A stretch of 64,000 nucleotides of DNA from Thermotoga sp. Ku-13t (GTDB taxonomy: Bacteria; Thermotogota; Thermotogae; Thermotogales; DSM-5069), in contig NZ_LNFY01000011.1 in the NCBI RefSeq assembly GCF_011057685.1, positions 1 through 64,000 on the forward strand, in the 5' to 3' direction. The notes beneath the pieces were generated by a model. That model saw nothing but the letters and a program-made list of their open reading frames with translations, ran no database searches and was not told the origin of the DNA. Every line of letters starts with the position of its first letter. The first letter of the stretch is position 1. This document shows positions 1 to 64,000 of this stretch, piece by piece. Both the position numbers and the translations under genes were made by a program.

Positions 1-1197
1 CTGCCCCACAACCATCGCCGTCTGTTCAACTTTGTCCCTCGCACGCTTTATCATCTCAACTATGTTCTTTATCGCCCTCTCTCCTTCTTTCGCAGCTTCG
101 TTCACCTGATTGGATCTTTCAGAAAGCATCTGGGCAGCTTTCGATACGTTCTGTGCACTCGCTGCTACTTCTTCTATGCCACTGGTGGCTTCTTCTATCG
201 AAGCAGATGCGTTCTGGGCAGATCTGTTGACTTCTTCCATCTGCGATGCAAGCTCTTCTGAGGAAGCGCTCAATTCCTGTGCAGTGCTTGCAAGGCTTTG
301 AGCTGAATCGTTAACCTGCGTGGAAGATTCGTTTATGATCTTCATGGATTCTTTCAGCGTATCTGCCATCTGATTGAGTGCCTGAGCCATCTGTGCAACT
401 TCGTCTTTGCCTTTCGCTTCGAATCTGACCGTGAGGTCTCCTTTGCCAAATTCGAGCACTTTCTGCGAAAGATGTTTGATGGGATTTGAGAGAGATCTAC
501 TGAAGAGTAGCATTACAACGATAATGGCTGCAATGGCCACAATCCCAACGATGGACAAACTGATAAATCTCGCCATGAAGGTATTGTGGATATCGTCTAT
601 ATATACTCCACTGCCTATGATCCAACCCCAAGGTTGAAACTTTTTCACGAAAGACAGCTTAGGATAGCTTTCCTGAGTCAGGGTACCATCGGGTTTGGGT
701 TTCGGCCAGAGGTACTGAACGAATCCACCGTTCACGTCGGCGTTTGCAACCTCAACCATCGCTTGGAAAAGGTTTTTCTTTCCATCTGTTTTGGTAACTT
801 TTCCACTTAGAGTCTCCATTAGCGTGGCGCAATTGTATTTCTGGTCGCTGAGGACTTGGCCATCCAAAGCCGGGTTGGTCGCATGCATGATCATCTTGGG
901 ATATGGAAGTGTGTCATCGTTTATCCAGAAATATTCAACAGTTTCATACCTCAAAGCTTTCACGGCTTTTTTCGCGGCTTCCTTTGCCTCAGACTCACTC
1001 ATGGTGCCAGTACTCACGAGGTTGTAATAGTAGTTAACAATGGAGTAAGCCGTTTCCACAACGTGCTTCTGCTTCATTTTCCTCTCTGTGTAAATGGTGT
1101 CCCGAACGACAAAAGCCGAAAAGATTATCAGAAAACTCAAGGGTGCGGCTAGAACTGGTAAAGTCCACAACAACTGTTTGCCTCTGATGCTTCTCAA
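1..1197 (-). CDS. Methyl-accepting chemotaxis protein, C-terminus beyond window
   Basis: The gene enters from the left edge and reads leftward, so its signalling tip and C-terminus are missing. I place the start at a TTG (1197-1195) because GGAGGTGATC lies just upstream with good spacing; no ATG fits. The order visible is a short N-terminal membrane helix, a periplasmic sensor of about 170 residues that looks like a single Cache domain (residues such as YFWINDD and HATNPALDG), a second membrane helix near 640-500, a HAMP segment (GKGDLTVRFEAKGKDE) and then a long heptad-rich coiled coil typical of MCP methylation regions. In this family the sensor binds a small ligand and the coiled coil controls CheA. 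The ligand cannot be told. No chemotaxis genes lie nearby. Confidence 0.9.
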   Translation of the reverse strand, partial: MRSIRGKQLLWTLPVLAAPLSFLIIFSAFVVRDTIYTERKMKQKHVVETAYSIVNYYYNLVSTGTMSESEAKEAAKKAVKALRYETVEYFWINDDTLPYPKMIMHATNPALDGQVLSDQKYNCATLMETLSGKVTKTDGKKNLFQAMVEVANADVNGGFVQYLWPKPKPDGTLTQESYPKLSFVKKFQPWGWIIGSGVYIDDIHNTFMARFISLSIVGIVAIAAIIVVMLLFSRSLSNPIKHLSQKVLEFGKGDLTVRFEAKGKDEVAQMAQALNQMADTLKESMKIINESSTQVNDSAQSLASTAQELSASSEELASQMEEVNRSAQNASASIEEATSGIEEVAASAQNVSKAAQMLSERSNQVNEAAKEGERAIKNIVEMIKRARDKVEQTAMVVGQ

Positions 1198-1280
1198 TGC
1201 GATCACCTCCTGCTGGAAATGGTAACATAAAACATCATGGTTTATATAGCAAAAAAACTTTTAATACACTTTGAAAATCT

Positions 1281-1302
1281 TTCTACCACACGTTTGGTAG
1301 AA
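1281..1302. promoter_or_regulatory. Inverted repeat upstream of the NatAB-like exporter
   Basis: A perfect 8-bp inverted repeat, TTCTACCA and TGGTAGAA with a 6-nt spacer, sits 24 nt before the GTG start of the ABC ATPase and about 85 nt before the divergent chemoreceptor start. A TTGAAA at 1271-1276 could be a -35 element. Position and symmetry suggest a repressor operator, but no cognate regulator gene is adjacent. Confidence 0.45.
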
Positions 1303-1325
1303 TAACGCAGAAAGGAGTGATAAAC

Positions 1326-2042
1326 GTGGTGCTCGAAGTACGAGATCTCAAGAAGAGCTTCGGACCTATCCAAGCACTCAAAGGTGTCACTTTCGAAGTT
1401 CAACAAGGAGAGATCTTCGGCCTTATAGGTCCCAACGGTGCAGGGAAGACTACGACCTTGAGGATCGTCTCGACCCTGCTCAAGCCAGACGCAGGCAGCG
1501 TGAAGGTTTTCGGCCGCGACGTGCTGAGAGAGCCACAGGAAGTTCGAAAGCTGATCAGCTACCTGCCAGAAGACGCAGGTGCGTACAGAGAACTGATGGG
1601 GCTGGAATATCTGAAATTCGTGGCACGTTTTTTCGCCAGGACTGAAGAGGAATTTCGAAAGATGGTAGACAAAGGTACCCAAATCGCAAACCTTGGTGAC
1701 AGGCTGCGTTCGAAGGTGTCGACTTACAGCAAGGGCATGACACGAAGACTTTTGATCGCTCGAGCCTTGATGGTGAATCCGAAGCTCGCCATCCTCGATG
1801 AGCCCACCTCTGGCCTGGACGTGCTGAACGCAAGAGAGATGAGAAACATCATAAAGGATTTCGTCAAAGGAGGGGGAACTGTCCTGTTATCTTCTCACAA
1901 CATGCTCGAAGTGGAGTTGCTCTGCGACAGGATCGCGTTGATAAGCAACGGGCAAATCGTCGAAGTAGGAAAGCCGGAGGAATTGAAGCAGAAATACTCC
2001 GCTTCGAACATTGAAGAGGTGTTCGTGGAGGTGGTCCAATAA
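1326..2042 (+). CDS. ABC transporter ATP-binding protein (NatA-like)
   Basis: A complete ABC-2-type ATPase of about 238 residues. It has Walker A (GPNGAGKTT), a signature in the shortened form YSKGM followed by TRRLL, Walker B ending in LAILDEPTSGLD, and the H-loop SSHNMLE. It hydrolyses ATP on the cytoplasmic side for the permease encoded next. An upstream in-frame GTG at 1317 lies inside the ribosome-binding site AAAGGAG, so I take the GTG at 1326. Its stop codon overlaps the ATG of the permease by one base, which fits a two-gene exporter of the Na+-efflux/antibiotic (NatAB) group. The substrate is unknown; family assignment is firm. Confidence 0.92.
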   Translation: MVLEVRDLKKSFGPIQALKGVTFEVQQGEIFGLIGPNGAGKTTTLRIVSTLLKPDAGSVKVFGRDVLREPQEVRKLISYLPEDAGAYRELMGLEYLKFVARFFARTEEEFRKMVDKGTQIANLGDRLRSKVSTYSKGMTRRLLIARALMVNPKLAILDEPTSGLDVLNAREMRNIIKDFVKGGGTVLLSSHNMLEVELLCDRIALISNGQIVEVGKPEELKQKYSASNIEEVFVEVVQ

Positions 2043-3298
2043 TGTTCTGGAACCTTCTGAAGAAAGAATTAAGGGAAATTTTGACGGTATCGAGCCTGAT
2101 ATCAATGATCGTTGTGGCTTTCGTTTATGCAGCCATAGGCAAGAGCGTTGGCAGCATCACTGAAGAAGTTACGAAAAAGCCAACCGTCGCAGTAGTTAAC
2201 TTAGACAATGGAGAATTCTCGAGGGCCGTCGAAGGGGCTGTGGATGCGTACGCAAATGTGATCTACAGAGGTCTAGACATGGAAGAAGCAATTGAGGAGT
2301 TAAAGAAGAACAAAGGTTCCGCCGTGCTCGTTGTGGAGAAAGATTTTACCGAGAGGCTCAAATCAAAACAGCAGGCGAAGATCAAAGTGATCTCGCTCCT
2401 GATGGGTTTAGGCATAATGGATTCGGTTCCATCCGAAAGTTTCAACGCCTTTTTGAACGCTCTGGAACATCAGTTGACCTCGACCCTGCTCGCCCAGTAC
2501 GGCGTGGAGAATCCCACTTTCGTTCTTGATCCGATGAAAAAGGAAGAAGCGATAATGTATCTGGGCAGATTCATGGAAGGAGTGTCAGCATCACAACTCT
2601 TGAGTTACATCACAAACAGATGGATCATCGTGTCTGTCGTCATTATGATGCTGATCATCACGTCAGGAACGACCGTGATTTCTTCGATGGGGCTCGAGAA
2701 GGAAAACAAGACGCTCGAGACGCTCCTGACAATGCCAGTACCCAGAAGTTACATACTCACGGCGAAGATCCTTGCAGCAACGCTTTCAGGGCTCATCATG
2801 GCGGTGATCTATATGATCGGATTCAGCTTTTATATGAAATCCTTCGAAGTACCCACATCAGCTTCGATCGATATGACTATCAGCGCAACAGATTATGTGC
2901 TCGTCGGATTGTCCATATTCTCCACTCTGATGTGCGGTATAAGCATGGCCATGCTCCTGGGTCTGATTTCGAAAGACTTCAAAAGTGCACAGACTATGAC
3001 TTTCCCGCTCGTGATGCTCGCACTCTTCAGCATGATGCTGACCATGTTCAAAGATTTCTCCACCATGTCGATGGCTATGAGAATCGTCACTTTTGTCATT
3101 CCTTTCACCCACGCGATGATCGCAATGAGGAACGTGATCTTCGATAATTACTCCATCGTGATCTACGGTAATCTGTACAATTTCATTCTGGCCGGTGTGC
3201 TGCTCGCCATCAACGTGAAGATCTTCAACAGTGACAGGCTCATCACCGGAGTCAGCATCTTCAGGAAAGGTTTGAAACGTCAGATCACTTCACCTTGA
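2042..3298 (+). CDS. ABC-2 type permease (NatB-like)
   Basis: 418 residues with the layout of NatB-type permeases: one N-terminal membrane helix (about 17-37), a large extracytoplasmic domain (about 40-190, beginning KKPTVAVVNLDNGEFSRAVEG), then five further helices, with a polar loop EKENKTLETLLTMPV after the second one that is typical of ABC-2 permeases. It overlaps the ATPase gene by one base and should form the exporter with it. Its 3' end overlaps the convergent GH53 gene by 14 bp, so no terminator separates them. The exported substrate (ions, peptide or lipid) cannot be inferred. Confidence 0.9.
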   Translation: MFWNLLKKELREILTVSSLISMIVVAFVYAAIGKSVGSITEEVTKKPTVAVVNLDNGEFSRAVEGAVDAYANVIYRGLDMEEAIEELKKNKGSAVLVVEKDFTERLKSKQQAKIKVISLLMGLGIMDSVPSESFNAFLNALEHQLTSTLLAQYGVENPTFVLDPMKKEEAIMYLGRFMEGVSASQLLSYITNRWIIVSVVIMMLIITSGTTVISSMGLEKENKTLETLLTMPVPRSYILTAKILAATLSGLIMAVIYMIGFSFYMKSFEVPTSASIDMTISATDYVLVGLSIFSTLMCGISMAMLLGLISKDFKSAQTMTFPLVMLALFSMMLTMFKDFSTMSMAMRIVTFVIPFTHAMIAMRNVIFDNYSIVIYGNLYNFILAGVLLAINVKIFNSDRLITGVSIFRKGLKRQITSP

Positions 3299-5087
3299 TC
3301 AACTCGAATTCGTCAACCCAGGCCCAGTTCCCGGCTTTACCTTTCACGTGGAGACTTACCCTGGCCGTACCCGTCGTGATCCGAACATGTATAACCGGAT
3401 GGTTCCACTGGAGCCATCCTGTGTTCTCTATTCTGACAGAAACTTTTTCTCCTCCGTGCTCACTGATCGACAGCTCGACATCGTCCCCACCACTACCCTG
3501 AATCCACACGGACAGTCTGTACGTCCCTTCGGGGAGATCGTGCACGATCTGGTACATCTCGAACTCGAAGGGTTTATCCAGCCAGTAGTTCACGGCGTAG
3601 GCGCCATGGTGTGCGTTCTGCGGCGGGCTAGCACGCACAACCTTAACGGCCTGTCTGTCACCTTCCACCTGCCACGGTTCGAAAGCGCCGGTCTCGAAAC
3701 TCCAGTTCAGAAGATGGTTCGTTGGCTCTTTAACGATCACTGTAGCTTCAACGGGTGTATCGAAACCGACGAGCTTTCCCGTTATGCGGTGTTCACCAAC
3801 CTGTTTCAATTCCTCAAGTTTCACCTGCCAGATCACAAGTGACGATCTTATGGAATCGTCCGAGAACAGTACTTTAACTCTTTCAGGAAGCTGAACCTCC
3901 TCGGTCGCGACCACGTTCAAAACGAGTGGGAAGGCTCGTACAGGTTCTGCCTGTTCTTCGAGCAGAACGTCGTAGTTGCGGAAAACGTTCAAAGTTTCAA
4001 GCGCGTTTCCATGAAAATCGAACAACGCCTGGTTCTCCCAGGGATTTCCTTCGTTCGTTTTCCAGCCCGCACCTTTCACGACAATCCATGCACCTTCCCA
4101 GTAGAACAAACCCAGACCCCTACTGTCGGGAACCTGCTTTAAAACCTTTATCAGGTCTCTGAGAAAGCTCGTCTGACCCCGAACGCTGGCCACGTAACCT
4201 GCAGTCCACTGTAAATTCTCATCGCCGAAAATGTTAGGATGACCGTCCGCATCCTGCAACGTCCAGGCGTACGCCGTTTCGACGATCAGCACGTCTTTGT
4301 TGTAGCGGCGGGCGATATCGTTCAGATTGTAGCTCAGCTCCTCGAGCGTGCCGTGCCAGTAAGGATAGTACGAAACTCCGATAATGTCGAAATCGACGTT
4401 TCGTTCGACGAGCGCATCGAAGAACCACCTGAACAGTGAATTGTTTCCACCCTCAGCCAGATGCACAACGATGGGGATATTCGCATCGAAATCCCGAACC
4501 GCCTTTATGGCACTTCTAAGCAGCTCGGCAAAGCTGTCGAAACCCTCAGGACCAGATATCTGACCATCCGGCCAGAGGAAACCGTTGTTCAGCTCGTTCC
4601 CCACCTGCACCATGTCCACAAGGATACCCTTCTGTTTCATGTACTCGAGCACGAACTTCGTGTAGTCGTAAAGCGCCTTCTTCAGTTCTTCACCGTGAAG
4701 GTCTTGCCACGCCTTCGGTTTGTTCTGTTTACCCGGGTCGGCCCACCAGTCGCTGTAGTGAAAATCGATCAGGACCTTCATGCCGAGCCTCTTCGCCCGG
4801 ATCGCCAGCTCAGCCATGTTCTCGTGGTTGCAATTACCTCCGCCCAGGGGATTTCCAGATTCGTCGGTCGGATCGTTCCAGATCCTGAGTCTGATCCAGT
4901 TCACGTTGTGATCTTTCAATATCTCGAGACAATCTCTTTCGACACCGTTTTCGTAGAAACGTCCACCCAGCCTTTCGATCTCGTAAAGCATAGAAACGTC
5001 CACACCGAGAATGAAAGGTTTTTCAGACGCAAAAATCAGAGTTGAAAGCATCAAAGCGATCACACCCACCTTCCACATGCCCTTCAT
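3285..5087 (-). CDS. Secreted arabinogalactan endo-beta-1,4-galactanase (GH53) with C-terminal carbohydrate-binding module
   Basis: 600 residues from the ATG at 5087, whose first bases overlap the TGA of the preceding permease as ATGA. Residues 1-21 form a signal peptide. The GH53 barrel spans about 24-370: WIRLRIWNDP, DFHYSDWWADPGK, the acid/base glutamate E165 in QVGNELNNG and the nucleophile E270 in VETAYAW. A beta-sandwich segment follows (about 380-455) and then a jelly-roll module (about 457-600, starting NHLLNWSFETGAFEPW) that resembles galactan-binding modules. The family cleaves beta-1,4-galactan side chains of pectin to oligosaccharides. Being translationally coupled to the MalEFG-type transporter argues that this transporter takes up the galacto-oligosaccharides. 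Confidence 0.93.
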   Translation of the reverse strand: MKGMWKVGVIALMLSTLIFASEKPFILGVDVSMLYEIERLGGRFYENGVERDCLEILKDHNVNWIRLRIWNDPTDESGNPLGGGNCNHENMAELAIRAKRLGMKVLIDFHYSDWWADPGKQNKPKAWQDLHGEELKKALYDYTKFVLEYMKQKGILVDMVQVGNELNNGFLWPDGQISGPEGFDSFAELLRSAIKAVRDFDANIPIVVHLAEGGNNSLFRWFFDALVERNVDFDIIGVSYYPYWHGTLEELSYNLNDIARRYNKDVLIVETAYAWTLQDADGHPNIFGDENLQWTAGYVASVRGQTSFLRDLIKVLKQVPDSRGLGLFYWEGAWIVVKGAGWKTNEGNPWENQALFDFHGNALETLNVFRNYDVLLEEQAEPVRAFPLVLNVVATEEVQLPERVKVLFSDDSIRSSLVIWQVKLEELKQVGEHRITGKLVGFDTPVEATVIVKEPTNHLLNWSFETGAFEPWQVEGDRQAVKVVRASPPQNAHHGAYAVNYWLDKPFEFEMYQIVHDLPEGTYRLSVWIQGSGGDDVELSISEHGGEKVSVRIENTGWLQWNHPVIHVRITTGTARVSLHVKGKAGNWAWVDEFELIKVK

Positions 5088-7549
5088 TCCTTCACCGCCC
5101 CCCTCGTCAGGCCACTCACAAGGTATCTCTGCATGGCCAAAAACAGTATCACCATGGGCAACATCCCGAGCAGGGCCGCGGCGGTGAACAGTCCCCACTC
5201 TGTCTCGTACGGTCCTACCGAGAAGGACTGCAAACCCAGTGCGTAGGTGTAGTTTCGAACGTTCTGGAGCACGATCCTCGCGACCACGTACTCGTTGAAC
5301 GTACCGATGAACGTCAACAAAAAGACCACAATGAGTATGGGCCTTGCGAGTGGAAGCACGATCATGTAGAAGCTCTGGAATTTGGTCGCACCGTCAACTA
5401 TCGCAGCCTCCTCTAAGGAGGCAGGTATCAGATCGTAAAATCCCTTGATCAGATAAACGTTGTAGGCTATGTTCGTCAAATAGGCCAAAGCGAGTCCGCC
5501 TATCGTATCGATACCGAGCATCGGTGCGAACTTTCCAAGAAAGTTCAACAGGTTGTAGATCGCGATCATGAATATCACACCGGGAAACATCTGGATCAAA
5601 AGAAAACTCAGAATACCATACCTTCTACCCACAAAGCGCATCCTGCTGAAAGGATAGGCCGCGGTGGCACAGACGAAGGTTGTGATCAAGGCGACGATGG
5701 TTGACACGATGATGGAATTGAGCACCCAGCGGGAAAAGTAATGCTTCATTTTCTCTTTCCAGATCTGGTCTATCCTGAAGAGCTGCTTGTCTACCTCGCG
5801 GTAGAGTTTCTGCGTTCCTGGAAAGAGAGAAAGCTTCATCAAATCGCCACTCTTGCGCGAGACGACGGCGAGATCCGCACGGACTTTGTTCACGAAGTCG
5901 AGTTTGACCAGATCGAGCAGCCTTGACAGATGTTCCGAACTCACGAAAACACCACTGTGGGAGAGTGACAGCAGATCGTTGTAGATCTTTTCAAAGTCGC
6001 TCAGTAAGTGCTCGAATTCTTCGATGGTCTGGTCGTAGTTCTTCGAATAGTTCTCAAACCTGCTAATGAACGTTCTGTAGTCTTCGATCCACTTCAGGCC
6101 GTTGATAACCTTCCTCACACTTTCCTTGACTCTGTCGTTTTGTTCGTAGGAGTTTGAAAAGTTTCTCAGCCAGGTGAGCACAACTGAATAACGCTGAAGA
6201 TCCGTCCTAGATAAAGATTTGATCGCTTCAACTGTGGAAATTCTCATGACAAGCTCAGCTTTGAAAATCTCAAGCTGTAACCAAGTCCTTTCCTCGGCGA
6301 GCCTGGTTCCGATCGATTCTTTTCTTTGCTGGAGCTCAGCCACCCTTCGTCTCAACTGTTGTAACTGAGATTCCTTCAGCACCAAAAATTCATTCGCTTC
6401 CCTGATCTTCAAAACGTAGTCTCTGTAACGATCGAGCACATTCTCCATATCGTCACACAGTCTCTCCAACCTTGGTCTGATCTCGTCGTAGGCCCTCACC
6501 ATGTCCCCGTACACTTTCAAATTCTTCTGTTCTGGCTCCACCTCGGTGAGCGCGAGCAGGTTCTTAGAGAGCGTTCGGGCAGCCTTCTCAACTTCTGAGA
6601 GATCTTCGAAACTTTCCAGCCCCGCCGAGAGAAGCTCGAAACGACTGCTGACATCTTTCACGCTTTTCAGGAAAGCAGAATCTTCCACTGGAAAAACGCT
6701 TCTTTCAGTCGTCCGTGCGAGTGAATCTTTCATTCTCGTCAGCGCATCTATCGCAATGCTGAGCGACCGAAGCTCGGCCAAGACGTCCCCTTTCAGAAGG
6801 ATCTGAACTTCGACGAAGGATCTTTCCAGAGGTTCTAAAGACCTTCTCATCGAATCTATCTCTGCTGTGAGCGAGGACAGCTGAGTAGTCAGCGTTTCGA
6901 GCTCTTTCAGAACTGATCCTCCAAGCTTCTCGTACACCTGTTTCAAAGCTTCCAAAGCGAGCGAGTAGGACTCTTCATCTTCGATCCTGATGTTCGTCAA
7001 ATTTTCAACTGTGGAACGCAGAATCTTTTCAAGCTGAGAATTGAATCTCTCCCTGTTCAACACTTCGTACAGGACGAAGGCGAGTTCATCCTCATCGATC
7101 TTCAACTCATCCCGTCTTTCAACAACAACTTCTTCGATCCGCTTCAAATCGCTCAACGTTGTCTGTTTCACACGATCGGCACCTTCCTCGAAGACCTTCA
7201 CGATATCTTTGTAGGCATTCTTCGCGAGCTCGTTCCTCCTGTTGGATTCACCGAGGTACTTTCTCAATTTTTTGAGCAGTTCGGCAGCTTTTTGCTGAGC
7301 CTGTGGCAAGCTCAGTTTGTCGTACGGCTCGACCCGAGAAACGAGCTTCTGAAGTTCCTTTATGAGAACCGGCACGTTCTGCTCTGGAAAGAGAAGATCG
7401 ATGTAATTCTGCAGCGTGAGTCTGCTCGAAAACAGCTCCCTTGAGAAGGCAGCTTCGTCCCTCCTTAAAGACGTTGTCACCACCCACACAGTCGGAAAAA
7501 GGATGACGACGATGAGAACGATCAGTATCACGTGCACGTGAAGTTTCAT
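5084..7549 (-). CDS. malG: MalG-type sugar ABC permease with giant coiled-coil insertion
   Basis: 821 residues, about three times the usual length of a MalG. A first membrane helix (about 5-25) is followed by roughly 530 residues of heptad-rich, charged, helical sequence without membrane segments, and only then by the ordinary BPD permease domain (about 585-815) with the EAA loop SLEEAAIVDGATKF that contacts the ATPase. Topologically the insertion should lie outside the cytoplasm. I recall MalG proteins of this size in Thermotoga, so the architecture is probably a clade feature; its role is unknown. The gene overlaps malF by 4 nt upstream and the GH53 gene by 3 nt downstream. No ATPase gene is in the operon, so a shared MsmX/MalK-type ATPase is expected elsewhere. 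Confidence 0.92.
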   Translation of the reverse strand: MKLHVHVILIVLIVVILFPTVWVVTTSLRRDEAAFSRELFSSRLTLQNYIDLLFPEQNVPVLIKELQKLVSRVEPYDKLSLPQAQQKAAELLKKLRKYLGESNRRNELAKNAYKDIVKVFEEGADRVKQTTLSDLKRIEEVVVERRDELKIDEDELAFVLYEVLNRERFNSQLEKILRSTVENLTNIRIEDEESYSLALEALKQVYEKLGGSVLKELETLTTQLSSLTAEIDSMRRSLEPLERSFVEVQILLKGDVLAELRSLSIAIDALTRMKDSLARTTERSVFPVEDSAFLKSVKDVSSRFELLSAGLESFEDLSEVEKAARTLSKNLLALTEVEPEQKNLKVYGDMVRAYDEIRPRLERLCDDMENVLDRYRDYVLKIREANEFLVLKESQLQQLRRRVAELQQRKESIGTRLAEERTWLQLEIFKAELVMRISTVEAIKSLSRTDLQRYSVVLTWLRNFSNSYEQNDRVKESVRKVINGLKWIEDYRTFISRFENYSKNYDQTIEEFEHLLSDFEKIYNDLLSLSHSGVFVSSEHLSRLLDLVKLDFVNKVRADLAVVSRKSGDLMKLSLFPGTQKLYREVDKQLFRIDQIWKEKMKHYFSRWVLNSIIVSTIVALITTFVCATAAYPFSRMRFVGRRYGILSFLLIQMFPGVIFMIAIYNLLNFLGKFAPMLGIDTIGGLALAYLTNIAYNVYLIKGFYDLIPASLEEAAIVDGATKFQSFYMIVLPLARPILIVVFLLTFIGTFNEYVVARIVLQNVRNYTYALGLQSFSVGPYETEWGLFTAAALLGMLPMVILFLAMQRYLVSGLTRGAVKE

Positions 7550-9261
7550 CTTCCCACCTCTTCGAAGACGCCAGAGAACCTGAAATTGACGTAGCTGATA
7601 CCACCCACGAGGAAGAAGATGAGGATCGATATGGCCGCCGCCAGGCCGAAGTCCTGACCCGTTCCTGCCTGGAACGCGAGTTTGTAGACGTACGAAATGA
7701 GTATGTCGGTGTAACCCGTGGGCGTGGTTGAACCGGGTATCGGTGGACCTCCGCCTGTGATCAGATAAATGATCGTGAAGTTGTTAAAGCTGAAAGCGAA
7801 GCTACTCACCAAAAGCGGTGCGATGACCGTCATGAGCAACGGGAAGGTTATGTTCCAGAAGCGTTTCATCTTTCCCGCTCCGTCGATCATCGCGGCTTCG
7901 TACAGTTCGTAGGGAATGCCCTGCAGCGCACCGAGTGAGATCGTCATCATGTAAGGATAGGTGAGCCAGATGTTGACGAGTAAAACTCCTACTCTCGCCC
8001 AGAAAGGATCGTTCATCCACTTTATTGCAGGAAGCCCGAGCGCTGGGAGGAGGAACTTGTTTATCACCCCGTAACTTTCGTTGAGGAGCCCGTTTCTCCA
8101 CACGAGCGCGGATATGAACACAGGTATCGCCCACGGGATGATGAGCAGAGTTCTGTAGATGTTTCTCCCTTTCAACTTCGGATCGTTAAGAACCAGAGCG
8201 AAAGGCAGACCGACGGCCAGAGACAACACGACGCTCAACAGAGCCCAGAGGAAGGTCCAGGCGAAGATCTTCAAGAACGGACCCGCGATCCTTGGGTCTC
8301 GCAAGACCCTCGCGAAGTTCTTCCATCCGACGAAGTCTATATACCCGATCAGATAGACTTCTTCACCTTTCTCGTTCACATCGTAGAAAGATCCTTCTCT
8401 TTCGATCAACGGCCTGTTCGTTCTGTTGTTCACCACTACCAACCTGGTCTTTGGCCTGTCGTTTTCCATGGTTTGAGTCAAATCGAGCCTGTAAAGTCTT
8501 TCTATCCTGAGAAAACTCCACTCTCCCGTTCGATCTATTCTCAGAGCGTATTTGTTCCCATTCGGATGAACGAAGTCAGCCTTTTGAAGATAAAACTGCG
8601 CGATGCGACTTTTGAATACGGGTGCGTTCAGTCTGAGAAATTCTTCGCGCGGCGAGTAGAAAGCCCTGTAGGTTTTTTCTCCAGAAATGATCATCCTGAT
8701 CTCTGATAGATCCTCAGACCTCGGAACGAGCTGATAATCTGTACTCTCAATAACTAAGAGTTGAGCTTCACTCAAAAGGACTTCTCTTCCCTTCCTCTTC
8801 ACGGGTACGGGCTTTTCCGCTACGAAGATTTCTCCATTTATCTTGAACAAAAGTAAAAAGTCATCGTAGATCGGTATCAGGCCGTCGTAGGCGAGGAAGA
8901 CTTTGTATTCGACGGCTTCGTCCTCGATCTGATACGTATACACCGGATCGTACAGCAACCTTTCTATAGCTTCTTCTTTGGACATGTAGTGTCCTGTCCC
9001 GTAGTTGGTGAAGGCCGTCTTCACGGTGAAGTAGATGGGATAGATGACCAGTATGGTGAGCAAAACCAGCGCCGGAGCAACGTACCTGTAAGGATAACCT
9101 TTCGGATTGAAGATGAAGAAATCGATCAGCAAAACGAGCCCCAGAAAGAATGCACCCAGAACGTAATAGGCGTTGCTGAAAAGAAAGAAGGCGATCCAGA
9201 AAAAGAAGACGTTCAAAAAACCAATGAAGCAAAGACTCAAGAACCTCTTCAGACCGATCAC
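7546..9261 (-). CDS. malF: MalF-type sugar ABC permease
   Basis: About 571 residues. An ATG at 9309 overlaps the malE stop, but that reading would run through the stem-loop; GGAGG seven bases before the GTG at 9261 makes this the likelier start. Four N-terminal hydrophobic segments, a large extracytoplasmic loop (about residues 75-285) as in MalF, then the permease core with EAA loop YEAAMIDGAGKMKRF. It pairs with MalG as the heterodimeric membrane channel for oligosaccharide import. The operon order binding protein, MalF, MalG, galactanase is one I recall from Thermotoga galactan loci. Confidence 0.92.
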   Translation of the reverse strand: MIGLKRFLSLCFIGFLNVFFFWIAFFLFSNAYYVLGAFFLGLVLLIDFFIFNPKGYPYRYVAPALVLLTILVIYPIYFTVKTAFTNYGTGHYMSKEEAIERLLYDPVYTYQIEDEAVEYKVFLAYDGLIPIYDDFLLLFKINGEIFVAEKPVPVKRKGREVLLSEAQLLVIESTDYQLVPRSEDLSEIRMIISGEKTYRAFYSPREEFLRLNAPVFKSRIAQFYLQKADFVHPNGNKYALRIDRTGEWSFLRIERLYRLDLTQTMENDRPKTRLVVVNNRTNRPLIEREGSFYDVNEKGEEVYLIGYIDFVGWKNFARVLRDPRIAGPFLKIFAWTFLWALLSVVLSLAVGLPFALVLNDPKLKGRNIYRTLLIIPWAIPVFISALVWRNGLLNESYGVINKFLLPALGLPAIKWMNDPFWARVGVLLVNIWLTYPYMMTISLGALQGIPYELYEAAMIDGAGKMKRFWNITFPLLMTVIAPLLVSSFAFSFNNFTIIYLITGGGPPIPGSTTPTGYTDILISYVYKLAFQAGTGQDFGLAAAISILIFFLVGGISYVNFRFSGVFEEVGR

Positions 9262-9273
9262 ACGCCCGCCTCC

Positions 9274-9298
9274 AAAAACCCGGGGCCCACGCCCCGGG
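9274..9298 (-). terminator. Strong stem-loop with U-run between malE and malF
   Basis: On the minus strand CCCGGGGC pairs with GCCCCGGG around the loop GTGG and is followed by TTTTT. It lies a few bases after the malE stop and just before the malF ribosome-binding site. It has all parts of an intrinsic terminator, and most likely works as a partial terminator or mRNA-stabilising element that makes binding protein in excess of permease. Confidence 0.8.
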
Positions 9299-9305
9299 TG
9301 AGATC

Positions 9306-10481
9306 TCATTGAATCTGAGCTTTGATCCTTTCGACGGCGTTCTTCATGGCTTCCTCTGGAGTGGCCTTACCGTTGACTATAATGTTCAGGGCATCATCCA
9401 TCGCACCCCAGACGAATCCCATCTGCGGCACGTTCGGCATGGGTATGCCGTTGCCCGCGCTCAGAGTGAACGCGACCACATCGGGATTGTCATTGACAAG
9501 ATCCAGCACGTCTTTCCTAGCGGGAAGCCTTGGATCTGCCAGATACAGCTTGTACATGGTGTCCTTCTTGGCGATGAAGTTGGTCAGGAACTCCATTGCC
9601 AGCAGTTTGTTAGGTGACTTTGAATTGACCATGAAGCCCTGGACTCCGACGAACGGTCTGGCCACGACGCCTGGTTCAGGTTCAGGTATCAGAGCGACTC
9701 CATAATCGATACCGGCATCTCTGTAGTCTTTGATCGCCCATGGTCCGTTGATTATCATCGCAGCCTTGCCTTCTTTGAACATCGAATCCATAATCTGGTA
9801 GTTATCCGCGGGATCTATGACCTTCTCGTCCACCAAACGTTTGAGAAGTTTGGCAGCTTTTATGGCTCCTTCGTTCGCGAGCCCTATGTCTTTGACATCG
9901 AGCCCGGTCGGCGTGTCCTTGAAGACGTATCCACCGTAACCGAATATGAACGGTACCACGTAGTAGAACGTCGTCGCTGGGAAGATGAGCCCTCTCACTT
10001 CACCGGCAAATTCCTGATCGATCTGTTTCGCGAGCTTGATCATTTCCTCGACAATCTTTGGCGGCTCAGACACGTAATCTTTGTTGTAGATCAGAGCGAT
10101 GGCTTCGAGCGCGTACGGAAGACCATAGAGCCTTCCACCGTAAGAGAAAGCGCTCAAACCGCTCGAGAAGAACTGCGACAGCTCCTGGAAATTCGGAATC
10201 GGCTCGAGCAATCCGTTGGCAACGAGTTCACCAACCCAGTCGTGTGCACCGACGATGATGTCTGCGCCCTGACCTTCAGGTGCGGCCGTCAAGAACTTCG
10301 GCTTGATGTCCGAAAAGTTGACGTACTGAACTTCCACCGTGACGCCGTATTTCGCTTTGAATTCTTCGCCGAGCCTCTGGAGTATGTCGACCTGCTTTTC
10401 CGAGCACCATATGGTCAGTTTCGCCTGTGCGAAGACCAAGAACGCCATGAGAACCAGCACCACGATCAAGAACTTTCTCAC
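9306..10481 (-). CDS. malE: Maltose-type extracellular sugar-binding protein
   Basis: 391 residues starting at a GTG (10481) with GGAGGTG at ideal spacing. Residues 1-20 are a signal peptide ending VFAQA, followed by KLTIWCSEKQVD, the start of a MalE-type solute-binding fold; later INGPWAIKDYRDAGIDYG and EFLTNFIAKKD are family signatures. There is no lipobox cysteine, so the protein is probably periplasmic rather than anchored. It is the receptor of the MalEFG importer whose last partner gene is a galactanase, so galacto-oligosaccharide is the likely ligand; maltose-type ligands cannot be excluded from sequence. Confidence 0.93.
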   Translation of the reverse strand: MRKFLIVVLVLMAFLVFAQAKLTIWCSEKQVDILQRLGEEFKAKYGVTVEVQYVNFSDIKPKFLTAAPEGQGADIIVGAHDWVGELVANGLLEPIPNFQELSQFFSSGLSAFSYGGRLYGLPYALEAIALIYNKDYVSEPPKIVEEMIKLAKQIDQEFAGEVRGLIFPATTFYYVVPFIFGYGGYVFKDTPTGLDVKDIGLANEGAIKAAKLLKRLVDEKVIDPADNYQIMDSMFKEGKAAMIINGPWAIKDYRDAGIDYGVALIPEPEPGVVARPFVGVQGFMVNSKSPNKLLAMEFLTNFIAKKDTMYKLYLADPRLPARKDVLDLVNDNPDVVAFTLSAGNGIPMPNVPQMGFVWGAMDDALNIIVNGKATPEEAMKNAVERIKAQIQ

Positions 10482-10503
10482 AGTACCACCTCCGTAATGT
10501 TAG

Positions 10504-10531
10504 AGTATCACTACTGAAGCCTTTTGGTCAA
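10504..10531 (-). promoter_or_regulatory. Probable promoter of malE-malF-malG-galactanase
   Basis: On the minus strand TTGACC (10531-10526) and GATACT (10509-10504) are separated by 16 nt and lie about 25 nt upstream of the GTG start of malE. This is a good sigma-70-type match. Confidence 0.6.
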
Positions 10532-10556
10532 GAGTCGAATGATCCGGTAACAAATA

Positions 10557-10576
10557 GAGCATACGCGCGCATACTC
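10557..10576. promoter_or_regulatory. Imperfect palindrome upstream of the malE promoter
   Basis: GAGCATAC and GCATACTC flank a CGCG centre, giving an imperfect 20-bp palindrome that also contains GCATAC as a direct repeat. It lies 25 bp upstream of the -35 box, a place suited to an activator or sugar-responsive regulator. No regulator gene is adjacent. Confidence 0.35.
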
Positions 10577-10659
10577 GAGCTTCAAAGAGATTAGAAAGAT
10601 AAGGCACGTTTCCTTACCCGTAAAAACCAAATAAGGCCAAAAGTCTGGTTTTGCGAGAC

Positions 10660-10688
10660 TTTCATTATCTGGGAGCTGGTGGTAAAAT
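10660..10688 (+). promoter_or_regulatory. Possible promoter of gdhA
   Basis: TTTCAT and TAAAAT with a 17-nt spacer precede the gdhA start by about 70 nt. The -35 element is weak. The rest of the 275-bp divergent gap holds the malE control region. Confidence 0.35.
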
Positions 10689-10756
10689 TAAGTTGTGAAC
10701 TAATTCACGAGTGACCTGATGAACTCCATCCACCCTACGTGAAGGGAGGTCCTTCG

Positions 10757-12007
10757 ATGGAAAAGTCTCTTTATGAACAGGCGCTTGGGGTCTTCAGGAA
10801 CGCTGCCCGTGTCATGCAGCTGGATCCAAACATTCAGAGATTCCTCGAAAGGCCCCAGCGCACCATAATCGTGGAATTTCCGGTTCTCATGGACGATGGC
10901 AGAGTTGAAATGTTCGTCGGTTACAGATGCCAGCACAGCACGGCGCTTGGCCCAGCCAAGGGTGGTATAAGGTACCACCCGAACGTGACGCTCGACGAAG
11001 TTCAAACACTCGCGTTCTGGATGACGTGGAAATGCTCATTGCTCAACCTGCCGTACGGTGGCGGCAAAGGTGGGGTGAAGGTCGATCCAACCAAACTGTC
11101 GAAAGGTGAACTCGAAAGATTGTCTCGAAGGTTCTTCTTCGAGATATCACAGTTCATCGGCCCGCACAAGGACATACCCGCACCGGATGTGAACACGAAC
11201 CCGCAGGTCATGGCGTGGTACCTTGACACCTACAGTATGCACGTAGGTTACACCGCACTCGGTGTCGTGACGGGCAAGCCCGTGGAGCTTGGAGGTTCGG
11301 TGGGAAGAAACGAAGCAACAGGTAGAGGCGTTGCGGTGGTAACGGCGGAGACTTGCAAGCTGCTGGGTAAGGACATCTCGAAGGCCACAGTGGCTGTGCA
11401 GGGCTTCGGCAACGTGGGTTCGTTCTCCGCGAAGGTACTCCAAGAAGATTTTGGTGCAAAGATCGTCGCTGTCAGCGACGTTTCAGCTGCTTACTACGAT
11501 CCAAAAGGACTGGACATCAACGATCTGATCGCCTACAGAGACAGCAACAAAGGACTCATCGAAGGTTACCCGAAAGCCCAGAGGATCAAGCATGAAGAAC
11601 TGTTCGAGCTCGATGTGGACATACTCATTCCGGCTGCTCTGGAGAACGCCATTACCGAGCAGAACGCAGACAAAATCAAGGCCAAACTCATCGTGGAAGG
11701 TGCGAACGGGCCAGTCACACCCGAAGCGGACAGGATCCTGCACTCGAAAGGTGTCACGATCATCCCGGACATTTTGGCCAACGCGGGTGGGGTGACCGTT
11801 TCCTACTTCGAATGGGTGCAGGATTTGCAGTCGTTCTTCTGGGATCTGGACGATGTGAGGAACAAGCTTGCCAAGATGATGAGGGCCGCATTCGCCGAGG
11901 TGGCGAAGACGAAAGAAAAGTACAACACAGATTTCAGAACGGCAGCCTACATCGTGGCGATCGACAGGGTTGCGAAGGCCGTGAAACTGAGAGGCATATA
12001 TCCATGA
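10757..12007 (+). CDS. gdhA: Glutamate dehydrogenase
   Basis: 416 residues from the ATG at 10757, preceded by GGGAGG at good spacing; an upstream GTG at 10739 has no site. The ELFV dimerisation domain carries PAKGGIRYHP (K68), K92 and the catalytic lysine K104 in LPYGGGKGG, and the Rossmann domain carries the dinucleotide motif GFGNVG near residue 217. It interconverts glutamate with 2-oxoglutarate and ammonia in the cytoplasm and is usually a hexamer. Length and motifs match Thermotoga GDH. The gene is monocistronic, followed directly by a bidirectional terminator. Confidence 0.96.
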   Translation: MEKSLYEQALGVFRNAARVMQLDPNIQRFLERPQRTIIVEFPVLMDDGRVEMFVGYRCQHSTALGPAKGGIRYHPNVTLDEVQTLAFWMTWKCSLLNLPYGGGKGGVKVDPTKLSKGELERLSRRFFFEISQFIGPHKDIPAPDVNTNPQVMAWYLDTYSMHVGYTALGVVTGKPVELGGSVGRNEATGRGVAVVTAETCKLLGKDISKATVAVQGFGNVGSFSAKVLQEDFGAKIVAVSDVSAAYYDPKGLDINDLIAYRDSNKGLIEGYPKAQRIKHEELFELDVDILIPAALENAITEQNADKIKAKLIVEGANGPVTPEADRILHSKGVTIIPDILANAGGVTVSYFEWVQDLQSFFWDLDDVRNKLAKMMRAAFAEVAKTKEKYNTDFRTAAYIVAIDRVAKAVKLRGIYP

Positions 12008-12009
12008 AG

Positions 12010-12033
12010 AAAGCGGGGCTTTTGCCCCGCTTT
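12010..12033. terminator. Bidirectional terminator between gdhA and the convergent operon
   Basis: AAAGCGGGGC and GCCCCGCTTT form a perfect 10-bp stem around TTTT, with a T-rich tail on the plus strand. It begins 3 nt after the gdhA stop and ends at the stop of the opposing small gene, so it can serve both. Confidence 0.85.
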
Positions 12034-12344
12034 CATTTTCTTTCGTCGAAACTTGGACTGTCTTGCTGAGAAGAGTAACTTTTCAGAGCATTCTGTGAAG
12101 TTCGAGTTTGAAGCGCTTGATTCTTCATAGCTTCCATGAAGGCTTTCAGCTTTTCCATCCTCCTGTTGTCAGCTTCGATTATCCTGTTTGCGAGTTCTTC
12201 TGGAATCTTCGAGAGCATCCTGAGCAGCATCTCGCGCTGTTCTAAAAGCATGTTCATGCGTTCGAAATTTTCCTGTTCCAGCGCTCTGTCGAGTTCGGCT
12301 TCGATTTCCATCAACTGAGCCAGAATCTCGTCATCAGTTGGCAT
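12033..12344 (-). CDS. Small coiled-coil protein, unknown function
   Basis: 103 residues, almost wholly helical and charged, with a methionine- and glutamate-rich amphipathic pattern (ERMNMLLEQREMLLRML) and a disordered polar tail. The start ATG at 12344 follows AAGG and overlaps the end of the acpS-folK gene by 34 nt, so it is the last gene of that operon. The size and pattern recall flagellar chaperone-like FliT/FlgN proteins, but there is no flagellar context and I would not name it so. No catalytic motif is visible. Confidence 0.75.
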   Translation of the reverse strand: MPTDDEILAQLMEIEAELDRALEQENFERMNMLLEQREMLLRMLSKIPEELANRIIEADNRRMEKLKAFMEAMKNQALQTRTSQNALKSYSSQQDSPSFDERK

Positions 12345-13123
12345 CCTTCACCTTCTCTCAAGAAGCTGCTCAGTTTTCCCTCGAGTGGGTGATCCACATC
12401 GGCGATGTCCAAAAGTGGTCTGAGCACGAACTGTCTGTTGGTCAAATCGTAGTGGGGTATCGTGAGCTTTTCTGTTTTCAGAACGAGATTTCCATACAGG
12501 ATGATGTCCAGATCTATCGTCCTTGGTCCCCATTTTATTTCTCTGACTCTGCCCATGGCTTTCTCTATCTCGAGGAGCGTATCCAGTAACTCGAAGGGGC
12601 TGAGCCGCGTTCGAACCTCCACGACGCAGTTGAAAAAATCTGGCTGATCAACAAAACCGTACGGTTTCGTCAGATAAATGGGTGAGGCTTTGACTATCTT
12701 TATGTTCGAAGATTCCATCAGATAACAGGCACGCTCGATGTTCTTCAGCCTATCACCCAGGTTGGAACCGAGCGCTATGTAGATGTGACCTTCGTTCTCC
12801 TCGAGCACGACCATTGCCATCGCGACCTTATCGTGAGATAGACTCACGTGCGCGAAGTTGAAGTGCACGTCTCTGTGAAAAAGCAACACGGGTTTTCCAA
12901 ACTTGTCGTGTACCACTTCCACATCCTTGAAGGAAAAATCCCTGAGGCCTGCGCCGAGCGCCTTGAAAAACGCCTCTTTCGCGGCGAAACGTGACGCTAA
13001 GAACTGTTTTTTGTTGGTAGTGGATTCAAACTCTCTCAACTCCGTTTCACCGAGGATCCTCGTCGAAAGCTTTTCATCGATCCTTTCAATATCAACGACA
13101 TCAACGCCGATCCCGACGATCAT
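12311..13123 (-). CDS. Fusion of holo-ACP synthase (AcpS) and HPPK (FolK)
   Basis: 270 residues carrying two complete enzymes. Residues 1-110 are AcpS: GIGVDVVDIERI with D8, and SRFAAKEAFFKALG with E50, the Mg2+ and CoA site that transfers 4'-phosphopantetheine to acyl carrier protein. Residues 112-262 are FolK: ALGSNLGDR at 117-125 and the signature WGPRTIDLDI at 198-207, which pyrophosphorylates 6-hydroxymethyl-7,8-dihydropterin in folate synthesis. The linker is only a few residues and there is no frame break. The start overlaps the preceding gene's stop (ATGA). The two activities belong to unrelated pathways, making the fusion unusual. Confidence 0.9.
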   Translation of the reverse strand: MIVGIGVDVVDIERIDEKLSTRILGETELREFESTTNKKQFLASRFAAKEAFFKALGAGLRDFSFKDVEVVHDKFGKPVLLFHRDVHFNFAHVSLSHDKVAMAMVVLEENEGHIYIALGSNLGDRLKNIERACYLMESSNIKIVKASPIYLTKPYGFVDQPDFFNCVVEVRTRLSPFELLDTLLEIEKAMGRVREIKWGPRTIDLDIILYGNLVLKTEKLTIPHYDLTNRQFVLRPLLDIADVDHPLEGKLSSFLREGEGCQLMTRFWLS

Positions 13124-14502
13124 ACTGGATGAACGGGAGCTTCCAGTTCCTTAACCAGCTCGAGGTCGATCTTCAGTTGATCGAAGTACCGTTTCTGCAA
13201 GAATTTCTTGCCGACTTCACCGAGGATGATGTAGATCAGAAGGTCTTCATCGTTCCTCGCGAGCAATCCTATCTGCTGTCTGGCCTTCTCGACCTCAGGT
13301 TCTATGATCTCTCCCGGTCTCACATCTATGGGCTTCTCGTCACCCAGGATCTTTTTGACAAGCTCCGGGTCGATCGGCGCTGGAGGTCTTCCGTACAGAC
13401 CCTTCACATAATCTCTCACTTCACGCGTCACTTTCGCGTACCTCTCCCCAGTGAGCACGTTGAGCACGGCCTGCACACCGACGATCTGACTGGTTGGCGT
13501 GACCAGTGGAGGATAACCCAGATCTTTTTGCACCCTCGGTATTTCCTCGAGCACCTGAGAGAGTTTGTGGAGCATCTTCTGTTCCTGCAACTGCTTTATC
13601 ATGTTCGAATACATGCCTCCAGGCACCTGGGCCTGGAGTACACGGAAGTCTATACTCGTCATGTTCACATCGTACTGTGCGTATTTCTGTCTCACCTTCG
13701 TGAAGTGCTCGTTCAAAAAAGCCAGCAGGTCCCACTTCAGTGGCGGGAGCAGGCCTTCTTTGCTCAAAGAATAATAGATGGGTTCAAACGGTGGCTGGGA
13801 AGTGCCGAGCGCGAAAGGAGAAAGCGCTGTGTCTATGATGTCTGCACCAGCATCGATGGCAGCCTGGTAATTGAGTGGTGCGAGACCGCACGTGCAGTGC
13901 GAATGAACGTCCACGGGCAAGGCGAACCTCTCTTTGAGTGTCTTCACCAACCTGTACGCATCCTTGGGGTTGAGCAAGCCTGCCATATCCTTTATACAGA
14001 TAGAATCCACTCCGAGTTCGACGAGCTTTTCAGCGTAGTTCAGATAGTACTCGAGCGTGTGCACGGGACTCACCGTGTAAGAGATGGCGCCCTGAACATG
14101 CATACCACATTTCTTCGCTTCGTCTATGGCCACCATCAAGTTGCGTTCGTCGTTGAGTGCGTCAAAAACTCTGACAATATCCATTCCGTTTTCAGCCATC
14201 TTCCTGACGAAGAGTCTCACCGTGTCGTCCGCGTAGTGCCTGTAGCCCACCAGATTTTGGCCCCTGAGGAGCATCTGAAGCTTCGCGTTTTTGATCTTCT
14301 CCCTGATCTTTCGCAAACGCTCCCAGGGATCTTCGTTGAGGAATCTCACCGCCACATCGAAGGTCGCGCCTCCCCACATCTCGAGCGAGTAGAAACCCAC
14401 TTGATCCATCGCCTCGAGCGCTGGGATCATGTCGCTTGTAGACATGCGCGTGGCGATGAGTGATTGATGACCATCCCTGAGCGTGGTATCGACAAACTTC
14501 AT
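13120..14502 (-). CDS. OadA/PycB-like carboxyltransferase subunit without biotin domain
   Basis: 460 residues starting at the ATG at 14502 that overlaps the preceding TGA. It has the HMGL-like barrel opening (FVDTTLRDGHQSLIATRM), IKDMAGLL and the metal-binding VHSHCTCG (HxH), followed by the conserved carboxylase domain ending around VRPGEIIEPEVE. The family transfers a carboxyl group between carboxybiotin and pyruvate/oxaloacetate. Unlike full-length OadA or PycB there is no C-terminal biotinyl domain with its MKM motif, so a separate biotin carrier would be needed. None is encoded in this window. The direction (decarboxylase or carboxylase) cannot be told. Confidence 0.88.
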   Translation of the reverse strand: MKFVDTTLRDGHQSLIATRMSTSDMIPALEAMDQVGFYSLEMWGGATFDVAVRFLNEDPWERLRKIREKIKNAKLQMLLRGQNLVGYRHYADDTVRLFVRKMAENGMDIVRVFDALNDERNLMVAIDEAKKCGMHVQGAISYTVSPVHTLEYYLNYAEKLVELGVDSICIKDMAGLLNPKDAYRLVKTLKERFALPVDVHSHCTCGLAPLNYQAAIDAGADIIDTALSPFALGTSQPPFEPIYYSLSKEGLLPPLKWDLLAFLNEHFTKVRQKYAQYDVNMTSIDFRVLQAQVPGGMYSNMIKQLQEQKMLHKLSQVLEEIPRVQKDLGYPPLVTPTSQIVGVQAVLNVLTGERYAKVTREVRDYVKGLYGRPPAPIDPELVKKILGDEKPIDVRPGEIIEPEVEKARQQIGLLARNDEDLLIYIILGEVGKKFLQKRYFDQLKIDLELVKELEAPVHPV

Positions 14503-15608
14503 TCTCTCACCTTCTTCTCTGATCTTCTCTGATCGAAGCATTCGAGCAGTTCAACCGCCAGCCTCAGTCGGTCTTTGAAACTGTCGATGAGTGCAAATTC
14601 TTCTTCAGAATGGAACCTTCCACCGCACAGTCCAAGCCCATCCAGCGTCGGTACTCCGAACGTGGTGAAGAAAGCCCCGTCTGCCCCTCCACTGGAATGT
14701 TCCAGCTCGAAACGCCTGCCAAGGTTTTGAAACACCTTTTCGAGGGCGTACTTCATCTCATCCATGAACAGCATGGGAGGCCTTCTCTCGGTGAGACTGT
14801 AAGTACAAGAGGTGCGTTCTATACGATTCTCACTAACTATCTCGACCAGCCTTTTTTCGAACTCTTTGAGTTCCTGAGTGCTTGAAAATCTCACATCACA
14901 GTAGATCCTGCACAGGTCGGGTGTTATGTTCGATTTCTCACCACCGTTCATGATCGTTGGATTGACGGTCAGGCTGCCGATATGGCCGTTGAGTGAATAG
15001 AGTTCACAGACCTTGTGAGACGCTTCGACGATCGCGTTGGCACCTTCTTCCAGCCTCGAAGCGTGTCCTTTGACACCCTTCACTTCGATGTTGAGCGATG
15101 CGATACCCTTCCTCGAGGCGACCAGTTCTCCGTGAATCCCTCCAGGTTCGAAAGAAAGACAGCAAACGCTCTCTTTAGCGTGTTTTTCGAACGTTTCTCT
15201 GCTCTCTTTCGAACCCAGCTCTTCGTCAACGTTCAGAATAACACACAAACCATCCAGATTCTTTTTCGTCGCCTCTTCGACCACTGCGACGAGTAACACT
15301 GCACCACCTTTCATGTCCGCAACACCTGGACCTCTCGCAACGTTGTCCTGCAACGTGAACGGTCTTCGACTCGCCTCACCTTCTTTGAAGACCGTATCGA
15401 GATGACCTATGAGCGTGAGATAAGGTGGTTTGCCTTTCAAAGCCACGTGCGCGGCACTCTCACGATGAACCTGAAAACCATAATCTTTCAAAATATCAGC
15501 TATAAACTGGGTTCTTTCGAGCTTCGTGGAGTTGTCCAGGTCGAACCCTGTGTCGGTATTGACCAGCCTTTCGAGCAGTTCTAACCATTTCTTATCCATC
15601 TTGATCAC
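14499..15608 (-). CDS. M20-family metallopeptidase (carboxypeptidase G2-like)
   Basis: 369 residues. Metal ligands of the M20 fold are visible: LIGHLDTVF (H and D), GVADMKGG (bridging D), the catalytic pair LNVDEELGSKES, and a late histidine in GRFHSEEEF. A lid domain with GHASRLEEGANAI sits in the middle. The family removes amino acids or acyl groups from small amides and dipeptides; the closest flavour is the glutamate carboxypeptidase/CPG2 group. GTG at 15608 or ATG at 15599 could start it. It begins directly after the LUD gene and overlaps the next gene as ATGA. Confidence 0.88.
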   Translation of the reverse strand: MIKMDKKWLELLERLVNTDTGFDLDNSTKLERTQFIADILKDYGFQVHRESAAHVALKGKPPYLTLIGHLDTVFKEGEASRRPFTLQDNVARGPGVADMKGGAVLLVAVVEEATKKNLDGLCVILNVDEELGSKESRETFEKHAKESVCCLSFEPGGIHGELVASRKGIASLNIEVKGVKGHASRLEEGANAIVEASHKVCELYSLNGHIGSLTVNPTIMNGGEKSNITPDLCRIYCDVRFSSTQELKEFEKRLVEIVSENRIERTSCTYSLTERRPPMLFMDEMKYALEKVFQNLGRRFELEHSSGGADGAFFTTFGVPTLDGLGLCGGRFHSEEEFALIDSFKDRLRLAVELLECFDQRRSEKKVRE

Positions 15609-16241
15609 TCACAGTCCAAATTCCTTTATCGTCAAAATGATCTTTATTCTCCCAGGCTGATTCCTCGAATCGTGAACGATGTGGTAATGTCTGCATATCC
15701 TCTGTGGAGAATCACAATCCTGGCAGATGCCTGTCACCGCGCACGGGGTGGACAGAGACAATCTCTTCGCGTTCATCGGAGCGATGTATCTGATCCTCTC
15801 TCTCGCCGCGTCCAGATCTTCCACGATCTTGTTGGCACTGACGATCACGATGACGTTCTTCGGACCGTACGTTACGGCTGCGACCCTGTTTCCTCCACCA
15901 TCCATGAACACGAGTTCTCCATCCATGGTGATGGCGTTCGCACTGCACAGATAGTAATCCGCTTTGAAGGCTTCGAGCTCGATGGCTCTCCTGTCCGGCG
16001 CGCTGTACCTGTCGAGAAAGTTGTATTTGCCGGATCTGAGCAGATCGAGAACACCCGTTTCAACGAGTGTGACGGAACCACCCGAACTCACGGTTGCTCC
16101 AGCGGGTATGAGTCTTTCAACGTGTTCTAGCACCTGCTTTTCGTCCTCTGCGATGTACATCTCAAAACCCTTTTTCTCCAGAATTGGTTTTATAGCTTTG
16201 CAGAGCGATTCGTACTTGAACCTGTAAAGTTCTGCGCGCAT
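15609..16241 (-). CDS. LUD-domain protein (LutC/DUF162-like)
   Basis: About 210 residues and first gene of its operon. Two consecutive ATGs (16244 and 16241) follow AGGAGG; the second has better spacing. The LUD fold is suggested by VSSGGSVTLVETGVLDLL, the DYYLCSANAITMDGELVFMDGGGNRVA block and YGPKNVIVIVSANKIV. A C-terminal cysteine set (TPCAVTGICQDCDSPQRICRHY) could bind a metal or cluster. LUD proteins are best known from lactate oxidation (LutB/LutC), but no LutA or LutB lies here, so a lactate role is not supported. Confidence 0.85.
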   Translation of the reverse strand: MRAELYRFKYESLCKAIKPILEKKGFEMYIAEDEKQVLEHVERLIPAGATVSSGGSVTLVETGVLDLLRSGKYNFLDRYSAPDRRAIELEAFKADYYLCSANAITMDGELVFMDGGGNRVAAVTYGPKNVIVIVSANKIVEDLDAARERIRYIAPMNAKRLSLSTPCAVTGICQDCDSPQRICRHYHIVHDSRNQPGRIKIILTIKEFGL

Positions 16242-16244
16242 CAT

Positions 16245-16429
16245 GGCACCTCCTAATTGAGATTATCTCACACAATATTTGGTGATTGTGGGTCATTTTT
16301 CACAGAATTGGGTGAACCGTGTTTGAATATAATGAAAGATCTCGCTGGAGCTTCAAATAATTTGTTGTATCCAGTCCAACAAAAAGTTGTATCATATATC
16401 AATTCATTGTATACTCAGGAGGGGTTGCG
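16245..16429. promoter_or_regulatory. Divergent control region between the LUD operon and the amino-acid operon
   Basis: The 185-bp gap must hold promoters for both long operons. An inverted repeat TTGTTG / CAACAA with a 9-nt spacer lies at 16362-16382, and the string GTTGTATC occurs twice (16365-16371 approximately and 16386-16393), 22 bp apart. Both are AT-rich and close to the start of the YheO-like regulator, which suits autoregulation. No clear -35/-10 pair stands out. Confidence 0.45.
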
Positions 16430-17101
16430 ATGAAAAGGTTGCACCCGATCCTCAAGGCGTTCGTTCCGATGGTGAAGGCGCTCGCTGAAACGCTGGGACC
16501 GGATTACGAGGTAGTACTGCACGACGTTTCCGATCCGGAGCACTCCGTCGTGGCCATAGAAAACGGTCATGTGACGGGCCGAAGCGTCGGTTCTCCCCTC
16601 ACGGACTTCGGACTGTACCTTTTGAGATCGTCCAGATTCAAGAACGTGGACTACGTTGCGAACTACATGACGCGGACGAGGGAAGGGAAAAAACTCCGTT
16701 CGACCACCGTGTTCATAAGGGACGAAGCCGGCGAAATCGTTGGTTTTCTCTGCATCAACTATGACACGACCAAGGCGCTCATCGTGAAGGAATTTGCGGA
16801 GCAACATTTGAAGTTTCAGAACCTCGAAGAAATCACCGGAGCGAAAGAGGAAAGATTCGCCAGTAAAGTTGAAGAGCTCCTCGCAGAGGCCATGCAGGAG
16901 GTTAAGAGTCTCACAGGAAAACCTCTCAGATTCGCCAGCAAAGAAGAGAAACTCGCCGTAATAAAGAAACTCGACGAAAAAGGATTCTTCCTGCTGAAAG
17001 GTGCTGTGGAAATGCTCGCTCAGGAACTTGGAAACTCCAAGTTCACGGTGTACGCGTATCTGAGGGAAGCGAGAAGAAAAGGTGACTCAATAATGATCTG
17101 A
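16430..17101 (+). CDS. YheO/DauR-type PAS-HTH transcriptional regulator
   Basis: 223 residues with a strong AGGAGGGG site before the ATG. Residues about 5-115 form the YheO-type PAS-like domain (GPDYEVVLHDVSDPEHSVVAIENGHVTGR and DEAGEIVGFLCINYD), and about 165-220 a C-terminal helix-turn-helix (LAQELGNSKFTVYAYLREARR). I recall that the studied member DauR controls D-arginine catabolism in Pseudomonas. It heads a ten-gene operon with a racemase and aminomutase-like enzyme, so an amino-acid inducer is a reasonable inference. Confidence 0.9.
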   Translation: MKRLHPILKAFVPMVKALAETLGPDYEVVLHDVSDPEHSVVAIENGHVTGRSVGSPLTDFGLYLLRSSRFKNVDYVANYMTRTREGKKLRSTTVFIRDEAGEIVGFLCINYDTTKALIVKEFAEQHLKFQNLEEITGAKEERFASKVEELLAEAMQEVKSLTGKPLRFASKEEKLAVIKKLDEKGFFLLKGAVEMLAQELGNSKFTVYAYLREARRKGDSIMI

Positions 17102-17115
17102 AGGAGGTGCTGACG

Positions 17116-17502
17116 GTGAAAATCATCCAAACTGATGCCGCCCCCAAGGCCATAGGACCTTACTCTCAGGCAGTGGAAGTGAACGGTTTCGTGTTCGTCT
17201 CTGGCCAGATACCGCTCGATCCAGAAACGGGACAGCTCGTCGATGGGGATATAAAGAACCAAACCAGGAGAGTTTTTGAAAACATCAAGGCGATCTTGGC
17301 TGCGGCAGGTTGTGACCTGAGCAACGTTGTCAAGGTCACGGTGTTCACCGACGACATCTCGAATTTTTCTGCCATCAACGAAGTTTATAGCGAATACTTC
17401 AGTACGCACAAACCTGCAAGATCCTTCGTGGAAGTCTCAGCACTCCCCAGAAACGCGCACGTCGAGATCGAAGTTATAGCGGCCAAGGGGGCCAAAACAT
17501 GA
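17116..17502 (+). CDS. ridA: RidA-family enamine/imine deaminase
   Basis: 128 residues from the GTG at 17116, six bases after AAGGAGGTG; the upstream GTG at 17107 lies inside that site. It shows the RidA pattern: GPYSQAVEVNGFVFVSGQIPLDP, the arginine-containing NQTRRVFENIKAIL, and PARSFVEVSALPRNAHVEIEVIA with the conserved arginine and glutamate. RidA hydrolyses reactive enamine/imine intermediates released by PLP enzymes. A PLP enzyme lies two genes downstream in the same operon, which fits a protective or dedicated deaminase role. It overlaps the next gene as ATGA. Confidence 0.93.
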   Translation: MKIIQTDAAPKAIGPYSQAVEVNGFVFVSGQIPLDPETGQLVDGDIKNQTRRVFENIKAILAAAGCDLSNVVKVTVFTDDISNFSAINEVYSEYFSTHKPARSFVEVSALPRNAHVEIEVIAAKGAKT

Positions 17503-17936
17503 AAGAACCATACTCTGCAAGGTTGCTGAATTTCGATCCGTACGCGAAGAAACAACCCGTCGTTGGCAGAATCGTGGCCGTTCTCAGAGGAAAGCTGGAA
17601 AACAGGAACCTCAACATTGTTGAGACCCGTTCGAGGGCGTTGAAAGCGGGAGAAATTCACGAGCTGATCATGACAGACGAGAAAGAAGCAACCTGTGGAA
17701 AAGTGGTGAACCGTATCGCGTACGTTGCTTTCATTGAGATCGTCCAGGGAGGCGTCGCAGTATCGAAAGATCAGGTCAGGTTGAACGACGGCAGGCTGCT
17801 TGGAACGCTCGTCGGTTTCGACGAGACACACATGCCCAACCACGAGAACATCGTGATCTACTCGGATCAGTTGATGAGCGGAGAAGAACTGGGACTTCAA
17901 ATCGGTGAGTATGTGATCTTCTACAAGGAGGGATGA
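17499..17936 (+). CDS. Conserved-looking small protein of unknown function
   Basis: 145 residues, no signal or membrane segment. The sequence looks like a beta-rich fold (repeated alternation of hydrophobic residues, for example AYVAFIEIVQGGVAV and GRLLGTLVGFDETHMPNHENIVIY given in two parts here) with a late HMPNHE motif that could bind metal or phosphate. It is wedged by ATGA overlaps between ridA and the PLP enzyme, so the three products are made together. Its size and position before the PLP enzyme invite comparison with two-subunit enzymes such as OrtA/OrtB, but I see no secure homology. Confidence 0.8.
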   Translation: MKEPYSARLLNFDPYAKKQPVVGRIVAVLRGKLENRNLNIVETRSRALKAGEIHELIMTDEKEATCGKVVNRIAYVAFIEIVQGGVAVSKDQVRLNDGRLLGTLVGFDETHMPNHENIVIYSDQLMSGEELGLQIGEYVIFYKEG

Positions 17937-19393
17937 GCATGTTCAAGTACAGATATCACCTGTACAGGCATTTGAAACAGTCTCTGCCGAAAATTCTAGA
18001 AGAAGCTAGGAAGGCTGCGGACGAGATAGGAATTCCCAAAGATTGGAGAGGGAAGTTCGGACTCACCGGCGCGATATCCGGTTGTCACGGTCTCGTGACC
18101 AGAGAGGTGGACGAAACGATCAGCGCTGTGGCACGCGAGGTGATTCCAAACAAAATCTTCGCCGATGAGATCAGAGACATCGTCAAGGATTATTACGGCG
18201 ACGATTACGATGCACTTCTGGTCAGCACCTGTGAAGCGGCGCTGTGGCTCAGCTTCGACGTGCTGGTGTCTCCGCCGTTCACAGGCAGGGGTGACAATTA
18301 CAGGACCCGCTACATCGTGCCCTACGAAAGACACCTTCACCACCATGGAGGTTACGGCAGACCTTTCCCACCACGGTACAAAGATATATTCGCAGACAGG
18401 GGCTGCACCGCGGGTGAGCTCGGTTTCTATGGAAAAAGGCTTGAAAATGTAGACGTCATCATAGTTCCCATGGCTGGCGCACGCTACACGGTGCACGGAA
18501 TAAAGTACCATCCGGCAATTCTTTTGAGCGGCGTGAAGGCAGAAGAAACCGCGAAACGAATAAGAAAAGTTGCAGAACAGCACGTAGAAATGCTCGCAGG
18601 TTTTTCATCGCTCGGGTACGACACAGTCGGTTACGGCTACGGAGAAAAAGACGAAGATGGCGTACCCATACTGCAAAAAAGGCTCGGAGAGCTCGCGGAA
18701 GAATTCAACGTGCCGTACATCGTGGACAACGCCTGGGGTGTGCCTTTCATCGGAGCTGATCCGAGAAAGATCGGCGCGTGGGTCATAACCTACAGCATGG
18801 ACAAAGCTGCGGGAGCCCCAACGTGTGGTCTGATCATTGGAAGAGAAGAGGTCATGGTGCAGATAAGAAGGGCGATGGGCACACACGGTGATAGATACGG
18901 TACGCCGTCGAGCTACGGTAAGGCCGCGTACGTGACATTCGACCCGGGCAAGGAAGCTCTGGCAGGGGCCATCGCCGCTCTGAAAGCTCTGAGGAACAAG
19001 GCTGACAAGTTCAAAAGGAACGTCGACAGACTCTACGAAATCACTGTGGAAGAATTCTCCAACCTCGATGCTCGCATCAAACACATCTTCAGAATCTCCA
19101 AGAGTTACAACTCGGGTGCCGTGGAAATCAACTACGACGATTGCTGGGAAAAAGGCGTACCGTTCCCGATCTTCCCCATTGAGGACATGTACGCGGGCAC
19201 GAATATACTCCAGATCGGTACCGATGCGATGGGCATTATTCAAACGATCGCGTACGATGGGAACATATTCATCTCACTCGGGCTTGGCACGACGGATGAA
19301 AATGGTGATATCATTGAAGACAAAACAAGGCTCGCGGTCAGAGGTCTCGTCAAGCTCATAGAGATCGTCGCTAAATATTCCAATGTCCTGTGA
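17933..19393 (+). CDS. PLP-dependent fold-type I enzyme, substrate unknown
   Basis: 486 residues with the hallmarks of the aspartate-aminotransferase fold: the pair LLVSTCEAALW as cofactor-phosphate site, D265 in PYIVDNAWGVPF, and the Schiff-base lysine K291 in ITYSMDKAAGAPTCG. A histidine-rich stretch (ERHLHHHGGYGRPF, about 132-145) in the N-terminal third is unusual. The overall shape recalls SelA/SepSecS-like or lyase relatives rather than ordinary aminotransferases. Its ATG overlaps the preceding stop. In the operon it is the only PLP fold-type I enzyme and so the likely carbon-carbon or carbon-nitrogen cleaving step. Reaction and substrate are not determinable here. Confidence 0.85.
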   Translation: MSMFKYRYHLYRHLKQSLPKILEEARKAADEIGIPKDWRGKFGLTGAISGCHGLVTREVDETISAVAREVIPNKIFADEIRDIVKDYYGDDYDALLVSTCEAALWLSFDVLVSPPFTGRGDNYRTRYIVPYERHLHHHGGYGRPFPPRYKDIFADRGCTAGELGFYGKRLENVDVIIVPMAGARYTVHGIKYHPAILLSGVKAEETAKRIRKVAEQHVEMLAGFSSLGYDTVGYGYGEKDEDGVPILQKRLGELAEEFNVPYIVDNAWGVPFIGADPRKIGAWVITYSMDKAAGAPTCGLIIGREEVMVQIRRAMGTHGDRYGTPSSYGKAAYVTFDPGKEALAGAIAALKALRNKADKFKRNVDRLYEITVEEFSNLDARIKHIFRISKSYNSGAVEINYDDCWEKGVPFPIFPIEDMYAGTNILQIGTDAMGIIQTIAYDGNIFISLGLGTTDENGDIIEDKTRLAVRGLVKLIEIVAKYSNVL

Positions 19394-19405
19394 TGGGGTG
19401 ATCCT

Positions 19406-20704
19406 ATGGCGAGGGCACCAAGGGTAGTTGTGGTCGGAGGAGGGTGGGGTGGTTGTGCGGCCGCCGCGGCCGCACGTAAGGCTGGAGCTGAGGTCATCCT
19501 CATCGAAAGGACGGACATGTTGCTCGGCACGGGCCTGGTTGGAGGCATCTTTAGAAACAATGGCAGGTTCACGGCCGCCGAAGAGATGCTGGAAATGGGG
19601 GCAGACATCTTCAGCGTGATGGACAGGTGCGCCATCCACAAGAACGTTGAATTTCCTGGCCACAAGCACGCAAGTCTGTACAGCGTCTACAAGATCGAGC
19701 CCGCGATTCGAGAGTACCTCACCAACCTTGGTGTTCAGATCCTCACGAACGCACGCGCCACAGACGTGGCGAAGGAAGGCAACAGGATCGTTTGTGTCGT
19801 GATCGAGAAGCATGAACCGATCCACGGAGATGCGTTCGTTGACGCAACGGGCACTTCAGCGGTGCCGAGCAACTGCACGAAGTACGGTAACGGTTGTGCC
19901 ATGTGCATTCTCAGGTGCCACAGTTTCGGTCCGAGAATCAGCATCACGACGAAGGTTGGCGTGGAAGAGTGGGTCGGTAAACAGCCCAATGGCAGCGTTG
20001 GCGCCATGAGTGGGTCTTGTAAACTCGTCAAGGATTCTATTGATCCGGGTATCGTGAAAGAGCTCGAAGAGAAAGGTTGCGCGCTCGTACCAGTACCTTC
20101 TAAAGTGAGAGAAGAAGAAGAAGAAAAGCTTTTGAGCATGAAGGCGTGTCAGCAGTATGCACTACCCGAGTATGTAGAAAATCTGGTTCTGCTCGATACG
20201 GGTCCTGTGAAGCTGATGACTCCTTTTTTCCCACTCGAACAGCTTCGAAAGATCCCGGGAATGGAAAAGGCCCGCTACGAAGATCCCATCGCTGGCGGGA
20301 AGGGTAACTCCATGAGGTACTTCGGTTTTGCCAACTGTACGCCCGAACTGCAGGCGATAGGCCCGGTTGACAATCTGTTCTGTGCCGGTGAAAAGGCCGG
20401 GGCGATGGTGGGACACACCGAGGCGATCGTCACCGGTACGCTGGCGGGTCACAACGCGGTGAGGAAAGCTGTCGGTGAGAAATTGCTCAGATATCCTGAT
20501 GAACTTGCGGTTGGAGACTTCGTCAACCACGTGATCGAAGAGATGAAAAAAGAGGAAGGTCGTCAGTACAAGTACACCTTCTCAGGTTCGATCTATTTCA
20601 AGCGCATGGTCCAGAAAGGTCTCTACACGACCGACATTGAACAGATCAAGAAAAGAGTGCATGAAGCCAATATGAGCAACATCTTCAACACCAAACTGGT
20701 GTGA
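19406..20704 (+). CDS. FAD-dependent oxidoreductase with cysteine cluster
   Basis: 432 residues. The N-terminus has the dinucleotide fold VVVGGGWGGCAAAAAARKAGAEV with a distal acid in LIERTD, and the C-terminal FAD-ribityl segment is LFCAGEKAGAMVGHTEAIVTG, the type found in GidA/TrmFO-like and related flavoproteins. A central block CTKYGNGCAMCILRC holds four cysteines within 15 residues, suited to an iron-sulphur or zinc site or a redox disulphide. It starts 12 nt after the PLP enzyme gene. In context it may oxidise an amine or amino-ketone intermediate; this is inference. Confidence 0.85.
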   Translation: MARAPRVVVVGGGWGGCAAAAAARKAGAEVILIERTDMLLGTGLVGGIFRNNGRFTAAEEMLEMGADIFSVMDRCAIHKNVEFPGHKHASLYSVYKIEPAIREYLTNLGVQILTNARATDVAKEGNRIVCVVIEKHEPIHGDAFVDATGTSAVPSNCTKYGNGCAMCILRCHSFGPRISITTKVGVEEWVGKQPNGSVGAMSGSCKLVKDSIDPGIVKELEEKGCALVPVPSKVREEEEEKLLSMKACQQYALPEYVENLVLLDTGPVKLMTPFFPLEQLRKIPGMEKARYEDPIAGGKGNSMRYFGFANCTPELQAIGPVDNLFCAGEKAGAMVGHTEAIVTGTLAGHNAVRKAVGEKLLRYPDELAVGDFVNHVIEEMKKEEGRQYKYTFSGSIYFKRMVQKGLYTTDIEQIKKRVHEANMSNIFNTKLV

Positions 20705-20719
20705 GGGGGTGGCGTTCGC

Positions 20720-22093
20720 GTGGTGGAGTTGACGCTGGCTCACTGGCTGTACCTCGTCTTCATGGTATTGGTAGTCGTGACCATGTTTCTGCGAAAAGAC
20801 ACACCACTGATCTGTCTGCTCGGAGCACTGCTCATCGGCTGGGCAGTCACAAAATCGTTCATCGGAGCCATCCAGTCTGTGTTCAATGCGATCGTCGTCG
20901 CAGGTGTGGAACTGCTCGGTATCGTGGTCGTCATCTCGCTCATGGTGGCGCTCTCGAAGCAGATGGAGAAGAGTGGAGCCGCAGCTGTGCTGATCAGAAC
21001 GCTCGGCAAACCGATCAAAGGCCCGAGGTCCGCGTTCTGGTTCGTGGGCATCATCACGGCGATCCTCGCACTGTTCATCTGGCCCACGCCTTCCGTAGCA
21101 CTGATAGGTAGCCTGCTCGTTCCCGTGGCCGTCAGCGCTGGTCTTTCTCCAGTCGGGGCCGGTGTGGCAATCGCGATGTTCGCTTACGGTGTGTCTCTCA
21201 CAACAGACTTTGTCATTCAGGGTGCGCCAACACTGACTGCGAAAGCTGCGGGGATAGGCGTTGGGGAAGTCATGGTCGCGATGGTGCCTCTGATCATCGC
21301 CTGGGCCGTGGTGACGATACCACTCGCGTATTTTTGGACCATGAGGGCGAACAGGAACTACGATCCGCGCAAGGACATCGAGCTGTTTGGAGAAAGCGTC
21401 ATGAAGACAAAGAGTGAAGAGTTCAGCACATTTGCGAAAGTGGAAGCAGTGGTGGTTGCCCTCGCCTTTTTGATCGACATCGTCCTGATGCTCGCACTGA
21501 AACTGCGCGGGGGTGATGCGACGGCTCTGCTCGGCGGTACTGCGGCAATGTTGCTGTTCGTGTTCACGCTCCTGCAGTACAAAGGAGAAGGCCTTGAGAT
21601 CGGAGTCGATTTCCTCAGGGACGGTTTCATGTTCGGCGTCAAGATCTTCGCACCTGTTTTCATCATCGCTGCCATGTTCTACATGGGCAGTGGCGCTGCG
21701 AAACAAATCTTCGGTGATGCGGGAAGACCCCTGCTCTTCGATCTGGCCAACGCGCTCGCACAGAAAGTACCCCTGAACAAGTACGCTGTCGCTCCGATGC
21801 AGGCAATAATTGGAGCGATCACGGGTCTTGATGGTTCTGGCTTTTCAGGTCTTCCACTCGTAGGAACGCTCGCCGGTGGTCTGGCACCCGTGGCGAACGT
21901 GAAGACATCGGTTATGGCCGCACTCGGTCAACTCACGGCGGTCAACTGCGGTGGAGGAACGATCGTTCCATGGGCCCTGATCGCCGTTGCAGCTGTCTGC
22001 AAGACGAAGCCTGAAGAGATCGCGAGAAAGAACTTCGTTCCAGTGATCCTCGGTTACGTGGCTGCCACGATAGTAGCGATGATCCTCATGTGA
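20720..22093 (+). CDS. Ion-coupled transporter, IT/NhaC-GntP-like
   Basis: 457 residues with about 12 hydrophobic segments and start at GTG 20720 after GGGGGTGG. Two similar halves are visible, each with a small-residue-rich re-entrant stretch (IWPTPSVALIGSLLVPVAVSAG split at the middle, and DGSGFSGLPLVGTLAGG), the architecture of the ion-transporter superfamily that includes NhaC, GntP and dicarboxylate carriers. Ornithine and lysine fermentation clusters of clostridia carry NhaC-type genes, so an amino-acid carrier or exchanger would fit. The substrate cannot be read from the sequence. Confidence 0.85.
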   Translation: MVELTLAHWLYLVFMVLVVVTMFLRKDTPLICLLGALLIGWAVTKSFIGAIQSVFNAIVVAGVELLGIVVVISLMVALSKQMEKSGAAAVLIRTLGKPIKGPRSAFWFVGIITAILALFIWPTPSVALIGSLLVPVAVSAGLSPVGAGVAIAMFAYGVSLTTDFVIQGAPTLTAKAAGIGVGEVMVAMVPLIIAWAVVTIPLAYFWTMRANRNYDPRKDIELFGESVMKTKSEEFSTFAKVEAVVVALAFLIDIVLMLALKLRGGDATALLGGTAAMLLFVFTLLQYKGEGLEIGVDFLRDGFMFGVKIFAPVFIIAAMFYMGSGAAKQIFGDAGRPLLFDLANALAQKVPLNKYAVAPMQAIIGAITGLDGSGFSGLPLVGTLAGGLAPVANVKTSVMAALGQLTAVNCGGGTIVPWALIAVAAVCKTKPEEIARKNFVPVILGYVAATIVAMILM

Positions 22094-22100
22094 AACATGA

Positions 22101-22120
22101 GGGGGCGCAAAAGCGTCCCC
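22101..22120 (+). terminator. Stem-loop inside the amino-acid operon
   Basis: GGGGGCGC pairs with GCGTCCCC (one G-U pair) around AAAA, seven bases after the transporter stop. Only a short CCTTCTT follows, so it is more likely a processing or partial-termination element than a full stop. Confidence 0.5.
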
Positions 22121-22139
22121 CCTTCTTGGGGGCTGGACT

Positions 22140-22976
22140 GTGAAGATAAGGTTCTTCAAGATGAACGGCGCGGGGAACGATTTCATCGTCATAGACAACA
22201 GAGAGAACGTGCTCGCAGATTTCGATATAAGCTATTTTGTTCGCATGGTGTGCCGTCGGGGTAAATCCATCGGTGCGGATGGGCTCATGTTGCTCGAACC
22301 TTCAGAAACCGTGGACTTCAAAATGAGATACTTCAACAGCGATGGTTCTGAAGGGGAGATGTGTGGCAACGGAGCCCGGTGCATCGCGAGGTTTGCGAAT
22401 CTGATCGGTGTTGCTGGTGAGCGTATGCGTTTTGAAACCATCTCCGGGATACACGAAGCGGAAATTTTGGGCGAAGAAGTGCGCATCATGTTTCCAAACC
22501 TCAGCCTGCACGACTTCGAATTCTTTCAGAAACGAGATTTCGGCTTTGGAACTGTTGAGTACCATTTCGGCACGGTCGGAGTACCACACACGGTGATTTT
22601 CAAAGACGCCGTCGAATCGATGGAGGACGAGATCTTTCTGAGATGGGGAAGAAAGATAAGGTATTCCTTGGACGTGTTTCCGAAGGGGACAAACGTGAAC
22701 TTCGTCCAGGTCGTGGGAAAATCCAGAATAATCGTGAGAACCTACGAACGCGGCGTTGAGAATGAAACGCTCGCCTGCGGGACTGGTTCGATCGCCTCGA
22801 GCATCGTTTCCTTCCTCACGAACAAGGTCGAACCACCCGTGAGTGTGAAGGTCAAGGGTGGGGAGCTGAAGGTCGGTTTTGAACGGCACGGCGACGAGTT
22901 CAGAAACGTTTATCTTCAAGGAGATGCACGCGTTGTCGCTGAAGGTTACATCCTGCCAGACGCGTGGAAAGAATGA
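22140..22976 (+). CDS. DapF-type PLP-independent amino-acid racemase/epimerase
   Basis: 278 residues from a GTG start. All DapF hallmarks are present: MNGAGNDF at 8-15, the catalytic cysteine C75 in EGEMCGNGARC and the second catalytic cysteine C213 in ACGTGSIAS. The classical member epimerises LL- to meso-diaminopimelate. Here there is no lysine-biosynthetic gene nearby, while the next genes encode an aminomutase-like enzyme of a family whose members act on D-ornithine or D/L-lysine, so I infer a catabolic racemase. It could still be the cell's diaminopimelate epimerase if no other copy exists. Confidence 0.9.
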   Translation: MKIRFFKMNGAGNDFIVIDNRENVLADFDISYFVRMVCRRGKSIGADGLMLLEPSETVDFKMRYFNSDGSEGEMCGNGARCIARFANLIGVAGERMRFETISGIHEAEILGEEVRIMFPNLSLHDFEFFQKRDFGFGTVEYHFGTVGVPHTVIFKDAVESMEDEIFLRWGRKIRYSLDVFPKGTNVNFVQVVGKSRIIVRTYERGVENETLACGTGSIASSIVSFLTNKVEPPVSVKVKGGELKVGFERHGDEFRNVYLQGDARVVAEGYILPDAWKE

Positions 22977-23002
22977 ACCCGCTCGAAAGTGAGGTGGGCT
23001 TA

Positions 23003-23230
23003 ATGATAGACAGGATCATCGACGCGTTCGATGTGGAAACCACTTTGCTGGCCAAAAGCGAAGAAGAAGCGAAGAACATCGCCGTTCAGTACTTCAAATC
23101 CCTCGGGTTCAACGACGTCGACGTGGTGTTCGTCGAGCACAGCAATTTTGCTGCCAGGATCCGCCTGCGCGTTTATGTGTTCAGACCGGGTGACAAATAC
23201 GCCTGGCTCGCTGGAGGCGATACGGAATGA
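23003..23230 (+). CDS. Small OAM-dimer-like subunit of an aminomutase
   Basis: 75 residues from the ATG at 23003, which has GAGGTGG at proper spacing; an ATG at 22964 inside the racemase gene lacks one. The alternation of helix (AKSEEEAKNIAVQYFKSLGF) and strand (NDVDVVFVEHS, ARIRLRVYVF) matches what I recall of the dimerisation segment preceding the B12 domain in OraE/KamE. In those proteins a nearby lysine (K629 in OraE) holds PLP; here the equivalent stretch has K18 one place earlier, followed by glutamates. Its stop overlaps the ATG of the mutase gene. It is a separate polypeptide rather than part of the large subunit, which is unusual. Confidence 0.65.
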   Translation: MIDRIIDAFDVETTLLAKSEEEAKNIAVQYFKSLGFNDVDVVFVEHSNFAARIRLRVYVFRPGDKYAWLAGGDTE

Positions 23231-25005
23231 AATTCGTGCTCTTCCCACTCGATCCTGTTCACGATGTGGCGTTGAAGATGTTGAACAGAGAACTCTTGAA
23301 GAGGAGATATCAAACCATACTGTTACCACCCGACACGAAAATGGAAGAAGTTGTCGAGCTGTGCCAGAAGGAAAATCCAGATTTCATCATGGTGAGCAGA
23401 ACAGTCGGCTACGGTGCCGCCGAATTGCTGGCCAGGTTCATAGACATGCTGGACGCGGCGGGTTTGAGAAAGAAATGCAAGGTCGTGGTTGGTGGCAAAG
23501 CGATCACGAAAGAGCTCGCTGCGGAACTGGGTTACGATGCGGGCTTCGGTGATAAAACGAACTGGGAAGAAGTCATCGCTTTCGTCGAAGGGAGAAAAGT
23601 GCAAGAATCGAAAAGCAGGATTGTTAAAACCAAACGCGACATAACACAGGGTTATTCGTACAGAGTCCACTACAGCGCGTTCAAAGACCTGCTCGAGAAG
23701 ATAACGGATCAGATAATCGACTGGGCAAGAGACAGGACCAGCCCCGGAATCGAGCGAGCAAAGATGAGAGAGAAGATGTTGCAGGGCGAAGATCTCCTGG
23801 ATGACTATTTAAAGCTGTGCGATGATACGGTTGTTTCTTATTTCAAAAAGAACACGCTTCCAAAGAAAGTGAGGTTCATAACAGAAGGAGAGAAGAAAAA
23901 GTTCGATCGACTTGTTCGCGAAACCAGATTCGAAGGAAAAATCCTGCGCCACAGCTTCGATAGACCTCTCGTTTTCGTTCAGTACGGAACGGGCTGTCCC
24001 TTCATGGATGCGATGCACATAAAGATCAGCGAAGCGTGGGGCGCCGATGGGGTTCTTCATTTCGATCCTTCCTGGGGTGCAAGGTGCGAAGGTTTACTCG
24101 AAGGTCTGCTGGCGCACGAGGAAGATGGATCGATCATAACCTTCGAAAACCTGAAGCTCATAAAGTCAGCGCTGAATGATTCCACACTCTGGTGTGTCAG
24201 GGCGCATAGGGGTCTAAACACGCCAGAAACCGTGCTGCTCGCAGCGCATGCAAAGGCCGATCTGACCAAAATAAACATGGTCTATGGTTCTCTGAACGGT
24301 GGTACCGACCCGGAGAGGCTCACTGTCGATGGAGTGTACGCCATAAAGCTGGCGGCCAGATACAACCTTCCTTACGACATACCGACCAACGAAGAGCTCG
24401 GGGGCGTACCCGCACACAAGGCGCTCGCCGGCATGCTCGTGGTGGCGTACCTCGGAGTGAAATTGAACGCGAAACCCATTCTGAAGCCCTTGTTCTGTTA
24501 TTCACCAGACGTGATGATCAACGATTACATGAAGGACAACTACATCGATTACAACGCAGCGAAAGTAATCGCACTGAGGCGCATCATCGACGCACCGATC
24601 TGGCCAGGTGAACCCATCGGTTTCATGACGCACACCGAAGACAGGGTTCAGTCTGCCATGACGACGGCCCTGCACGCCGCGCTCGCAAGTTCCCTTGGGC
24701 TCGATGCCATAACCATCGCTTCCACCGACGAAGCTTATGCGCGCGGTGCGATCACGGTGAGCGCGCGTATCGATACCCTCAGGGCGATCGCGGAAGCCTT
24801 CAGATTCTTCGGACGGGCGAAGATAGAACCGACAAAACAGGCAGAAGAGTTCGCAGAAAGGATCGTTGAAGGTGTGTACGAAACGCTTAAGAAGGTTGCG
24901 GAAAGGGAAGACTTTGTGGCGTCCCTGCACGAAGGTCTGTTCGGAACACGCGAAGAAGGTGCGAACCCAGGTAGAGCAGGAAGAGGCACGGTGAGAAAGT
25001 GCTGA
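23227..25005 (+). CDS. Adenosylcobalamin-dependent aminomutase-like protein with N-terminal B12 domain
   Basis: 592 residues. Residues 1-124 look like the Rossmann B12 domain of OraE/KamE: a histidine H12 at the place of the DxHxxG ligand (here PVHDVA), SRTVG at 57-61, VVGG at 87-90 and DAGFG at 104-108, a string I recall in that family. Residues about 240-545 are barrel-like (AWGADGVLH, EGLLEGLL, MTHTEDRVQSAMTTALHAALASS given here in part), comparable to the KamD/OraE catalytic barrel or glutamate mutase E. In known enzymes the B12 domain is C-terminal or separate; here it leads. It overlaps the small subunit gene (ATGA) and the P-loop gene. Confidence 0.72.
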   Translation: MKFVLFPLDPVHDVALKMLNRELLKRRYQTILLPPDTKMEEVVELCQKENPDFIMVSRTVGYGAAELLARFIDMLDAAGLRKKCKVVVGGKAITKELAAELGYDAGFGDKTNWEEVIAFVEGRKVQESKSRIVKTKRDITQGYSYRVHYSAFKDLLEKITDQIIDWARDRTSPGIERAKMREKMLQGEDLLDDYLKLCDDTVVSYFKKNTLPKKVRFITEGEKKKFDRLVRETRFEGKILRHSFDRPLVFVQYGTGCPFMDAMHIKISEAWGADGVLHFDPSWGARCEGLLEGLLAHEEDGSIITFENLKLIKSALNDSTLWCVRAHRGLNTPETVLLAAHAKADLTKINMVYGSLNGGTDPERLTVDGVYAIKLAARYNLPYDIPTNEELGGVPAHKALAGMLVVAYLGVKLNAKPILKPLFCYSPDVMINDYMKDNYIDYNAAKVIALRRIIDAPIWPGEPIGFMTHTEDRVQSAMTTALHAALASSLGLDAITIASTDEAYARGAITVSARIDTLRAIAEAFRFFGRAKIEPTKQAEEFAERIVEGVYETLKKVAEREDFVASLHEGLFGTREEGANPGRAGRGTVRKC

Positions 25006-25889
25006 GCATCGGCGTTCTGGGAACCGCGAAGAACACGGGAAAAACGACCACGGTGAACGCGTTGCTGAAATGCCTCGCTGGAAAGTCTCTGGCCATCACG
25101 AGCATCGGTTTCGATGGCGAAGATCTCGACCACATCACGGGCCTTCCAAAACCCAAAGTCGTGGTGGAAGAAGGGACCGTGGTGGCCACGAACGAACAGG
25201 TTGCAAAACATTCAACGGCGAAGCTGCAGCTGCTGAGAAAGCTCAACATCGCAACGGCCTTTGGACCAGTCTGCCTCTACAAGGTCAGACAGTCCGGCAC
25301 CGTGGTGCTCGTCGGTCCAAACAACAGCGAAGACCTCCTCGTGCTTAAGGATGTTTTGAAGAGTGAACAGATAGAAATTTTCCTGGTGGATGGGGCGATA
25401 AACCGCGTCGTACCGCTCCAGCATGTAGAGTTCGTTATTCTCGCACTCGGTGCTTCCAGATCTACCAGCATCGCTGTTCTGCTCACCGAAGCGAGAGTCA
25501 TTGCGAAAGCTCTGAGATTACCCTTAAGTGAAGACGACAGAAAAGTGATCGAGGGCCTGGTCAGTCAGGACAAACTGAAATCTCTCTGGAATGAACGCAT
25601 CACGGTGGAGTCTCCCATGCACCTTTTGCTCGCTGAAGATCTTGCAGGTCTTGAACGTTTGTTGGACAAGATCGACATTGCCGTGCTGAGAAGGCCAGAA
25701 TTGATCTGCGTGACGATCAATCCATACTATCCAGTGAGACGCATGGAAGGTTTCGCCCTTGACCACGTGGATCTGACAGAACTCTCAAGGACCATAGAAC
25801 AGGAGTTGAACGTACCGTGTCTGGACGTGATGAAAGAAGAAGAAAGATTGTGCAGGATCGTTGAAGAGAAAATTCGTGGCTTGAAATAA
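24999..25889 (+). CDS. P-loop NTPase, candidate mutase reactivase
   Basis: 296 residues, GTG start at 24999 inside the 3' end of the mutase gene. It opens with a Walker A, GTAKNTGKTT (K15), continues with IGFDGEDLDHITGLPKP and a region with LVGPNNSEDLLVLKDVL, and ends with a mixed alpha/beta domain. There is no transporter or signature motif. B12 aminomutases inactivate readily and their clusters often encode ATP-dependent reactivating factors (for example KamB/KamC near lysine 5,6-aminomutase), so a reactivase or cofactor-loading role is my inference from position. It ends the operon at a strong terminator. Confidence 0.75.
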   Translation: MLSIGVLGTAKNTGKTTTVNALLKCLAGKSLAITSIGFDGEDLDHITGLPKPKVVVEEGTVVATNEQVAKHSTAKLQLLRKLNIATAFGPVCLYKVRQSGTVVLVGPNNSEDLLVLKDVLKSEQIEIFLVDGAINRVVPLQHVEFVILALGASRSTSIAVLLTEARVIAKALRLPLSEDDRKVIEGLVSQDKLKSLWNERITVESPMHLLLAEDLAGLERLLDKIDIAVLRRPELICVTINPYYPVRRMEGFALDHVDLTELSRTIEQELNVPCLDVMKEEERLCRIVEEKIRGLK

Positions 25890-25892
25890 AAA

Positions 25893-25912
25893 GCCGGCGC
25901 ACCGGCGCCGGC
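25893..25912. terminator. Bidirectional terminator, end of amino-acid operon and GH16 gene
   Basis: GCCGGCGC pairs with GCGCCGGC around ACCG; CTCTTTTT follows on the plus strand and CTTTTTATTTC on the minus strand. It lies 3 nt after the P-loop gene and 23 nt beyond the convergent GH16 stop. Confidence 0.88.
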
Positions 25913-25935
25913 CTCTTTTTCAGCGAGCTCAAAGG

Positions 25936-27816
25936 TCATCGGGCTTCCTCCAGGGCGAAATCGTCAAAATACACCTTTCCGGTCCTTGGATTGTTCGTCT
26001 TTCCAAGCTCGATCGAGAGGTTGGCCACGGGATAGTCCGCGTTGAAAGTGAACACGAGTTCGAAGGTCTGCCAATCCATCGTCAGATCATAGTTCTGAAC
26101 TGCGTAAAGTGTGTAGTTTGTCGGGTGCAGGAATTTCACGTTTATATCCCTCGGGTTTTCCGCTCTGGCTTTGAAGGTGAGCCTGTACGTTTTTCCTTTA
26201 GAGAGACCCACCCACTGGTTGAACTGCACGTGCCAGCTCTCCCATCCTGTGTCCGTCACTTCCACGACGGCGAACCTGTTCTTTTCTTCCGTTTCGATAC
26301 TCACTGAAGCTCTTCCTCCCATACCGCACGGTGAACCGTACCACAGGAACCAATCGTCGGGCCAGTTCTGCTGATCGTTGGTCAGCGGATAATCGAAGCT
26401 ACCGTTATCGATGGTCTCCATACTCACGCCTTTGTACACCCTGATGTAATCCACGTACATCTTCTGCGGGAAGGTCGTGGTCTCATCCGGATACCCAGGC
26501 CAGTAACCACCAACCGCGACGTTCATTATGATGAAGAACGGATGATCGAACACCCAATCTCCGGGGACCTCCGTTCTGGTTATCTGGGAGAACTTCACAT
26601 CGTCCACGTACCATTTGATTCCAAGAGGATCCCATTCGACCGCGAAGATGTGAAAGTCTTCGGTGAAATCGCCCGTTGAAAGTGTATAACTTCCACCTTT
26701 TCCACCAGCTCCCGAATAACCTGGTCCATGTATCGTACCGTAGACTTTGTTCGTTTCATGACCAAGGTACTCCATCACATCGATTTCTCCGCACGTGGGC
26801 CACCCCACTTCCGTTATGTTCTCTCCGAGCATCCAGAGGGCCGGCCATATGCCTTTACCCCTTGGGAGTTTGGCCCTGAACTCTATTCTTCCGAACTTCA
26901 CACTGAACTTTCCCTGTGTTTTCATCCTCGCAGAAGTGTAGCTGTACGTTCCGTACTCGTCCTGCGCGGTCTCTTTCTTCGCTTCGATGACCAGAACCCT
27001 GTTCTCTACGTAAGCGTTCTCTTTCTTGTAATATTCCAGCTCGGCGTTGCCCCAGCCTGGAATTCCTTGGGCATGACCGTTACCGACTTCTAAACTCCAC
27101 ACGTTCTCGTTTATGATGTCCCCGTCGAAGTTCTCCTTCCACACCAGTTCGTACCAGTACTTCTCTCCAAGGGCCGGTGGAGGTGCGGGGGGTTCGGCCT
27201 GTCCTATTTTGACCAGCTTCACGTTGTCTATGTACACGGTTCCGTCATCCTGACCCAGCTGGAATTCAAACCTCGCCCTATCATCGGTCTCGTTCCTCAT
27301 AGTGAATTCAAAGCTGTAAGTCCTCCTTTCGGTGGTGATATCGATCGCGTACCCTCCAGACTGATCCACCGGTCGTCCACTCGGTGGTGGATTGTAAGGT
27401 ATCCATCCTTTCAACGCGGTCGCACCGATCTTCACTCCAATTCTTCTGTTCTTGCTCGCCCAAGCCTCGAACTCCACTCTGTAGATTCCCAGATACTCCA
27501 CCGTGATCGGCGATTGTAACACCTGCACCGACCACGAATTCGGTCCTGCGTAGGTGATGGAAACTTTCAAAACTCCATTCTCCACGACTCCAACCGCCTG
27601 TGCCCCATCTCCAGTTCTGAACAACCACGTTCCTTGGGTGTCAAAGTCCCCCGTGGGGATCTCAGGATACGATTCACTTATGTACAGAATGCTCTGTGAG
27701 AAATCTCCGTTGTGGAGGATGTTGCCATCAGGCGTTTGTTGAGACTGTCCAAGTCCGCAACTTATGAGAAAGCACATCAGCGCCAGCACCAAGAAAGCTC
27801 TCCTCACAATGTGCAT
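25936..27816 (-). CDS. Secreted laminarinase (GH16) with two CBM4-type modules
   Basis: 626 residues. A signal peptide with a possible lipobox (CFLISCG) is followed by a jelly-roll module (about 30-200, NILHNGDFSQS start), the GH16 catalytic domain (about 215-460) with the ExDxxE motif in GEIDVMEYLGHE, WPALWMLGE and the aromatic HIFAVEWDP, and a second jelly-roll (about 475-626, IDNGSFDYPLTND start). The three-domain order and length match the laminarinase of Thermotoga that cuts beta-1,3-glucan. ATG 27816 sits almost on top of AAAGGGGGG, so the GTG at 27807 is an equally good start. It lies 35 nt after the hydrolase gene, probably in one transcript. Confidence 0.93.
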   Translation of the reverse strand: MHIVRRAFLVLALMCFLISCGLGQSQQTPDGNILHNGDFSQSILYISESYPEIPTGDFDTQGTWLFRTGDGAQAVGVVENGVLKVSITYAGPNSWSVQVLQSPITVEYLGIYRVEFEAWASKNRRIGVKIGATALKGWIPYNPPPSGRPVDQSGGYAIDITTERRTYSFEFTMRNETDDRARFEFQLGQDDGTVYIDNVKLVKIGQAEPPAPPPALGEKYWYELVWKENFDGDIINENVWSLEVGNGHAQGIPGWGNAELEYYKKENAYVENRVLVIEAKKETAQDEYGTYSYTSARMKTQGKFSVKFGRIEFRAKLPRGKGIWPALWMLGENITEVGWPTCGEIDVMEYLGHETNKVYGTIHGPGYSGAGGKGGSYTLSTGDFTEDFHIFAVEWDPLGIKWYVDDVKFSQITRTEVPGDWVFDHPFFIIMNVAVGGYWPGYPDETTTFPQKMYVDYIRVYKGVSMETIDNGSFDYPLTNDQQNWPDDWFLWYGSPCGMGGRASVSIETEEKNRFAVVEVTDTGWESWHVQFNQWVGLSKGKTYRLTFKARAENPRDINVKFLHPTNYTLYAVQNYDLTMDWQTFELVFTFNADYPVANLSIELGKTNNPRTGKVYFDDFALEEAR

Positions 27817-27850
27817 CCCCCCTTTCTATTCCAATTTTAATTCACTTTTA

Positions 27851-29647
27851 TCATCCTGCAAACTGTATGGCCTGTCCTGCCACGATGTACCAGGTGACGA
27901 ACAGGGCGTTCACGAACGCTCCAGTGTAGATGCTTCCCGTTCTCCTGTAGAAGAACGCCGATACAGCTCCGGCAACTGCGGTCAAGAACACGAACTGGTA
28001 TGCAACGATTCCAAGCAATGGTTGTGTTGGGAAAAACAATGTCTGCGTGGCGAACAATTTACCTACTTGCAATAGCACGAGGATCAGTATTCCAAAACAG
28101 TTCGCGAGCGCTGAAGACACCATCCACACGGCCGTCGATGTCGCTTCATTCTTGAAGGTCCTGGCTTTCAGCTGACCGTTCAGCACCAGCGCGTTCACGA
28201 ACGTGAACAGTGCAAACGGCGGTAAGAATTTGATGAATATCCAGAATCTTTCAAAACTCATAGGCTTGAGCGCTATCACCCACCAGCGGAAATCCACTTT
28301 GAACGCCCACTGGACTATGGACAGGACTATGTGCGTTGCGAAGACTGTGCAAACACTCAGAGTGAAGGCTTTCCACAGCTGTTTCAGGCGGAACTTCGGC
28401 TTTTCGACATTCGTCGCCAGACCGTAGGTCAACAGGTTACCACCGATCCTGCGGTGATAAACGAAGTGCCAGACGATGAACAGAGCAATGGCGATCAGCG
28501 CGTTGAACGTTGCCCACCGTGCGAAACCGATCGTCAAGCTCTGCGGCCAGAACGCGTTCGGAGTGGGAGTTCTTCCACCAGGTTGCTGGAATCTGAAGAA
28601 CGTGAACGCCGGGATCGCCGTGACCAGGAAGAATCCCACGAGCCATGTGATCGTGTTTATCAGTTTGTTCTTCACCTGGAAGTCGACAGGCTGATTTCTC
28701 AGAGACGAGAAATAAGTGGTCTGCAACATGCAGTAGCCGTAGCTGAGCAGGAACATGATACCACCTATCAAACCGAGCAGCGTTCCGAACTCTTTCCACG
28801 GCCATATCTGGTTCTTCGGATCGATGTACTTCGGTGGTTTTATAGAATCCTGCAAGAATTCGATGGCGTATCCGATCGCTTCAGTTGAGAGATGATCACC
28901 CGGATGCGTGCAGTTCGGTATGTACAATTTCCTTGCAGATTTGTTCTCGAACGAACCGTAAAGTTTTCCCGGTATCACGTCTTCATCAGCACCAAAAGCC
29001 ACCTTTAGCTTTTGAGTCTTAACGATGTCCGAAGCTTTTTCGACGCCCCACATCAAACGACTGAACTCATCGTACTTGCTGAATATAACAGCGAAATTGA
29101 AGGGTGTTTCCGCAGTCACCTTTGGGGCTCCGAAGGTTTCCGAGGAAGACCCCACGATGATCACGGTTCGAACAAGTTCCGGATATTTCCCAGCCGCGCT
29201 GAGCACGGACCATCCACCCATGGAATGGCCTTCCACGGCGATGTTGTTCTTGTCAACAAACGGCAGGCTCGCAAGGTACAGCAATCCATCGGCCGCACCG
29301 CGCGCAGGATTGGCGAGTCCACCTTTTATCTGTTCAGAATAGCCGTGTCCAGCCATGTCCATAGCGAAGACCACGTAACCGCGCCTTGCGAATTCGATGT
29401 TGAAACCGCTCTGAGTCTCGCGCGAGTTGATGTAACCATGCATAGTCAGGACCGCCGGCGCAGGCTTTTCCGGTGAAATGCCCTTGGGAATGAACAGTAA
29501 AGCACTCAAAATCTTACCGTCACTACTGACGAAACGCACGTCTTTGACTTGAACATTTCCGAAATCCGTTTGGATCAGACAGGCAATGAGGGAACCCACG
29601 AAGACCAGCACCAGCGACAGGAGAACCCAGAAGATACCCCTTTTCAC
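27851..29647 (-). CDS. Alpha/beta hydrolase fused to a polytopic membrane domain
   Basis: About 598 residues from the GTG at 29647, six bases after GGGGGTG. Residues 1-30 are a membrane anchor. An alpha/beta hydrolase domain (about 45-290) has the oxyanion region LTMHGY, the nucleophile serine in GHSMGGW near residue 144 and a late histidine in NCTHPGDH. The C-terminal 300 residues hold seven or eight hydrophobic helices resembling a membrane permease-like or CAAX-protease-unlike domain I cannot name. The hydrolase should face outside. Upstream of the GH16 gene in the same direction, it may act on acyl groups or esters at the cell surface; substrate unknown. Confidence 0.85.
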   Translation of the reverse strand: MKRGIFWVLLSLVLVFVGSLIACLIQTDFGNVQVKDVRFVSSDGKILSALLFIPKGISPEKPAPAVLTMHGYINSRETQSGFNIEFARRGYVVFAMDMAGHGYSEQIKGGLANPARGAADGLLYLASLPFVDKNNIAVEGHSMGGWSVLSAAGKYPELVRTVIIVGSSSETFGAPKVTAETPFNFAVIFSKYDEFSRLMWGVEKASDIVKTQKLKVAFGADEDVIPGKLYGSFENKSARKLYIPNCTHPGDHLSTEAIGYAIEFLQDSIKPPKYIDPKNQIWPWKEFGTLLGLIGGIMFLLSYGYCMLQTTYFSSLRNQPVDFQVKNKLINTITWLVGFFLVTAIPAFTFFRFQQPGGRTPTPNAFWPQSLTIGFARWATFNALIAIALFIVWHFVYHRRIGGNLLTYGLATNVEKPKFRLKQLWKAFTLSVCTVFATHIVLSIVQWAFKVDFRWWVIALKPMSFERFWIFIKFLPPFALFTFVNALVLNGQLKARTFKNEATSTAVWMVSSALANCFGILILVLLQVGKLFATQTLFFPTQPLLGIVAYQFVFLTAVAGAVSAFFYRRTGSIYTGAFVNALFVTWYIVAGQAIQFAG

Positions 29648-29673
29648 AGAACACACCCCCACTTAAAGAAATT

Positions 29674-29786
29674 GGCCATACCCCATCAAGAGGTATGGCC
29701 ATCTCCCATTCTCCACCATACCGGCAGAAGTTGAAATTTTCCACAACAAGTTTACACGTTTTTCGATGAATTTGTCAAGGGTATGG
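29674..29786. promoter_or_regulatory. Four CCATACC/GGTATGG half-sites around the hydrolase promoter
   Basis: A 9-bp inverted repeat GGCCATACC / GGTATGGCC (29674-29700) lies in the leader. Two further copies of the 7-mer occur at 29716-29722 (CCATACC) and 29780-29786 (GGTATGG), the latter touching the -35 box. The arrangement on both sides of the promoter looks like repressor sites able to form a loop. Confidence 0.5.
29749..29778 (-). promoter_or_regulatory. Promoter of the hydrolase-GH16 operon
   Basis: On the minus strand a perfect TTGACA (29778-29773) and TAAACT (29754-29749) are 18 nt apart. The leader to the GTG at 29647 is about 95 nt. Confidence 0.65.
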
Positions 29787-29852
29787 CATGGCATGTGCCC
29801 ACAGCTCAGTAGCAAAACCAAAAGAAGTTATTTGGGACGGCAAGAAACTGTT

Positions 29853-30147
29853 TAGATCTTCTTGAGTTTCACTGCCGTGCCGTAGGCAAGAACTTCAGCC
29901 GCAGACTGCATGATCGAAGAACTGCCAAATCTAACGCCGACAACAGCATCAGCTCCGAGTTTCTCGGCCTCTGCAATCATTCTTCGCACTGCTATGTTTC
30001 TCGCTTTGGTCAAAAGTTCAGCGTATGACTTTATTTCGTCGCCTGCGAGGATTTGGAAGGCAGCCGCAATGCCTTTAGATGTTTTGAGTGAACGGTGTTT
30101 CCCATCACAAGACCCACCATCCCGGTGATCTTGTAACCTATCTCCAC
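29853..30147 (-). pseudogene. YbjQ-family (DUF74) gene, truncated and frameshifted
   Basis: Two minus-strand frames together give a YbjQ-type protein: VEIGYKITGMVGLVMGNTVHSKH in one frame, given here in part, and then AEAEKLGADAVVGVRFGSSS and AAEVLAYGTAVKLKKI in the -1 frame to a TAA at 29855-29853. The break is near 30080 (CATCTAAAGGC), where one base appears to be missing. The first six or seven residues and the ribosome-binding site are also gone: homology stops at 30147, exactly where the tnpB-containing element begins. The family forms small pentameric rings of uncertain function. Two independent lesions make loss of function likely. Confidence 0.8.
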
Positions 30148-30167
30148 CTTGCGATAGAGGTGGAGAT
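30140..30167. repeat. Perfect inverted repeat at the left border of the tnpB remnant
   Basis: ATCTCCACCT and AGGTGGAGAT with an 8-nt loop. The left arm belongs to the ybjQ coding sequence, the right arm to the inserted DNA. It may be the left-end hairpin recognised by an IS200/IS605-type transposase, or a by-product of the insertion. Confidence 0.5.
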
Positions 30168-30920
30168 TGAATAAAAGCAGTCTGGTTCTGGTGTTATGGC
30201 AGTCGATCCTGGAGTGCCCCGTCCCACAACATGCCTCGATGGAAAAGAAGTCATCAGCTACCACGGAGGAGTGCTCAACAGTATTCTTCGCTGCCGCAAC
30301 AAACGTCTTGCAAGCCTTCAGTCTGCCATTGCAAGGTGCAAGAAGGGATCGAGAAGGTACAAAAAGCTTATTCATGCAAAAAAGGGTTCTTGAGACGCAT
30401 CAAAAACCAGATCAACGACGTTATGCACAAGATCACAAGCAATTTTGTTGGACTGTGCCTCAAAAAACAGATCAGCATCATCGTGATAGGAAACATCACA
30501 GGGATCAGAGAAAGAGTGGACTACAACGACGGCGCAAACCAAAAGATTCACCAGTGGCAGTTCAGAAAGTTCGTCGAGATGATGAGGTACAAAGCAGAAC
30601 AGTTCGGAATCGAAGTGAGGCTCATCTCGGAAGCAAACACAAGCAAGACATGCTCTGTCTGCGGTGAAAAGAACGATCCGAATGGAAGAAGGTACCACTG
30701 CAAAGCCTGCGGTTTTGAATATCACAGGGACAGAGTTGGAGCGATCAACATCTGGAAAAGGTATTCTGGCACAGGCCAGGTAGTAATGGGCTTGGTCCCA
30801 GCCAGAGGCGTGAGGTTCAATCCGCACCTCTATGGCCATGGAGCGTCTTTGGCTCCATGGAAAGTGGCCTGAGAGTCGCCAGAAGTCCCACCCGTTTTAG
30901 GGGATCGGGAGGAGGTCAAA
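30148..30920 (+). mobile_element. IS605-family (tnpB-only) element remnant
   Basis: The interval runs from the break in ybjQ to a GC-rich stretch after tnpB, CCCACCCGTTTTAGGGG with GGGAGGAGG behind it, which resembles the imperfect hairpin at the right end of IS605-type elements where the guide RNA (omega RNA) is encoded. No tnpA gene is present. Borders are approximate because IS605 elements make no target-site duplication. Confidence 0.65.
30184..30872 (+). pseudogene. tnpB: tnpB remnant (N-terminus missing, frame change at 30380)
   Basis: Reading begins at the RuvC-I block (GVMAVDPGV); the whole N-terminal half is missing. It runs in one frame to LIHAKK and resumes in the -1 frame at GFLRRIKNQINDVMHKI. 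The junction lies on A-AAA-AAG in the zero frame, the classical -1 slippery heptamer, though TnpB genes are not known to need it. RuvC-II reads VIGNITGIRER, without the usual glutamate. A zinc ribbon (CSVCGEKND, CKACGFEYH) and RuvC-III (DRVGAINI) are intact. TnpB is an RNA-guided nuclease; this copy should be inactive. Confidence 0.85.
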
Positions 30921-31100
30921 ACTACCTTCGCCAATTCGGCGACTGTTATCTTTTTTGTTATTGTAAGTGTTGCAGCGATTTTGTTGCCGCTCTTCGCGAT
31001 AAAGCTTGGAAGTAGAACACTGAAAAACCCAAGCTCCAACTATGAAGGCTCAAACCACAATCTTGCTCTCATTGGGAAACAATGGGTTTTGGATAGATGA
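30915..31100 (+). pseudogene. Short reading frame, possibly a NuoA-like N-terminal fragment
   Basis: Sixty-one codons without an obvious ATG after GGGAGGAGG. It encodes one membrane helix (TVIFFVIVSVAAILLPLFAI) and then KLGSRTLKNPSSNYEGS, which recalls the helix-1 and YECG region of NADH-quinone oxidoreductase subunit A but lacks the cysteine and the rest. No other nuo gene is present. It may be a fragment stranded next to the insertion element, or chance. Confidence 0.25.
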
Positions 31101-31572
31101 TAACCGTATTATCTCTCTTGAAGACAACCGCGATGTAGATGTTGTTAGGATCGTTCTTCAACGTTAAGAACGGCACTGTATAATTGCTTCTTTGCTGACT
31201 TTCTGGGTTTATCAGCAGAAGGTGAAGAAGATAGACCTTGTCCACATCATCCGGTTTCATGCCAAGGTCAAAAGAATAAATGACCGTTGCGGCCTTGATC
31301 TCGTAAATACCGAGATATTGGACTTTCGTGCCGAGCGTGCTTATCGTGTTGCGCAGATTAGAAATGAACTCTTCCTTTTTCTGACCGACATCGGTGCCTG
31401 AGGTGAGAGTCTTTATGTACTTGTCGATCGTCGTTGAGTCTGTGATAAGTTTTTCTAAAGCACCAGCAAGATCGCTCGCAAGTTTTTCGATCGTCGGCTT
31501 TTGTAGCTGTGGTTCTGCGCAGGCAAATAGCAACAACAGGGGTACTGCAATGATCACAAACAGCTTTTTCAT
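31069..31572 (-). CDS. Small lipoprotein of unknown function
   Basis: 167 residues from the ATG at 31572, behind GGGGGAG. The signal peptide ends in a lipobox LLFAC, then AEPQLQKPTIEKLASDL. A helical first half (about 25-85) is followed by a beta-rich half with LGIYEIKAATVIYSF and NNIYIAVVFKRDNTVIIYP. I do not recognise the family. It stands alone between two insertion-element remnants; its 3' end overlaps the fragment at 30915-31100 on the other strand. Confidence 0.8.
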   Translation of the reverse strand: MKKLFVIIAVPLLLLFACAEPQLQKPTIEKLASDLAGALEKLITDSTTIDKYIKTLTSGTDVGQKKEEFISNLRNTISTLGTKVQYLGIYEIKAATVIYSFDLGMKPDDVDKVYLLHLLLINPESQQRSNYTVPFLTLKNDPNNIYIAVVFKRDNTVIIYPKPIVSQ

Positions 31573-31833
31573 ACTCACTCCCCCTTTGATATTTGTTGAC
31601 CAAAAAGTTTGTGATCCGTGTCTTTGCGAAATTTCCACCGGGTCCCTGGTAGTATTTTACCTTACCACTCTCCGGGTTCATGGATTTCATCAGGCTTTAC
31701 TACGAGCTGCTTAGAGGTAAGTTTCAACTTTCAGCCCAGCGAGTCATCAATGCTCACAGAGATGCTCTGCGATCTACAGAGCGCTATGGGCATGGTGCAG
31801 TCTGAGCAGCTACACTTCTTAGACCCTCCTGTG

Positions 31834-31985
31834 TGCGGTCACGTTTCGAAAGCATGTTAGAACTGTGGTTTTGAAGATCAGCCAGATATCGTTGCTACGA
31901 TCGGCATAGCTTTGAAAGTTCTTCGAGTGAGATTTCGAAAAAGACCAGGTCTTTTAAAAACTTTTTGCTGGGATACATTTTTCTA
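31834..31985 (+). pseudogene. 3' scrap of a second tnpB gene
   Basis: One frame reads CGHVSKAC, a stop (TAG at 31858), then NCGFEDQPDIVATIGIALK. This resembles the zinc ribbon and RuvC-III end of IS605-type TnpB, in which CGH..., CxxCGFEDxAD and AAxNI recur. The first knuckle cysteine, the intervening residues and everything upstream are lost. The remaining part of the 31640-32047 gap shows nothing else except a -10 element. Confidence 0.4.
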
Positions 31986-31991
31986 GCTGGG

Positions 31992-31997
31992 TATAAT
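31992..31997 (+). promoter_or_regulatory. -10 element upstream of the MFS gene
   Basis: A perfect TATAAT lies 50 nt upstream of the MFS start. No convincing -35 box at normal spacing is seen; TTGCTG at 31965 is 21 nt away. Confidence 0.45.
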
Positions 31998-32047
31998 ACT
32001 TAAATGGATCAGACCACAACAAAGAGCTTGAGAGCAGGTGAGGTACG

Positions 32048-33322
32048 ATGCGGAGTCTGGACGATGTCATCGAAATGTATGTTCCGATGGAATACAAAAG
32101 GAAGATGCTCCTTCTGACGTCCATCCTGTGGATGTACGACGCGGCGGGCGTTCTGGTACTCTCGTTCACCCTTCCGTCGATCAGTGAAGCTTGGAAACTT
32201 TCGATCGCACAGTCGGCGAACCTGCTGAGCGCAACGTTCATCGGCATGCTCCTTGGAGCGCTGAGCGTAGGAAGTTTGTCCGACGCTTTAGGTCGAAGAC
32301 TGTCAAACCTTCTGTACTTCTTGCTCACATTCTTCCCGACAGCGATGCTCGGTTTGAGCCGTGGTTTTGGACCTTTCTTCCTTCTGAGGTTGATTTCCGG
32401 GATCGGCTACGGCGGCTTGATGCCTTCGGTGAACGCGTACCTCGCAGAGTTCATGGGAAAGTCTTTCAGAGGAGCCTTCCTCGTGTTGCTCGAGGCGAGC
32501 TGGGCGATAGGAAGCATTGCCATAGGACTGATCTCGGTGCTGACGATTTCTTATTCCTGGAGAATATCGTATCTGGTTTTTCTGAGCGGCGCCCTGCTCG
32601 TACCAATATTGCTGAAACTTCCAGAATCACCCAGATTCGCGTTCAAGAAGGGCGGGAAACCTTCTCTGGAGAAAATCCTGAAGACAAAAATTGAAGAAGA
32701 GATTCAACCGCTCCGCGAGGCAAAAGTCACAGTTGTTGAGATTCTGAAGGGACCTCAGGCGAGGAAGACTTTGATGATCTGGACAGTATGGTTCACCGTC
32801 AGTTTCGTCTATTACGTGCTCTTTTCCTGGGCTCCGAAGATCTTCGCACAGCATGGCCTCACGGTCACCAGATCGCTCTGGTTCACCTTCTTCATGATGG
32901 TCGCCCAGCTGCCAGGATATCTGTCCGCGGCGTACTTCATTGAGAAGATAGGTAGAAAGAGATCGTTGCAGGTCTATCTGGCCGGTATAGCCGTTAGCTC
33001 CATACTCTGGGCTTTCGTTTCCAGCACGTTTCAACTGGTTTCTGTGGCGCTGTTGCTTTCTTTCTTCACGCTTGGCGTGTGGGGGCTGGTGTACGCGTAC
33101 ACACCGGAGATCTACCCCACAACGATGCGCGCGACCGGTAACGGCATGGCAGGTGTTGTGGCGAGGATCGCGGGTATCCTGGCTCCTCAATACGGCGGCT
33201 TCATGCTTCAGAGGAACGCTTCTTTTCTGGAGATCTTCTCCTGGCTGGCCCTGCTTTCAATGTTCGCGGCTGTGATCGTGAGCCTGTTCGCAGTTGAGAC
33301 AAAGCAGCAGGACATCACTTGA
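32048..33322 (+). CDS. MFS transporter, sugar/aromatic-acid transporter-like
   Basis: 424 residues with 12 hydrophobic helices, and AGGTGAGG before the ATG. The loop between helices 2 and 3 has GSLSDALGRRLS, the MFS motif A, and the second half repeats it as IEKIGRKRSLQ; PESPRFAFKKGG after helix 6 and YTPEIYPTTMRATGNG between helices 10 and 11 are typical of the sugar-porter and SV2/synaptic-type metabolite transporters. It probably imports a small organic solute by cation symport. It is monocistronic, with no metabolic gene next to it to hint at the substrate. Confidence 0.88.
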   Translation: MRSLDDVIEMYVPMEYKRKMLLLTSILWMYDAAGVLVLSFTLPSISEAWKLSIAQSANLLSATFIGMLLGALSVGSLSDALGRRLSNLLYFLLTFFPTAMLGLSRGFGPFFLLRLISGIGYGGLMPSVNAYLAEFMGKSFRGAFLVLLEASWAIGSIAIGLISVLTISYSWRISYLVFLSGALLVPILLKLPESPRFAFKKGGKPSLEKILKTKIEEEIQPLREAKVTVVEILKGPQARKTLMIWTVWFTVSFVYYVLFSWAPKIFAQHGLTVTRSLWFTFFMMVAQLPGYLSAAYFIEKIGRKRSLQVYLAGIAVSSILWAFVSSTFQLVSVALLLSFFTLGVWGLVYAYTPEIYPTTMRATGNGMAGVVARIAGILAPQYGGFMLQRNASFLEIFSWLALLSMFAAVIVSLFAVETKQQDIT

Positions 33323-33357
33323 CGTTTTGATTTTCCGTCACCTGTCCGTTTTTTTCA

Positions 33358-34395
33358 TCACTCGAAAATAGATCTTTTCTCCTCGATGCTGGAAAACACG
33401 ACGTTGTGGAGCAACGCCCTGATCCTCATGATCTCTTCTTCGAGCCTCTTTATGAAACCTTTGTTCGTCAAAAAGATGACGAACAGACCATCCTGGCGAC
33501 ACCAGATTGTTGTGCCGGTGAAACCACTGTGGCCGAAGGCTTTGTCTGTGAGCACATCACCGCTGCTCGTTCCACTCGCCGGACACATCCAGCCAAGGTG
33601 TCTCTTTCCATTGCTCGCTTCGATCACGGTCTGCGTGAAAAGTTTCACCACAGGCTTTGGTACGATCTCGCTTTTCAGCAGCGCGCTCATGAATCTGTAA
33701 AGGTCTTTCACGTTCGAAAACAGACCCGCATTCCCACTCACACCACCAAGATAATAGGCGAGTTCGTCATCCGGAAGACCTACCAGTCTTTTACCTTCCC
33801 TCTCCGACGTCGGAGCGATGTTTTCACCGTGACCAGGTGAGAATCTCGTGTGCTCCATCTGCAGCGGCTCGAAGATGGAATAAACGAACTCATCGAAGCG
33901 CTGATTGGTTATTTTCTCGACTATAGCCATGAGCGTGATGAAATTCAAGCAAGAATAGACGATCTTCTTCCCAGCCTCTTCGATGGGCTGTATCTTCAAA
34001 ATCTCTTCGAGCAGTTCCTTTCCCCTCAGATATTTCCATAACTCTGAATACGGTTGCATACCGGACGTGTGTGATAAAAGCTGCAGGATGGTGATGTCTG
34101 CTTTTGGTTTTTCAACGTTTATGAACCTTCCCACCCTGTCGTGCAGATGGAGATAACCTTCAGCGAACAGCCTCATCACGGCGGTGGTTGTGGCGACAAC
34201 CTTTGTGAGGCTTGCAAGATCGTACACCGTTTCGAGGTTCGTTTTTCTTTCAAAGTCCAGTGTTCCGTATGCTTTCTCGTAGACGACCTCATCGGGCCAT
34301 GCGATCAGCAGTGTTGCTCCGGGATAGATCCTGTTCAGGCCTTCCTCGACGATCCGATCGATCGATCTGAACAGTCTCTCTTTCAATTTCCTCAC
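33358..34395 (-). CDS. Beta-lactamase-fold serine hydrolase (class C/esterase family)
   Basis: 345 residues without a signal peptide. The catalytic S62 and K65 are in DLASLTKVVATT, the tyrosine motif is YSCLNF (YxN) and the third motif HSGFTGT (HxG) lies near residue 285. Cytoplasmic members of this family are esterases, DD- or D-amino-acid peptidases rather than true beta-lactamases. Its ATG overlaps the stop of the preceding OppF-type gene, so it is the last gene of the importer operon and may process the imported compound, for example a peptide or acylated oligosaccharide. Confidence 0.88.
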   Translation of the reverse strand: MRKLKERLFRSIDRIVEEGLNRIYPGATLLIAWPDEVVYEKAYGTLDFERKTNLETVYDLASLTKVVATTTAVMRLFAEGYLHLHDRVGRFINVEKPKADITILQLLSHTSGMQPYSELWKYLRGKELLEEILKIQPIEEAGKKIVYSCLNFITLMAIVEKITNQRFDEFVYSIFEPLQMEHTRFSPGHGENIAPTSEREGKRLVGLPDDELAYYLGGVSGNAGLFSNVKDLYRFMSALLKSEIVPKPVVKLFTQTVIEASNGKRHLGWMCPASGTSSGDVLTDKAFGHSGFTGTTIWCRQDGLFVIFLTNKGFIKRLEEEIMRIRALLHNVVFSSIEEKRSIFE

Positions 34396-35360
34396 CTCTC
34401 GTACAGAAAACAGGCAACTCTGTGCTTCCCATCACCTTTGAGTTGTGGCCTTTCTCTTTCGCACCTTTCGAATCTGTAATGGCACCTCGTTGAGAAAACA
34501 CAACCCACTGGAGGATTCACCGGACTTGGGGGTTCTCCGTAAAGTTTCAACTGAGAGAGCTTTTTCTGCCCTGGATCCCAATTCGGTACGGCAGACATGA
34601 GCGCTTTCGTGTAAGGGTGCAACGGACTTTCGAACACCTCGACTGCGTCTCCTTCTTCCACCACGTTTCCAAGATACATCACAATCAATCTGTCACTCAT
34701 GTGGTATACGAGATCCAGATTGTGCGATATGAAAAGATAAGACATTCCATACTCTTCCCTGAGCTCCTGAAGCAAGTTCACGATCTGACTCTGCACGGAA
34801 ACGTCCAGCGCCGACGTTGGCTCGTCACAGACGATGAGTTTGGGTTTGAGCGCTATGGCTCTGGCTATGGCTATCCTCTGTCTCTGCCCGCCAGAAAATT
34901 CATGTGGATAACGCGATAAATGTTCCCTGTGGAGTCCCACTCTGATGAGAAGCTCGGTCACGTACTCTTCCATCTCTTTCTTAGATTCGAAAATTCGGTG
35001 CGCCTCAAGGGGTTCTTTCACCACGTCAAGGATCGTCATTCTCGGATCGAGCGAATTGAAAGGATCCTGAAAGACCATCTGGACTGTCCTTCGAAAGAGT
35101 CTTTCGACGTCTTTGGAAACCTTCCTGGTCACATCGATTCCCTGAAATTCAATCGTTCCAGAAGTGGGCTGAAGGATCCTGGCAACGATCCTCCCGAGCG
35201 TGGTCTTGCCACAACCCGATTCTCCAACCACACCGACGACCTCGTTCTCCGCGATGTCCAAATCCAGCTCCTCGAGTGCCCTCACCCAGCCGACGATCTG
35301 AAGAAAGACTCCGGCCCTTACGGGAAAGTATTTTTTGATCTTTCTCAGCGAGACTATCAT
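34392..35360 (-). CDS. Peptide/oligosaccharide ABC transporter ATPase, OppF type
   Basis: 322 residues with Walker A GESGCGKTT, signature FSGGQRQRIAIARA, Walker B LIVCDEPTSALD and H-loop FISHNLDL. The C-terminal oligopeptide extension with spaced cysteines (GCVFSTRC, ERCERERP, ACF) is present and in this family can hold an iron-sulphur cluster. It pairs with the OppD-type subunit whose stop overlaps its start as ATGA. Confidence 0.93.
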   Translation of the reverse strand: MIVSLRKIKKYFPVRAGVFLQIVGWVRALEELDLDIAENEVVGVVGESGCGKTTLGRIVARILQPTSGTIEFQGIDVTRKVSKDVERLFRRTVQMVFQDPFNSLDPRMTILDVVKEPLEAHRIFESKKEMEEYVTELLIRVGLHREHLSRYPHEFSGGQRQRIAIARAIALKPKLIVCDEPTSALDVSVQSQIVNLLQELREEYGMSYLFISHNLDLVYHMSDRLIVMYLGNVVEEGDAVEVFESPLHPYTKALMSAVPNWDPGQKKLSQLKLYGEPPSPVNPPVGCVFSTRCHYRFERCERERPQLKGDGKHRVACFLYER

Positions 35361-36322
35361 CGTGCATCACCTTCACGGTACAGCCAGCAGGCAACGCTCG
35401 ATCCATCCACATGCACTTCCATTGGTTCCTGTTCACGACAGATCCTCATAGCTTTCGGACACCTTGGATGGAACCTGCAACCGGCTGGCCAGTTCGTCGC
35501 TGGGGGAACGTTACCTTCAATGAAGGGAAGTTTCTTACTTTTGTACTCTTTTCTGATCCTCGATTCGAGCAAACCCCTGGTGTACGGATGTAAAGGTTGT
35601 TCGAAGAGTTTCAAGACGTTCGCCCTCTCGACGATCTTTCCTGCGTACATGACGTGGACCCTGTCCGCAACTTCAGCCACGACGCCGAGATCGTGTGTGA
35701 TGAAGATCACCGATGTTCTGTACTGTCTTTGAAGTTCTTTGAACAAATTCAGCACCTGCGCCTGTGTCGTGACGTCAAGTGCCGTGGTTGGCTCGTCCGC
35801 TATGACGATGTCTGGGTTGGTGAGCAAGGCCATCGCGATCATGATCCTCTGCAACATCCCACCGCTCATCTGGTGGGGATACTCGCTGAAACGCTGCTCT
35901 GCAGAAGGTATCTGCACTTTCTTCAGCATGTCTATACACAGGCTTTTCGCGCGCTGCTCGTCCACCTTCAGATGCTTCATGGCAACTTCCATCATTTGTC
36001 TCCCGATCGTGTAGAGTGGGTCGAACGAAGACATGGGTTCTTGAAAGATCATCGATATCTTTTTACCGCGCATTTCCTCAAGCTCTTTTTCTGACAGCTT
36101 CGTCAGCTCTACATCACGGTACCAGATACTCCCGCTCACGATCGCTTTCTTCACAAGTTTGAGTATGGTGAGCACCGTGACACTTTTACCACAACCGGAT
36201 TCACCAACGATCGCGAGTGTTTCCTGCTCTTCGAGCGTGAAAGAAACCCCGTCGACCGCTCTCACAAGGCCGTCCGGGGTGTTGAAGGAAACTTTCAGGT
36301 TCTCTACTCTCAACAGGCTCAT
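35357..36322 (-). CDS. Peptide/oligosaccharide ABC transporter ATPase, OppD type
   Basis: 321 residues: Walker A GESGCGKSV, signature MSGGMLQRIMIAMA, Walker B IVIADEPTTALD, H-loop FITHDLGV and the C-terminal extension GCRFHPRCPKAM with RICRE. It is coupled by 4-nt overlaps to the permease before it and to the OppF-type ATPase after it. Together they energise uptake by the binding protein encoded at 38.4-40.2 kb. Confidence 0.93.
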   Translation of the reverse strand: MSLLRVENLKVSFNTPDGLVRAVDGVSFTLEEQETLAIVGESGCGKSVTVLTILKLVKKAIVSGSIWYRDVELTKLSEKELEEMRGKKISMIFQEPMSSFDPLYTIGRQMMEVAMKHLKVDEQRAKSLCIDMLKKVQIPSAEQRFSEYPHQMSGGMLQRIMIAMALLTNPDIVIADEPTTALDVTTQAQVLNLFKELQRQYRTSVIFITHDLGVVAEVADRVHVMYAGKIVERANVLKLFEQPLHPYTRGLLESRIRKEYKSKKLPFIEGNVPPATNWPAGCRFHPRCPKAMRICREQEPMEVHVDGSSVACWLYREGDAR

Positions 36323-37404
36323 ACTTTCTCGACCGTCCTGTAAGGATCAAGGGCGTCTCTCAACGCATCACCAACGAAGTTGAAGGCGAGCACCGAGATC
36401 ATTATGAAAAATCCGGGAATCAGGAGCCAGGGGCTCGTGGACAAAGCAGAGAGCGATTGAGCCTGGTTCAAGAGCAATCCCCAGCTCGTCATGGGTTCCT
36501 TTATTCCCAGTCCTAGGAAGCTTATCGCGCTCTCTCCGAGGATCATGCCGGGTATGGAGAGTGTAGAGACAACCACGAGATAGCTCATGATGTTCGGTAT
36601 CAAATGCTTTGTGATTATCTTGAAATCCGAAACACCAGCCACCTTTGCGGCAAGGATGAACTCTTTCTCTCTCAAACTCAGCACCATCCCTCTGACAACG
36701 CGCGCCACACCCATCCATCCGATGAGTGACAACACGATCACGATGCCGAAGTACACCCACGTACTCGGCCAGCTCGGAGGCAGTATAACGGAGAGCGCGA
36801 GCCACAGGGGAATCCTCGGGAAAGACCGGAGCAGCTCTATGAACCTCTGGATGAGGACGTCCACCCATCCTCCGTAGTAACCCGAAATCGATCCGATCAC
36901 AGAACCTATGATCACACTGATGAGCGTGCCCACCAGTCCGACGGTGAGTGACACCCTGCCACCGTGAAGCACCCTCGAGAAAAGGTCCCTGCCGAACCTG
37001 TCGGCTCCGAACAAAAGCAACATCATCTCGTTTGTATCAGCTTCTATGCCGAAAAGATGAACGTTCGTTTTGAACATCCCCCAGAATTCGTACTCTTCAC
37101 TTTTTACAAACATCTTGATTGGATATATTTTCGATCTATCCTCCTCGTACTTCACCTTGAACGTCACGGGATCTCTCGTTCTCTTCAAACCGTACACGAA
37201 AGGACCTCTGAACTTTCCTTCGTGGAAGAACCTGATCTTCGTTGGCGGTGCGTAAGTGAATCGACTGTGCGTCTCGGTGAAGCTGTAAGGCGAGATGAAG
37301 TCCGCAAAGATGACGAGCGTGTACAGCACCACGAGGATCCAGAAACCTATCAGACCGAGCCTGTGCCTCTTGAATTGATAGAAAACTCTCTGCCACGTGT
37401 TCAT
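36319..37404 (-). CDS. ABC transporter permease, OppC type with long periplasmic insertion
   Basis: 361 residues, longer than the usual 280-300. After the first membrane helix (about 18-38) there is an unusually long extracytoplasmic stretch (about 40-135) rich in charged and aromatic residues before the GADRFGRDLFSRVLHGGRVSL block that normally follows closely. The permease core has the EAA-type loop AKVAGVSDFKIITKHL. I recall such long loops in Thermotogales relatives that import oligosaccharides. It starts 10 nt after the OppB-type gene. Confidence 0.9.
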   Translation of the reverse strand: MNTWQRVFYQFKRHRLGLIGFWILVVLYTLVIFADFISPYSFTETHSRFTYAPPTKIRFFHEGKFRGPFVYGLKRTRDPVTFKVKYEEDRSKIYPIKMFVKSEEYEFWGMFKTNVHLFGIEADTNEMMLLLFGADRFGRDLFSRVLHGGRVSLTVGLVGTLISVIIGSVIGSISGYYGGWVDVLIQRFIELLRSFPRIPLWLALSVILPPSWPSTWVYFGIVIVLSLIGWMGVARVVRGMVLSLREKEFILAAKVAGVSDFKIITKHLIPNIMSYLVVVSTLSIPGMILGESAISFLGLGIKEPMTSWGLLLNQAQSLSALSTSPWLLIPGFFIMISVLAFNFVGDALRDALDPYRTVEKV

Positions 37405-37413
37405 CTTCTCACC

Positions 37414-38382
37414 TCAGCTGATCCTTATCCTTGGATCGAGCAAAGCCAGCGCGATGTCTGCGAGCAGATTTCCGATCTGCGTTATCAAGGCTATGAACAG
37501 GAGGAAGGCCATCACCAGGTACTGATCGTGGTTCAAAAGTGCGTTGTAAAAGAACGGTCCTATCGTTGGAAGGTTCAGCACTATGGATGCGATGATCGTT
37601 CCGCTGAACACGTTGGGAAGTTCCATGCCCGCTATGCTCACCAGAGGGTTCAACGCGTTCTTTATCACGTGTTTCCTAACAGTTTTCTCATCCAGTCCCC
37701 GTGCCTTAAGGGCTGTCACGAATGGAGAACCCAGCACGTCCAGCATGTTGCTCCGCATGATCCTCATCAATCCTGCAAGACCGCTCACACCCACAACCAC
37801 TATGGGGAGCCACAGATGTTTCAACAAATCGACGAACTTCGCCCAGCTCATGGGGGCTCCTATGAACTGAGGTGAAAACAGTCCTCCCACCGCCGTGCCC
37901 CCGACTCTCAACACCAGATAGACAAGCACCAAGGCGAGGAAGAATTCTGGAATCGAAAGTCCCACGAAGCCCAGGACCGTGAGCGTATAATCGATCAGCG
38001 TGTATGGATGCAGCGCAGAATAAATTCCCATAAGGGTCGCAAAGAGCCACTGAAACCCTATCGTCAGGACAGAGATGGCCACCGTCCAGCCAAGTCGTTC
38101 CCATATCAGCTCGATAACGGGCCTTTGGTAGGAGAAGGAGTAACCAAAATCACCTTTCGTGACGATGTTCTTTATCCACATGAAGTACCTCTGATAGGCG
38201 GGTTTGTCCAGAGCGAGCTCTCTTCTGAGCGATTCGATCTGTTCGGGCGAGATGCGTGGATTTTCCAGATACTGCGAAAGAAAATCTCCAGGTTGCAGTT
38301 CTGTCACTACGAAGCAAATTACGGAAACGAAAAACATCATCGGTATCATGATCAGAATCCTTCGAACGATGAAACTCCACAT
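37414..38382 (-). CDS. ABC transporter permease, OppB type
   Basis: 322 residues from the ATG at 38382, six bases after AAAGGTGG; a longer reading would run through the stem-loop upstream. It starts MWSFIVRRILIMIPM with the first helix, then QPGDFLSQYLENPRIS, the family RRELALDKPAYQRYFMW block and five further helices, with EAA-type KARGLDEKTVRKHVIKNA. It forms the channel with the OppC-type protein. Confidence 0.92.
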   Translation of the reverse strand: MWSFIVRRILIMIPMMFFVSVICFVVTELQPGDFLSQYLENPRISPEQIESLRRELALDKPAYQRYFMWIKNIVTKGDFGYSFSYQRPVIELIWERLGWTVAISVLTIGFQWLFATLMGIYSALHPYTLIDYTLTVLGFVGLSIPEFFLALVLVYLVLRVGGTAVGGLFSPQFIGAPMSWAKFVDLLKHLWLPIVVVGVSGLAGLMRIMRSNMLDVLGSPFVTALKARGLDEKTVRKHVIKNALNPLVSIAGMELPNVFSGTIIASIVLNLPTIGPFFYNALLNHDQYLVMAFLLFIALITQIGNLLADIALALLDPRIRIS

Positions 38383-38403
38383 TGCAAACCACCTTTGACG
38401 AAA

Positions 38404-38424
38404 GGCTCCCCGAAGTGGGGAGCC
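38404..38424 (-). terminator. Stem-loop between binding-protein and permease genes (first Opp operon)
   Basis: On the minus strand GGCTCCCC and GGGGAGCC pair around ACTTC, followed by TTTCGT. It starts 7 nt after the binding-protein stop. The T-run is short, so partial termination or mRNA 3'-end protection is more likely than a complete stop. Confidence 0.65.
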
Positions 38425-38430
38425 CAAAGT

Positions 38431-40203
38431 TCATTTCCTGTAGCTGGTCCAGACCGTGAAACGCAACATACCATCATCGGTTAAACCGGCGTTTCCCAGC
38501 GTTTTGTTGAAACCCCAGATGTTCATGCCTTTGCACACGAAGATAACCGGCAGATAGATGTGGTACAGTTCCTGAACCTCGTCGTAGTACGCCTTTCTCT
38601 TTGATGGATCCATCTCTATCTGTGCTTTTTCGAACAGCTCCCATATTCTCTTTTCCCAATCGAACATGTTCTCGAAGACTGGCTGTGGTGGTGTCTTAGT
38701 CTTGTCCATCGTTGAATAGTGCCAGTAGTAGAGCTGCGTACCGGGTTGCCATATGGCCTTTCTCAGCTGCAGGTCTGGCTGGTTTCCGAACGCCCTTATC
38801 CCTGCCTGGAAGTTACCGGCACCGAACATTTCTCCGACCAGGGAAGAATCGAGGATCTGCAGGTTGACCTTTATTCCCAGTTTCTTGAGATCTTCCACGA
38901 ATATGAGCGCAACGTCCTGATACTCCTTCGGCGAGTTCTGAACGAGCAGGTTGAACTCAACGCGCTTGCCGTTCGGGAAGAGCCTGTAGCCTTCTTTGTC
39001 TCTCTTAGTCAAGCCGAGCTTGTCGAGCAGCTCGTTCGCCTTCTTCAGATCGTAAGGTCTGAGGAGCTGTTCTACCTTAGGATTGTAGAAGGCCTTGTTG
39101 GATGGGAGGATCAAACCTGCATCCGGTATCGCCAGGCCGGCGAACACTTCGTCGATTATTCTCTGTCTGTTCAGCGCGTACTCCATGGCCTCTCTGAATT
39201 CAAGCCTGGTGAACAGACCTCTCAGATCCGGATCATCCACATCGAAGTTGAAGGAGATGTGTATCGGGCTGGGTGTTGGTTGGTTCGGCTGGGTAGCGTA
39301 GACGACGTAGGGCGTCTTACCCGTAAGTTCCTGTTCTTTGAGCATGGGATAATCCCTCGAGGCGATCGCCATGAAGTCTATTTCTCCCGCCATGAACTTT
39401 GCGGTGCGCATTTCCGCGTCCCTGATGATCAGATACTCTACCCTGTCAAAGTAAGGTAACTTGTTTCCAAATCTGTCCACTTTCCAGAAGTACGGGTTTC
39501 TTTCGAGCACGAGCTTCTGATCCGTGATGAGTTGAACTGGCTTGAACGGACCGTTCACGACGATCTCTTTCGGATCCGTGTTCGACAACCAGATTTTGTT
39601 GACAGAGCCAAGATCGTTCTTGTCAATGAGAGGTTCGAGCTTGTGCTTCGGATAGATGTAGACGTGCGAAAGCACCGTGAAGAACGCTCCGTACGGTGAT
39701 GGGAGGATCGCTTTGACGGTCTTGTCGTCCACCTTGACCCACTCGATCATCCTGTTGACACCCTGCTCGTCCGGTATCGTAAACCTGGCGATCGAGTTGC
39801 CACGCGCGTACTGGTTCATGACGAAGTACTGGAACGTGAAGACCACATCGTCTGCTGTGATGGGTGTTCCGTCCGACCAGTACGCCTCACGCAGCTTGAA
39901 TGTGACTTCTTTCCCGTCCGGCGAAACAGTCCAGGACTTCGCCAGGGCTGGTCTGATTTCGTTCGTCACCGGGTGCATCTCCACAAGTGTTGAGAACATT
40001 GGGCCCATGATGACGCTGTAGCTCGAAGAATCGAGTGTTCCGTACAGCAGATAAGATTCAGGAGTCGACGCCAGAACAAGTCTCAAAGTGCCCCCGATCT
40101 TAGGTGAGAAATCCGGCGTCAGAAGTTCGTCTTCCACAGCGTACTCGGTCGCCAACACGATGCATGCCAGGACCGCGAGGATCACGAGAAACAACTTTTT
40201 CAT
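38431..40203 (-). CDS. Extracellular solute-binding protein family 5 (first Opp operon)
   Basis: 590 residues from the ATG at 40203, just after GGAGGTGCTGGT. The signal peptide runs to about residue 20 (ending VLATEYA) with no lipobox. The family-5 fold shows [40 protein letters not shown] in two stretches and DDVVFTF. Members bind peptides, but in Thermotogales many bind beta-glucan, mannan or xylan oligosaccharides, so the ligand is left open. The accompanying serine hydrolase does not decide it. Confidence 0.92.
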
Positions 40204-40227
40204 ACCAGCACCTCCTTCCAAAAATGT

Positions 40228-40264
40228 TATCACAATATTCTGATTCCCCATTATGATATCACAA
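40228..40264. promoter_or_regulatory. Direct repeats TATCACAA upstream of the first Opp operon
   Basis: TATCACAA occurs at 40228-40235 and 40257-40264, 29 bp apart, close to three helical turns. They fall where the minus-strand promoter should be and could be regulator sites. No cognate regulator gene is near. Confidence 0.4.
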
Positions 40265-40326
40265 CCGCGGGCAGGAATGTGTTAAGGTGGTCACGGATGG
40301 TTCGTCGGACTGTGCCTCTCTGTGAC

Positions 40327-40354
40327 TTGACTGTACGATATGGTGGAATAGAAT
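40327..40354 (+). promoter_or_regulatory. Promoter of queF-yhhQ
   Basis: TTGACT and TAGAAT are 16 nt apart; transcription would start near 40361, only about 14 nt before the queF ATG. The leader is too short for a preQ1 riboswitch. Confidence 0.6.
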
Positions 40355-40374
40355 TCTTGATTGGAGGTGGGCCC

Positions 40375-40785
40375 ATGCCGAAGGCGGAAGGAAGGATTTT
40401 TCATTTCGAAGGACACGCAGCTATAAGAACGGATTTTCTCGAAACCATCGATTTCGATGGTAAGGATGAATACATCAAGATCGAGACGGAAGAATTCTCC
40501 GCCGTCTGTCCGTTCTCCGGACTGCCCGACATCGGAAAGGTGATCATCGAGTACTATCCGGACGGCGGAAAGATCGTCGAGCTGAAATCGTTGAAGTACT
40601 ACTTTGTCAGTTTCAGAAACGTTGGAATTTACCAGGAAGAGGCCACGAAAAGAATTTACGAAGATCTCAAGAAACTTCTTAATACCAACAGGCTCAGGGT
40701 GACTGTGATCTACAACATCCGCGGCGGTATAAAAGTGACGACGCAGATGGGAGGCCTGGAGAATCATGACAGAAAGGTTGAATGA
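40375..40785 (+). CDS. queF: preQ0 reductase (NADPH-dependent 7-cyano-7-deazaguanine reductase)
   Basis: 136 residues from the ATG at 40375 with GGAGGTGG at ideal distance; codons before it belong to the promoter. The QueF signature is clear: the catalytic cysteine in [13 protein letters not shown], the binding residue region [17 protein letters not shown] and [11 protein letters not shown]. It reduces preQ0 to preQ1 with four electrons from NADPH in queuosine biosynthesis of tRNA. It is the short, single-domain YkvM type. Its end overlaps yhhQ by 20 nt. Confidence 0.95.
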
Positions 40786-41407
40786 GAAACTCATCACGCT
40801 CACGAGTATTTTCATCTTTGCCATAGTTGCTTCGAACGTGACCGCATCGAAACTGGTCAATCTGGGACCGTTCATCGTCCCTGTGGCTGTGCTGTGTTAT
40901 CCTGTAACCTTTGCCATCACCGACATCGTGAGCGAAGTTTACGGCAGAAGAATCGCTCAGAGGATCGTCTGGACTGGATTTTTCGTTTCCCTTCTTCTGG
41001 TACTCTACAGCAGGATCGTGGTCGTTTACCCGCCGGCGAGCTTTTTCAAAGACAACGAAGCCTTCATAAAGGTTTTCTCCTCAACACCGAGGATCGTCCT
41101 TGCGAGCATGATCGCTTACGTGGCATCCCAAACTCACGATGTTTGGGCGTTTCACATGTGGAAAAAGCTCACGAAGGGAAAGCATTTGTGGGTGAGGAAC
41201 AATTTCTCCACGATCGTTTCTCAGTTCATCGATACGTGCTTGTTCATCGTGGTGGCGTTTGTCAACACCGTACCCAATGATGTTCTGCTGAGCATGATAT
41301 TCTCCCAGTACATCGTCAAGTTCATCATTGCACTCATAGACACACCTTTCGTCTATCTGGGTGTCAAACTGGTCAGCGGAAAATGGGTGGTGAGTGAAAT
41401 AAGTTAA
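40766..41407 (+). CDS. yhhQ: Queuosine precursor transporter (YhhQ/QPTR family)
   Basis: 213 residues and six hydrophobic helices. Family features are the N-terminal [14 protein letters not shown], the [21 protein letters not shown] block after helix 2, and the [14 protein letters not shown] and [16 protein letters not shown] motifs. The family carries 7-deazaguanine precursors such as preQ0 and preQ1 across the inner membrane. Being translationally coupled to queF supports preQ0 as the cargo. No queC, queD or queE genes are here, so salvage is plausible. Confidence 0.93.
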
Positions 41408-41453
41408 AGAGGAAAGTTCCACCGGAAAGAGGGAGCTTTTCAGCGTAGCATTC

Positions 41454-42410
41454 TCATTGATTCTCGTAGAGCCAGCACGCAACCAGATGACCAGGTTCGA
41501 TTTCGAACAAGTCAGGCACTTGATGGATACACTTTTCAAAACTGAAAGGACATCTCGAAACAAAGGCACAACCTGATCCGTCGACTATTTCCATTTGCAG
41601 TCTTTTTATACTAATTTTTTCTTTCTTCCTAAATATTGAAGGAGAATAACTCATCAAAACTCGCGTGTAAGGATGCAGAGGGGACTCCTTAATGCATTTT
41701 GCTGTTGATAGTTCCATAACTTTCCCAAGATACAAAACCATGATGCGATCACAGACGTGTGCTGCGAGTGAAAGGTCATGTGTGATGAACAGAACCGCAG
41801 TTTTTTCTCTTTCCACCAGATCGAGCAACAGATTCAGAACGCTGGCTCTGACTGACAGATCGAGCATGGACACGCATTCGTCAGCCACTAAGAAACTTGG
41901 CCTCAAAAGCATCGCACGTACGATGGAGATCCTCTGCAATTGTCCGCCAGACAGTTCGTGGGAATAGCGGTTCAAGAAAGATTCTGGTGGTTCAAAACCA
42001 GCCTCCCTCATGTACGCCAAAATTCTCTCTCTCCCCTCCGAATGGCTATTGCAGATGCGGTTTATCTTCATAGGCAGAATCAATGATTGTTCAATGCTCA
42101 GCCTCGGATCGAACGACTCGTAAGGATTCTGGAATATGATTTGGATCTGCCTTCTCAAATCCGGATCAAGCTTCGATTTGCCGCTCAATTTTATACCTCT
42201 GAACGATATTTCTCCATCGGTCTCTTTCTCCAGCCTGCTCAAAACCAATCCAAGCGTGGTCTTCCCACAACCACTTTCTCCTATCACACCGAAGACCTCT
42301 CCAAGCTTTACATCGAAGGAAACCCCATCGAGGGCCTTAATGAGATGTCTCTTCTTGACCAAGCCGGACGAATAATATTTCTTCAGGTTATGAACGCTGA
42401 GCAAGCTCAT
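41454..42410 (-). CDS. ABC transporter ATPase, OppF type (second Opp operon)
   Basis: 318 residues from the ATG at 42410, which overlaps the OppD-type stop as ATGA. It has Walker A GESGCGKTT, signature LSGGQLQRISIVRA, Walker B FLVADECVSMLD (a C-V in place of the usual P-T/S after DE) and H-loop FITHDLSL. The DEC for DEP change is unusual but leaves the catalytic glutamate. The C-terminal cysteine extension (GCAFVSRCPFSFEKC) is present. It ends the operon, convergent with yhhQ. Confidence 0.9.
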   Translation of the reverse strand: MSLLSVHNLKKYYSSGLVKKRHLIKALDGVSFDVKLGEVFGVIGESGCGKTTLGLVLSRLEKETDGEISFRGIKLSGKSKLDPDLRRQIQIIFQNPYESFDPRLSIEQSLILPMKINRICNSHSEGRERILAYMREAGFEPPESFLNRYSHELSGGQLQRISIVRAMLLRPSFLVADECVSMLDLSVRASVLNLLLDLVEREKTAVLFITHDLSLAAHVCDRIMVLYLGKVMELSTAKCIKESPLHPYTRVLMSYSPSIFRKKEKISIKRLQMEIVDGSGCAFVSRCPFSFEKCIHQVPDLFEIEPGHLVACWLYENQ

Positions 42411-43378
42411 ACACGAACCCCCACTTTCAAGCAGCTGACCTTGCGATCGCCGATTTTTTCCAGTTTTGGAGCTATTCTGAAACATTCTTCTGTCGCAATT
42501 GGACATCTTGGTGCAAACACACAACACTGAACAGGCTGTGAAAGATCTGGCAGGTTTCCAGGTATGCCGTAAAGCTTTTTGTTTTCGTGCGCAAAATCCG
42601 GCAGGGACCTCACCAATCCATGTGTGTACGGATGCATCGGTTCGTGAAGTATTTGCTCCGTTTTCGCGATCTCGACCAACCTGCCTGCGTACATCACAAC
42701 GACTTCGTCACACAGTTCAGACACGACACCGAGATCGTGTGAGATCACTAAACCTGTCAGCGAAAGCTTTCTGATCAAAGACTTGACTTCTTCGATGATT
42801 TGTCCCTGAGTCACCACATCGAGTGCAGTTGTTGCTTCATCGAGGATGATGAATTTAGGTTGATTCAGTAGCGCCAGAACTATCATTACCCTCTGCATCA
42901 TTCCCCCAGAAAGTTGGTGTGGATACATTTTCAAAACTCGCTCCGGGAGGTTCACCATGTTCAGGAGTTGTCTCAACCTTTCAGTAATTTCATCTTCCGA
43001 AAGATGAGGATTGTGAATTTTCATAGCATCAGCGAGCTGCTCTCCCACTTTGTGCACCGGACTCAGAGCGTTCAAGGACTTTTGAAAAACCATAGAAAAT
43101 TCTTTCCACCGGATTTTCCTTATCTCTTCTTCAGATAAGGAGAGTACGTCATAGCTTAGCAGTTCTATTTTCCCGCCCGTCACAATTGCATTGGAAGGCA
43201 ACAAACGCATAACGGCATGGGCGAGTGTGCTTTTTCCAGAACCTGATTCCCCGACAATTCCAACGAATTTTCCTTCTTCAACGTCGAAGCTCACATGATC
43301 GACTGCGTATATTGTTTTTCCGCCGATCCTGTAATGCACGCTGAGGTCCTTCACACTGAGAGCTACGTTTTTCTTCAC
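42407..43378 (-). CDS. ABC transporter ATPase, OppD type (second Opp operon)
   Basis: 323 residues with Walker A GESGSGKST, signature LSGGMMQRVMIVLA, Walker B FIILDEATTALD and H-loop VISHDLGV. The C-terminal extension with cysteines (CCVFAPRCPIATEEC) follows. It overlaps the OppC-type gene by 4 nt on one side and the OppF-type gene on the other. Confidence 0.92.
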   Translation of the reverse strand: MKKNVALSVKDLSVHYRIGGKTIYAVDHVSFDVEEGKFVGIVGESGSGKSTLAHAVMRLLPSNAIVTGGKIELLSYDVLSLSEEEIRKIRWKEFSMVFQKSLNALSPVHKVGEQLADAMKIHNPHLSEDEITERLRQLLNMVNLPERVLKMYPHQLSGGMMQRVMIVLALLNQPKFIILDEATTALDVVTQGQIIEEVKSLIRKLSLTGLVISHDLGVVSELCDEVVVMYAGRLVEIAKTEQILHEPMHPYTHGLVRSLPDFAHENKKLYGIPGNLPDLSQPVQCCVFAPRCPIATEECFRIAPKLEKIGDRKVSCLKVGVRV

Positions 43379-44220
43379 TCATTTCTCACCTCGCTGAGCT
43401 TGGGATATAGAGCCCGTTGCAGCCCATCGCCGATGAAGGAAAAGGTCGCTACTGTTATCACTGTGAAGACGCCTGGAAACACGATATTCCACCACGCGAA
43501 AAACATGTAGCTTCGTGCATCGTTGATCATCTTGCCCCAGCTCACAACACTCGGATCTCCCAATCCAAGAAAACTCAGTGCTGCTTCTGTGAGTATGGCG
43601 CCACCTATCTGCATGGCACTGTTGGCCACCACTGGGTACATGCCGTTAGGAATGATGTGAGTAAAGATGATCCTTGCTGGACTTTCACCGGTAGCTCTTG
43701 CTATCTTAATGAAGGCCTTTTCCTTTAAGCTCATGGTCTGGGCTCTCATTATTCTCGCATTCGACGGCCACGTTGTTACACCTATTACTAACATGATGTA
43801 GATCAGATTCCTGCCGAAAACTGCGACTATGATCAGTATGAGGAAAAATACCGGAAACATCAGGAAGGAATCGATGATTTTACTCAAAACTTCATCGAAA
43901 ATTCCTCCGATGTATCCCGAGAGGGCTCCCACTATGATACCTATCAACGCCGATAAACCTGCTGCTACGAATCCCACAGTGATCGAAACCCGTGCACCAT
44001 AAACAACACGTGAAAAGACGTCGCGGCCCAGATGGTCTGTGCCGAACGGATGTGATTTACTTGGCGGCATGAGCACGTCATAAGATATATCAGTTGGTCT
44101 GTAGGGTGCTATCACCGGTGCAAACAGTGCCATGGTGAGTATTACTAAAAACATTATCAAACCAGCAAGACCATATCTGCTTGAGAGGTACCTTCTGACA
44201 AAATCAATTCGAAGCCTCAC
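43375..44220 (-). CDS. ABC transporter permease, OppC type (second Opp operon)
   Basis: About 281 residues, of normal length for the family, unlike the OppC of the first operon. GTG 44220 has GAGAGGGTGG eight bases upstream; a GTG at 44232 would overlap that site. The sequence shows PPSKSHPFGTDHLGRDVFSR, five or six helices and the EAA-type ARATGESPARIIFTHII. It needs an OppB-type partner, and the one encoded just upstream carries a stop codon. Confidence 0.9.
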   Translation of the reverse strand: MRLRIDFVRRYLSSRYGLAGLIMFLVILTMALFAPVIAPYRPTDISYDVLMPPSKSHPFGTDHLGRDVFSRVVYGARVSITVGFVAAGLSALIGIIVGALSGYIGGIFDEVLSKIIDSFLMFPVFFLILIIVAVFGRNLIYIMLVIGVTTWPSNARIMRAQTMSLKEKAFIKIARATGESPARIIFTHIIPNGMYPVVANSAMQIGGAILTEAALSFLGLGDPSVVSWGKMINDARSYMFFAWWNIVFPGVFTVITVATFSFIGDGLQRALYPKLSEVRNE

Positions 44221-44236
44221 AGCGAAAACCACCCTC

Positions 44237-45214
44237 TCAGAGCAATCTGACTCTCGGGTCCAGAATGGCTATGACTATGTCGGTCACGATCATGGCCACA
44301 CTGATAAATACAGCCATCAGGAAGTAGATACTCAACAGCAGCTGATAATCCCTCCTGAATACGGCGTCCAATAAAAGCCTTCCCATACCCGGCCAGGCAA
44401 AGACGATCTCAATCAGTGCCGCACCGGTAATCGAGAAACCGAGCGTGATTCCAAATATCGTAATGGCTGGGATTATTGAGTTCTTCATCACATACTTTTT
44501 GAAAAGCCTATCGCTAGGCATGCCAACGGCCGACAGAATTGTCACGTAGTCTTCGCGCAGATTCTGGATTATACTTGCCCTTGTGACTCTGTAAAAAACC
44601 GGGAGTTGTATCAGCACCAACGTGAGAAGTGGAAGAAACAGATGGTGTAAATAATCCAAGATCCTTCTGAATCCTTCGTACGATGCCCTCATATCGAACA
44701 TACCAGAGGTGGGAAACCACCTCAGTTTGGATGAAAACACGAGAATCAAAATGAGCCCAAGCCAGAAAGAAGGCATTGCATAAAGTATGTAGGAAACCAG
44801 AGAAAGAAAGAGATCGCCAAATTTCTTTCTCAACTTGCTTGCAAGCACCGCAAGATAAGTTCCAAGTATGAATGCAATAACGCTTCCGGTAATTGTTATC
44901 GAAAGTGTGGGGAGGATTCTTGGCCCTATCAATTTCCAAGAGGATTGATCGTAGACGTAAGAGAACCCCAGATCACCTCTCAACAGGTTCGCCATATACC
45001 TGAGGTACTGAATCACGAGCGGTTTATCCAGACCATACTTTCTCTTCAAAGCCTCCACTATTTATGGGGAAGGATTTTCGAGTCCGGTCATGATCGTTGC
45101 AGGATCTCCTGGGGCAAGGTGTATTATAAAAAAGTTGATCGTTATGACTATGAGAATCAGCAAAGCTGCAGAAGATATCCTTCTGAGCAAATATTTAACG
45201 AAGAAGATATCCAT
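44237..45214 (-). pseudogene. OppB-type ABC permease interrupted by an in-frame stop
   Basis: The ATG at 45214 follows GGGGTGG and opens MDIFFVKYLLRRISS, the first helix and HLAPGDPA. A TAA at 45064-45062 then interrupts the frame after GLENPSP; the same frame continues without shift (IVEALKRKYGLDKPLVIQYL, given to there) through five more helices to 44237. A GTG at 45058 could restart translation but would lack the first helix. The other genes of the operon look intact, so this may be a recent nonsense mutation, a strain polymorphism, a sequencing error or readthrough. Confidence 0.85.
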
Positions 45215-45239
45215 GGACAAGCCACCCCTGAAATATGAA

Positions 45240-45262
45240 CCACCCTGCACAAGGCAGGGTGG
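45240..45262 (-). terminator. Stem-loop between binding-protein and permease genes (second Opp operon)
   Basis: CCACCCTG and CAGGGTGG pair around a 7-nt loop, 15 nt after the binding-protein stop. On the minus strand TTCATATTTC follows rather than a clean T-run, so this is probably an mRNA-stabilising or partly terminating element. Confidence 0.6.
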
Positions 45263-45276
45263 CCTTCATGAAAGCT

Positions 45277-46830
45277 TTATCTATCCAACCAGGTCTTCGC
45301 GTAGTTATTTATAGCGACTTTTCCAACCAGCTCATAAGGCATGTTCTTAACGTATTTTTTGTGCACGTAGTTCACAACAACTTCTCCAATGGGATAGAAA
45401 GGTAGATCCTGCGAGAGTATTTTCTGAACCTCGAAGTAATATTTCTGTCTCTCTTTCACGTCCGAAACCGTGGCTCCTTTTCTCAGCAATTCGTCCACTT
45501 TCGGGTTGGAATAACCCATCACGTTGACGTCTCCACCAGTTCCAACCCTGAGCTTCAAATTGTCTGGATCAGGACCTTGGAAACCATTGAGAACCGTCAA
45601 ATCAAAGTCCCCCGCTTTTAGAACCTTTTCGATGTACGCAGCAATTTCGTACTCTTCGAGCTTCACCTTTATACCGACTTTATCCAGCTGCTCTTTGATC
45701 ACAGCCGCCATGTCGGCCCAGACCTGGCCTTGGAAATACACAAGAACAGCTTCGAACCTGTAACCATCCTTGCCACGGGGATAGCCTGCTTCATCCAGAA
45801 GTTTTTCTGCCAACTTTGGATCATATCCAGGAGCCTTGGCGTCGGGATTGTACGCCCATGGAATTGCAGGTGTATAAAAACCATCGCTTACCGAACCGTA
45901 TTTGATCGCCTTGCTGAATATTTCTTCCCGATTGAGTGCGTAAGCCGTTGCAAACCTCACTTTGACGTCGTTAAACGGCGAAGACCTCCGTGCCACATTG
46001 AATCCCATGTAGTACCTGCTCGGCGCCGGACGTTGTTGAACCACTACATCGGGCGATTTCTGATACAGAGGAATATGAGCGTTGCTGACGTTTGCGTTGA
46101 TATCCACTTCTCCTGCCATGAAGGCCTGGAAAGCCGTGTTCTCGTCAGGTATGATTTTGAACACGATCTTGTCAAGGTATGGCTCACCCATGTAGTAATC
46201 TGGGTTCTTAACGAGTGTAACGTGATCTCCCTTTACCCATTCCACGAACTTGAACGGACCTGTGCCGACAGGCTTCTGGTTGGCAGGATTGTCCAGCCAG
46301 TCCACAGGACTACCGTCTTTCGTAGTATCGTAGATGTGCTTTGGCATGATGAAGGTTCCATACCAAGCCAGGAACCCCAAGAACGGTGCCTGAGGATCAG
46401 ACATTTTGATGACCACTGTGTAATCATCGGGCGCCTCGATAGACACGACTTTTTCAAAGTGTTTGGAAGCAGGAGCTTCTGGATGATTCTTGATCTGCGT
46501 GAACGTCCACACGACATCAGCCGAAGTGAACGGCTGCCCATCGTGCCATTTGACACCTTTTCTCAGATGGAACGTGTAGGTCAGACCATCCTCTGAAATT
46601 TCCCAACTCTCTGCAAGATCAGGTATGACGTTGTAGTTGTGATCGAGAGCCACGAGTTTACTGAATATTGACGGATAAATTCCGTTACCCGCATCATCGA
46701 TTTTGGCGCAGGGGTTGAAGGATATCGGATCAGACCAATAGGCAATGACCAAAGTTCCACCCTTCTTGGGTGTCTGTGCAAAGAACAGGACGGCGGTTAT
46801 TACCAAGAGCACCACAAAGAACTTCCTCAT
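45277..46830 (-). CDS. Extracellular solute-binding protein family 5 (second Opp operon)
   Basis: 517 residues with GGAGGTG before the ATG. Residues 1-19 are a signal peptide ending FFAQ, followed by TPKKGGTLVIAYWSDPISFNP. The family-5 fold is shown by LAESWEISEDGLTYTFHLRKG with WHDGQPFTSADVVWTF and by GTGPFKFVEWVKGDHVTLVKN, each given in part. It differs from the first SBP in length (517 against 590). Two amidohydrolase genes precede it in the same transcript, which argues for an amide or peptide-like ligand. Confidence 0.92.
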   Translation of the reverse strand: MRKFFVVLLVITAVLFFAQTPKKGGTLVIAYWSDPISFNPCAKIDDAGNGIYPSIFSKLVALDHNYNVIPDLAESWEISEDGLTYTFHLRKGVKWHDGQPFTSADVVWTFTQIKNHPEAPASKHFEKVVSIEAPDDYTVVIKMSDPQAPFLGFLAWYGTFIMPKHIYDTTKDGSPVDWLDNPANQKPVGTGPFKFVEWVKGDHVTLVKNPDYYMGEPYLDKIVFKIIPDENTAFQAFMAGEVDINANVSNAHIPLYQKSPDVVVQQRPAPSRYYMGFNVARRSSPFNDVKVRFATAYALNREEIFSKAIKYGSVSDGFYTPAIPWAYNPDAKAPGYDPKLAEKLLDEAGYPRGKDGYRFEAVLVYFQGQVWADMAAVIKEQLDKVGIKVKLEEYEIAAYIEKVLKAGDFDLTVLNGFQGPDPDNLKLRVGTGGDVNVMGYSNPKVDELLRKGATVSDVKERQKYYFEVQKILSQDLPFYPIGEVVVNYVHKKYVKNMPYELVGKVAINNYAKTWLDR

Positions 46831-46844
46831 AACAACACCTCCTC

Positions 46845-47972
46845 TCAGGAATTCTTCAGCACCACTTTTCCATCGACAATCACGTAAACAGGATAAGAAC
46901 CTGGCTTCAATGGATGATTGCTCCAGATGACTATGTCTGCATCCTTTCCCGGTTCGATGGTTCCCACCGCGTTGTCTATCTTCAGTATCTTTGCTGGATT
47001 CACTGTGATCATTTTGAGTGCTTCTTCGTAAGATGCCCCATTTCTTACAGCAACAAAGGCGAGCAATCTGAGATGTTTCTGAGGAATCACGGGATGATCT
47101 GTCATGAGGGCTACCAGTACTCCGTGTTTCGCCAATACTACCGGGGTTTCATCGCTCATATACCTGAACCCGGGGTATAACCTGCTGAACATCAGAGGAC
47201 CGTACACGACAGGAACGCCTGATTTGCTTATCTGATCAGCAAGAAGGTGCCCTCCGAAGACATGCTCAATGCTCGCGTCCAGATTGTACTCCCCGATCAA
47301 GCGAATCGCCGCTTGTATCTCATCGGGAGAATAGGAAAGATGGATCTTTACAGGAAGTTCACGCCTAATAGCTCTTGCAACAATTTCGCAGATCTGTTTT
47401 TTATTCTGATCCACCTTGAGGGGATCTTCCATCCACAGCTTCGTCTCTTCCAGAACTTGCCTCAAAAGTGCTACCGTTCCCATCCGTGTGCTTGGGTATG
47501 GTTCTCTGGATTTCCATTCTCTGGATCTCTTCGGCCCTAAAGCTACCTTGAGTGCCGCTTCTTCTTTCATTATTCGCCCTGTGGTTTTCATCACCAAACC
47601 TATGCCACCGATCACGTTCGCACTGCCAGGTCCCGTGTAAACCGTTGTGACGCCGCCGTTCAGAGCATCAAAAAACGCAGGATCCCTCGTATCTAAGGCA
47701 TCGATAGCGCGCATCTGAGGAGTGATAGGACCGTAAAAATCGTTGACGTCGCTGTATTCCCAATCCAGGCCTTCTGGAATCAAACCTATGTGACTGTGTG
47801 AATCTATCAAACCGGGTGTTATGAATTTCCCACACGCATCGATCACTTCACTTTCGCTGGGAACTTCAAGGTCTTGACCAACGGCAACAATCTTGCTTCC
47901 TTCTATAGAGACAACAGCATTTTCAATCGTTTCAGCACCAGTCCAGATAGTTCCACCTTTTATAACGATCAA
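46845..47972 (-). CDS. Amidohydrolase-superfamily enzyme, copy 1
   Basis: 375 residues in the imidazolonepropionase/dihydroorotase-like fold: a small beta-sandwich at both ends, the metal-binding DSHSHIGL (HxH), further histidines in VKIHLSYS and SIEHVFGG, and the conserved aspartate in MTDHPVIP. The C-terminus has the typical GTIEPGKDADIVIWS. It probably hydrolyses a C-N bond of a cyclic or N-substituted amide. It overlaps copy 2 by 4 nt and precedes the binding protein by 15 nt, so import and hydrolysis are likely linked. Confidence 0.88.
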   Translation of the reverse strand: MIVIKGGTIWTGAETIENAVVSIEGSKIVAVGQDLEVPSESEVIDACGKFITPGLIDSHSHIGLIPEGLDWEYSDVNDFYGPITPQMRAIDALDTRDPAFFDALNGGVTTVYTGPGSANVIGGIGLVMKTTGRIMKEEAALKVALGPKRSREWKSREPYPSTRMGTVALLRQVLEETKLWMEDPLKVDQNKKQICEIVARAIRRELPVKIHLSYSPDEIQAAIRLIGEYNLDASIEHVFGGHLLADQISKSGVPVVYGPLMFSRLYPGFRYMSDETPVVLAKHGVLVALMTDHPVIPQKHLRLLAFVAVRNGASYEEALKMITVNPAKILKIDNAVGTIEPGKDADIVIWSNHPLKPGSYPVYVIVDGKVVLKNS

Positions 47973-49096
47973 CCCAACTCACCCGCCTTGAACACGATTT
48001 CACCATCTATGATCGTCATCAGAACCTTCGTTTTCGCCAATAACGGTTCACCTGAAAGAAGGACAAGATCGGCGTCTTTGCCAACTTCGATCGAACCAAC
48101 CCTATCTTCGATGTCTAGAATCCGGGCCGCGTTGATAGTGATAAGTTTCAGAGCCTCTTTCAGGCTGTAACCATGCGCCAACGTGAGTGAAGAAAGCAAA
48201 TCGAGATATTGAATGGGTATTGTTGGATGGTCTGTCGTCAGGCAGAAGTTAAGGTTTTTCATTTTGGAAACATTCGCACTGTCAAGATTCTTCAGTTCCG
48301 TGCCTCTTCTTGCAAAAACGATGGGACCGTACACTATGGGAACATCTTTCAGTGAATCAGACAACGCATACGCCTCTGTTGCGTGGTCAAGAATGATTTT
48401 GAGTCCAAATTCATCCGCGAGCTTCAGAACCGTATCGATATCCTGCACAGTGTGAACGTGTACGCGCAAAGGTATTTCTCCTTTCAGGAGTGGCACGAGA
48501 GCTTCAAGCTTTGGGTCCCTCTTGTCCTTACTGCCAGATTCCATGTATTCCTTCGCCTTCGACAATACAGCCCTCAACTCAGCTATGATGCCCATCCTCG
48601 TTGTGGGGACCAACTTTTGCTCTGAAAGAAACCTTTTCGGATGTTCCCCCACAGCTGCCTTGATACAAGCTGTTCTCTTAACCAATTTACCGTTGGTTTT
48701 GTAAATGCTCCCCTGACCTGGCATGATTGTGATCTTCTCCACAGAAGAACCAAACGACATGTACGAGCCAGGCAGGATTCCAACACAGGTAACTCCAGCC
48801 ATCATCGCATCTTTAAAAGCAGGATCGAACACATCCACAGCGTCAGAAACGCTCAGGTGCGGAGTGACAGGATCACTTACTTCGAAACCATGATCGCCCG
48901 TTTCACCTTCGAGTCTGTAGAGTCCCATGTGTGTATGAGGATCGATCAAGCCCGGTATCACGTACTCTGCTCGAATTACTTCTTCGTCGGTCGCAGTCGA
49001 TGAACGAAGGGCTGTGACTTTTCCGCCCTCGATCACGATGTCTACATCTCTGAGCTCTTCAAAAGGCGTGAACAGAACACGGCATCGAACGATCAT
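47969..49096 (-). CDS. Amidohydrolase-superfamily enzyme, copy 2
   Basis: 375 residues, the same length as copy 1 and clearly its paralogue: DPHTHMGL (HxH), LRVHVHTVQD, IILDHATEAY and LTTDHPTIPIQYLD align with the metal sites of copy 1, and the C-terminus is GSIEVGKDADLVLLS. It is the first gene of the second Opp operon. Tandem duplicates kept side by side suggest either two related substrates or a heteromeric enzyme. No secretion signal is visible, so it should act in the cytoplasm. Confidence 0.88.
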   Translation of the reverse strand: MIVRCRVLFTPFEELRDVDIVIEGGKVTALRSSTATDEEVIRAEYVIPGLIDPHTHMGLYRLEGETGDHGFEVSDPVTPHLSVSDAVDVFDPAFKDAMMAGVTCVGILPGSYMSFGSSVEKITIMPGQGSIYKTNGKLVKRTACIKAAVGEHPKRFLSEQKLVPTTRMGIIAELRAVLSKAKEYMESGSKDKRDPKLEALVPLLKGEIPLRVHVHTVQDIDTVLKLADEFGLKIILDHATEAYALSDSLKDVPIVYGPIVFARRGTELKNLDSANVSKMKNLNFCLTTDHPTIPIQYLDLLSSLTLAHGYSLKEALKLITINAARILDIEDRVGSIEVGKDADLVLLSGEPLLAKTKVLMTIIDGEIVFKAGELG

Positions 49097-49148
49097 GAAT
49101 TTTACGTCCCCCTTCTGGCCGGCCTACCTTCGAGAATGTTTGGCAATT

Positions 49149-49154
49149 ATTATA
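49149..49154 (-). promoter_or_regulatory. -10 element of the second Opp operon
   Basis: On the minus strand a TATAAT (49154-49149) lies about 53 nt before the first amidohydrolase ATG. The -35 region (TATCAA near 49177) is poor. Confidence 0.4.
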
Positions 49155-49215
49155 CAGTCTCCCGTAAGGTGTTGATATAACCTTGTGGTTAAGGGAAAAT
49201 AAACGGAGGTGAACT

Positions 49216-49347
49216 GTGATCAAACAATATATCCCTGTGAAAAATCACATCGCGTCTGTTTGTGAACGTGGAACGAGTAAAGGTGTAGTCTCAAAAACTG
49301 TGAAGAAGAGCATCGAAACGAACCACACTGAACGCCGAGTATTTTGA
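49216..49347 (+). CDS. Possible 43-residue peptide
   Basis: A GTG six bases after GGAGGTG opens a 43-codon frame beginning MIKQYIPVKNHIASVCERG and ending ERRVF. It is basic, with one cysteine and no hydrophobic segment. The ribosome-binding site is as good as that of real genes here and the frame fills the gap between the two minus-strand units, but no homology is recognised and codon evidence is too short. It may be a relic. Confidence 0.3.
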   Translation: MIKQYIPVKNHIASVCERGTSKGVVSKTVKKSIETNHTERRVF

Positions 49348-49361
49348 AATCTTTGCCTCAA

Positions 49362-50186
49362 TCAAAACATAGTCGTACTGAACTTACTCTTCTGCTCCAG
49401 AAGGAATTTTTCAAGCCTTTCCATGTCCAGTTCGGCCAGAAGGACCGCGCTCCCTTCAAGCGATTCGTTCCTCACGATGTAACCATCGTGATTCTGTGTG
49501 ATGGGAATGGGCCCACAAACGCAGGCTCGATCTTTGAGACGATTTTGAAGGAGTTTTCCAACGAGTGTTGCCTTCAGACAGTAGTAACCAACCATCTGCG
49601 CGTGCGACCAAAAATAGTATTTATCGTCCCACTCGCTGTAGATGTTCGTCCCACTCGTAGATGTCACCACGATCCTGACGCCCTCTTCGACCAGTTTCGA
49701 CATCGCTTCACTGCTCGCGAGCAAACGTTTCGGCACGAGCGCCAGAACGTAATCTTTTACTTTCGTACGTTTCCCAACGGGTGAGCGTCCCTCGCTGTAT
49801 AGTTTTAAACCGCGCGTGGTACCGAAAGCCACGGTGCAGTTCAACCGGCGTGAAAGTTCCAGCATGAATCGTTCACACTGTTTGCTGACCGTCTCTGGCA
49901 CCTTCAACCTGTTCTTTATGAATCTGCCAGAGAAGGGGAAAGACCATACGCCGCGTACGAAGAACAAATCTGTCAGCGCGGGAAACACCACTACGTCGGG
50001 AGAAAAGCTGGCGATCCTAGAAAGCAGGGAGGTGAAAAAATCTGTGAAGATTTTTCTGTTTTTGAACCCGGAGTCGTACTCTAACTGCAAGACTACAGCG
50101 CGCACAACGTGATCAGGACCAATATGCTTTCGTGAAGGTGGTAAATCTCTGAAAAGCTTCCAGAGGCTTGTAAAAAGAAAATCCAT
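49362..50186 (-). CDS. Nitrilase-fold (CN-hydrolase-like) protein with degenerate active site
   Basis: 274 residues. The start (RAVVLQLEYDSGFKNRKIF) and the strand SPDVVVFPALTDLF fit the first half of a carbon-nitrogen hydrolase, but the catalytic glutamate position after P is alanine. The central GKRTKVKDYVL could supply the lysine, while the cysteine strand reads RIVVTSTSGTN, with no cysteine. If the fold assignment is right the protein cannot be a normal amidase. It starts 6 nt after the next minus-strand gene and ends close to the possible small ORF on the other strand. Confidence 0.6.
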   Translation of the reverse strand: MDFLFTSLWKLFRDLPPSRKHIGPDHVVRAVVLQLEYDSGFKNRKIFTDFFTSLLSRIASFSPDVVVFPALTDLFFVRGVWSFPFSGRFIKNRLKVPETVSKQCERFMLELSRRLNCTVAFGTTRGLKLYSEGRSPVGKRTKVKDYVLALVPKRLLASSEAMSKLVEEGVRIVVTSTSGTNIYSEWDDKYYFWSHAQMVGYYCLKATLVGKLLQNRLKDRACVCGPIPITQNHDGYIVRNESLEGSAVLLAELDMERLEKFLLEQKSKFSTTMF

Positions 50187-50192
50187 GACGCA

Positions 50193-50726
50193 TCAACCTG
50201 CGAGGCTTTTGACGATGAAGGACCTGCCCGAATCGGTTCGGGAAACATCGAGTTCCACGATGCACGAAGAAGTCGCATCAAAGAGGATGCCCGACCGATC
50301 CATTCCCTGGCCTGGAACGCAGAAGAAGAGGTGAGTTGCTCCTGCATGTTTCGCCAGCAACACTACCGGAATGTTGAACTCCCTGCTCGAACCCCAGCAG
50401 ATGGTTTTGACGAGCAACAATTCTTCAGGCCTGGACAAATCCTGAAAAACGAACAGTGCATTGGCTCCGAGTTCCGCAGCTTTCTTCGCGTATCTCCAGT
50501 TCATGGAACCGGTCACGACGGCGAAGAGCCCGTGCGGAAGCTCAAGAATGTGGAAACCCGAGCCGAAGCTGGTCTCCTCCGAGAAGTTCGAAAGTAGAAT
50601 GTAACCTTTATCGCTTCCCAGAAGGTAGAAATTTGCCCCGTTGACTGGCTGCTCCACCCAGGAGACTGCAAGATCCACGTTGAAGAATTCGCTCAGAACG
50701 ATCTGTCTTCCAAGGAGCAGCTTCAC
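50193..50726 (-). CDS. Unknown protein, operon partner of the nitrilase-like protein
   Basis: 177 residues from a GTG after GAGGTGG. No signal peptide or membrane helix. The middle, GSMNWRYAKKAAELGANALFVFQD, resembles the helix and strand of a protease-associated (PA) domain insert, with NIPVVLLAKHAGATHLFF behind it; the rest is beta-rich. The gene lies between tRNA-Asp and the nitrilase-like gene, separated from the latter by 6 nt. I cannot assign a function. Confidence 0.7.
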   Translation of the reverse strand: MKLLLGRQIVLSEFFNVDLAVSWVEQPVNGANFYLLGSDKGYILLSNFSEETSFGSGFHILELPHGLFAVVTGSMNWRYAKKAAELGANALFVFQDLSRPEELLLVKTICWGSSREFNIPVVLLAKHAGATHLFFCVPGQGMDRSGILFDATSSCIVELDVSRTDSGRSFIVKSLAG

Positions 50727-50755
50727 TCGTCCACCTCGAAAGAATTATAACACAA

Positions 50756-50779
50756 AAGGAGGGCCCTGGTGCCCTCCTT
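50756..50779 (-). terminator. Terminator of tRNA-Asp
   Basis: On the minus strand AAGGAGGGC pairs with GCCCTCCTT around a 6-nt loop and is followed by TTTTG. It starts one base after the encoded CCA of the tRNA. Confidence 0.85.
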
Positions 50780-50780
50780 C

Positions 50781-50859
50781 TGGCGGGGACGACGGGATTT
50801 GAACCCGCGACCACCGGTGTGACAGACCGGCATGCTAAACCAGGCTGCACCACGTCCCC
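50781..50859 (-). tRNA. tRNA-Asp (anticodon GTC)
   Basis: A full cloverleaf on the minus strand: acceptor GGGGACG with CGTCCCC, anticodon arm CCGGT-CTGTCAC-ACCGG giving GTC, T arm CGGG-TTCAAAT-CCCG, discriminator G and an encoded CCA (50783-50781). It stands alone between a protein gene and a divergent diguanylate cyclase gene. Confidence 0.95.
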
Positions 50860-51079
50860 GACTTTCCAGCGATACTTAGTATACCACAGACTCTTGGAAG
50901 ATTGCAAGTGGGTGGTTGACAGTTTTAGCGTTTTTGTTGACACACTGTTTCGATCAGCATCAGTATTTCCTGGGGATCCTGCAAACATGTGAGAAAAGTG
51001 AGCCAATTCACACAAGGTATGATAACATACTGACGGCAGGTGAACAGAAATCCGAAGCAAGGAGCATAGGTCCTCCTTT

Positions 51080-52756
51080 TTGAAAGTCGTGTTCGTAAGA
51101 CTGTTTTTGACAACCACACTCATCGTGGTCGGCACAATTCTGGTTGTGATCCTCCTGGTTGGTCATTTTCACCGCAAATACGTTTTTGAACCGCTTTTTA
51201 AAGATACCGTCACCTTCGTCTCTTCTTACATAGATCAGTGGCAGAGAACGGTCAAGGCTTTTGATGCTTCTTACAATCCCATCGTGAGGGACCTTTTGAA
51301 CGTTCTGGCAAGCGAACTGGAAACTTACGGAGAGCTTTCTGACGAGCAGATAACAGAAATACTGACAAAAAGGCTTGAAACACTGTCGATGCAGTATATC
51401 GAACGTGTGAACTGGTATCTGATAAGTCCCAGCAGTGTTATAGAAAGGACAAATTACGCTACAGATCTCGGTTTAGATATTGCGAGTGTTGTTCCGAGAT
51501 ACTGGGCAGCGAGGCTCGAGCCACTGAAGCCAGGACAGTTTCTCATTGAAGGGCTGAGCTTTGAATACAGGACCAATCTCCCGAGGATCTATGGATACAG
51601 AAGACTGTCCAGCGGGTGGATACTCGAAATCGGTCTGGCGCTCGATCCAGTCATCGTGGCTGATCTGTGGGAAAGTGTAGAAGAATTGACTCAGAATAGC
51701 AGGTACGTAGAGCGGATCTCCCTTTACGGTGCTTCCTTTGCTCCGTTTGGGAATTACCCACCCCTTGATGATGAAGAAAAACAATGCTTCAGCAAACAGG
51801 AGGCAGAGAACGATTTTGTGATCCAGAATCTGAAAGGTTCTCGATACAAAATTTACAAGAACTGGATTCCGACAACCCAGGCGGGCATCGACTGGAGCGG
51901 TAAGAGCGCCTTTTTCACCTTAAGGGTTCTGATGGTCCTGGATTTTTCCGAAACTGAATCCATGAAGAAAGCATTGATCGTTTTTCTCAGCTTCGCCGTC
52001 GCTGCAGGTATGATTCTGATTCTCTGGCTCAGCCTCGGTGTTTTTAGAAAGATCTCAGAACCGATCAAACGTATGCTGGTAGAAATCAAACAGTTCCAAG
52101 CTTCGCCGTTGGACGAGAGTGGCGACCATTCTGTCGAAACATCTATCAAAGAAATCTCCAAGTTGCAGGAATCCATTCAAGATATGAAAAAACAGATCAG
52201 AGATCAGCTGACATCCCTCTACCTCGCGAATCGCAACTTAAGACAGGATATCGAAAAATACAAACTCGATATATTCATTGATCCGTTGACCCGTCTCTTC
52301 AACAGAAGATTTTTGATGCAGTGCCTCGAAGATCTACAAAGAAGCGCCTCGAACATCGTGATATGCTTTCTGGACATCGATTCCTTCAAAATGATCAACG
52401 ACACCTATGGGCACCACGTGGGCGATATCGTGCTGAAGACGTTCGTTGAAGTGTTGCGCTCGGAGGTGAGAAAAACCGACCTTGCGTTCAGGATCGGAGG
52501 AGACGAGTTCATGGTGCTCTTTCCCGAGCTACAAATTCAGGAAGCTCAGCAGGTTGTCGAGAGAATTGAGAAGAAACTTCCAAACATCGAATTCGAAGAT
52601 TTTCCCGGTCTGAGAATCTCGGTGAGCTATGGTTTTTCACGGTGGTCAAAGGATTGCGGGATAAGCATCGAAGAAGCTCTAAAAGAGGCAGATTTAGAGA
52701 TGTACAGAAGGAAAAAAGAAAAATATGAAAAGACAAGCAGAATAAGGCCAAACTAA
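51080..52756 (+). CDS. Membrane-bound diguanylate cyclase (GGDEF) with periplasmic sensor
   Basis: 558 residues if the TTG at 51080 is used; GTG 51089 is an alternative and neither has a strong ribosome-binding site. A membrane helix (about 9-31), a periplasmic sensor of some 260 residues, a second helix (about 293-315), a HAMP-like and coiled-coil linker, then a GGDEF domain (about 388-548). The active site RIGGDEF is intact and RKTD lies five residues before it, the product-inhibition I-site. It should make c-di-GMP in response to an external signal. The gene is monocistronic and divergent from tRNA-Asp. Confidence 0.9.
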   Translation: MKVVFVRLFLTTTLIVVGTILVVILLVGHFHRKYVFEPLFKDTVTFVSSYIDQWQRTVKAFDASYNPIVRDLLNVLASELETYGELSDEQITEILTKRLETLSMQYIERVNWYLISPSSVIERTNYATDLGLDIASVVPRYWAARLEPLKPGQFLIEGLSFEYRTNLPRIYGYRRLSSGWILEIGLALDPVIVADLWESVEELTQNSRYVERISLYGASFAPFGNYPPLDDEEKQCFSKQEAENDFVIQNLKGSRYKIYKNWIPTTQAGIDWSGKSAFFTLRVLMVLDFSETESMKKALIVFLSFAVAAGMILILWLSLGVFRKISEPIKRMLVEIKQFQASPLDESGDHSVETSIKEISKLQESIQDMKKQIRDQLTSLYLANRNLRQDIEKYKLDIFIDPLTRLFNRRFLMQCLEDLQRSASNIVICFLDIDSFKMINDTYGHHVGDIVLKTFVEVLRSEVRKTDLAFRIGGDEFMVLFPELQIQEAQQVVERIEKKLPNIEFEDFPGLRISVSYGFSRWSKDCGISIEEALKEADLEMYRRKKEKYEKTSRIRPN

Positions 52757-52825
52757 GTCTCATGAATCAAGCAAAATCACTCACCTTGAACGAAGATTTC
52801 TCAGCGTTTCTGTGTTTTCTAACTG

Positions 52826-53917
52826 TTAAGTCTGGAAGCGATTGACAAATCTGACTAATCTTTTTGATTCTTCATACTGTGAATCTGTCGGATCATACCA
52901 GTCGAAAGCCATCTCCAGTACTCTGCCTTTTTCATCACATCCACGCACGTACAAGTATCTCTGGTCTTGAAGGGTTGGACCATATGGTCTGGAAGAACCA
53001 GCTAAACTGGAAACAGTTTCTAAGACCACATGTCCAATAACGAATAGCTTCCAGTTTGGTTTTGGGTAAGAAACTTCAACATGAACATGTCCAAGGGGCA
53101 TGATGCAGTAGTAGTCGGGAACGCCGGTCCATGCACTCTTCAGAGATCTATACACCCAACCCACGAGGTAGTCTGGAGTGGCACGTACGTAAGAATTTTC
53201 AAGTCTGTCCACAAATTGCGTCAAAAGTGTTTCTATGAAATCTTTTTCATAAACGGTCATGGAATCAGTTTTTATTAACTTGATGTAACTGAAAGCAGGG
53301 CTCGGCTCTCGATACCATGGATAATGTGCGTAGTCTTGAAAGTATGTGTTTTTCTCGCGATTTTTCAACAAGTGTTCCAACAAAGTAAAGAAAAACCTTT
53401 TCTGCTCGGGATCATTTGCAGTAAATGTGAAACCCCACAGGCCCTCTTCAGGCAGAATGGAAAGTTCATCAATAAAATACGGTTCTGGAAACGTGTTCAG
53501 CACTTCCTGGCGGATCGCCCCATGAAGATGAATGATCAACCCAGCTTGTGGAAAATCGATCTGGGCAGCCAGTTTTCCCACTCCACTTGATCCTGCGCGG
53601 ATCCTAGCATCGTATGGCCTTTTCAAATCGATCTTGCCTTTGCGCTTACCTATTCTATATTCAAGCTGCTCGTCTTCAAAGGAAAGCGTGCCATACTTCT
53701 TCTTAGCCGCCTTCATTACCAAACCATAAGTTAGAACGCAAGTGACAAGAGACAGGATCAGACTCGCAACGAAACCAAACAAAATGATCCAGCCAGAAAC
53801 CTTCCAATCCAGCAAGCTGAAAATAAGAATCGGTAGACCGATCCACACCAGAAGGAACTCCAAAAACGGGATTATCACAGTATATTTACCACTGATGTAC
53901 GAAACTTCGATTCTCAA
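52826..53917 (-). CDS. Membrane protein of unknown function, PH-like core
   Basis: About 363 residues. Two adjacent membrane helices (about 12-34 and 40-65) are followed by YGLVMKAAKKKYGTLSFEDEQLEY, given in part, a pattern typical of bacterial PH-like membrane proteins, and a long soluble region with no catalytic motif. The start is uncertain: I use the TTG at 53917, directly after the minus-strand tract GGGGGGTGGGGGG, which serves as an extreme ribosome-binding site; a TTG at 53941 would read through it. It lies 4-30 nt after the phosphoketolase gene. Confidence 0.7.
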   Translation of the reverse strand: MRIEVSYISGKYTVIIPFLEFLLVWIGLPILIFSLLDWKVSGWIILFGFVASLILSLVTCVLTYGLVMKAAKKKYGTLSFEDEQLEYRIGKRKGKIDLKRPYDARIRAGSSGVGKLAAQIDFPQAGLIIHLHGAIRQEVLNTFPEPYFIDELSILPEEGLWGFTFTANDPEQKRFFFTLLEHLLKNREKNTYFQDYAHYPWYREPSPAFSYIKLIKTDSMTVYEKDFIETLLTQFVDRLENSYVRATPDYLVGWVYRSLKSAWTGVPDYYCIMPLGHVHVEVSYPKPNWKLFVIGHVVLETVSSLAGSSRPYGPTLQDQRYLYVRGCDEKGRVLEMAFDWYDPTDSQYEESKRLVRFVNRFQT

Positions 53918-53945
53918 CCCCCCACCCCCCACACAGGACAAAACC

Positions 53946-56303
53946 TCAAAGATCTGGTTTGTCTACTCCATGCTCATAAGCATATTGGAGGGTTTCGATC
54001 TGGGCGTTTCTTATCAGATCTCTCGCGTAACCTGCTTTCTGGCGTATGTGCTCGACTCTGTCTATCACGTCTATCGCTATGCTGAACCTGTCGATCTGGT
54101 TCAGGATAGCCAGCTGCATCGGTGTGGTTATGCCACCTCTTCCTTTCAAGAACGGTGAGAGCGCTGTGGAATCTATTCCATACTTTCTGTTCTCCCGATA
54201 ACCCCGCACGTGTATGTTGTTATGGTTTTTCCTTCTGTAGGTGAGTCTGTGTATGAGCCAGGGATAACCGTGGAAGTTGAATATGACAGGTTTATCAGTG
54301 GTGAAATAAGAATCGAACTCTCTGTCGGTCAATCCGTCGGGATGCTCCGTGTTCGGTGTGAGGGTGAAGAGGTTTATCACGTTCACAAACCTTATTCTGA
54401 GTTCCGGGAAGAACTCCTTCAGAATTTTCACCGCCGCGACGGCTTCTTTCGTTGGAATGTCACCACAGCTCGCGACGACAACGTCGGGTTCTTCCTGAGG
54501 ATGGTTCGATGCGAAGTCCCAGATCGCGATCCCCTTTATCACGTTCTTGATTGCCTCGTCAATGCTCAGATACTGTGGATGTTTCTGCTTGTCCACCACG
54601 ATGATGTTTATCCTGTTCGTCGTCTGTAAACAATGCCACACCGTTGCCAGGAGCGTGTTCGCATCGGGCGGGAAGTAGACCCTCACCACGTTGGGCCATT
54701 TGTCGACTATCGAAGTTATGAAACCTGGATCTTGGTGAGTGAAGCCGTTGTGGTCCTGTCGCCACACGACGGATGTCAGCAGCAGGTTCAAAGAAGAGAT
54801 CGGCATCCTCCAGGGAATATCTGAAGATATATCGATCCATTTCCCAAACTGGTTGACCATCGAAGAGATGATGGGCGCGAAGCCTTCGTAAGTGTTCAGA
54901 AGACCGTGTCTGCCGGTGAGCAGATAACCTTCGAGCCAGCCTTCTATCGTGTGCTCAGAGAGAATTTCCATGACCCTTCCGAAAGTCGAAAGATAGCCTT
55001 CATCGCTGTCGACGGGAAGGATCTTCGCGTTCCAGGCTTTGCCGTGTACGAAGGTCGCATCGAGCCTGTTCGATTTCGTTTCGTCCGGCCCGAAGACTCT
55101 GAAATTGTTCGGATTGAGATCCATGATTCTCTTGAGATAGTCTCCCAGTGGGCGGGTGTTTTCGTGGTACTTCTGCTGTTCTGGATCGATAGAGAATTCC
55201 TTCAAAGGAGGAAGTTTCAGCGGGACCCTGACGAGCCCACCGTTCGCGTTCGGGTTCTTGCTCATCTTGAGTTCGCCCGGTGGAACGACTTCGAGCAGAT
55301 CTTTCCTCAACCTTCCAGATCGATCGAATAGTTTGTCCGGTTCGTAACTCAGCAGCCATTGCTCCAGAATCTTCAAACTCTCGGCGTTCTCTCTTGCGTC
55401 GGCGAGTGGGACCTGGTGCGACCTCCAGTATCCTTCGATGTAGTGATCCCTGACGATCTTCGGTGCGGTCCATCCCTTTGGAGTTCTCAGGATAATCATG
55501 GGCAGGATTGGTCTTTCGATCTTTTCCTTCGCGCGGGACCAGATGTCGATGATCCTTTCAACACACTTATCCATCGCTTCCATCATTCTCTGATGGGATT
55601 CAAGATGATCGTCGGTTCCATCCACGATGATGGGATCGTATCCGTAGCCTTTGAACAGGTTCAGCAGCTCGCTTTCTTCTATTCGAGCGAGGATCGTCGG
55701 ATTGTTTATCTTGTAGCCGTTCAAAGACAGAATTGGCAGAACGGCTCCGTCCCTGGCAGGGTTGAGAAACTTGTTGGAATGCCACGATGCCGCAAGAGGT
55801 CCAGTCTCCGCTTCTCCGTCACCGATAACTGTTATAGCTATAAGTTTTGGATTATCGAACACCGCACCGTAAGCGTGAGAGAGTGAATAACCCAGCTCGC
55901 CGCCTTCCTGTATCGAACCGGGAAGTTCAGGTGTGCAGTGGCTGCCAAATCCACCCGGGAAAGAAAAGTACCTGAAGAGTTTTTTCATACCCTCTTCGTC
56001 CTGGGTGAACTCTGGATAATACTCGCTCAACGTTCCTTCAAGATACACGGGTGCTATCACGCCAGGTGCACCGTGTCCTGGTCCGGCGATGAAGATGGCG
56101 TTCAGATTGTATTTCTTTATAACCCTGTTGGCGTGAACGTACACAAAGCTCAGAGCCGGCGAGGCGCCCCAATGTCCAAGCAATCTGTTTTTTACGTGTT
56201 CGGGTTTGAGGGGAACTTTCAGCAGCGGGTTGTCTTTGAGGTAGATCATGCCGGCTGCGATGTAGCAGCAGGCTTTCCAAAAATCGTTCAACTTTTCAAC
56301 CAC
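53946..56303 (-). CDS. xfp: Xylulose-5-phosphate/fructose-6-phosphate phosphoketolase
   Basis: 785 residues from the GTG at 56303, which has GAGGTG upstream and gives the usual family N-terminus; codons before it do not. Family signatures are LLGHWGASPALSFVYVHANR (first 20 residues of the block), GPGHGAPG and the ThDP motif GDGEAETGP. The enzyme splits xylulose-5-P or fructose-6-P with phosphate to acetyl-P and a shorter sugar phosphate, a shunt that yields acetyl-P without losing carbon as CO2. The gene is preceded by a terminator, so it has its own promoter region. Confidence 0.96.
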   Translation of the reverse strand: MVEKLNDFWKACCYIAAGMIYLKDNPLLKVPLKPEHVKNRLLGHWGASPALSFVYVHANRVIKKYNLNAIFIAGPGHGAPGVIAPVYLEGTLSEYYPEFTQDEEGMKKLFRYFSFPGGFGSHCTPELPGSIQEGGELGYSLSHAYGAVFDNPKLIAITVIGDGEAETGPLAASWHSNKFLNPARDGAVLPILSLNGYKINNPTILARIEESELLNLFKGYGYDPIIVDGTDDHLESHQRMMEAMDKCVERIIDIWSRAKEKIERPILPMIILRTPKGWTAPKIVRDHYIEGYWRSHQVPLADARENAESLKILEQWLLSYEPDKLFDRSGRLRKDLLEVVPPGELKMSKNPNANGGLVRVPLKLPPLKEFSIDPEQQKYHENTRPLGDYLKRIMDLNPNNFRVFGPDETKSNRLDATFVHGKAWNAKILPVDSDEGYLSTFGRVMEILSEHTIEGWLEGYLLTGRHGLLNTYEGFAPIISSMVNQFGKWIDISSDIPWRMPISSLNLLLTSVVWRQDHNGFTHQDPGFITSIVDKWPNVVRVYFPPDANTLLATVWHCLQTTNRINIIVVDKQKHPQYLSIDEAIKNVIKGIAIWDFASNHPQEEPDVVVASCGDIPTKEAVAAVKILKEFFPELRIRFVNVINLFTLTPNTEHPDGLTDREFDSYFTTDKPVIFNFHGYPWLIHRLTYRRKNHNNIHVRGYRENRKYGIDSTALSPFLKGRGGITTPMQLAILNQIDRFSIAIDVIDRVEHIRQKAGYARDLIRNAQIETLQYAYEHGVDKPDL

Positions 56304-56384
56304 AGTTTCACCTCGATATGATTCTACCACCTGCGCCGGCTGGCAGCTGTGCACCGCCAGGTCTATGACCGACAACACCAAAAA

Positions 56385-56402
56385 GCACGCTTCAACGCGT
56401 GC
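56385..56402 (-). terminator. Terminator after the DUF6485 gene
   Basis: GCACGC and GCGTGC pair around a 6-nt loop; TTTTTGGT follows on the minus strand. It lies about 52 nt after the DUF6485 stop and ends the ABC exporter transcript before xfp. Confidence 0.75.
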
Positions 56403-56453
56403 ACAAAAACTTGCGCATTTCTTCGCTGATTTTCCTCAACCAACGGTTCGGGT

Positions 56454-56651
56454 TCAACCTTTTCTGGTTCTCAAGAAATTCTCTATGGATCTATCCCAGG
56501 TTCTTTCCGCTTCGCTGGGGAAATAACATGCGGGAAGTTCCCCGTGGCTCCTGTGGTACGCCAGACACTCGCAGCAGATGCCCTTACGCGGACAACCCGG
56601 ATAGGAACAGTTGCACCTTTTGAGGTTCTTTTCTCTGTTGACGCAGTCCAA
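56454..56651 (-). CDS. Small cysteine-rich DUF6485-type protein
   Basis: 65 residues if started at the TTG at 56651, eight bases after GGAGG; this gives a [15 protein letters not shown] start like others of the family, while GTG 56660 would overlap the site. Eight cysteines in [18 protein letters not shown] and nearby suggest zinc or iron-sulphur binding, followed by [14 protein letters not shown]. The family is uncharacterised. It is the last gene of the ABC exporter unit, 12 nt after the permease. Confidence 0.85.
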
Positions 56652-56663
56652 AGTGAACACCTC

Positions 56664-57716
56664 CTACTCAGCTCTCAAAAAGAGTTTACCAGAGAGCCAC
56701 AGCAAGATTAGTCCTGCCAACAACATGACGAAGTTAACCGACCAGAAAAGCGATGGGCTCATCAGCTGAAGCTTCGCACTCGCACGGATCAAATCTGCGA
56801 CGTACTTCACTGGAAGGATGTGGCCGATCCATCTGAAGTAAGATGGCATCCAGGACAGTGGAAAATAGACCCCAGAGAAAAACATCATGAAGGTGTTCAA
56901 AAGCGAGGCGACGTTCGAAGCGGCGTTGGGCTGTTTGAAAACGAGTGCGATCAGCAAGCCCACAGCCATCATACCGAAGGTGGAAAAGATCAAAGTGAAC
57001 GCCAGCATAAACCAGTTGAAAGCCAGCTGAGCGTTGAACATCAACCTGCTCAGGAGAATGATGAAAGCCAGAGACAAGAAACTGAGCGACAGTCTCACGA
57101 TGGAAACCGCGATGAGAAAACTTCTCAGCTTAACGCCCGTGGCGATGAGCCTTTTCAACGCGCCCTGTTTTCTGTACCTGCTGAAGATGGTCACCATGGA
57201 AAACATTCCGTTCGAAAGGATCGAGATCGCCATCACACCGGTCAGGATGTGCTCGAAGGAAGCGATCTCTTTTTGGAGTGGACTTTGAGCGATCCTCTCA
57301 ACTTTCAAGTAAGCTGGCACGTTGTTGATCACAGATTCGATCGCAGGCTTCAACGATACTGCAAACATCTTCGCTCTCTGGCTCAGCTCGATGTCACCTT
57401 CGGCGTACAGGATCGATTGCGTGTCCTTGAGGACCACACCCACAGAGATCTTTCCATCTTTGATGTCCTGCTCGAGTCGTTCCACCGATTCGTAACGTTG
57501 AACCTTCCATGGGCCTGAGCTTTCTATCACCCGCTCGATCTGTTCGAGATCAGAAACGAGTCCCACGGTGTACTTGCCCGATTCGGATGAACCACTGAAG
57601 ACGAAACCGAATATGATCAGAAAAACGATCGGAAACATCACGGTGAAGAAAAATTCTACGCGGTTTCGAATCGAATCGAGAAAGATCAGTTTCGTCACGC
57701 CAGCGATCTCATTCAT
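56664..57716 (-). CDS. ABC-2 type permease, second of pair
   Basis: 350 residues: a first membrane helix (about 25-40), an extracytoplasmic domain (about 45-165), then five helices with the loop YRKQGALKRLIATGV typical of multidrug/antibiotic ABC-2 permeases (YhgE/DrrB-type). It overlaps the first permease gene by 8 nt, so the two probably form a heterodimer driven by the ATPase at 58.9-59.8 kb. Substrate unknown. Confidence 0.9.
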   Translation of the reverse strand: MNEIAGVTKLIFLDSIRNRVEFFFTVMFPIVFLIIFGFVFSGSSESGKYTVGLVSDLEQIERVIESSGPWKVQRYESVERLEQDIKDGKISVGVVLKDTQSILYAEGDIELSQRAKMFAVSLKPAIESVINNVPAYLKVERIAQSPLQKEIASFEHILTGVMAISILSNGMFSMVTIFSRYRKQGALKRLIATGVKLRSFLIAVSIVRLSLSFLSLAFIILLSRLMFNAQLAFNWFMLAFTLIFSTFGMMAVGLLIALVFKQPNAASNVASLLNTFMMFFSGVYFPLSWMPSYFRWIGHILPVKYVADLIRASAKLQLMSPSLFWSVNFVMLLAGLILLWLSGKLFLRAE

Positions 57717-58863
57717 AGCCCATCACCCACTTGAACCTGATCAAGAACAGCACGACGGAAGCGATCAACCAGAGGCTTGGTATTGACCACATCTGCCAGA
57801 CTGGCAAGTTGTAGACCGAGTGGCCGAGCGCACTGCGGAGAAGCTCCGCCAGGTGCGTCGATGGCAGAACCAGGGCGAAGTACTTCAAAAAGGATGGAAC
57901 GTTGTATCTGAGGACCGGAAAATACAGACCGCCTACGAACATCATGATCTGATAGAGAACCTGACCGCTCACCACCGCCGAAGCGGGCTTCGGGAAGAAG
58001 CAAACGAGGAACAGACCCATGGACAGAGAAACGAGCATCGAAAACAGCAGCGTGAAAATGAAGTTCCAGCTGAAGATGGAACTGCTCACGCTGTAAACGA
58101 AATATCCAAAAACGTAGATGAGAAGGCACGAAACCGACATGACGATCAACTGCGTAAGCCCAAGCGAAAGCAAGCTCTCGGCAGGTGTGACGGGGGATGC
58201 GTACAACCTTTTGTTCAAGCCAGAGGTTCTGTTGAACACGAGCCACAGGGGCAAATGGAAAAAGCCAAAAGGCATGATGGCCGTCAGCAAGATCCCGGGA
58301 AACAGATAAGTGGCGTAGTGAAAACTGTGCGCGTTCGGCTTACTGACAATGCTGAGCTGGAAGTTGACCTCTGTGAAGTTTCCCGGCCGGGCCCTTTTGA
58401 AGATCTCGATGTTCAAAGTGCTCAGGATGGTTTCCAGGATCGTGGCTGCCGTTTCCGACTCCATCTTTCCAGACAGACAATGAACCTTCAGTGAAACGTT
58501 CGACCGCCCCGAGGTTAGGATCGCTCTCGTCAGATCCATGTTGAAAGTGTCTGGAATTTCGAGCAAAAGCTGTATTCTGCCCGACTGAAGGTCCTTCAGA
58601 GCCCGTGAGAGATCCTCGTACTTTACTGCGTGGAATGGTTCCGGCTGAATCTGCTCGATCACGTTCTCAAGGATCTTTCCAAACCCAGTGAGCTGCGTCC
58701 TCTGGAGGATTCCGAGTTTGAACCGAACCGGGTTCGAAGTTCCCATGCCTCCGAAGACCGAAACCAATATGAAGAAGAGTATGATCGGGAACACGAGTGG
58801 CCAAAAGACGGCCTCGAAATCTCTTAAAGTGTCGAGGAGGATACCCTTCGTCAGCTTCAACAT
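57709..58863 (-). CDS. ABC-2 type permease, first of pair
   Basis: 384 residues with the same plan as the next gene: one N-terminal helix, an extracytoplasmic domain of about 160 residues, and five further helices with LNKRLYASPVTPAESLLSLG in the first cytoplasmic loop. The ATG at 58863 follows GAGGTGG and lies 9 nt after the ATPase gene. The two permeases are diverged paralogues (RTSGLNKRLYASPVT against YRKQGALKRLIATGV). Confidence 0.9.
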   Translation of the reverse strand: MLKLTKGILLDTLRDFEAVFWPLVFPIILFFILVSVFGGMGTSNPVRFKLGILQRTQLTGFGKILENVIEQIQPEPFHAVKYEDLSRALKDLQSGRIQLLLEIPDTFNMDLTRAILTSGRSNVSLKVHCLSGKMESETAATILETILSTLNIEIFKRARPGNFTEVNFQLSIVSKPNAHSFHYATYLFPGILLTAIMPFGFFHLPLWLVFNRTSGLNKRLYASPVTPAESLLSLGLTQLIVMSVSCLLIYVFGYFVYSVSSSIFSWNFIFTLLFSMLVSLSMGLFLVCFFPKPASAVVSGQVLYQIMMFVGGLYFPVLRYNVPSFLKYFALVLPSTHLAELLRSALGHSVYNLPVWQMWSIPSLWLIASVVLFLIRFKWVMGYE

Positions 58864-58872
58864 GTTTCCACC

Positions 58873-59784
58873 TCAGTCTCTCAAGCTTCGGCCCGTGAGG
58901 TGGATGAAAACGTCTTCCAGGTTAGGACGTCTAACGATCAGATCGTCTATCTTGAGATCCAGACGCTTCGCCACGGCGAAGATCTTTTGAACGCTTTCTT
59001 CCGCATTCTTCGTCGCCAGGACGAGTCTGTTGTGGTTCGCGCGTTTCACTTCCGCCATGTGCTGTAAAAACAGTTCGGCGTTGTCTATAGTGAACTCTAT
59101 GTAGTCTTCCATGTCGAGGCTGTTCACCAGCCGATCCAGAGTCCCTTCGGCTATGATCTTTCCGTGATCCATGATGAGGATGTGATCGGCGAGTCGCTCG
59201 GCTTCTTCCATGTAGTGCGTGGTCAGCAACACGCTCTTGCCTTTACGCTTCAAATCCGCGATCAGCTCCCAGATGTGTCTCCTCGCTTGAGGATCGAGTC
59301 CCGTCGTGGGTTCATCGAGAAAAACGATTTTCGGATCGTTCATGATCGCTACCGCGAAACTCAGCCTCTGCATCTGCCCACCAGAGAGCGTTTTGACACG
59401 ACTGTCCATCTTTTCTTCGAGCATGACCATCTCCACGATCTCTCTCACGTGAGATTTGTTCAATTTCACACCGTAGAGACCGGCGAAGAGTTCTATAGTT
59501 TCTCGCACCGTCAGATTTTCAAAGAAGGCTCCTTTCTGCAACTGCACTCCTATCTGCTTCTTGATGGTCTCATCGACCACTTCTACTTTTCGTCCAAAGT
59601 AGAAGATCTGACCTTCATCTTTCTTTCTCAGACCTTCAAGGATCTCCACCGTAGTGGTTTTACCTGCCCCGTTGGGACCCAGCAAGGCGAGAATTTCGCC
59701 TTCTTCGAGCGAGAAAGAGATGCCATCCACAGCCTTCACGTTTCCATAGTATTTCTTCAGCCCCTGAACTTCTAACAGCTTCAA
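58873..59784 (-). CDS. ABC transporter ATP-binding protein (DrrA/CcmA-like)
   Basis: 303 residues with Walker A GPNGAGKTT, signature LSGGQMQRLSFAVA, Walker B IVFLDEPTTGLD and H-loop LTTHYMEEAERLAD. A C-terminal extension of about 80 residues (ending IVRRPNLEDVFIHLTGRSL) is typical of drug- or polyketide-export ATPases. First gene of the exporter operon with two permeases and the DUF6485 protein. Confidence 0.93.
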   Translation of the reverse strand: MKLLEVQGLKKYYGNVKAVDGISFSLEEGEILALLGPNGAGKTTTVEILEGLRKKDEGQIFYFGRKVEVVDETIKKQIGVQLQKGAFFENLTVRETIELFAGLYGVKLNKSHVREIVEMVMLEEKMDSRVKTLSGGQMQRLSFAVAIMNDPKIVFLDEPTTGLDPQARRHIWELIADLKRKGKSVLLTTHYMEEAERLADHILIMDHGKIIAEGTLDRLVNSLDMEDYIEFTIDNAELFLQHMAEVKRANHNRLVLATKNAEESVQKIFAVAKRLDLKIDDLIVRRPNLEDVFIHLTGRSLRD

Positions 59785-59844
59785 TTTGTTTCCCCCCTCG
59801 AGTCGTTAGCAGTACCTTAGCACCGTGAAGTTAAACTGCCATGG

Positions 59845-60717
59845 TTATTTTCTTAAAATTTTTCGCACACCGCAGTCACCTGTCGATTTGAAGTTCTTCA
59901 CTAAAAGGGGTATCGAATATCTGAGCGTCACAGACAACAACACTATGCTTCCACCCAGAAGCGCCCATTTTCCCGGTCTTTCACCGTAAGCCAAATAGAC
60001 CCAGATGGGATTGAGTATGGGTTCTATGATCGGGATCAGTATCGCCTCGAGCGCCTCAACGTACTTGATCGCGATCGAATAGAGTATGTAGGAAAAACCA
60101 AGCTGCACCGTTCCGAGTAAAAATATTCCAGCAACGTTTCGAAATCCGAAGCTCTGGCTGAAGATGAAAGGCAGTCCCACGAGCGCTGTCAGGATGTTTC
60201 CCAGAAGGGTCGATTCTATCGGAGAAGCGTCTTTCTGCTTCCTCATGAAGATGATGTAAAGTGCGAAGGAGATCCCACTTGCGATAGCAACAAGGATACC
60301 AACCATGTTCTCTATCCTGAGCTCGTCGAAGAAGAACAGCACCATACCGAAGAGTGCAAACCCTATGGCGAACCAGTCCGCTGTCTTCGTTTTTTCTTTC
60401 AGAAGTATCGGCGCGAAGATGGCCACGTACACGGGTGCACCGTATTGAAGCAAGATCGCATTGGCAGCGGTGGTCAGCTTGTTCGCTGTCACGAACAATG
60501 TGACGGTTCCAAAATAGAAAAGCGCTGCGAGTAGTTGATCCACGCTCCAGTTGAACTTGGGCTTTCTCACGTAAGCGAGTATGAGCAACGCAGATATGGC
60601 GCTACGGCCCGCGGCAATTGCTACAGGGTTCCAGTCAACGAGTTTGATCAGCAAGCCTCCCAGGCTCCACAGCACCGAGGTCACAACCAGGTAGAACACG
60701 GCTCTGGTTCTGCTCAA
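59845..60717 (-). CDS. EamA/DMT-family transporter
   Basis: About 290 residues, ten hydrophobic helices in two repeats of five, as in the drug/metabolite transporter superfamily (AISALLILAY, LQYGAPVYVAIFAPILLKEK, IIEPILNPIWVYLAYGERPG). The TTG at 60717 is placed eight bases after GAGG; a GTG at 60726 overlaps that site. Members export amino acids or other metabolites. It is divergent from mgsA with only about 60 bp between the starts. Confidence 0.88.
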   Translation of the reverse strand: MSRTRAVFYLVVTSVLWSLGGLLIKLVDWNPVAIAAGRSAISALLILAYVRKPKFNWSVDQLLAALFYFGTVTLFVTANKLTTAANAILLQYGAPVYVAIFAPILLKEKTKTADWFAIGFALFGMVLFFFDELRIENMVGILVAIASGISFALYIIFMRKQKDASPIESTLLGNILTALVGLPFIFSQSFGFRNVAGIFLLGTVQLGFSYILYSIAIKYVEALEAILIPIIEPILNPIWVYLAYGERPGKWALLGGSIVLLSVTLRYSIPLLVKNFKSTGDCGVRKILRK

Positions 60718-60780
60718 TCCTTCCACCTCAAGCCGATTTTAACGCTCTTTCCGTAAAATAAACGTGAGGAGGTGATGAAC

Positions 60781-61263
60781 TTGGAACGAGTGAAGCTTTC
60801 AAAGAGAAAAAGAATCGCTCTGATCGCACACGATCGAATGAAGAAAGATCTCATCGAATGGGTCGAGTTCAACAAGGGTACTCTGTCCAGGCATGAGCTC
60901 TACGCGACGGGTACTACAGGCATGCTGATCGAGGAAAAGACAGGTTTGAAGGTCCACAAATTCAAGAGCGGTCCGCTTGGCGGAGATCAACAGATAGGTG
61001 CGAAGATCGCCGAAGGCGAGATAGACATTCTGGTCTTTTTCTGGGATCCGCTCGAACCACTGGCACACGATGTAGACATAAAGGCCCTCATAAGGCTCGC
61101 AACGGTGTACAACATACCGGTGGCGATCAATCGCTCGAGCGCAGATTTTTTGATCTCTTCCCCTCTGTTCGAACAGGAATACGAAAAGATCCAGCCAGAC
61201 TACGAAACTCAGTTGCACGAGCGCATCATGAAAGTGGTCAGGGAAACGACAAAGACCGATTGA
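60781..61263 (+). CDS. mgsA: Methylglyoxal synthase
   Basis: 160 residues from the TTG at 60781, eight bases after GGAGG; the GTG at 60772 and ATG at 60775 overlap or crowd the site. The family pattern is complete: IALIAHDRMKKDL, YATGTTGMLIEEKTG, FKSGPLGGDQQIGAKIAEG (substrate phosphate site) and FFWDPLEPLAHDVDIKAL with the catalytic aspartates. It converts dihydroxyacetone phosphate to methylglyoxal and phosphate, a bypass used when phosphate is short. Monocistronic. Confidence 0.95.
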   Translation: MERVKLSKRKRIALIAHDRMKKDLIEWVEFNKGTLSRHELYATGTTGMLIEEKTGLKVHKFKSGPLGGDQQIGAKIAEGEIDILVFFWDPLEPLAHDVDIKALIRLATVYNIPVAINRSSADFLISSPLFEQEYEKIQPDYETQLHERIMKVVRETTKTD

Positions 61264-62739
61264 AAGTTTTGAACGGGATATGTGAAACGTGTGATGACCA
61301 AAGCATTGGTCTCACATGAGCCTTTTGCGTTAGTACACAGATTTAACAGATTTAACTTGTATAGACTGTAACACTTCCAATCATGAAAAGCGTTTCGTTC
61401 TTGCTGTGAGCCTCACAGTGGCTAGAAAAAGCGCTTGCAGTTCAGCCAAACTCTGAGAACTGATGTGTGAAAAGGAAAGGTGAACTTGTGAATAACCTGG
61501 TCAGTTTTGGGACTTTTCAATGCTCTGTGCCTGAGCTTCGTGGTGTGGTTTGACTTTTCCTTATTCTATCGACGCTAACAGGCTCGACGGGTTCAAAAAT
61601 AACGTCGAGATCGAGAACGACATACTCGTGAGAATCGGCAATCTTAGGGTAAAGGCACCTTTGCCAACACTGCCGTTCAAGGAGGTGTTTTTACAGCGGG
61701 GAATATTGATGGCGGTAATGGTCCTTAAAATAACAGCTGACGCATATTGGAAAGATAAGCGATGCCGGTGTTGATGGTACGAAAGTAAAAACACAAGCTG
61801 GTAAGCTTAATCCCAACAGATCACGATCTCGAGGGCTAATGTAACTTGCTGCTGATTTCCCGAGAGTGGTTTATCCATCAAGAACAACACCACTTTCATT
61901 GGACATTCATTTGTTCTCTCAGTCACCAGCACGATTCATTATGTTCCGCGCGTCCTCTATGGAGGCTAAGATCGGTGAGATCTGTCTATACACTCGTGGA
62001 AGCTCATCATAGTGGTCGATGCGCTCGCGTTTTTTCTGTGTTCAGCAACGTCCCAACGAGCATGAGCAGGGTCGTACAAATCTGGGAAAACGTTCGAAAC
62101 AAACGAGTAGCTGAAGAAGTATTTCTGTGGTGATGACATTGCAAGCGTTACCACACGAACATTCACTCTGGCCATAACTCGGCTCGCGACATCGATAGAG
62201 ACCAGGATCGTGAAATCTGACCAGAATCGATACTGAATCGATGCTGATAGAACTCTTGGATCGTTTTAATCACCTCAGGTGTAATCTTCGCTACTCTCGT
62301 ATTGATGCTCTACCTTCCGATGAGAAACGCACACTTCACACAGCAACAGTTCAGAGCGTTCGAGGAAGGTGCTCGAGATACCCAGAAAAGAACTGGCGCT
62401 GGCAAGAGCCGTCGAGGCAACGAACAGATCCGCCGAGCAAATAGCACTTCAGCCAGCCAGATCGTTTTTTACTACAAAAATGGGGCGTTCTATGCAAAAA
62501 CTTCTAATATCGAATCCAAGCTCGCCGAGGTGAGACTTTCTCTGAACGAACCTCTCTTCAGGATCGTGACGACTTCTTCCCCCCCTCCCTAAGAAATATG
62601 TGAAGGTGCCCCTGGTGCACAGCAATCCTTCCTTCAAAATCGAAACATCGACAGAACTTTTGAACTCGTTCTAGCTCACCGAATCTGGAGCTTCAACGGC
62701 GGGAAACGTCTTGATCGTTACAAAGTGATTCTCTCTACT
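61264..62739. other. 1.5-kb stretch without an intact gene, probably decayed coding DNA
   Basis: No frame longer than about 95 codons has a plausible start and ribosome-binding site, and all frames are cut repeatedly. Short gene-like pieces appear in different plus-strand frames, for example GNLRVKAPLPTLPFKEVFL near 61640, CGDDIASVTTRTFTLAITRL near 62140 and LEIPRKELALARAVEATNRS near 62380. Their succession in one direction with frame changes suggests one or two old pseudogenes. I cannot identify the ancestor. Confidence 0.5.
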
Positions 62740-63738
62740 TCACACCGCACTGATGGCCACCTTCGGTTCGAACCGATAGGACGATTTGAACCACTCTAGG
62801 CTATCCTTCAGAGAATCCTCGATGGGCCTTGGCGTGTAACCGAGTTCCTTGGAAGCCTTCGTGTGTGAGTAAACGTAGTTTCTGCTCAGAGTGTAAACGG
62901 CGTAGGGGGTGAAGATGACTTTCTTGCCGGATAAATGTCCAAACGATGCGAAAGTAGAAACGACATAGGCGAGCCAGATCGGAAGGAAAATTTTCACCGA
63001 ACGCTTCGGTTCTATCTTCTGAAGCATCTGAATCAGCGCCTTCACAGTTACGTGCGTGTCGCCCACGATGAAAATTTCCCCACTCTTCGCCTTCTTCCAG
63101 GCCAGCACGAGCGCCTCCGCCACGTCCCTGACATCCACAAAATCGAAGCCACCTTCGACGGCGACCTTGAGTCTTCCTTTCAGGTGCAACAAAAAGAGGT
63201 TTCCCATCTCTGAAATGCGCCAATCGTATGGACCTATTATGCCTGTCGGGCAGATCACCACCGCATCGAGGCCGCGTTTCGTTGCATCGAGGACCAGGTT
63301 TGTGGCGATGGCTTTGGATCTGGCGTAGCATCCTGTGACCCTGGAAGGATCTATCGGAACCGATTCGTCGATGAGTGAACCCTTAGTGAGCTCAGCGAAA
63401 GCGTGGACTGAGCTCACATAAACAAGTCTCGCGTTGTTCTTCAGGCAAGCTTCAACGACATTCTTCGTTCCGTTCACGTTTACGTCGTAGACCAGCCTCT
63501 TCTTTCCGAAGATCGAAATGACCGCCGCGAGGTGAAAAACCGTCTCTGCGCCTTCGCACAGTCTTTCAACGGCTTTTGAATCCCTCACATCGGCCCTGAA
63601 GATCTCAACATTCAATCCCTCTATGGGCTTGACATCCTCGGAAGGAGCAACCAGTACACGCACTTTCTCGTTCAACTGGAGCAACCTTCTGACGAGCACG
63701 TTTCCAAGATGCCCCGTAGCCCCAGTAACTACTATCAT
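62740..63738 (-). CDS. NAD-dependent epimerase/dehydratase-family protein (extended SDR)
   Basis: 332 residues. The N-terminal VTGATGHLGNVLVRRL is the dinucleotide-binding GxxGxxG, HLAAVISIFG and VNVNGTKNVVEACL follow, and the catalytic pair is in CYARSKAIAT (YxxxK) with VYVSSVHAF providing the serine. The C-terminal part (YTLSRNYVYSHTKASKELGYTPR) is of the dihydroflavonol-reductase/3-beta-HSD-like type. It probably oxidises or reduces a hydroxyl group of a sugar nucleotide, lipid or hopanoid-like substrate; not resolved. Four bases before it lies the MarR gene, so they form one unit. Confidence 0.9.
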   Translation of the reverse strand: MIVVTGATGHLGNVLVRRLLQLNEKVRVLVAPSEDVKPIEGLNVEIFRADVRDSKAVERLCEGAETVFHLAAVISIFGKKRLVYDVNVNGTKNVVEACLKNNARLVYVSSVHAFAELTKGSLIDESVPIDPSRVTGCYARSKAIATNLVLDATKRGLDAVVICPTGIIGPYDWRISEMGNLFLLHLKGRLKVAVEGGFDFVDVRDVAEALVLAWKKAKSGEIFIVGDTHVTVKALIQMLQKIEPKRSVKIFLPIWLAYVVSTFASFGHLSGKKVIFTPYAVYTLSRNYVYSHTKASKELGYTPRPIEDSLKDSLEWFKSSYRFEPKVAISAV

Positions 63739-63742
63739 GATT

Positions 63743-64000
63743 TCACCCCCTGGAGTTTGCGAACAGAGCGATGAACTTTTCGAAACCTTTAGATATCAGA
63801 TTCAGATCTTCCTGGCTCAGCTTCGCCATGATCTCTTCCACCAGCTTGGATAGTTCTTCCAGCAGTTCGCTGTAGACCTTCTCACCGTGTTCGGTGACAT
63901 GGAGCAACGTCGCACGCCTGTCCGATTCGTCCTTCGTCCTCTTCACAAAGCCTTTCTTTTCCAGAGAATCGATCAGATGCGTCACGTTCGCCTTGGTCAT
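63743..64000 (-). CDS. MarR-family transcriptional regulator, N-terminus beyond window
   Basis: The C-terminal 85 or so residues of a MarR protein enter from the right edge. The recognition helix and wing are visible: TKANVTHLIDSLEKKGFVKR and the DESDRRATLLHVTEHG wing with the DxRR motif, followed by the long dimerisation helix. An in-frame ATG at the edge is internal. It directly precedes the SDR gene and likely controls it. Confidence 0.9.
   Translation of the reverse strand: MTKANVTHLIDSLEKKGFVKRTKDESDRRATLLHVTEHGEKVYSELLEELSKLVEEIMAKLSQEDLNLISKGFEKFIALFANSRG

Follow-up and report, generated by a model that had tools for sequence, protein, structure and literature searches.

To our knowledge, only two enzymes that shift an amine with the combined use of B12 and PLP are well known, lysine 5,6-aminomutase (5,6-LAM; KamD and KamE) and D-ornithine 4,5-aminomutase (4,5-OAM; OraS and OraE). 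In 5,6-LAM, PLP forms an aldimine with K144-beta. Its phosphate is bound by R184, R268, S189 and the backbone of residues 187-189, while S238 contacts the ring nitrogen, Y263 stacks and N299 contacts the phenolic oxygen (PMC3958899). The stretch of Thermotoga sp. Ku-13t DNA analysed here (64,000 nucleotides; hereafter, the window) carries two adjacent genes that appear to encode a rearranged relative of these enzymes, referred to below as the small subunit and the mutase.

The small subunit gene (23003-23230, plus strand like the rest of its operon) starts at an ATG preceded by a good ribosome site, GAGGTGG, and yields 75 amino acids; a GTG at 22964 is a possible alternative start giving 88. 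HHalign aligns the whole protein with KamE residues 10-85 (E 1.4e-7) at a probability of 94%, whereas two control profiles reached 0.4% and 0.6%; PF16554 (OAM_dimer) matches it at E 0.008, below cut-off. The earlier note, made from the letters of the window, had described a separate 75-residue dimerisation-like protein beside a barrel protein; both reading frames are there, and the small one corresponds to the N-terminal dimerisation domain of KamE as a protein of its own.

The mutase, 592 amino acids from ATG 23227 to 25005, overlaps the small gene by ATGA. Its residues 1-125 (23227-23601) make up a B12-binding Rossmann domain with an invariant DPVHD, in which His12 is the predicted cobalt ligand. 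The domain matches PF02310 (E 3.6e-10), as do the corresponding domains of all 57 family members, and the KamE model NF052385 covers residues 37-123 (E 7.6e-16). An AF2 model of the protein, computed from 57 orthologues, has a mean pLDDT of 90.4, and Foldseek overlays its N-terminal domain on the cobalamin Rossmann domains of 1y80, 1i9c and 1xrs_B with an rmsd of about 2 Å (2.1 Å for 1i9c); the failed overlay that the earlier note had named as a refutation did not occur. The placement of the B12 domain at the N-terminus of the barrel protein, also put forward in the earlier note, is thus agreed upon by PF02310, NF052385, HHalign and AF2/Foldseek. The remainder of the chain (23671-25005) was assigned with HHalign and Foldseek to a KamD-like helical segment (residues ~149-240) and a TIM barrel (~245-560) with a C-terminal tail, the PLP ligands being replaced. 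No Pfam model specific to the barrel matched above cut-off, and PF09043 (KamD-type) matches 2 of the 57 members, weakly. Against the KamD of the same genome, the barrel gave HHalign probabilities of 88-92% (E 3e-6 to 1e-7) over 424 columns at 23% identity. Foldseek ranks KamD (1xrs_A) first for the whole model (E 2e-16), ornithine aminomutase next (8e-11), and then acyl-CoA mutases, with methylmalonyl-CoA and isobutyryl-CoA mutases at E 4e-9 to 1e-4. By sequence comparison and modelling, the two proteins together account for every part of KamDE: KamE is divided in two, and its B12-binding half has been joined to the front of KamD.

This arrangement is shared by a family of 57 loci, nine from Thermotogota and 48 from Bacillota, at 52-97% identity. 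The small gene is found at 56 of them, nearly always directly upstream of the mutase gene, which rules out a local oddity or a frameshift as the source of the split. The reversal of domain order claimed in the earlier note likewise stands; as for the order it gave for OraE and KamE, alignments to 1xrs give barrel, dimer domain and B12 domain for OraE. The mutase is present in 9 of 103 Thermotogota genomes, in 39 of the 398 Bacillota genomes sampled (roughly one in ten) and in 34 of 154 genomes from the class of a Fermentithermobacillaceae MAG. All Thermotogota mutases fall into one clade with 100% support (SH-aLRT), which is consistent with one transfer between the phyla. The mutase thus belongs to a previously unlabelled, widely conserved family for which neither Pfam nor NCBIfam supplies a name above cut-off. 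Literature searches with DUF6917 (see below), ornithine aminomutase plus reactivase, and related aminomutase terms, which covered few subscription journals, returned no title or abstract describing it.

In the window, the two genes are part of an operon extending from 16430 to 25889. What is probably its first gene encodes a YheO/DauR-type PAS regulator (16430-17101; PF08348 1e-44, PF13309 1.4e-20); DauR-type regulators govern D-arginine use. Next come a RidA-family enamine/imine deaminase of 131 amino acids (17107-17502; an orthologue in a neighbouring genome matches PF01042 at 4.7e-49 and TIGR00004 at 1.9e-56), a DUF6917 protein of 145 (17499-17936; PF21891 at C11:17541-17921, E 2.6e-45) and a SelA/SepCysS-like fold-type I PLP enzyme of 486, with D265 and K291 invariant in the alignment (17933-19393). 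The AF2 model of this last protein (pLDDT 87.9) matches SepCysS 3wkr (6e-13), Cap15 and SelA in Foldseek, a search that returned the broad fold-type I class and no clue to the substrate. They are followed by a GidA/TrmFO-like FAD-dependent oxidoreductase (432 amino acids, 19406-20704; PF01134 1.4e-32), an integral membrane transporter (457 amino acids, 20720-22093) for which the profile search gave no family above cut-off (CitMHS, E 0.012, lies below it), and a DapF-type epimerase (22140-22976; TIGR00652 E 3e-70). Downstream of the small subunit and mutase genes, a KamB-type P-loop reactivase of 296 amino acids (24999-25889) matches NF052386 (reactivase_KamB) at E 7.4e-54; its 182.9 bits, against a cut-off of 210, make it a clear KamB relative below the equivalog line. 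Directly after it lies a strong intrinsic terminator-like hairpin (25893-25912, plus strand; 8 GC pairs and a T-run). A search for a cobalamin riboswitch in the window and at seven Bacillota loci came up empty; Rfam matches the window just once, at a tRNA (50784-50859, minus strand). The 626-aa protein encoded beyond the hairpin on the minus strand (25936-27816) seems from its sequence to be a glycoside hydrolase of family 16 with carbohydrate-binding repeats.

Much of this neighbourhood is conserved. Leaving the window aside, the KamB-type reactivase lies near the mutase at 55 of 56 loci, the SelA-like enzyme at 42, the FAD enzyme at 36 and the transporter at 20; a neighbour cluster labelled PncB, which mixes RluB and PncB by chaining, was set aside. 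RidA and DUF6917 also recur alongside the SelA-like and FAD enzymes, as does an FCD-family regulator in Bacillota. The tightest association is that of DUF6917, which occurs in all 39 mutase-positive genomes and in one negative genome among the 398 from Bacillota (Fisher 2e-53, a value that ignores phylogeny), and in all nine positive genomes and one negative among 61 from Thermotogota (a count that ignores relatedness). In both exceptional genomes a contig end falls inside the operon or next to it. DUF6917 is therefore a near-perfect marker of the mutase, with the pattern repeated in two phyla. This family (PF21891), which has no assigned function and for which we found no papers in searches that covered few subscription journals, makes a good candidate for functional study.

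What the operon is for is suggested by three Pseudothermotoga-like genomes in which it is enlarged (L031, L032, L034, L171-L173). The additional genes encode a DAP dehydrogenase (TIGR01921 1.9e-88), an Asp/Glu-racemase-family protein, a TAXI-TRAP transporter and a multi-subunit amino-acid dehydrogenase of the sarcosine/glycine-oxidase type. Together with DapF, these dehydrogenases, the racemase-family protein and the transporter suggest that the operon serves to take up and degrade an amino acid, perhaps in its D-form. Diaminopimelate, which DapF might bring to mind as the substrate, was not accepted: DapF is a single PF01678 locus, the only copy found in the genome, and lies near the mutase in just 2 of the 48 Bacillota loci. 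Separately, in some Bacillota, cysteine-rich proteins are encoded beside the mutase operon (L116:8199-8687, L128:11160-12023, L132:7881-8657); they resemble the N-terminal region of a sulfide/dihydroorotate dehydrogenase-like FAD/NAD protein (NF004470, L116:13527-14501).

Other distinctive properties of the family concern the two cofactor sites, whose residues were placed by alignment to 1xrs and counted over the 57 members, with 16 Thermotogota KamDE for comparison. His12 is invariant (57/57), aligns with the base-off histidine H133-beta and, in an alignment to 1y80, falls on the histidine of its HDIG motif. Two residues before it, an invariant Pro takes the place of the usual Asp, and an invariant Asp is found at position -3; position +3 is Gly in 48 members and Ala in nine. 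The earlier note was right that the motif is altered; the form it gave, xVHDVA, should read DPVHDxG/A. On the PLP side, the position of K144-beta, eleven residues after the histidine (residue 23 here), is occupied by Leu in 53 members and Phe in four, against Lys in 16 of 16 KamE. The equivalent of R184 is Asp in all 57 (D280), that of S238 is Arg in all 57 (R328) and that of R268 is Ala or Gly (residue 358). The G187-S189 phosphate loop, S189 included, is deleted; N299 faces a gap in a stretch where the alignment is itself gapped and uncertain. Only Tyr263, the stacking residue, is kept (Y353, 57/57). Every PLP ligand tested is kept in the 16 Thermotogota KamDE. The PLP site known from lysine and ornithine aminomutases thus appears from these alignments to be gone, and not merely shifted; the displacement of the PLP lysine proposed in the earlier note is unproven, the lysine at +11 being absent from all 57 members. 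Its broader suggestion, a new subfamily with altered cofactor binding, is borne out by the 57 orthologues, the near-universal split, the invariant B12 histidine and the loss of nearly all PLP ligands. The likeliest reading of the alignments is that the mutase would not use PLP.

These considerations lead us to propose, with a probability of roughly 60%, that the mutase is an adenosylcobalamin radical mutase that belongs to the lineage of 5,6-LAM, probably does without PLP and works in an undescribed amino-acid catabolic pathway. The break in KamE falls between its dimerisation domain, now the small subunit, and its B12 domain, now fused before the KamD barrel. In the scheme we envision, His12 would bind cobalt in the base-off state and the B12 domain would move across the barrel in the manner of 5,6-LAM, allowing the 5'-deoxyadenosyl radical to abstract a hydrogen from the substrate. 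Arg, His, Asp and Glu are frequent among the invariant residues at the barrel strand ends, and the substrate might be held at the barrel mouth by the invariant candidates D280, R286, R325, H327, R328, K348, R364, E389, E390 and R473 while undergoing a PLP-independent 1,2-shift. Damaged cobalamin would be replaced by the KamB-type protein encoded next door and RidA would remove an imine by-product, the mutase acting together with RidA, DUF6917, the SelA-like PLP enzyme and the FAD enzyme on an amino acid, perhaps a D-form. A more ambitious version is tentative, and we would place it somewhat short of even odds: that a PLP-free mutase arose from a PLP-dependent aminomutase whose domains were permuted and whose cofactor pocket was completely rebuilt, and catalyses a new radical rearrangement in a DUF6917-marked pathway of Bacillota and Thermotogota.

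A PLP-free enzyme descended from a PLP-dependent ancestor would be unusual, and PLP could be bound in another way. The mutase might still be a PLP- and B12-dependent aminomutase, its PLP lysine having moved to K17 or K348 and the phosphate being held by a rebuilt loop. Three lysines are the same in all 57 members and could serve: K17 (in the B12 domain, five residues after the histidine), K348 (at the end of barrel strand 4) and K446. In addition, a phosphate could be bound by loop 354-361, which is rich in Gly and Thr, Y353 retains the stacking position, and the KamB reactivase and RidA suit amine chemistry. However, this proposal must accommodate an invariant Asp for R184, an invariant Arg for S238, Gly or Ala for R268 and a missing phosphate loop, whereas OraE, likewise distant from KamD, has kept all those ligands; we regard it as a serious but unlikely contender. 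It is also conceivable that a carbon group, not an amine, migrates, so that an enzyme of KamDE-type ancestry would act like glutamate mutase; this would be a special case of the PLP-free radical mutase that we favour. The Rossmann-type B12 domain shared with 1i9c, the arginine-rich set of invariant residues and the lost PLP ligands would fit, and one of the 57 members shows a weak match to MutE (PF06368, E 0.001). Compared with a small MutE profile (4 sequences), however, the barrel reaches an HHalign probability of 0.2%, which led us to reject membership in the glutamate mutase family and speaks for a likeness of chemistry at most. We consider a carbon shift quite doubtful.

It is very improbable that the gene pair encodes an ordinary lysine 5,6- or ornithine 4,5-aminomutase in rearranged form. 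The fold and the neighbouring reactivase are those expected, but the scores fall far below the cut-offs of the established models (58.5 bits versus 280 for KamE, NF052385; 26 versus 800 for OraE, NF040743) and the PLP site is lost. Moreover, the same genome carries a classical KamD/KamE pair on contig C9 (L027:6625-8193 and 8190-8933) with the equivalents of H133 and K144 intact, and the rearranged mutase must therefore be a separate enzyme. No obvious lysine-fermentation genes lie right beside that pair. Finally, a degenerate, non-catalytic relic, which the lost cofactor ligands might evoke, can be dismissed as next to impossible, since about 100 positions are invariant across 57 sequences from two phyla (mean column identity 63%) and the operon partners are conserved, which shows the mutase to be under strong purifying selection.

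Should the mutase indeed be PLP-free, it would illustrate the way in which a cofactor can be lost from a radical aminomutase and put to the test the need for PLP in such shifts. The whole pathway is approachable, with DUF6917, the SelA-like enzyme, the FAD enzyme and the mutase taken as one unit, and proteins from a thermophile relative should purify easily.

Set beside the described systems, the mutase most resembles 5,6-LAM, with which it shares the dimerisation domain, the Rossmann domain, the helical segment and TIM barrel, the putative base-off histidine, the stacking tyrosine and a KamB-type reactivase. It differs in the split of KamE, the position of the B12 domain N-terminal to the barrel, DPVHD in place of DxHxxG, the absence of the PLP lysine and of nearly every other PLP ligand, and the gene neighbourhood. 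With 4,5-OAM it has in common the superfamily fold and a single chain that carries both B12 domain and barrel and is accompanied by a small partner. In OraE, however, the PLP site is intact and the dimer domain lies between barrel and B12 domain; here the dimer domain is separate and the B12 domain precedes the barrel. OraS, moreover, resembles the helical segment of the mutase and not its small subunit, as indicated by a weak match of PF16552 (OraS family) to residues 150-179. Glutamate mutase (MutS and MutE) is likewise an adenosylcobalamin mutase that works without PLP, and its Rossmann domain is similar, but its B12 domain is a separate chain and the MutE barrel has no detectable sequence relation. 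Methylmalonyl-CoA and isobutyryl-CoA mutases also combine a B12 Rossmann domain with a TIM barrel, but the barrel is of a different family and the substrates are acyl-CoAs. The mutase represents a third branch of the 5,6-LAM/4,5-OAM lineage.
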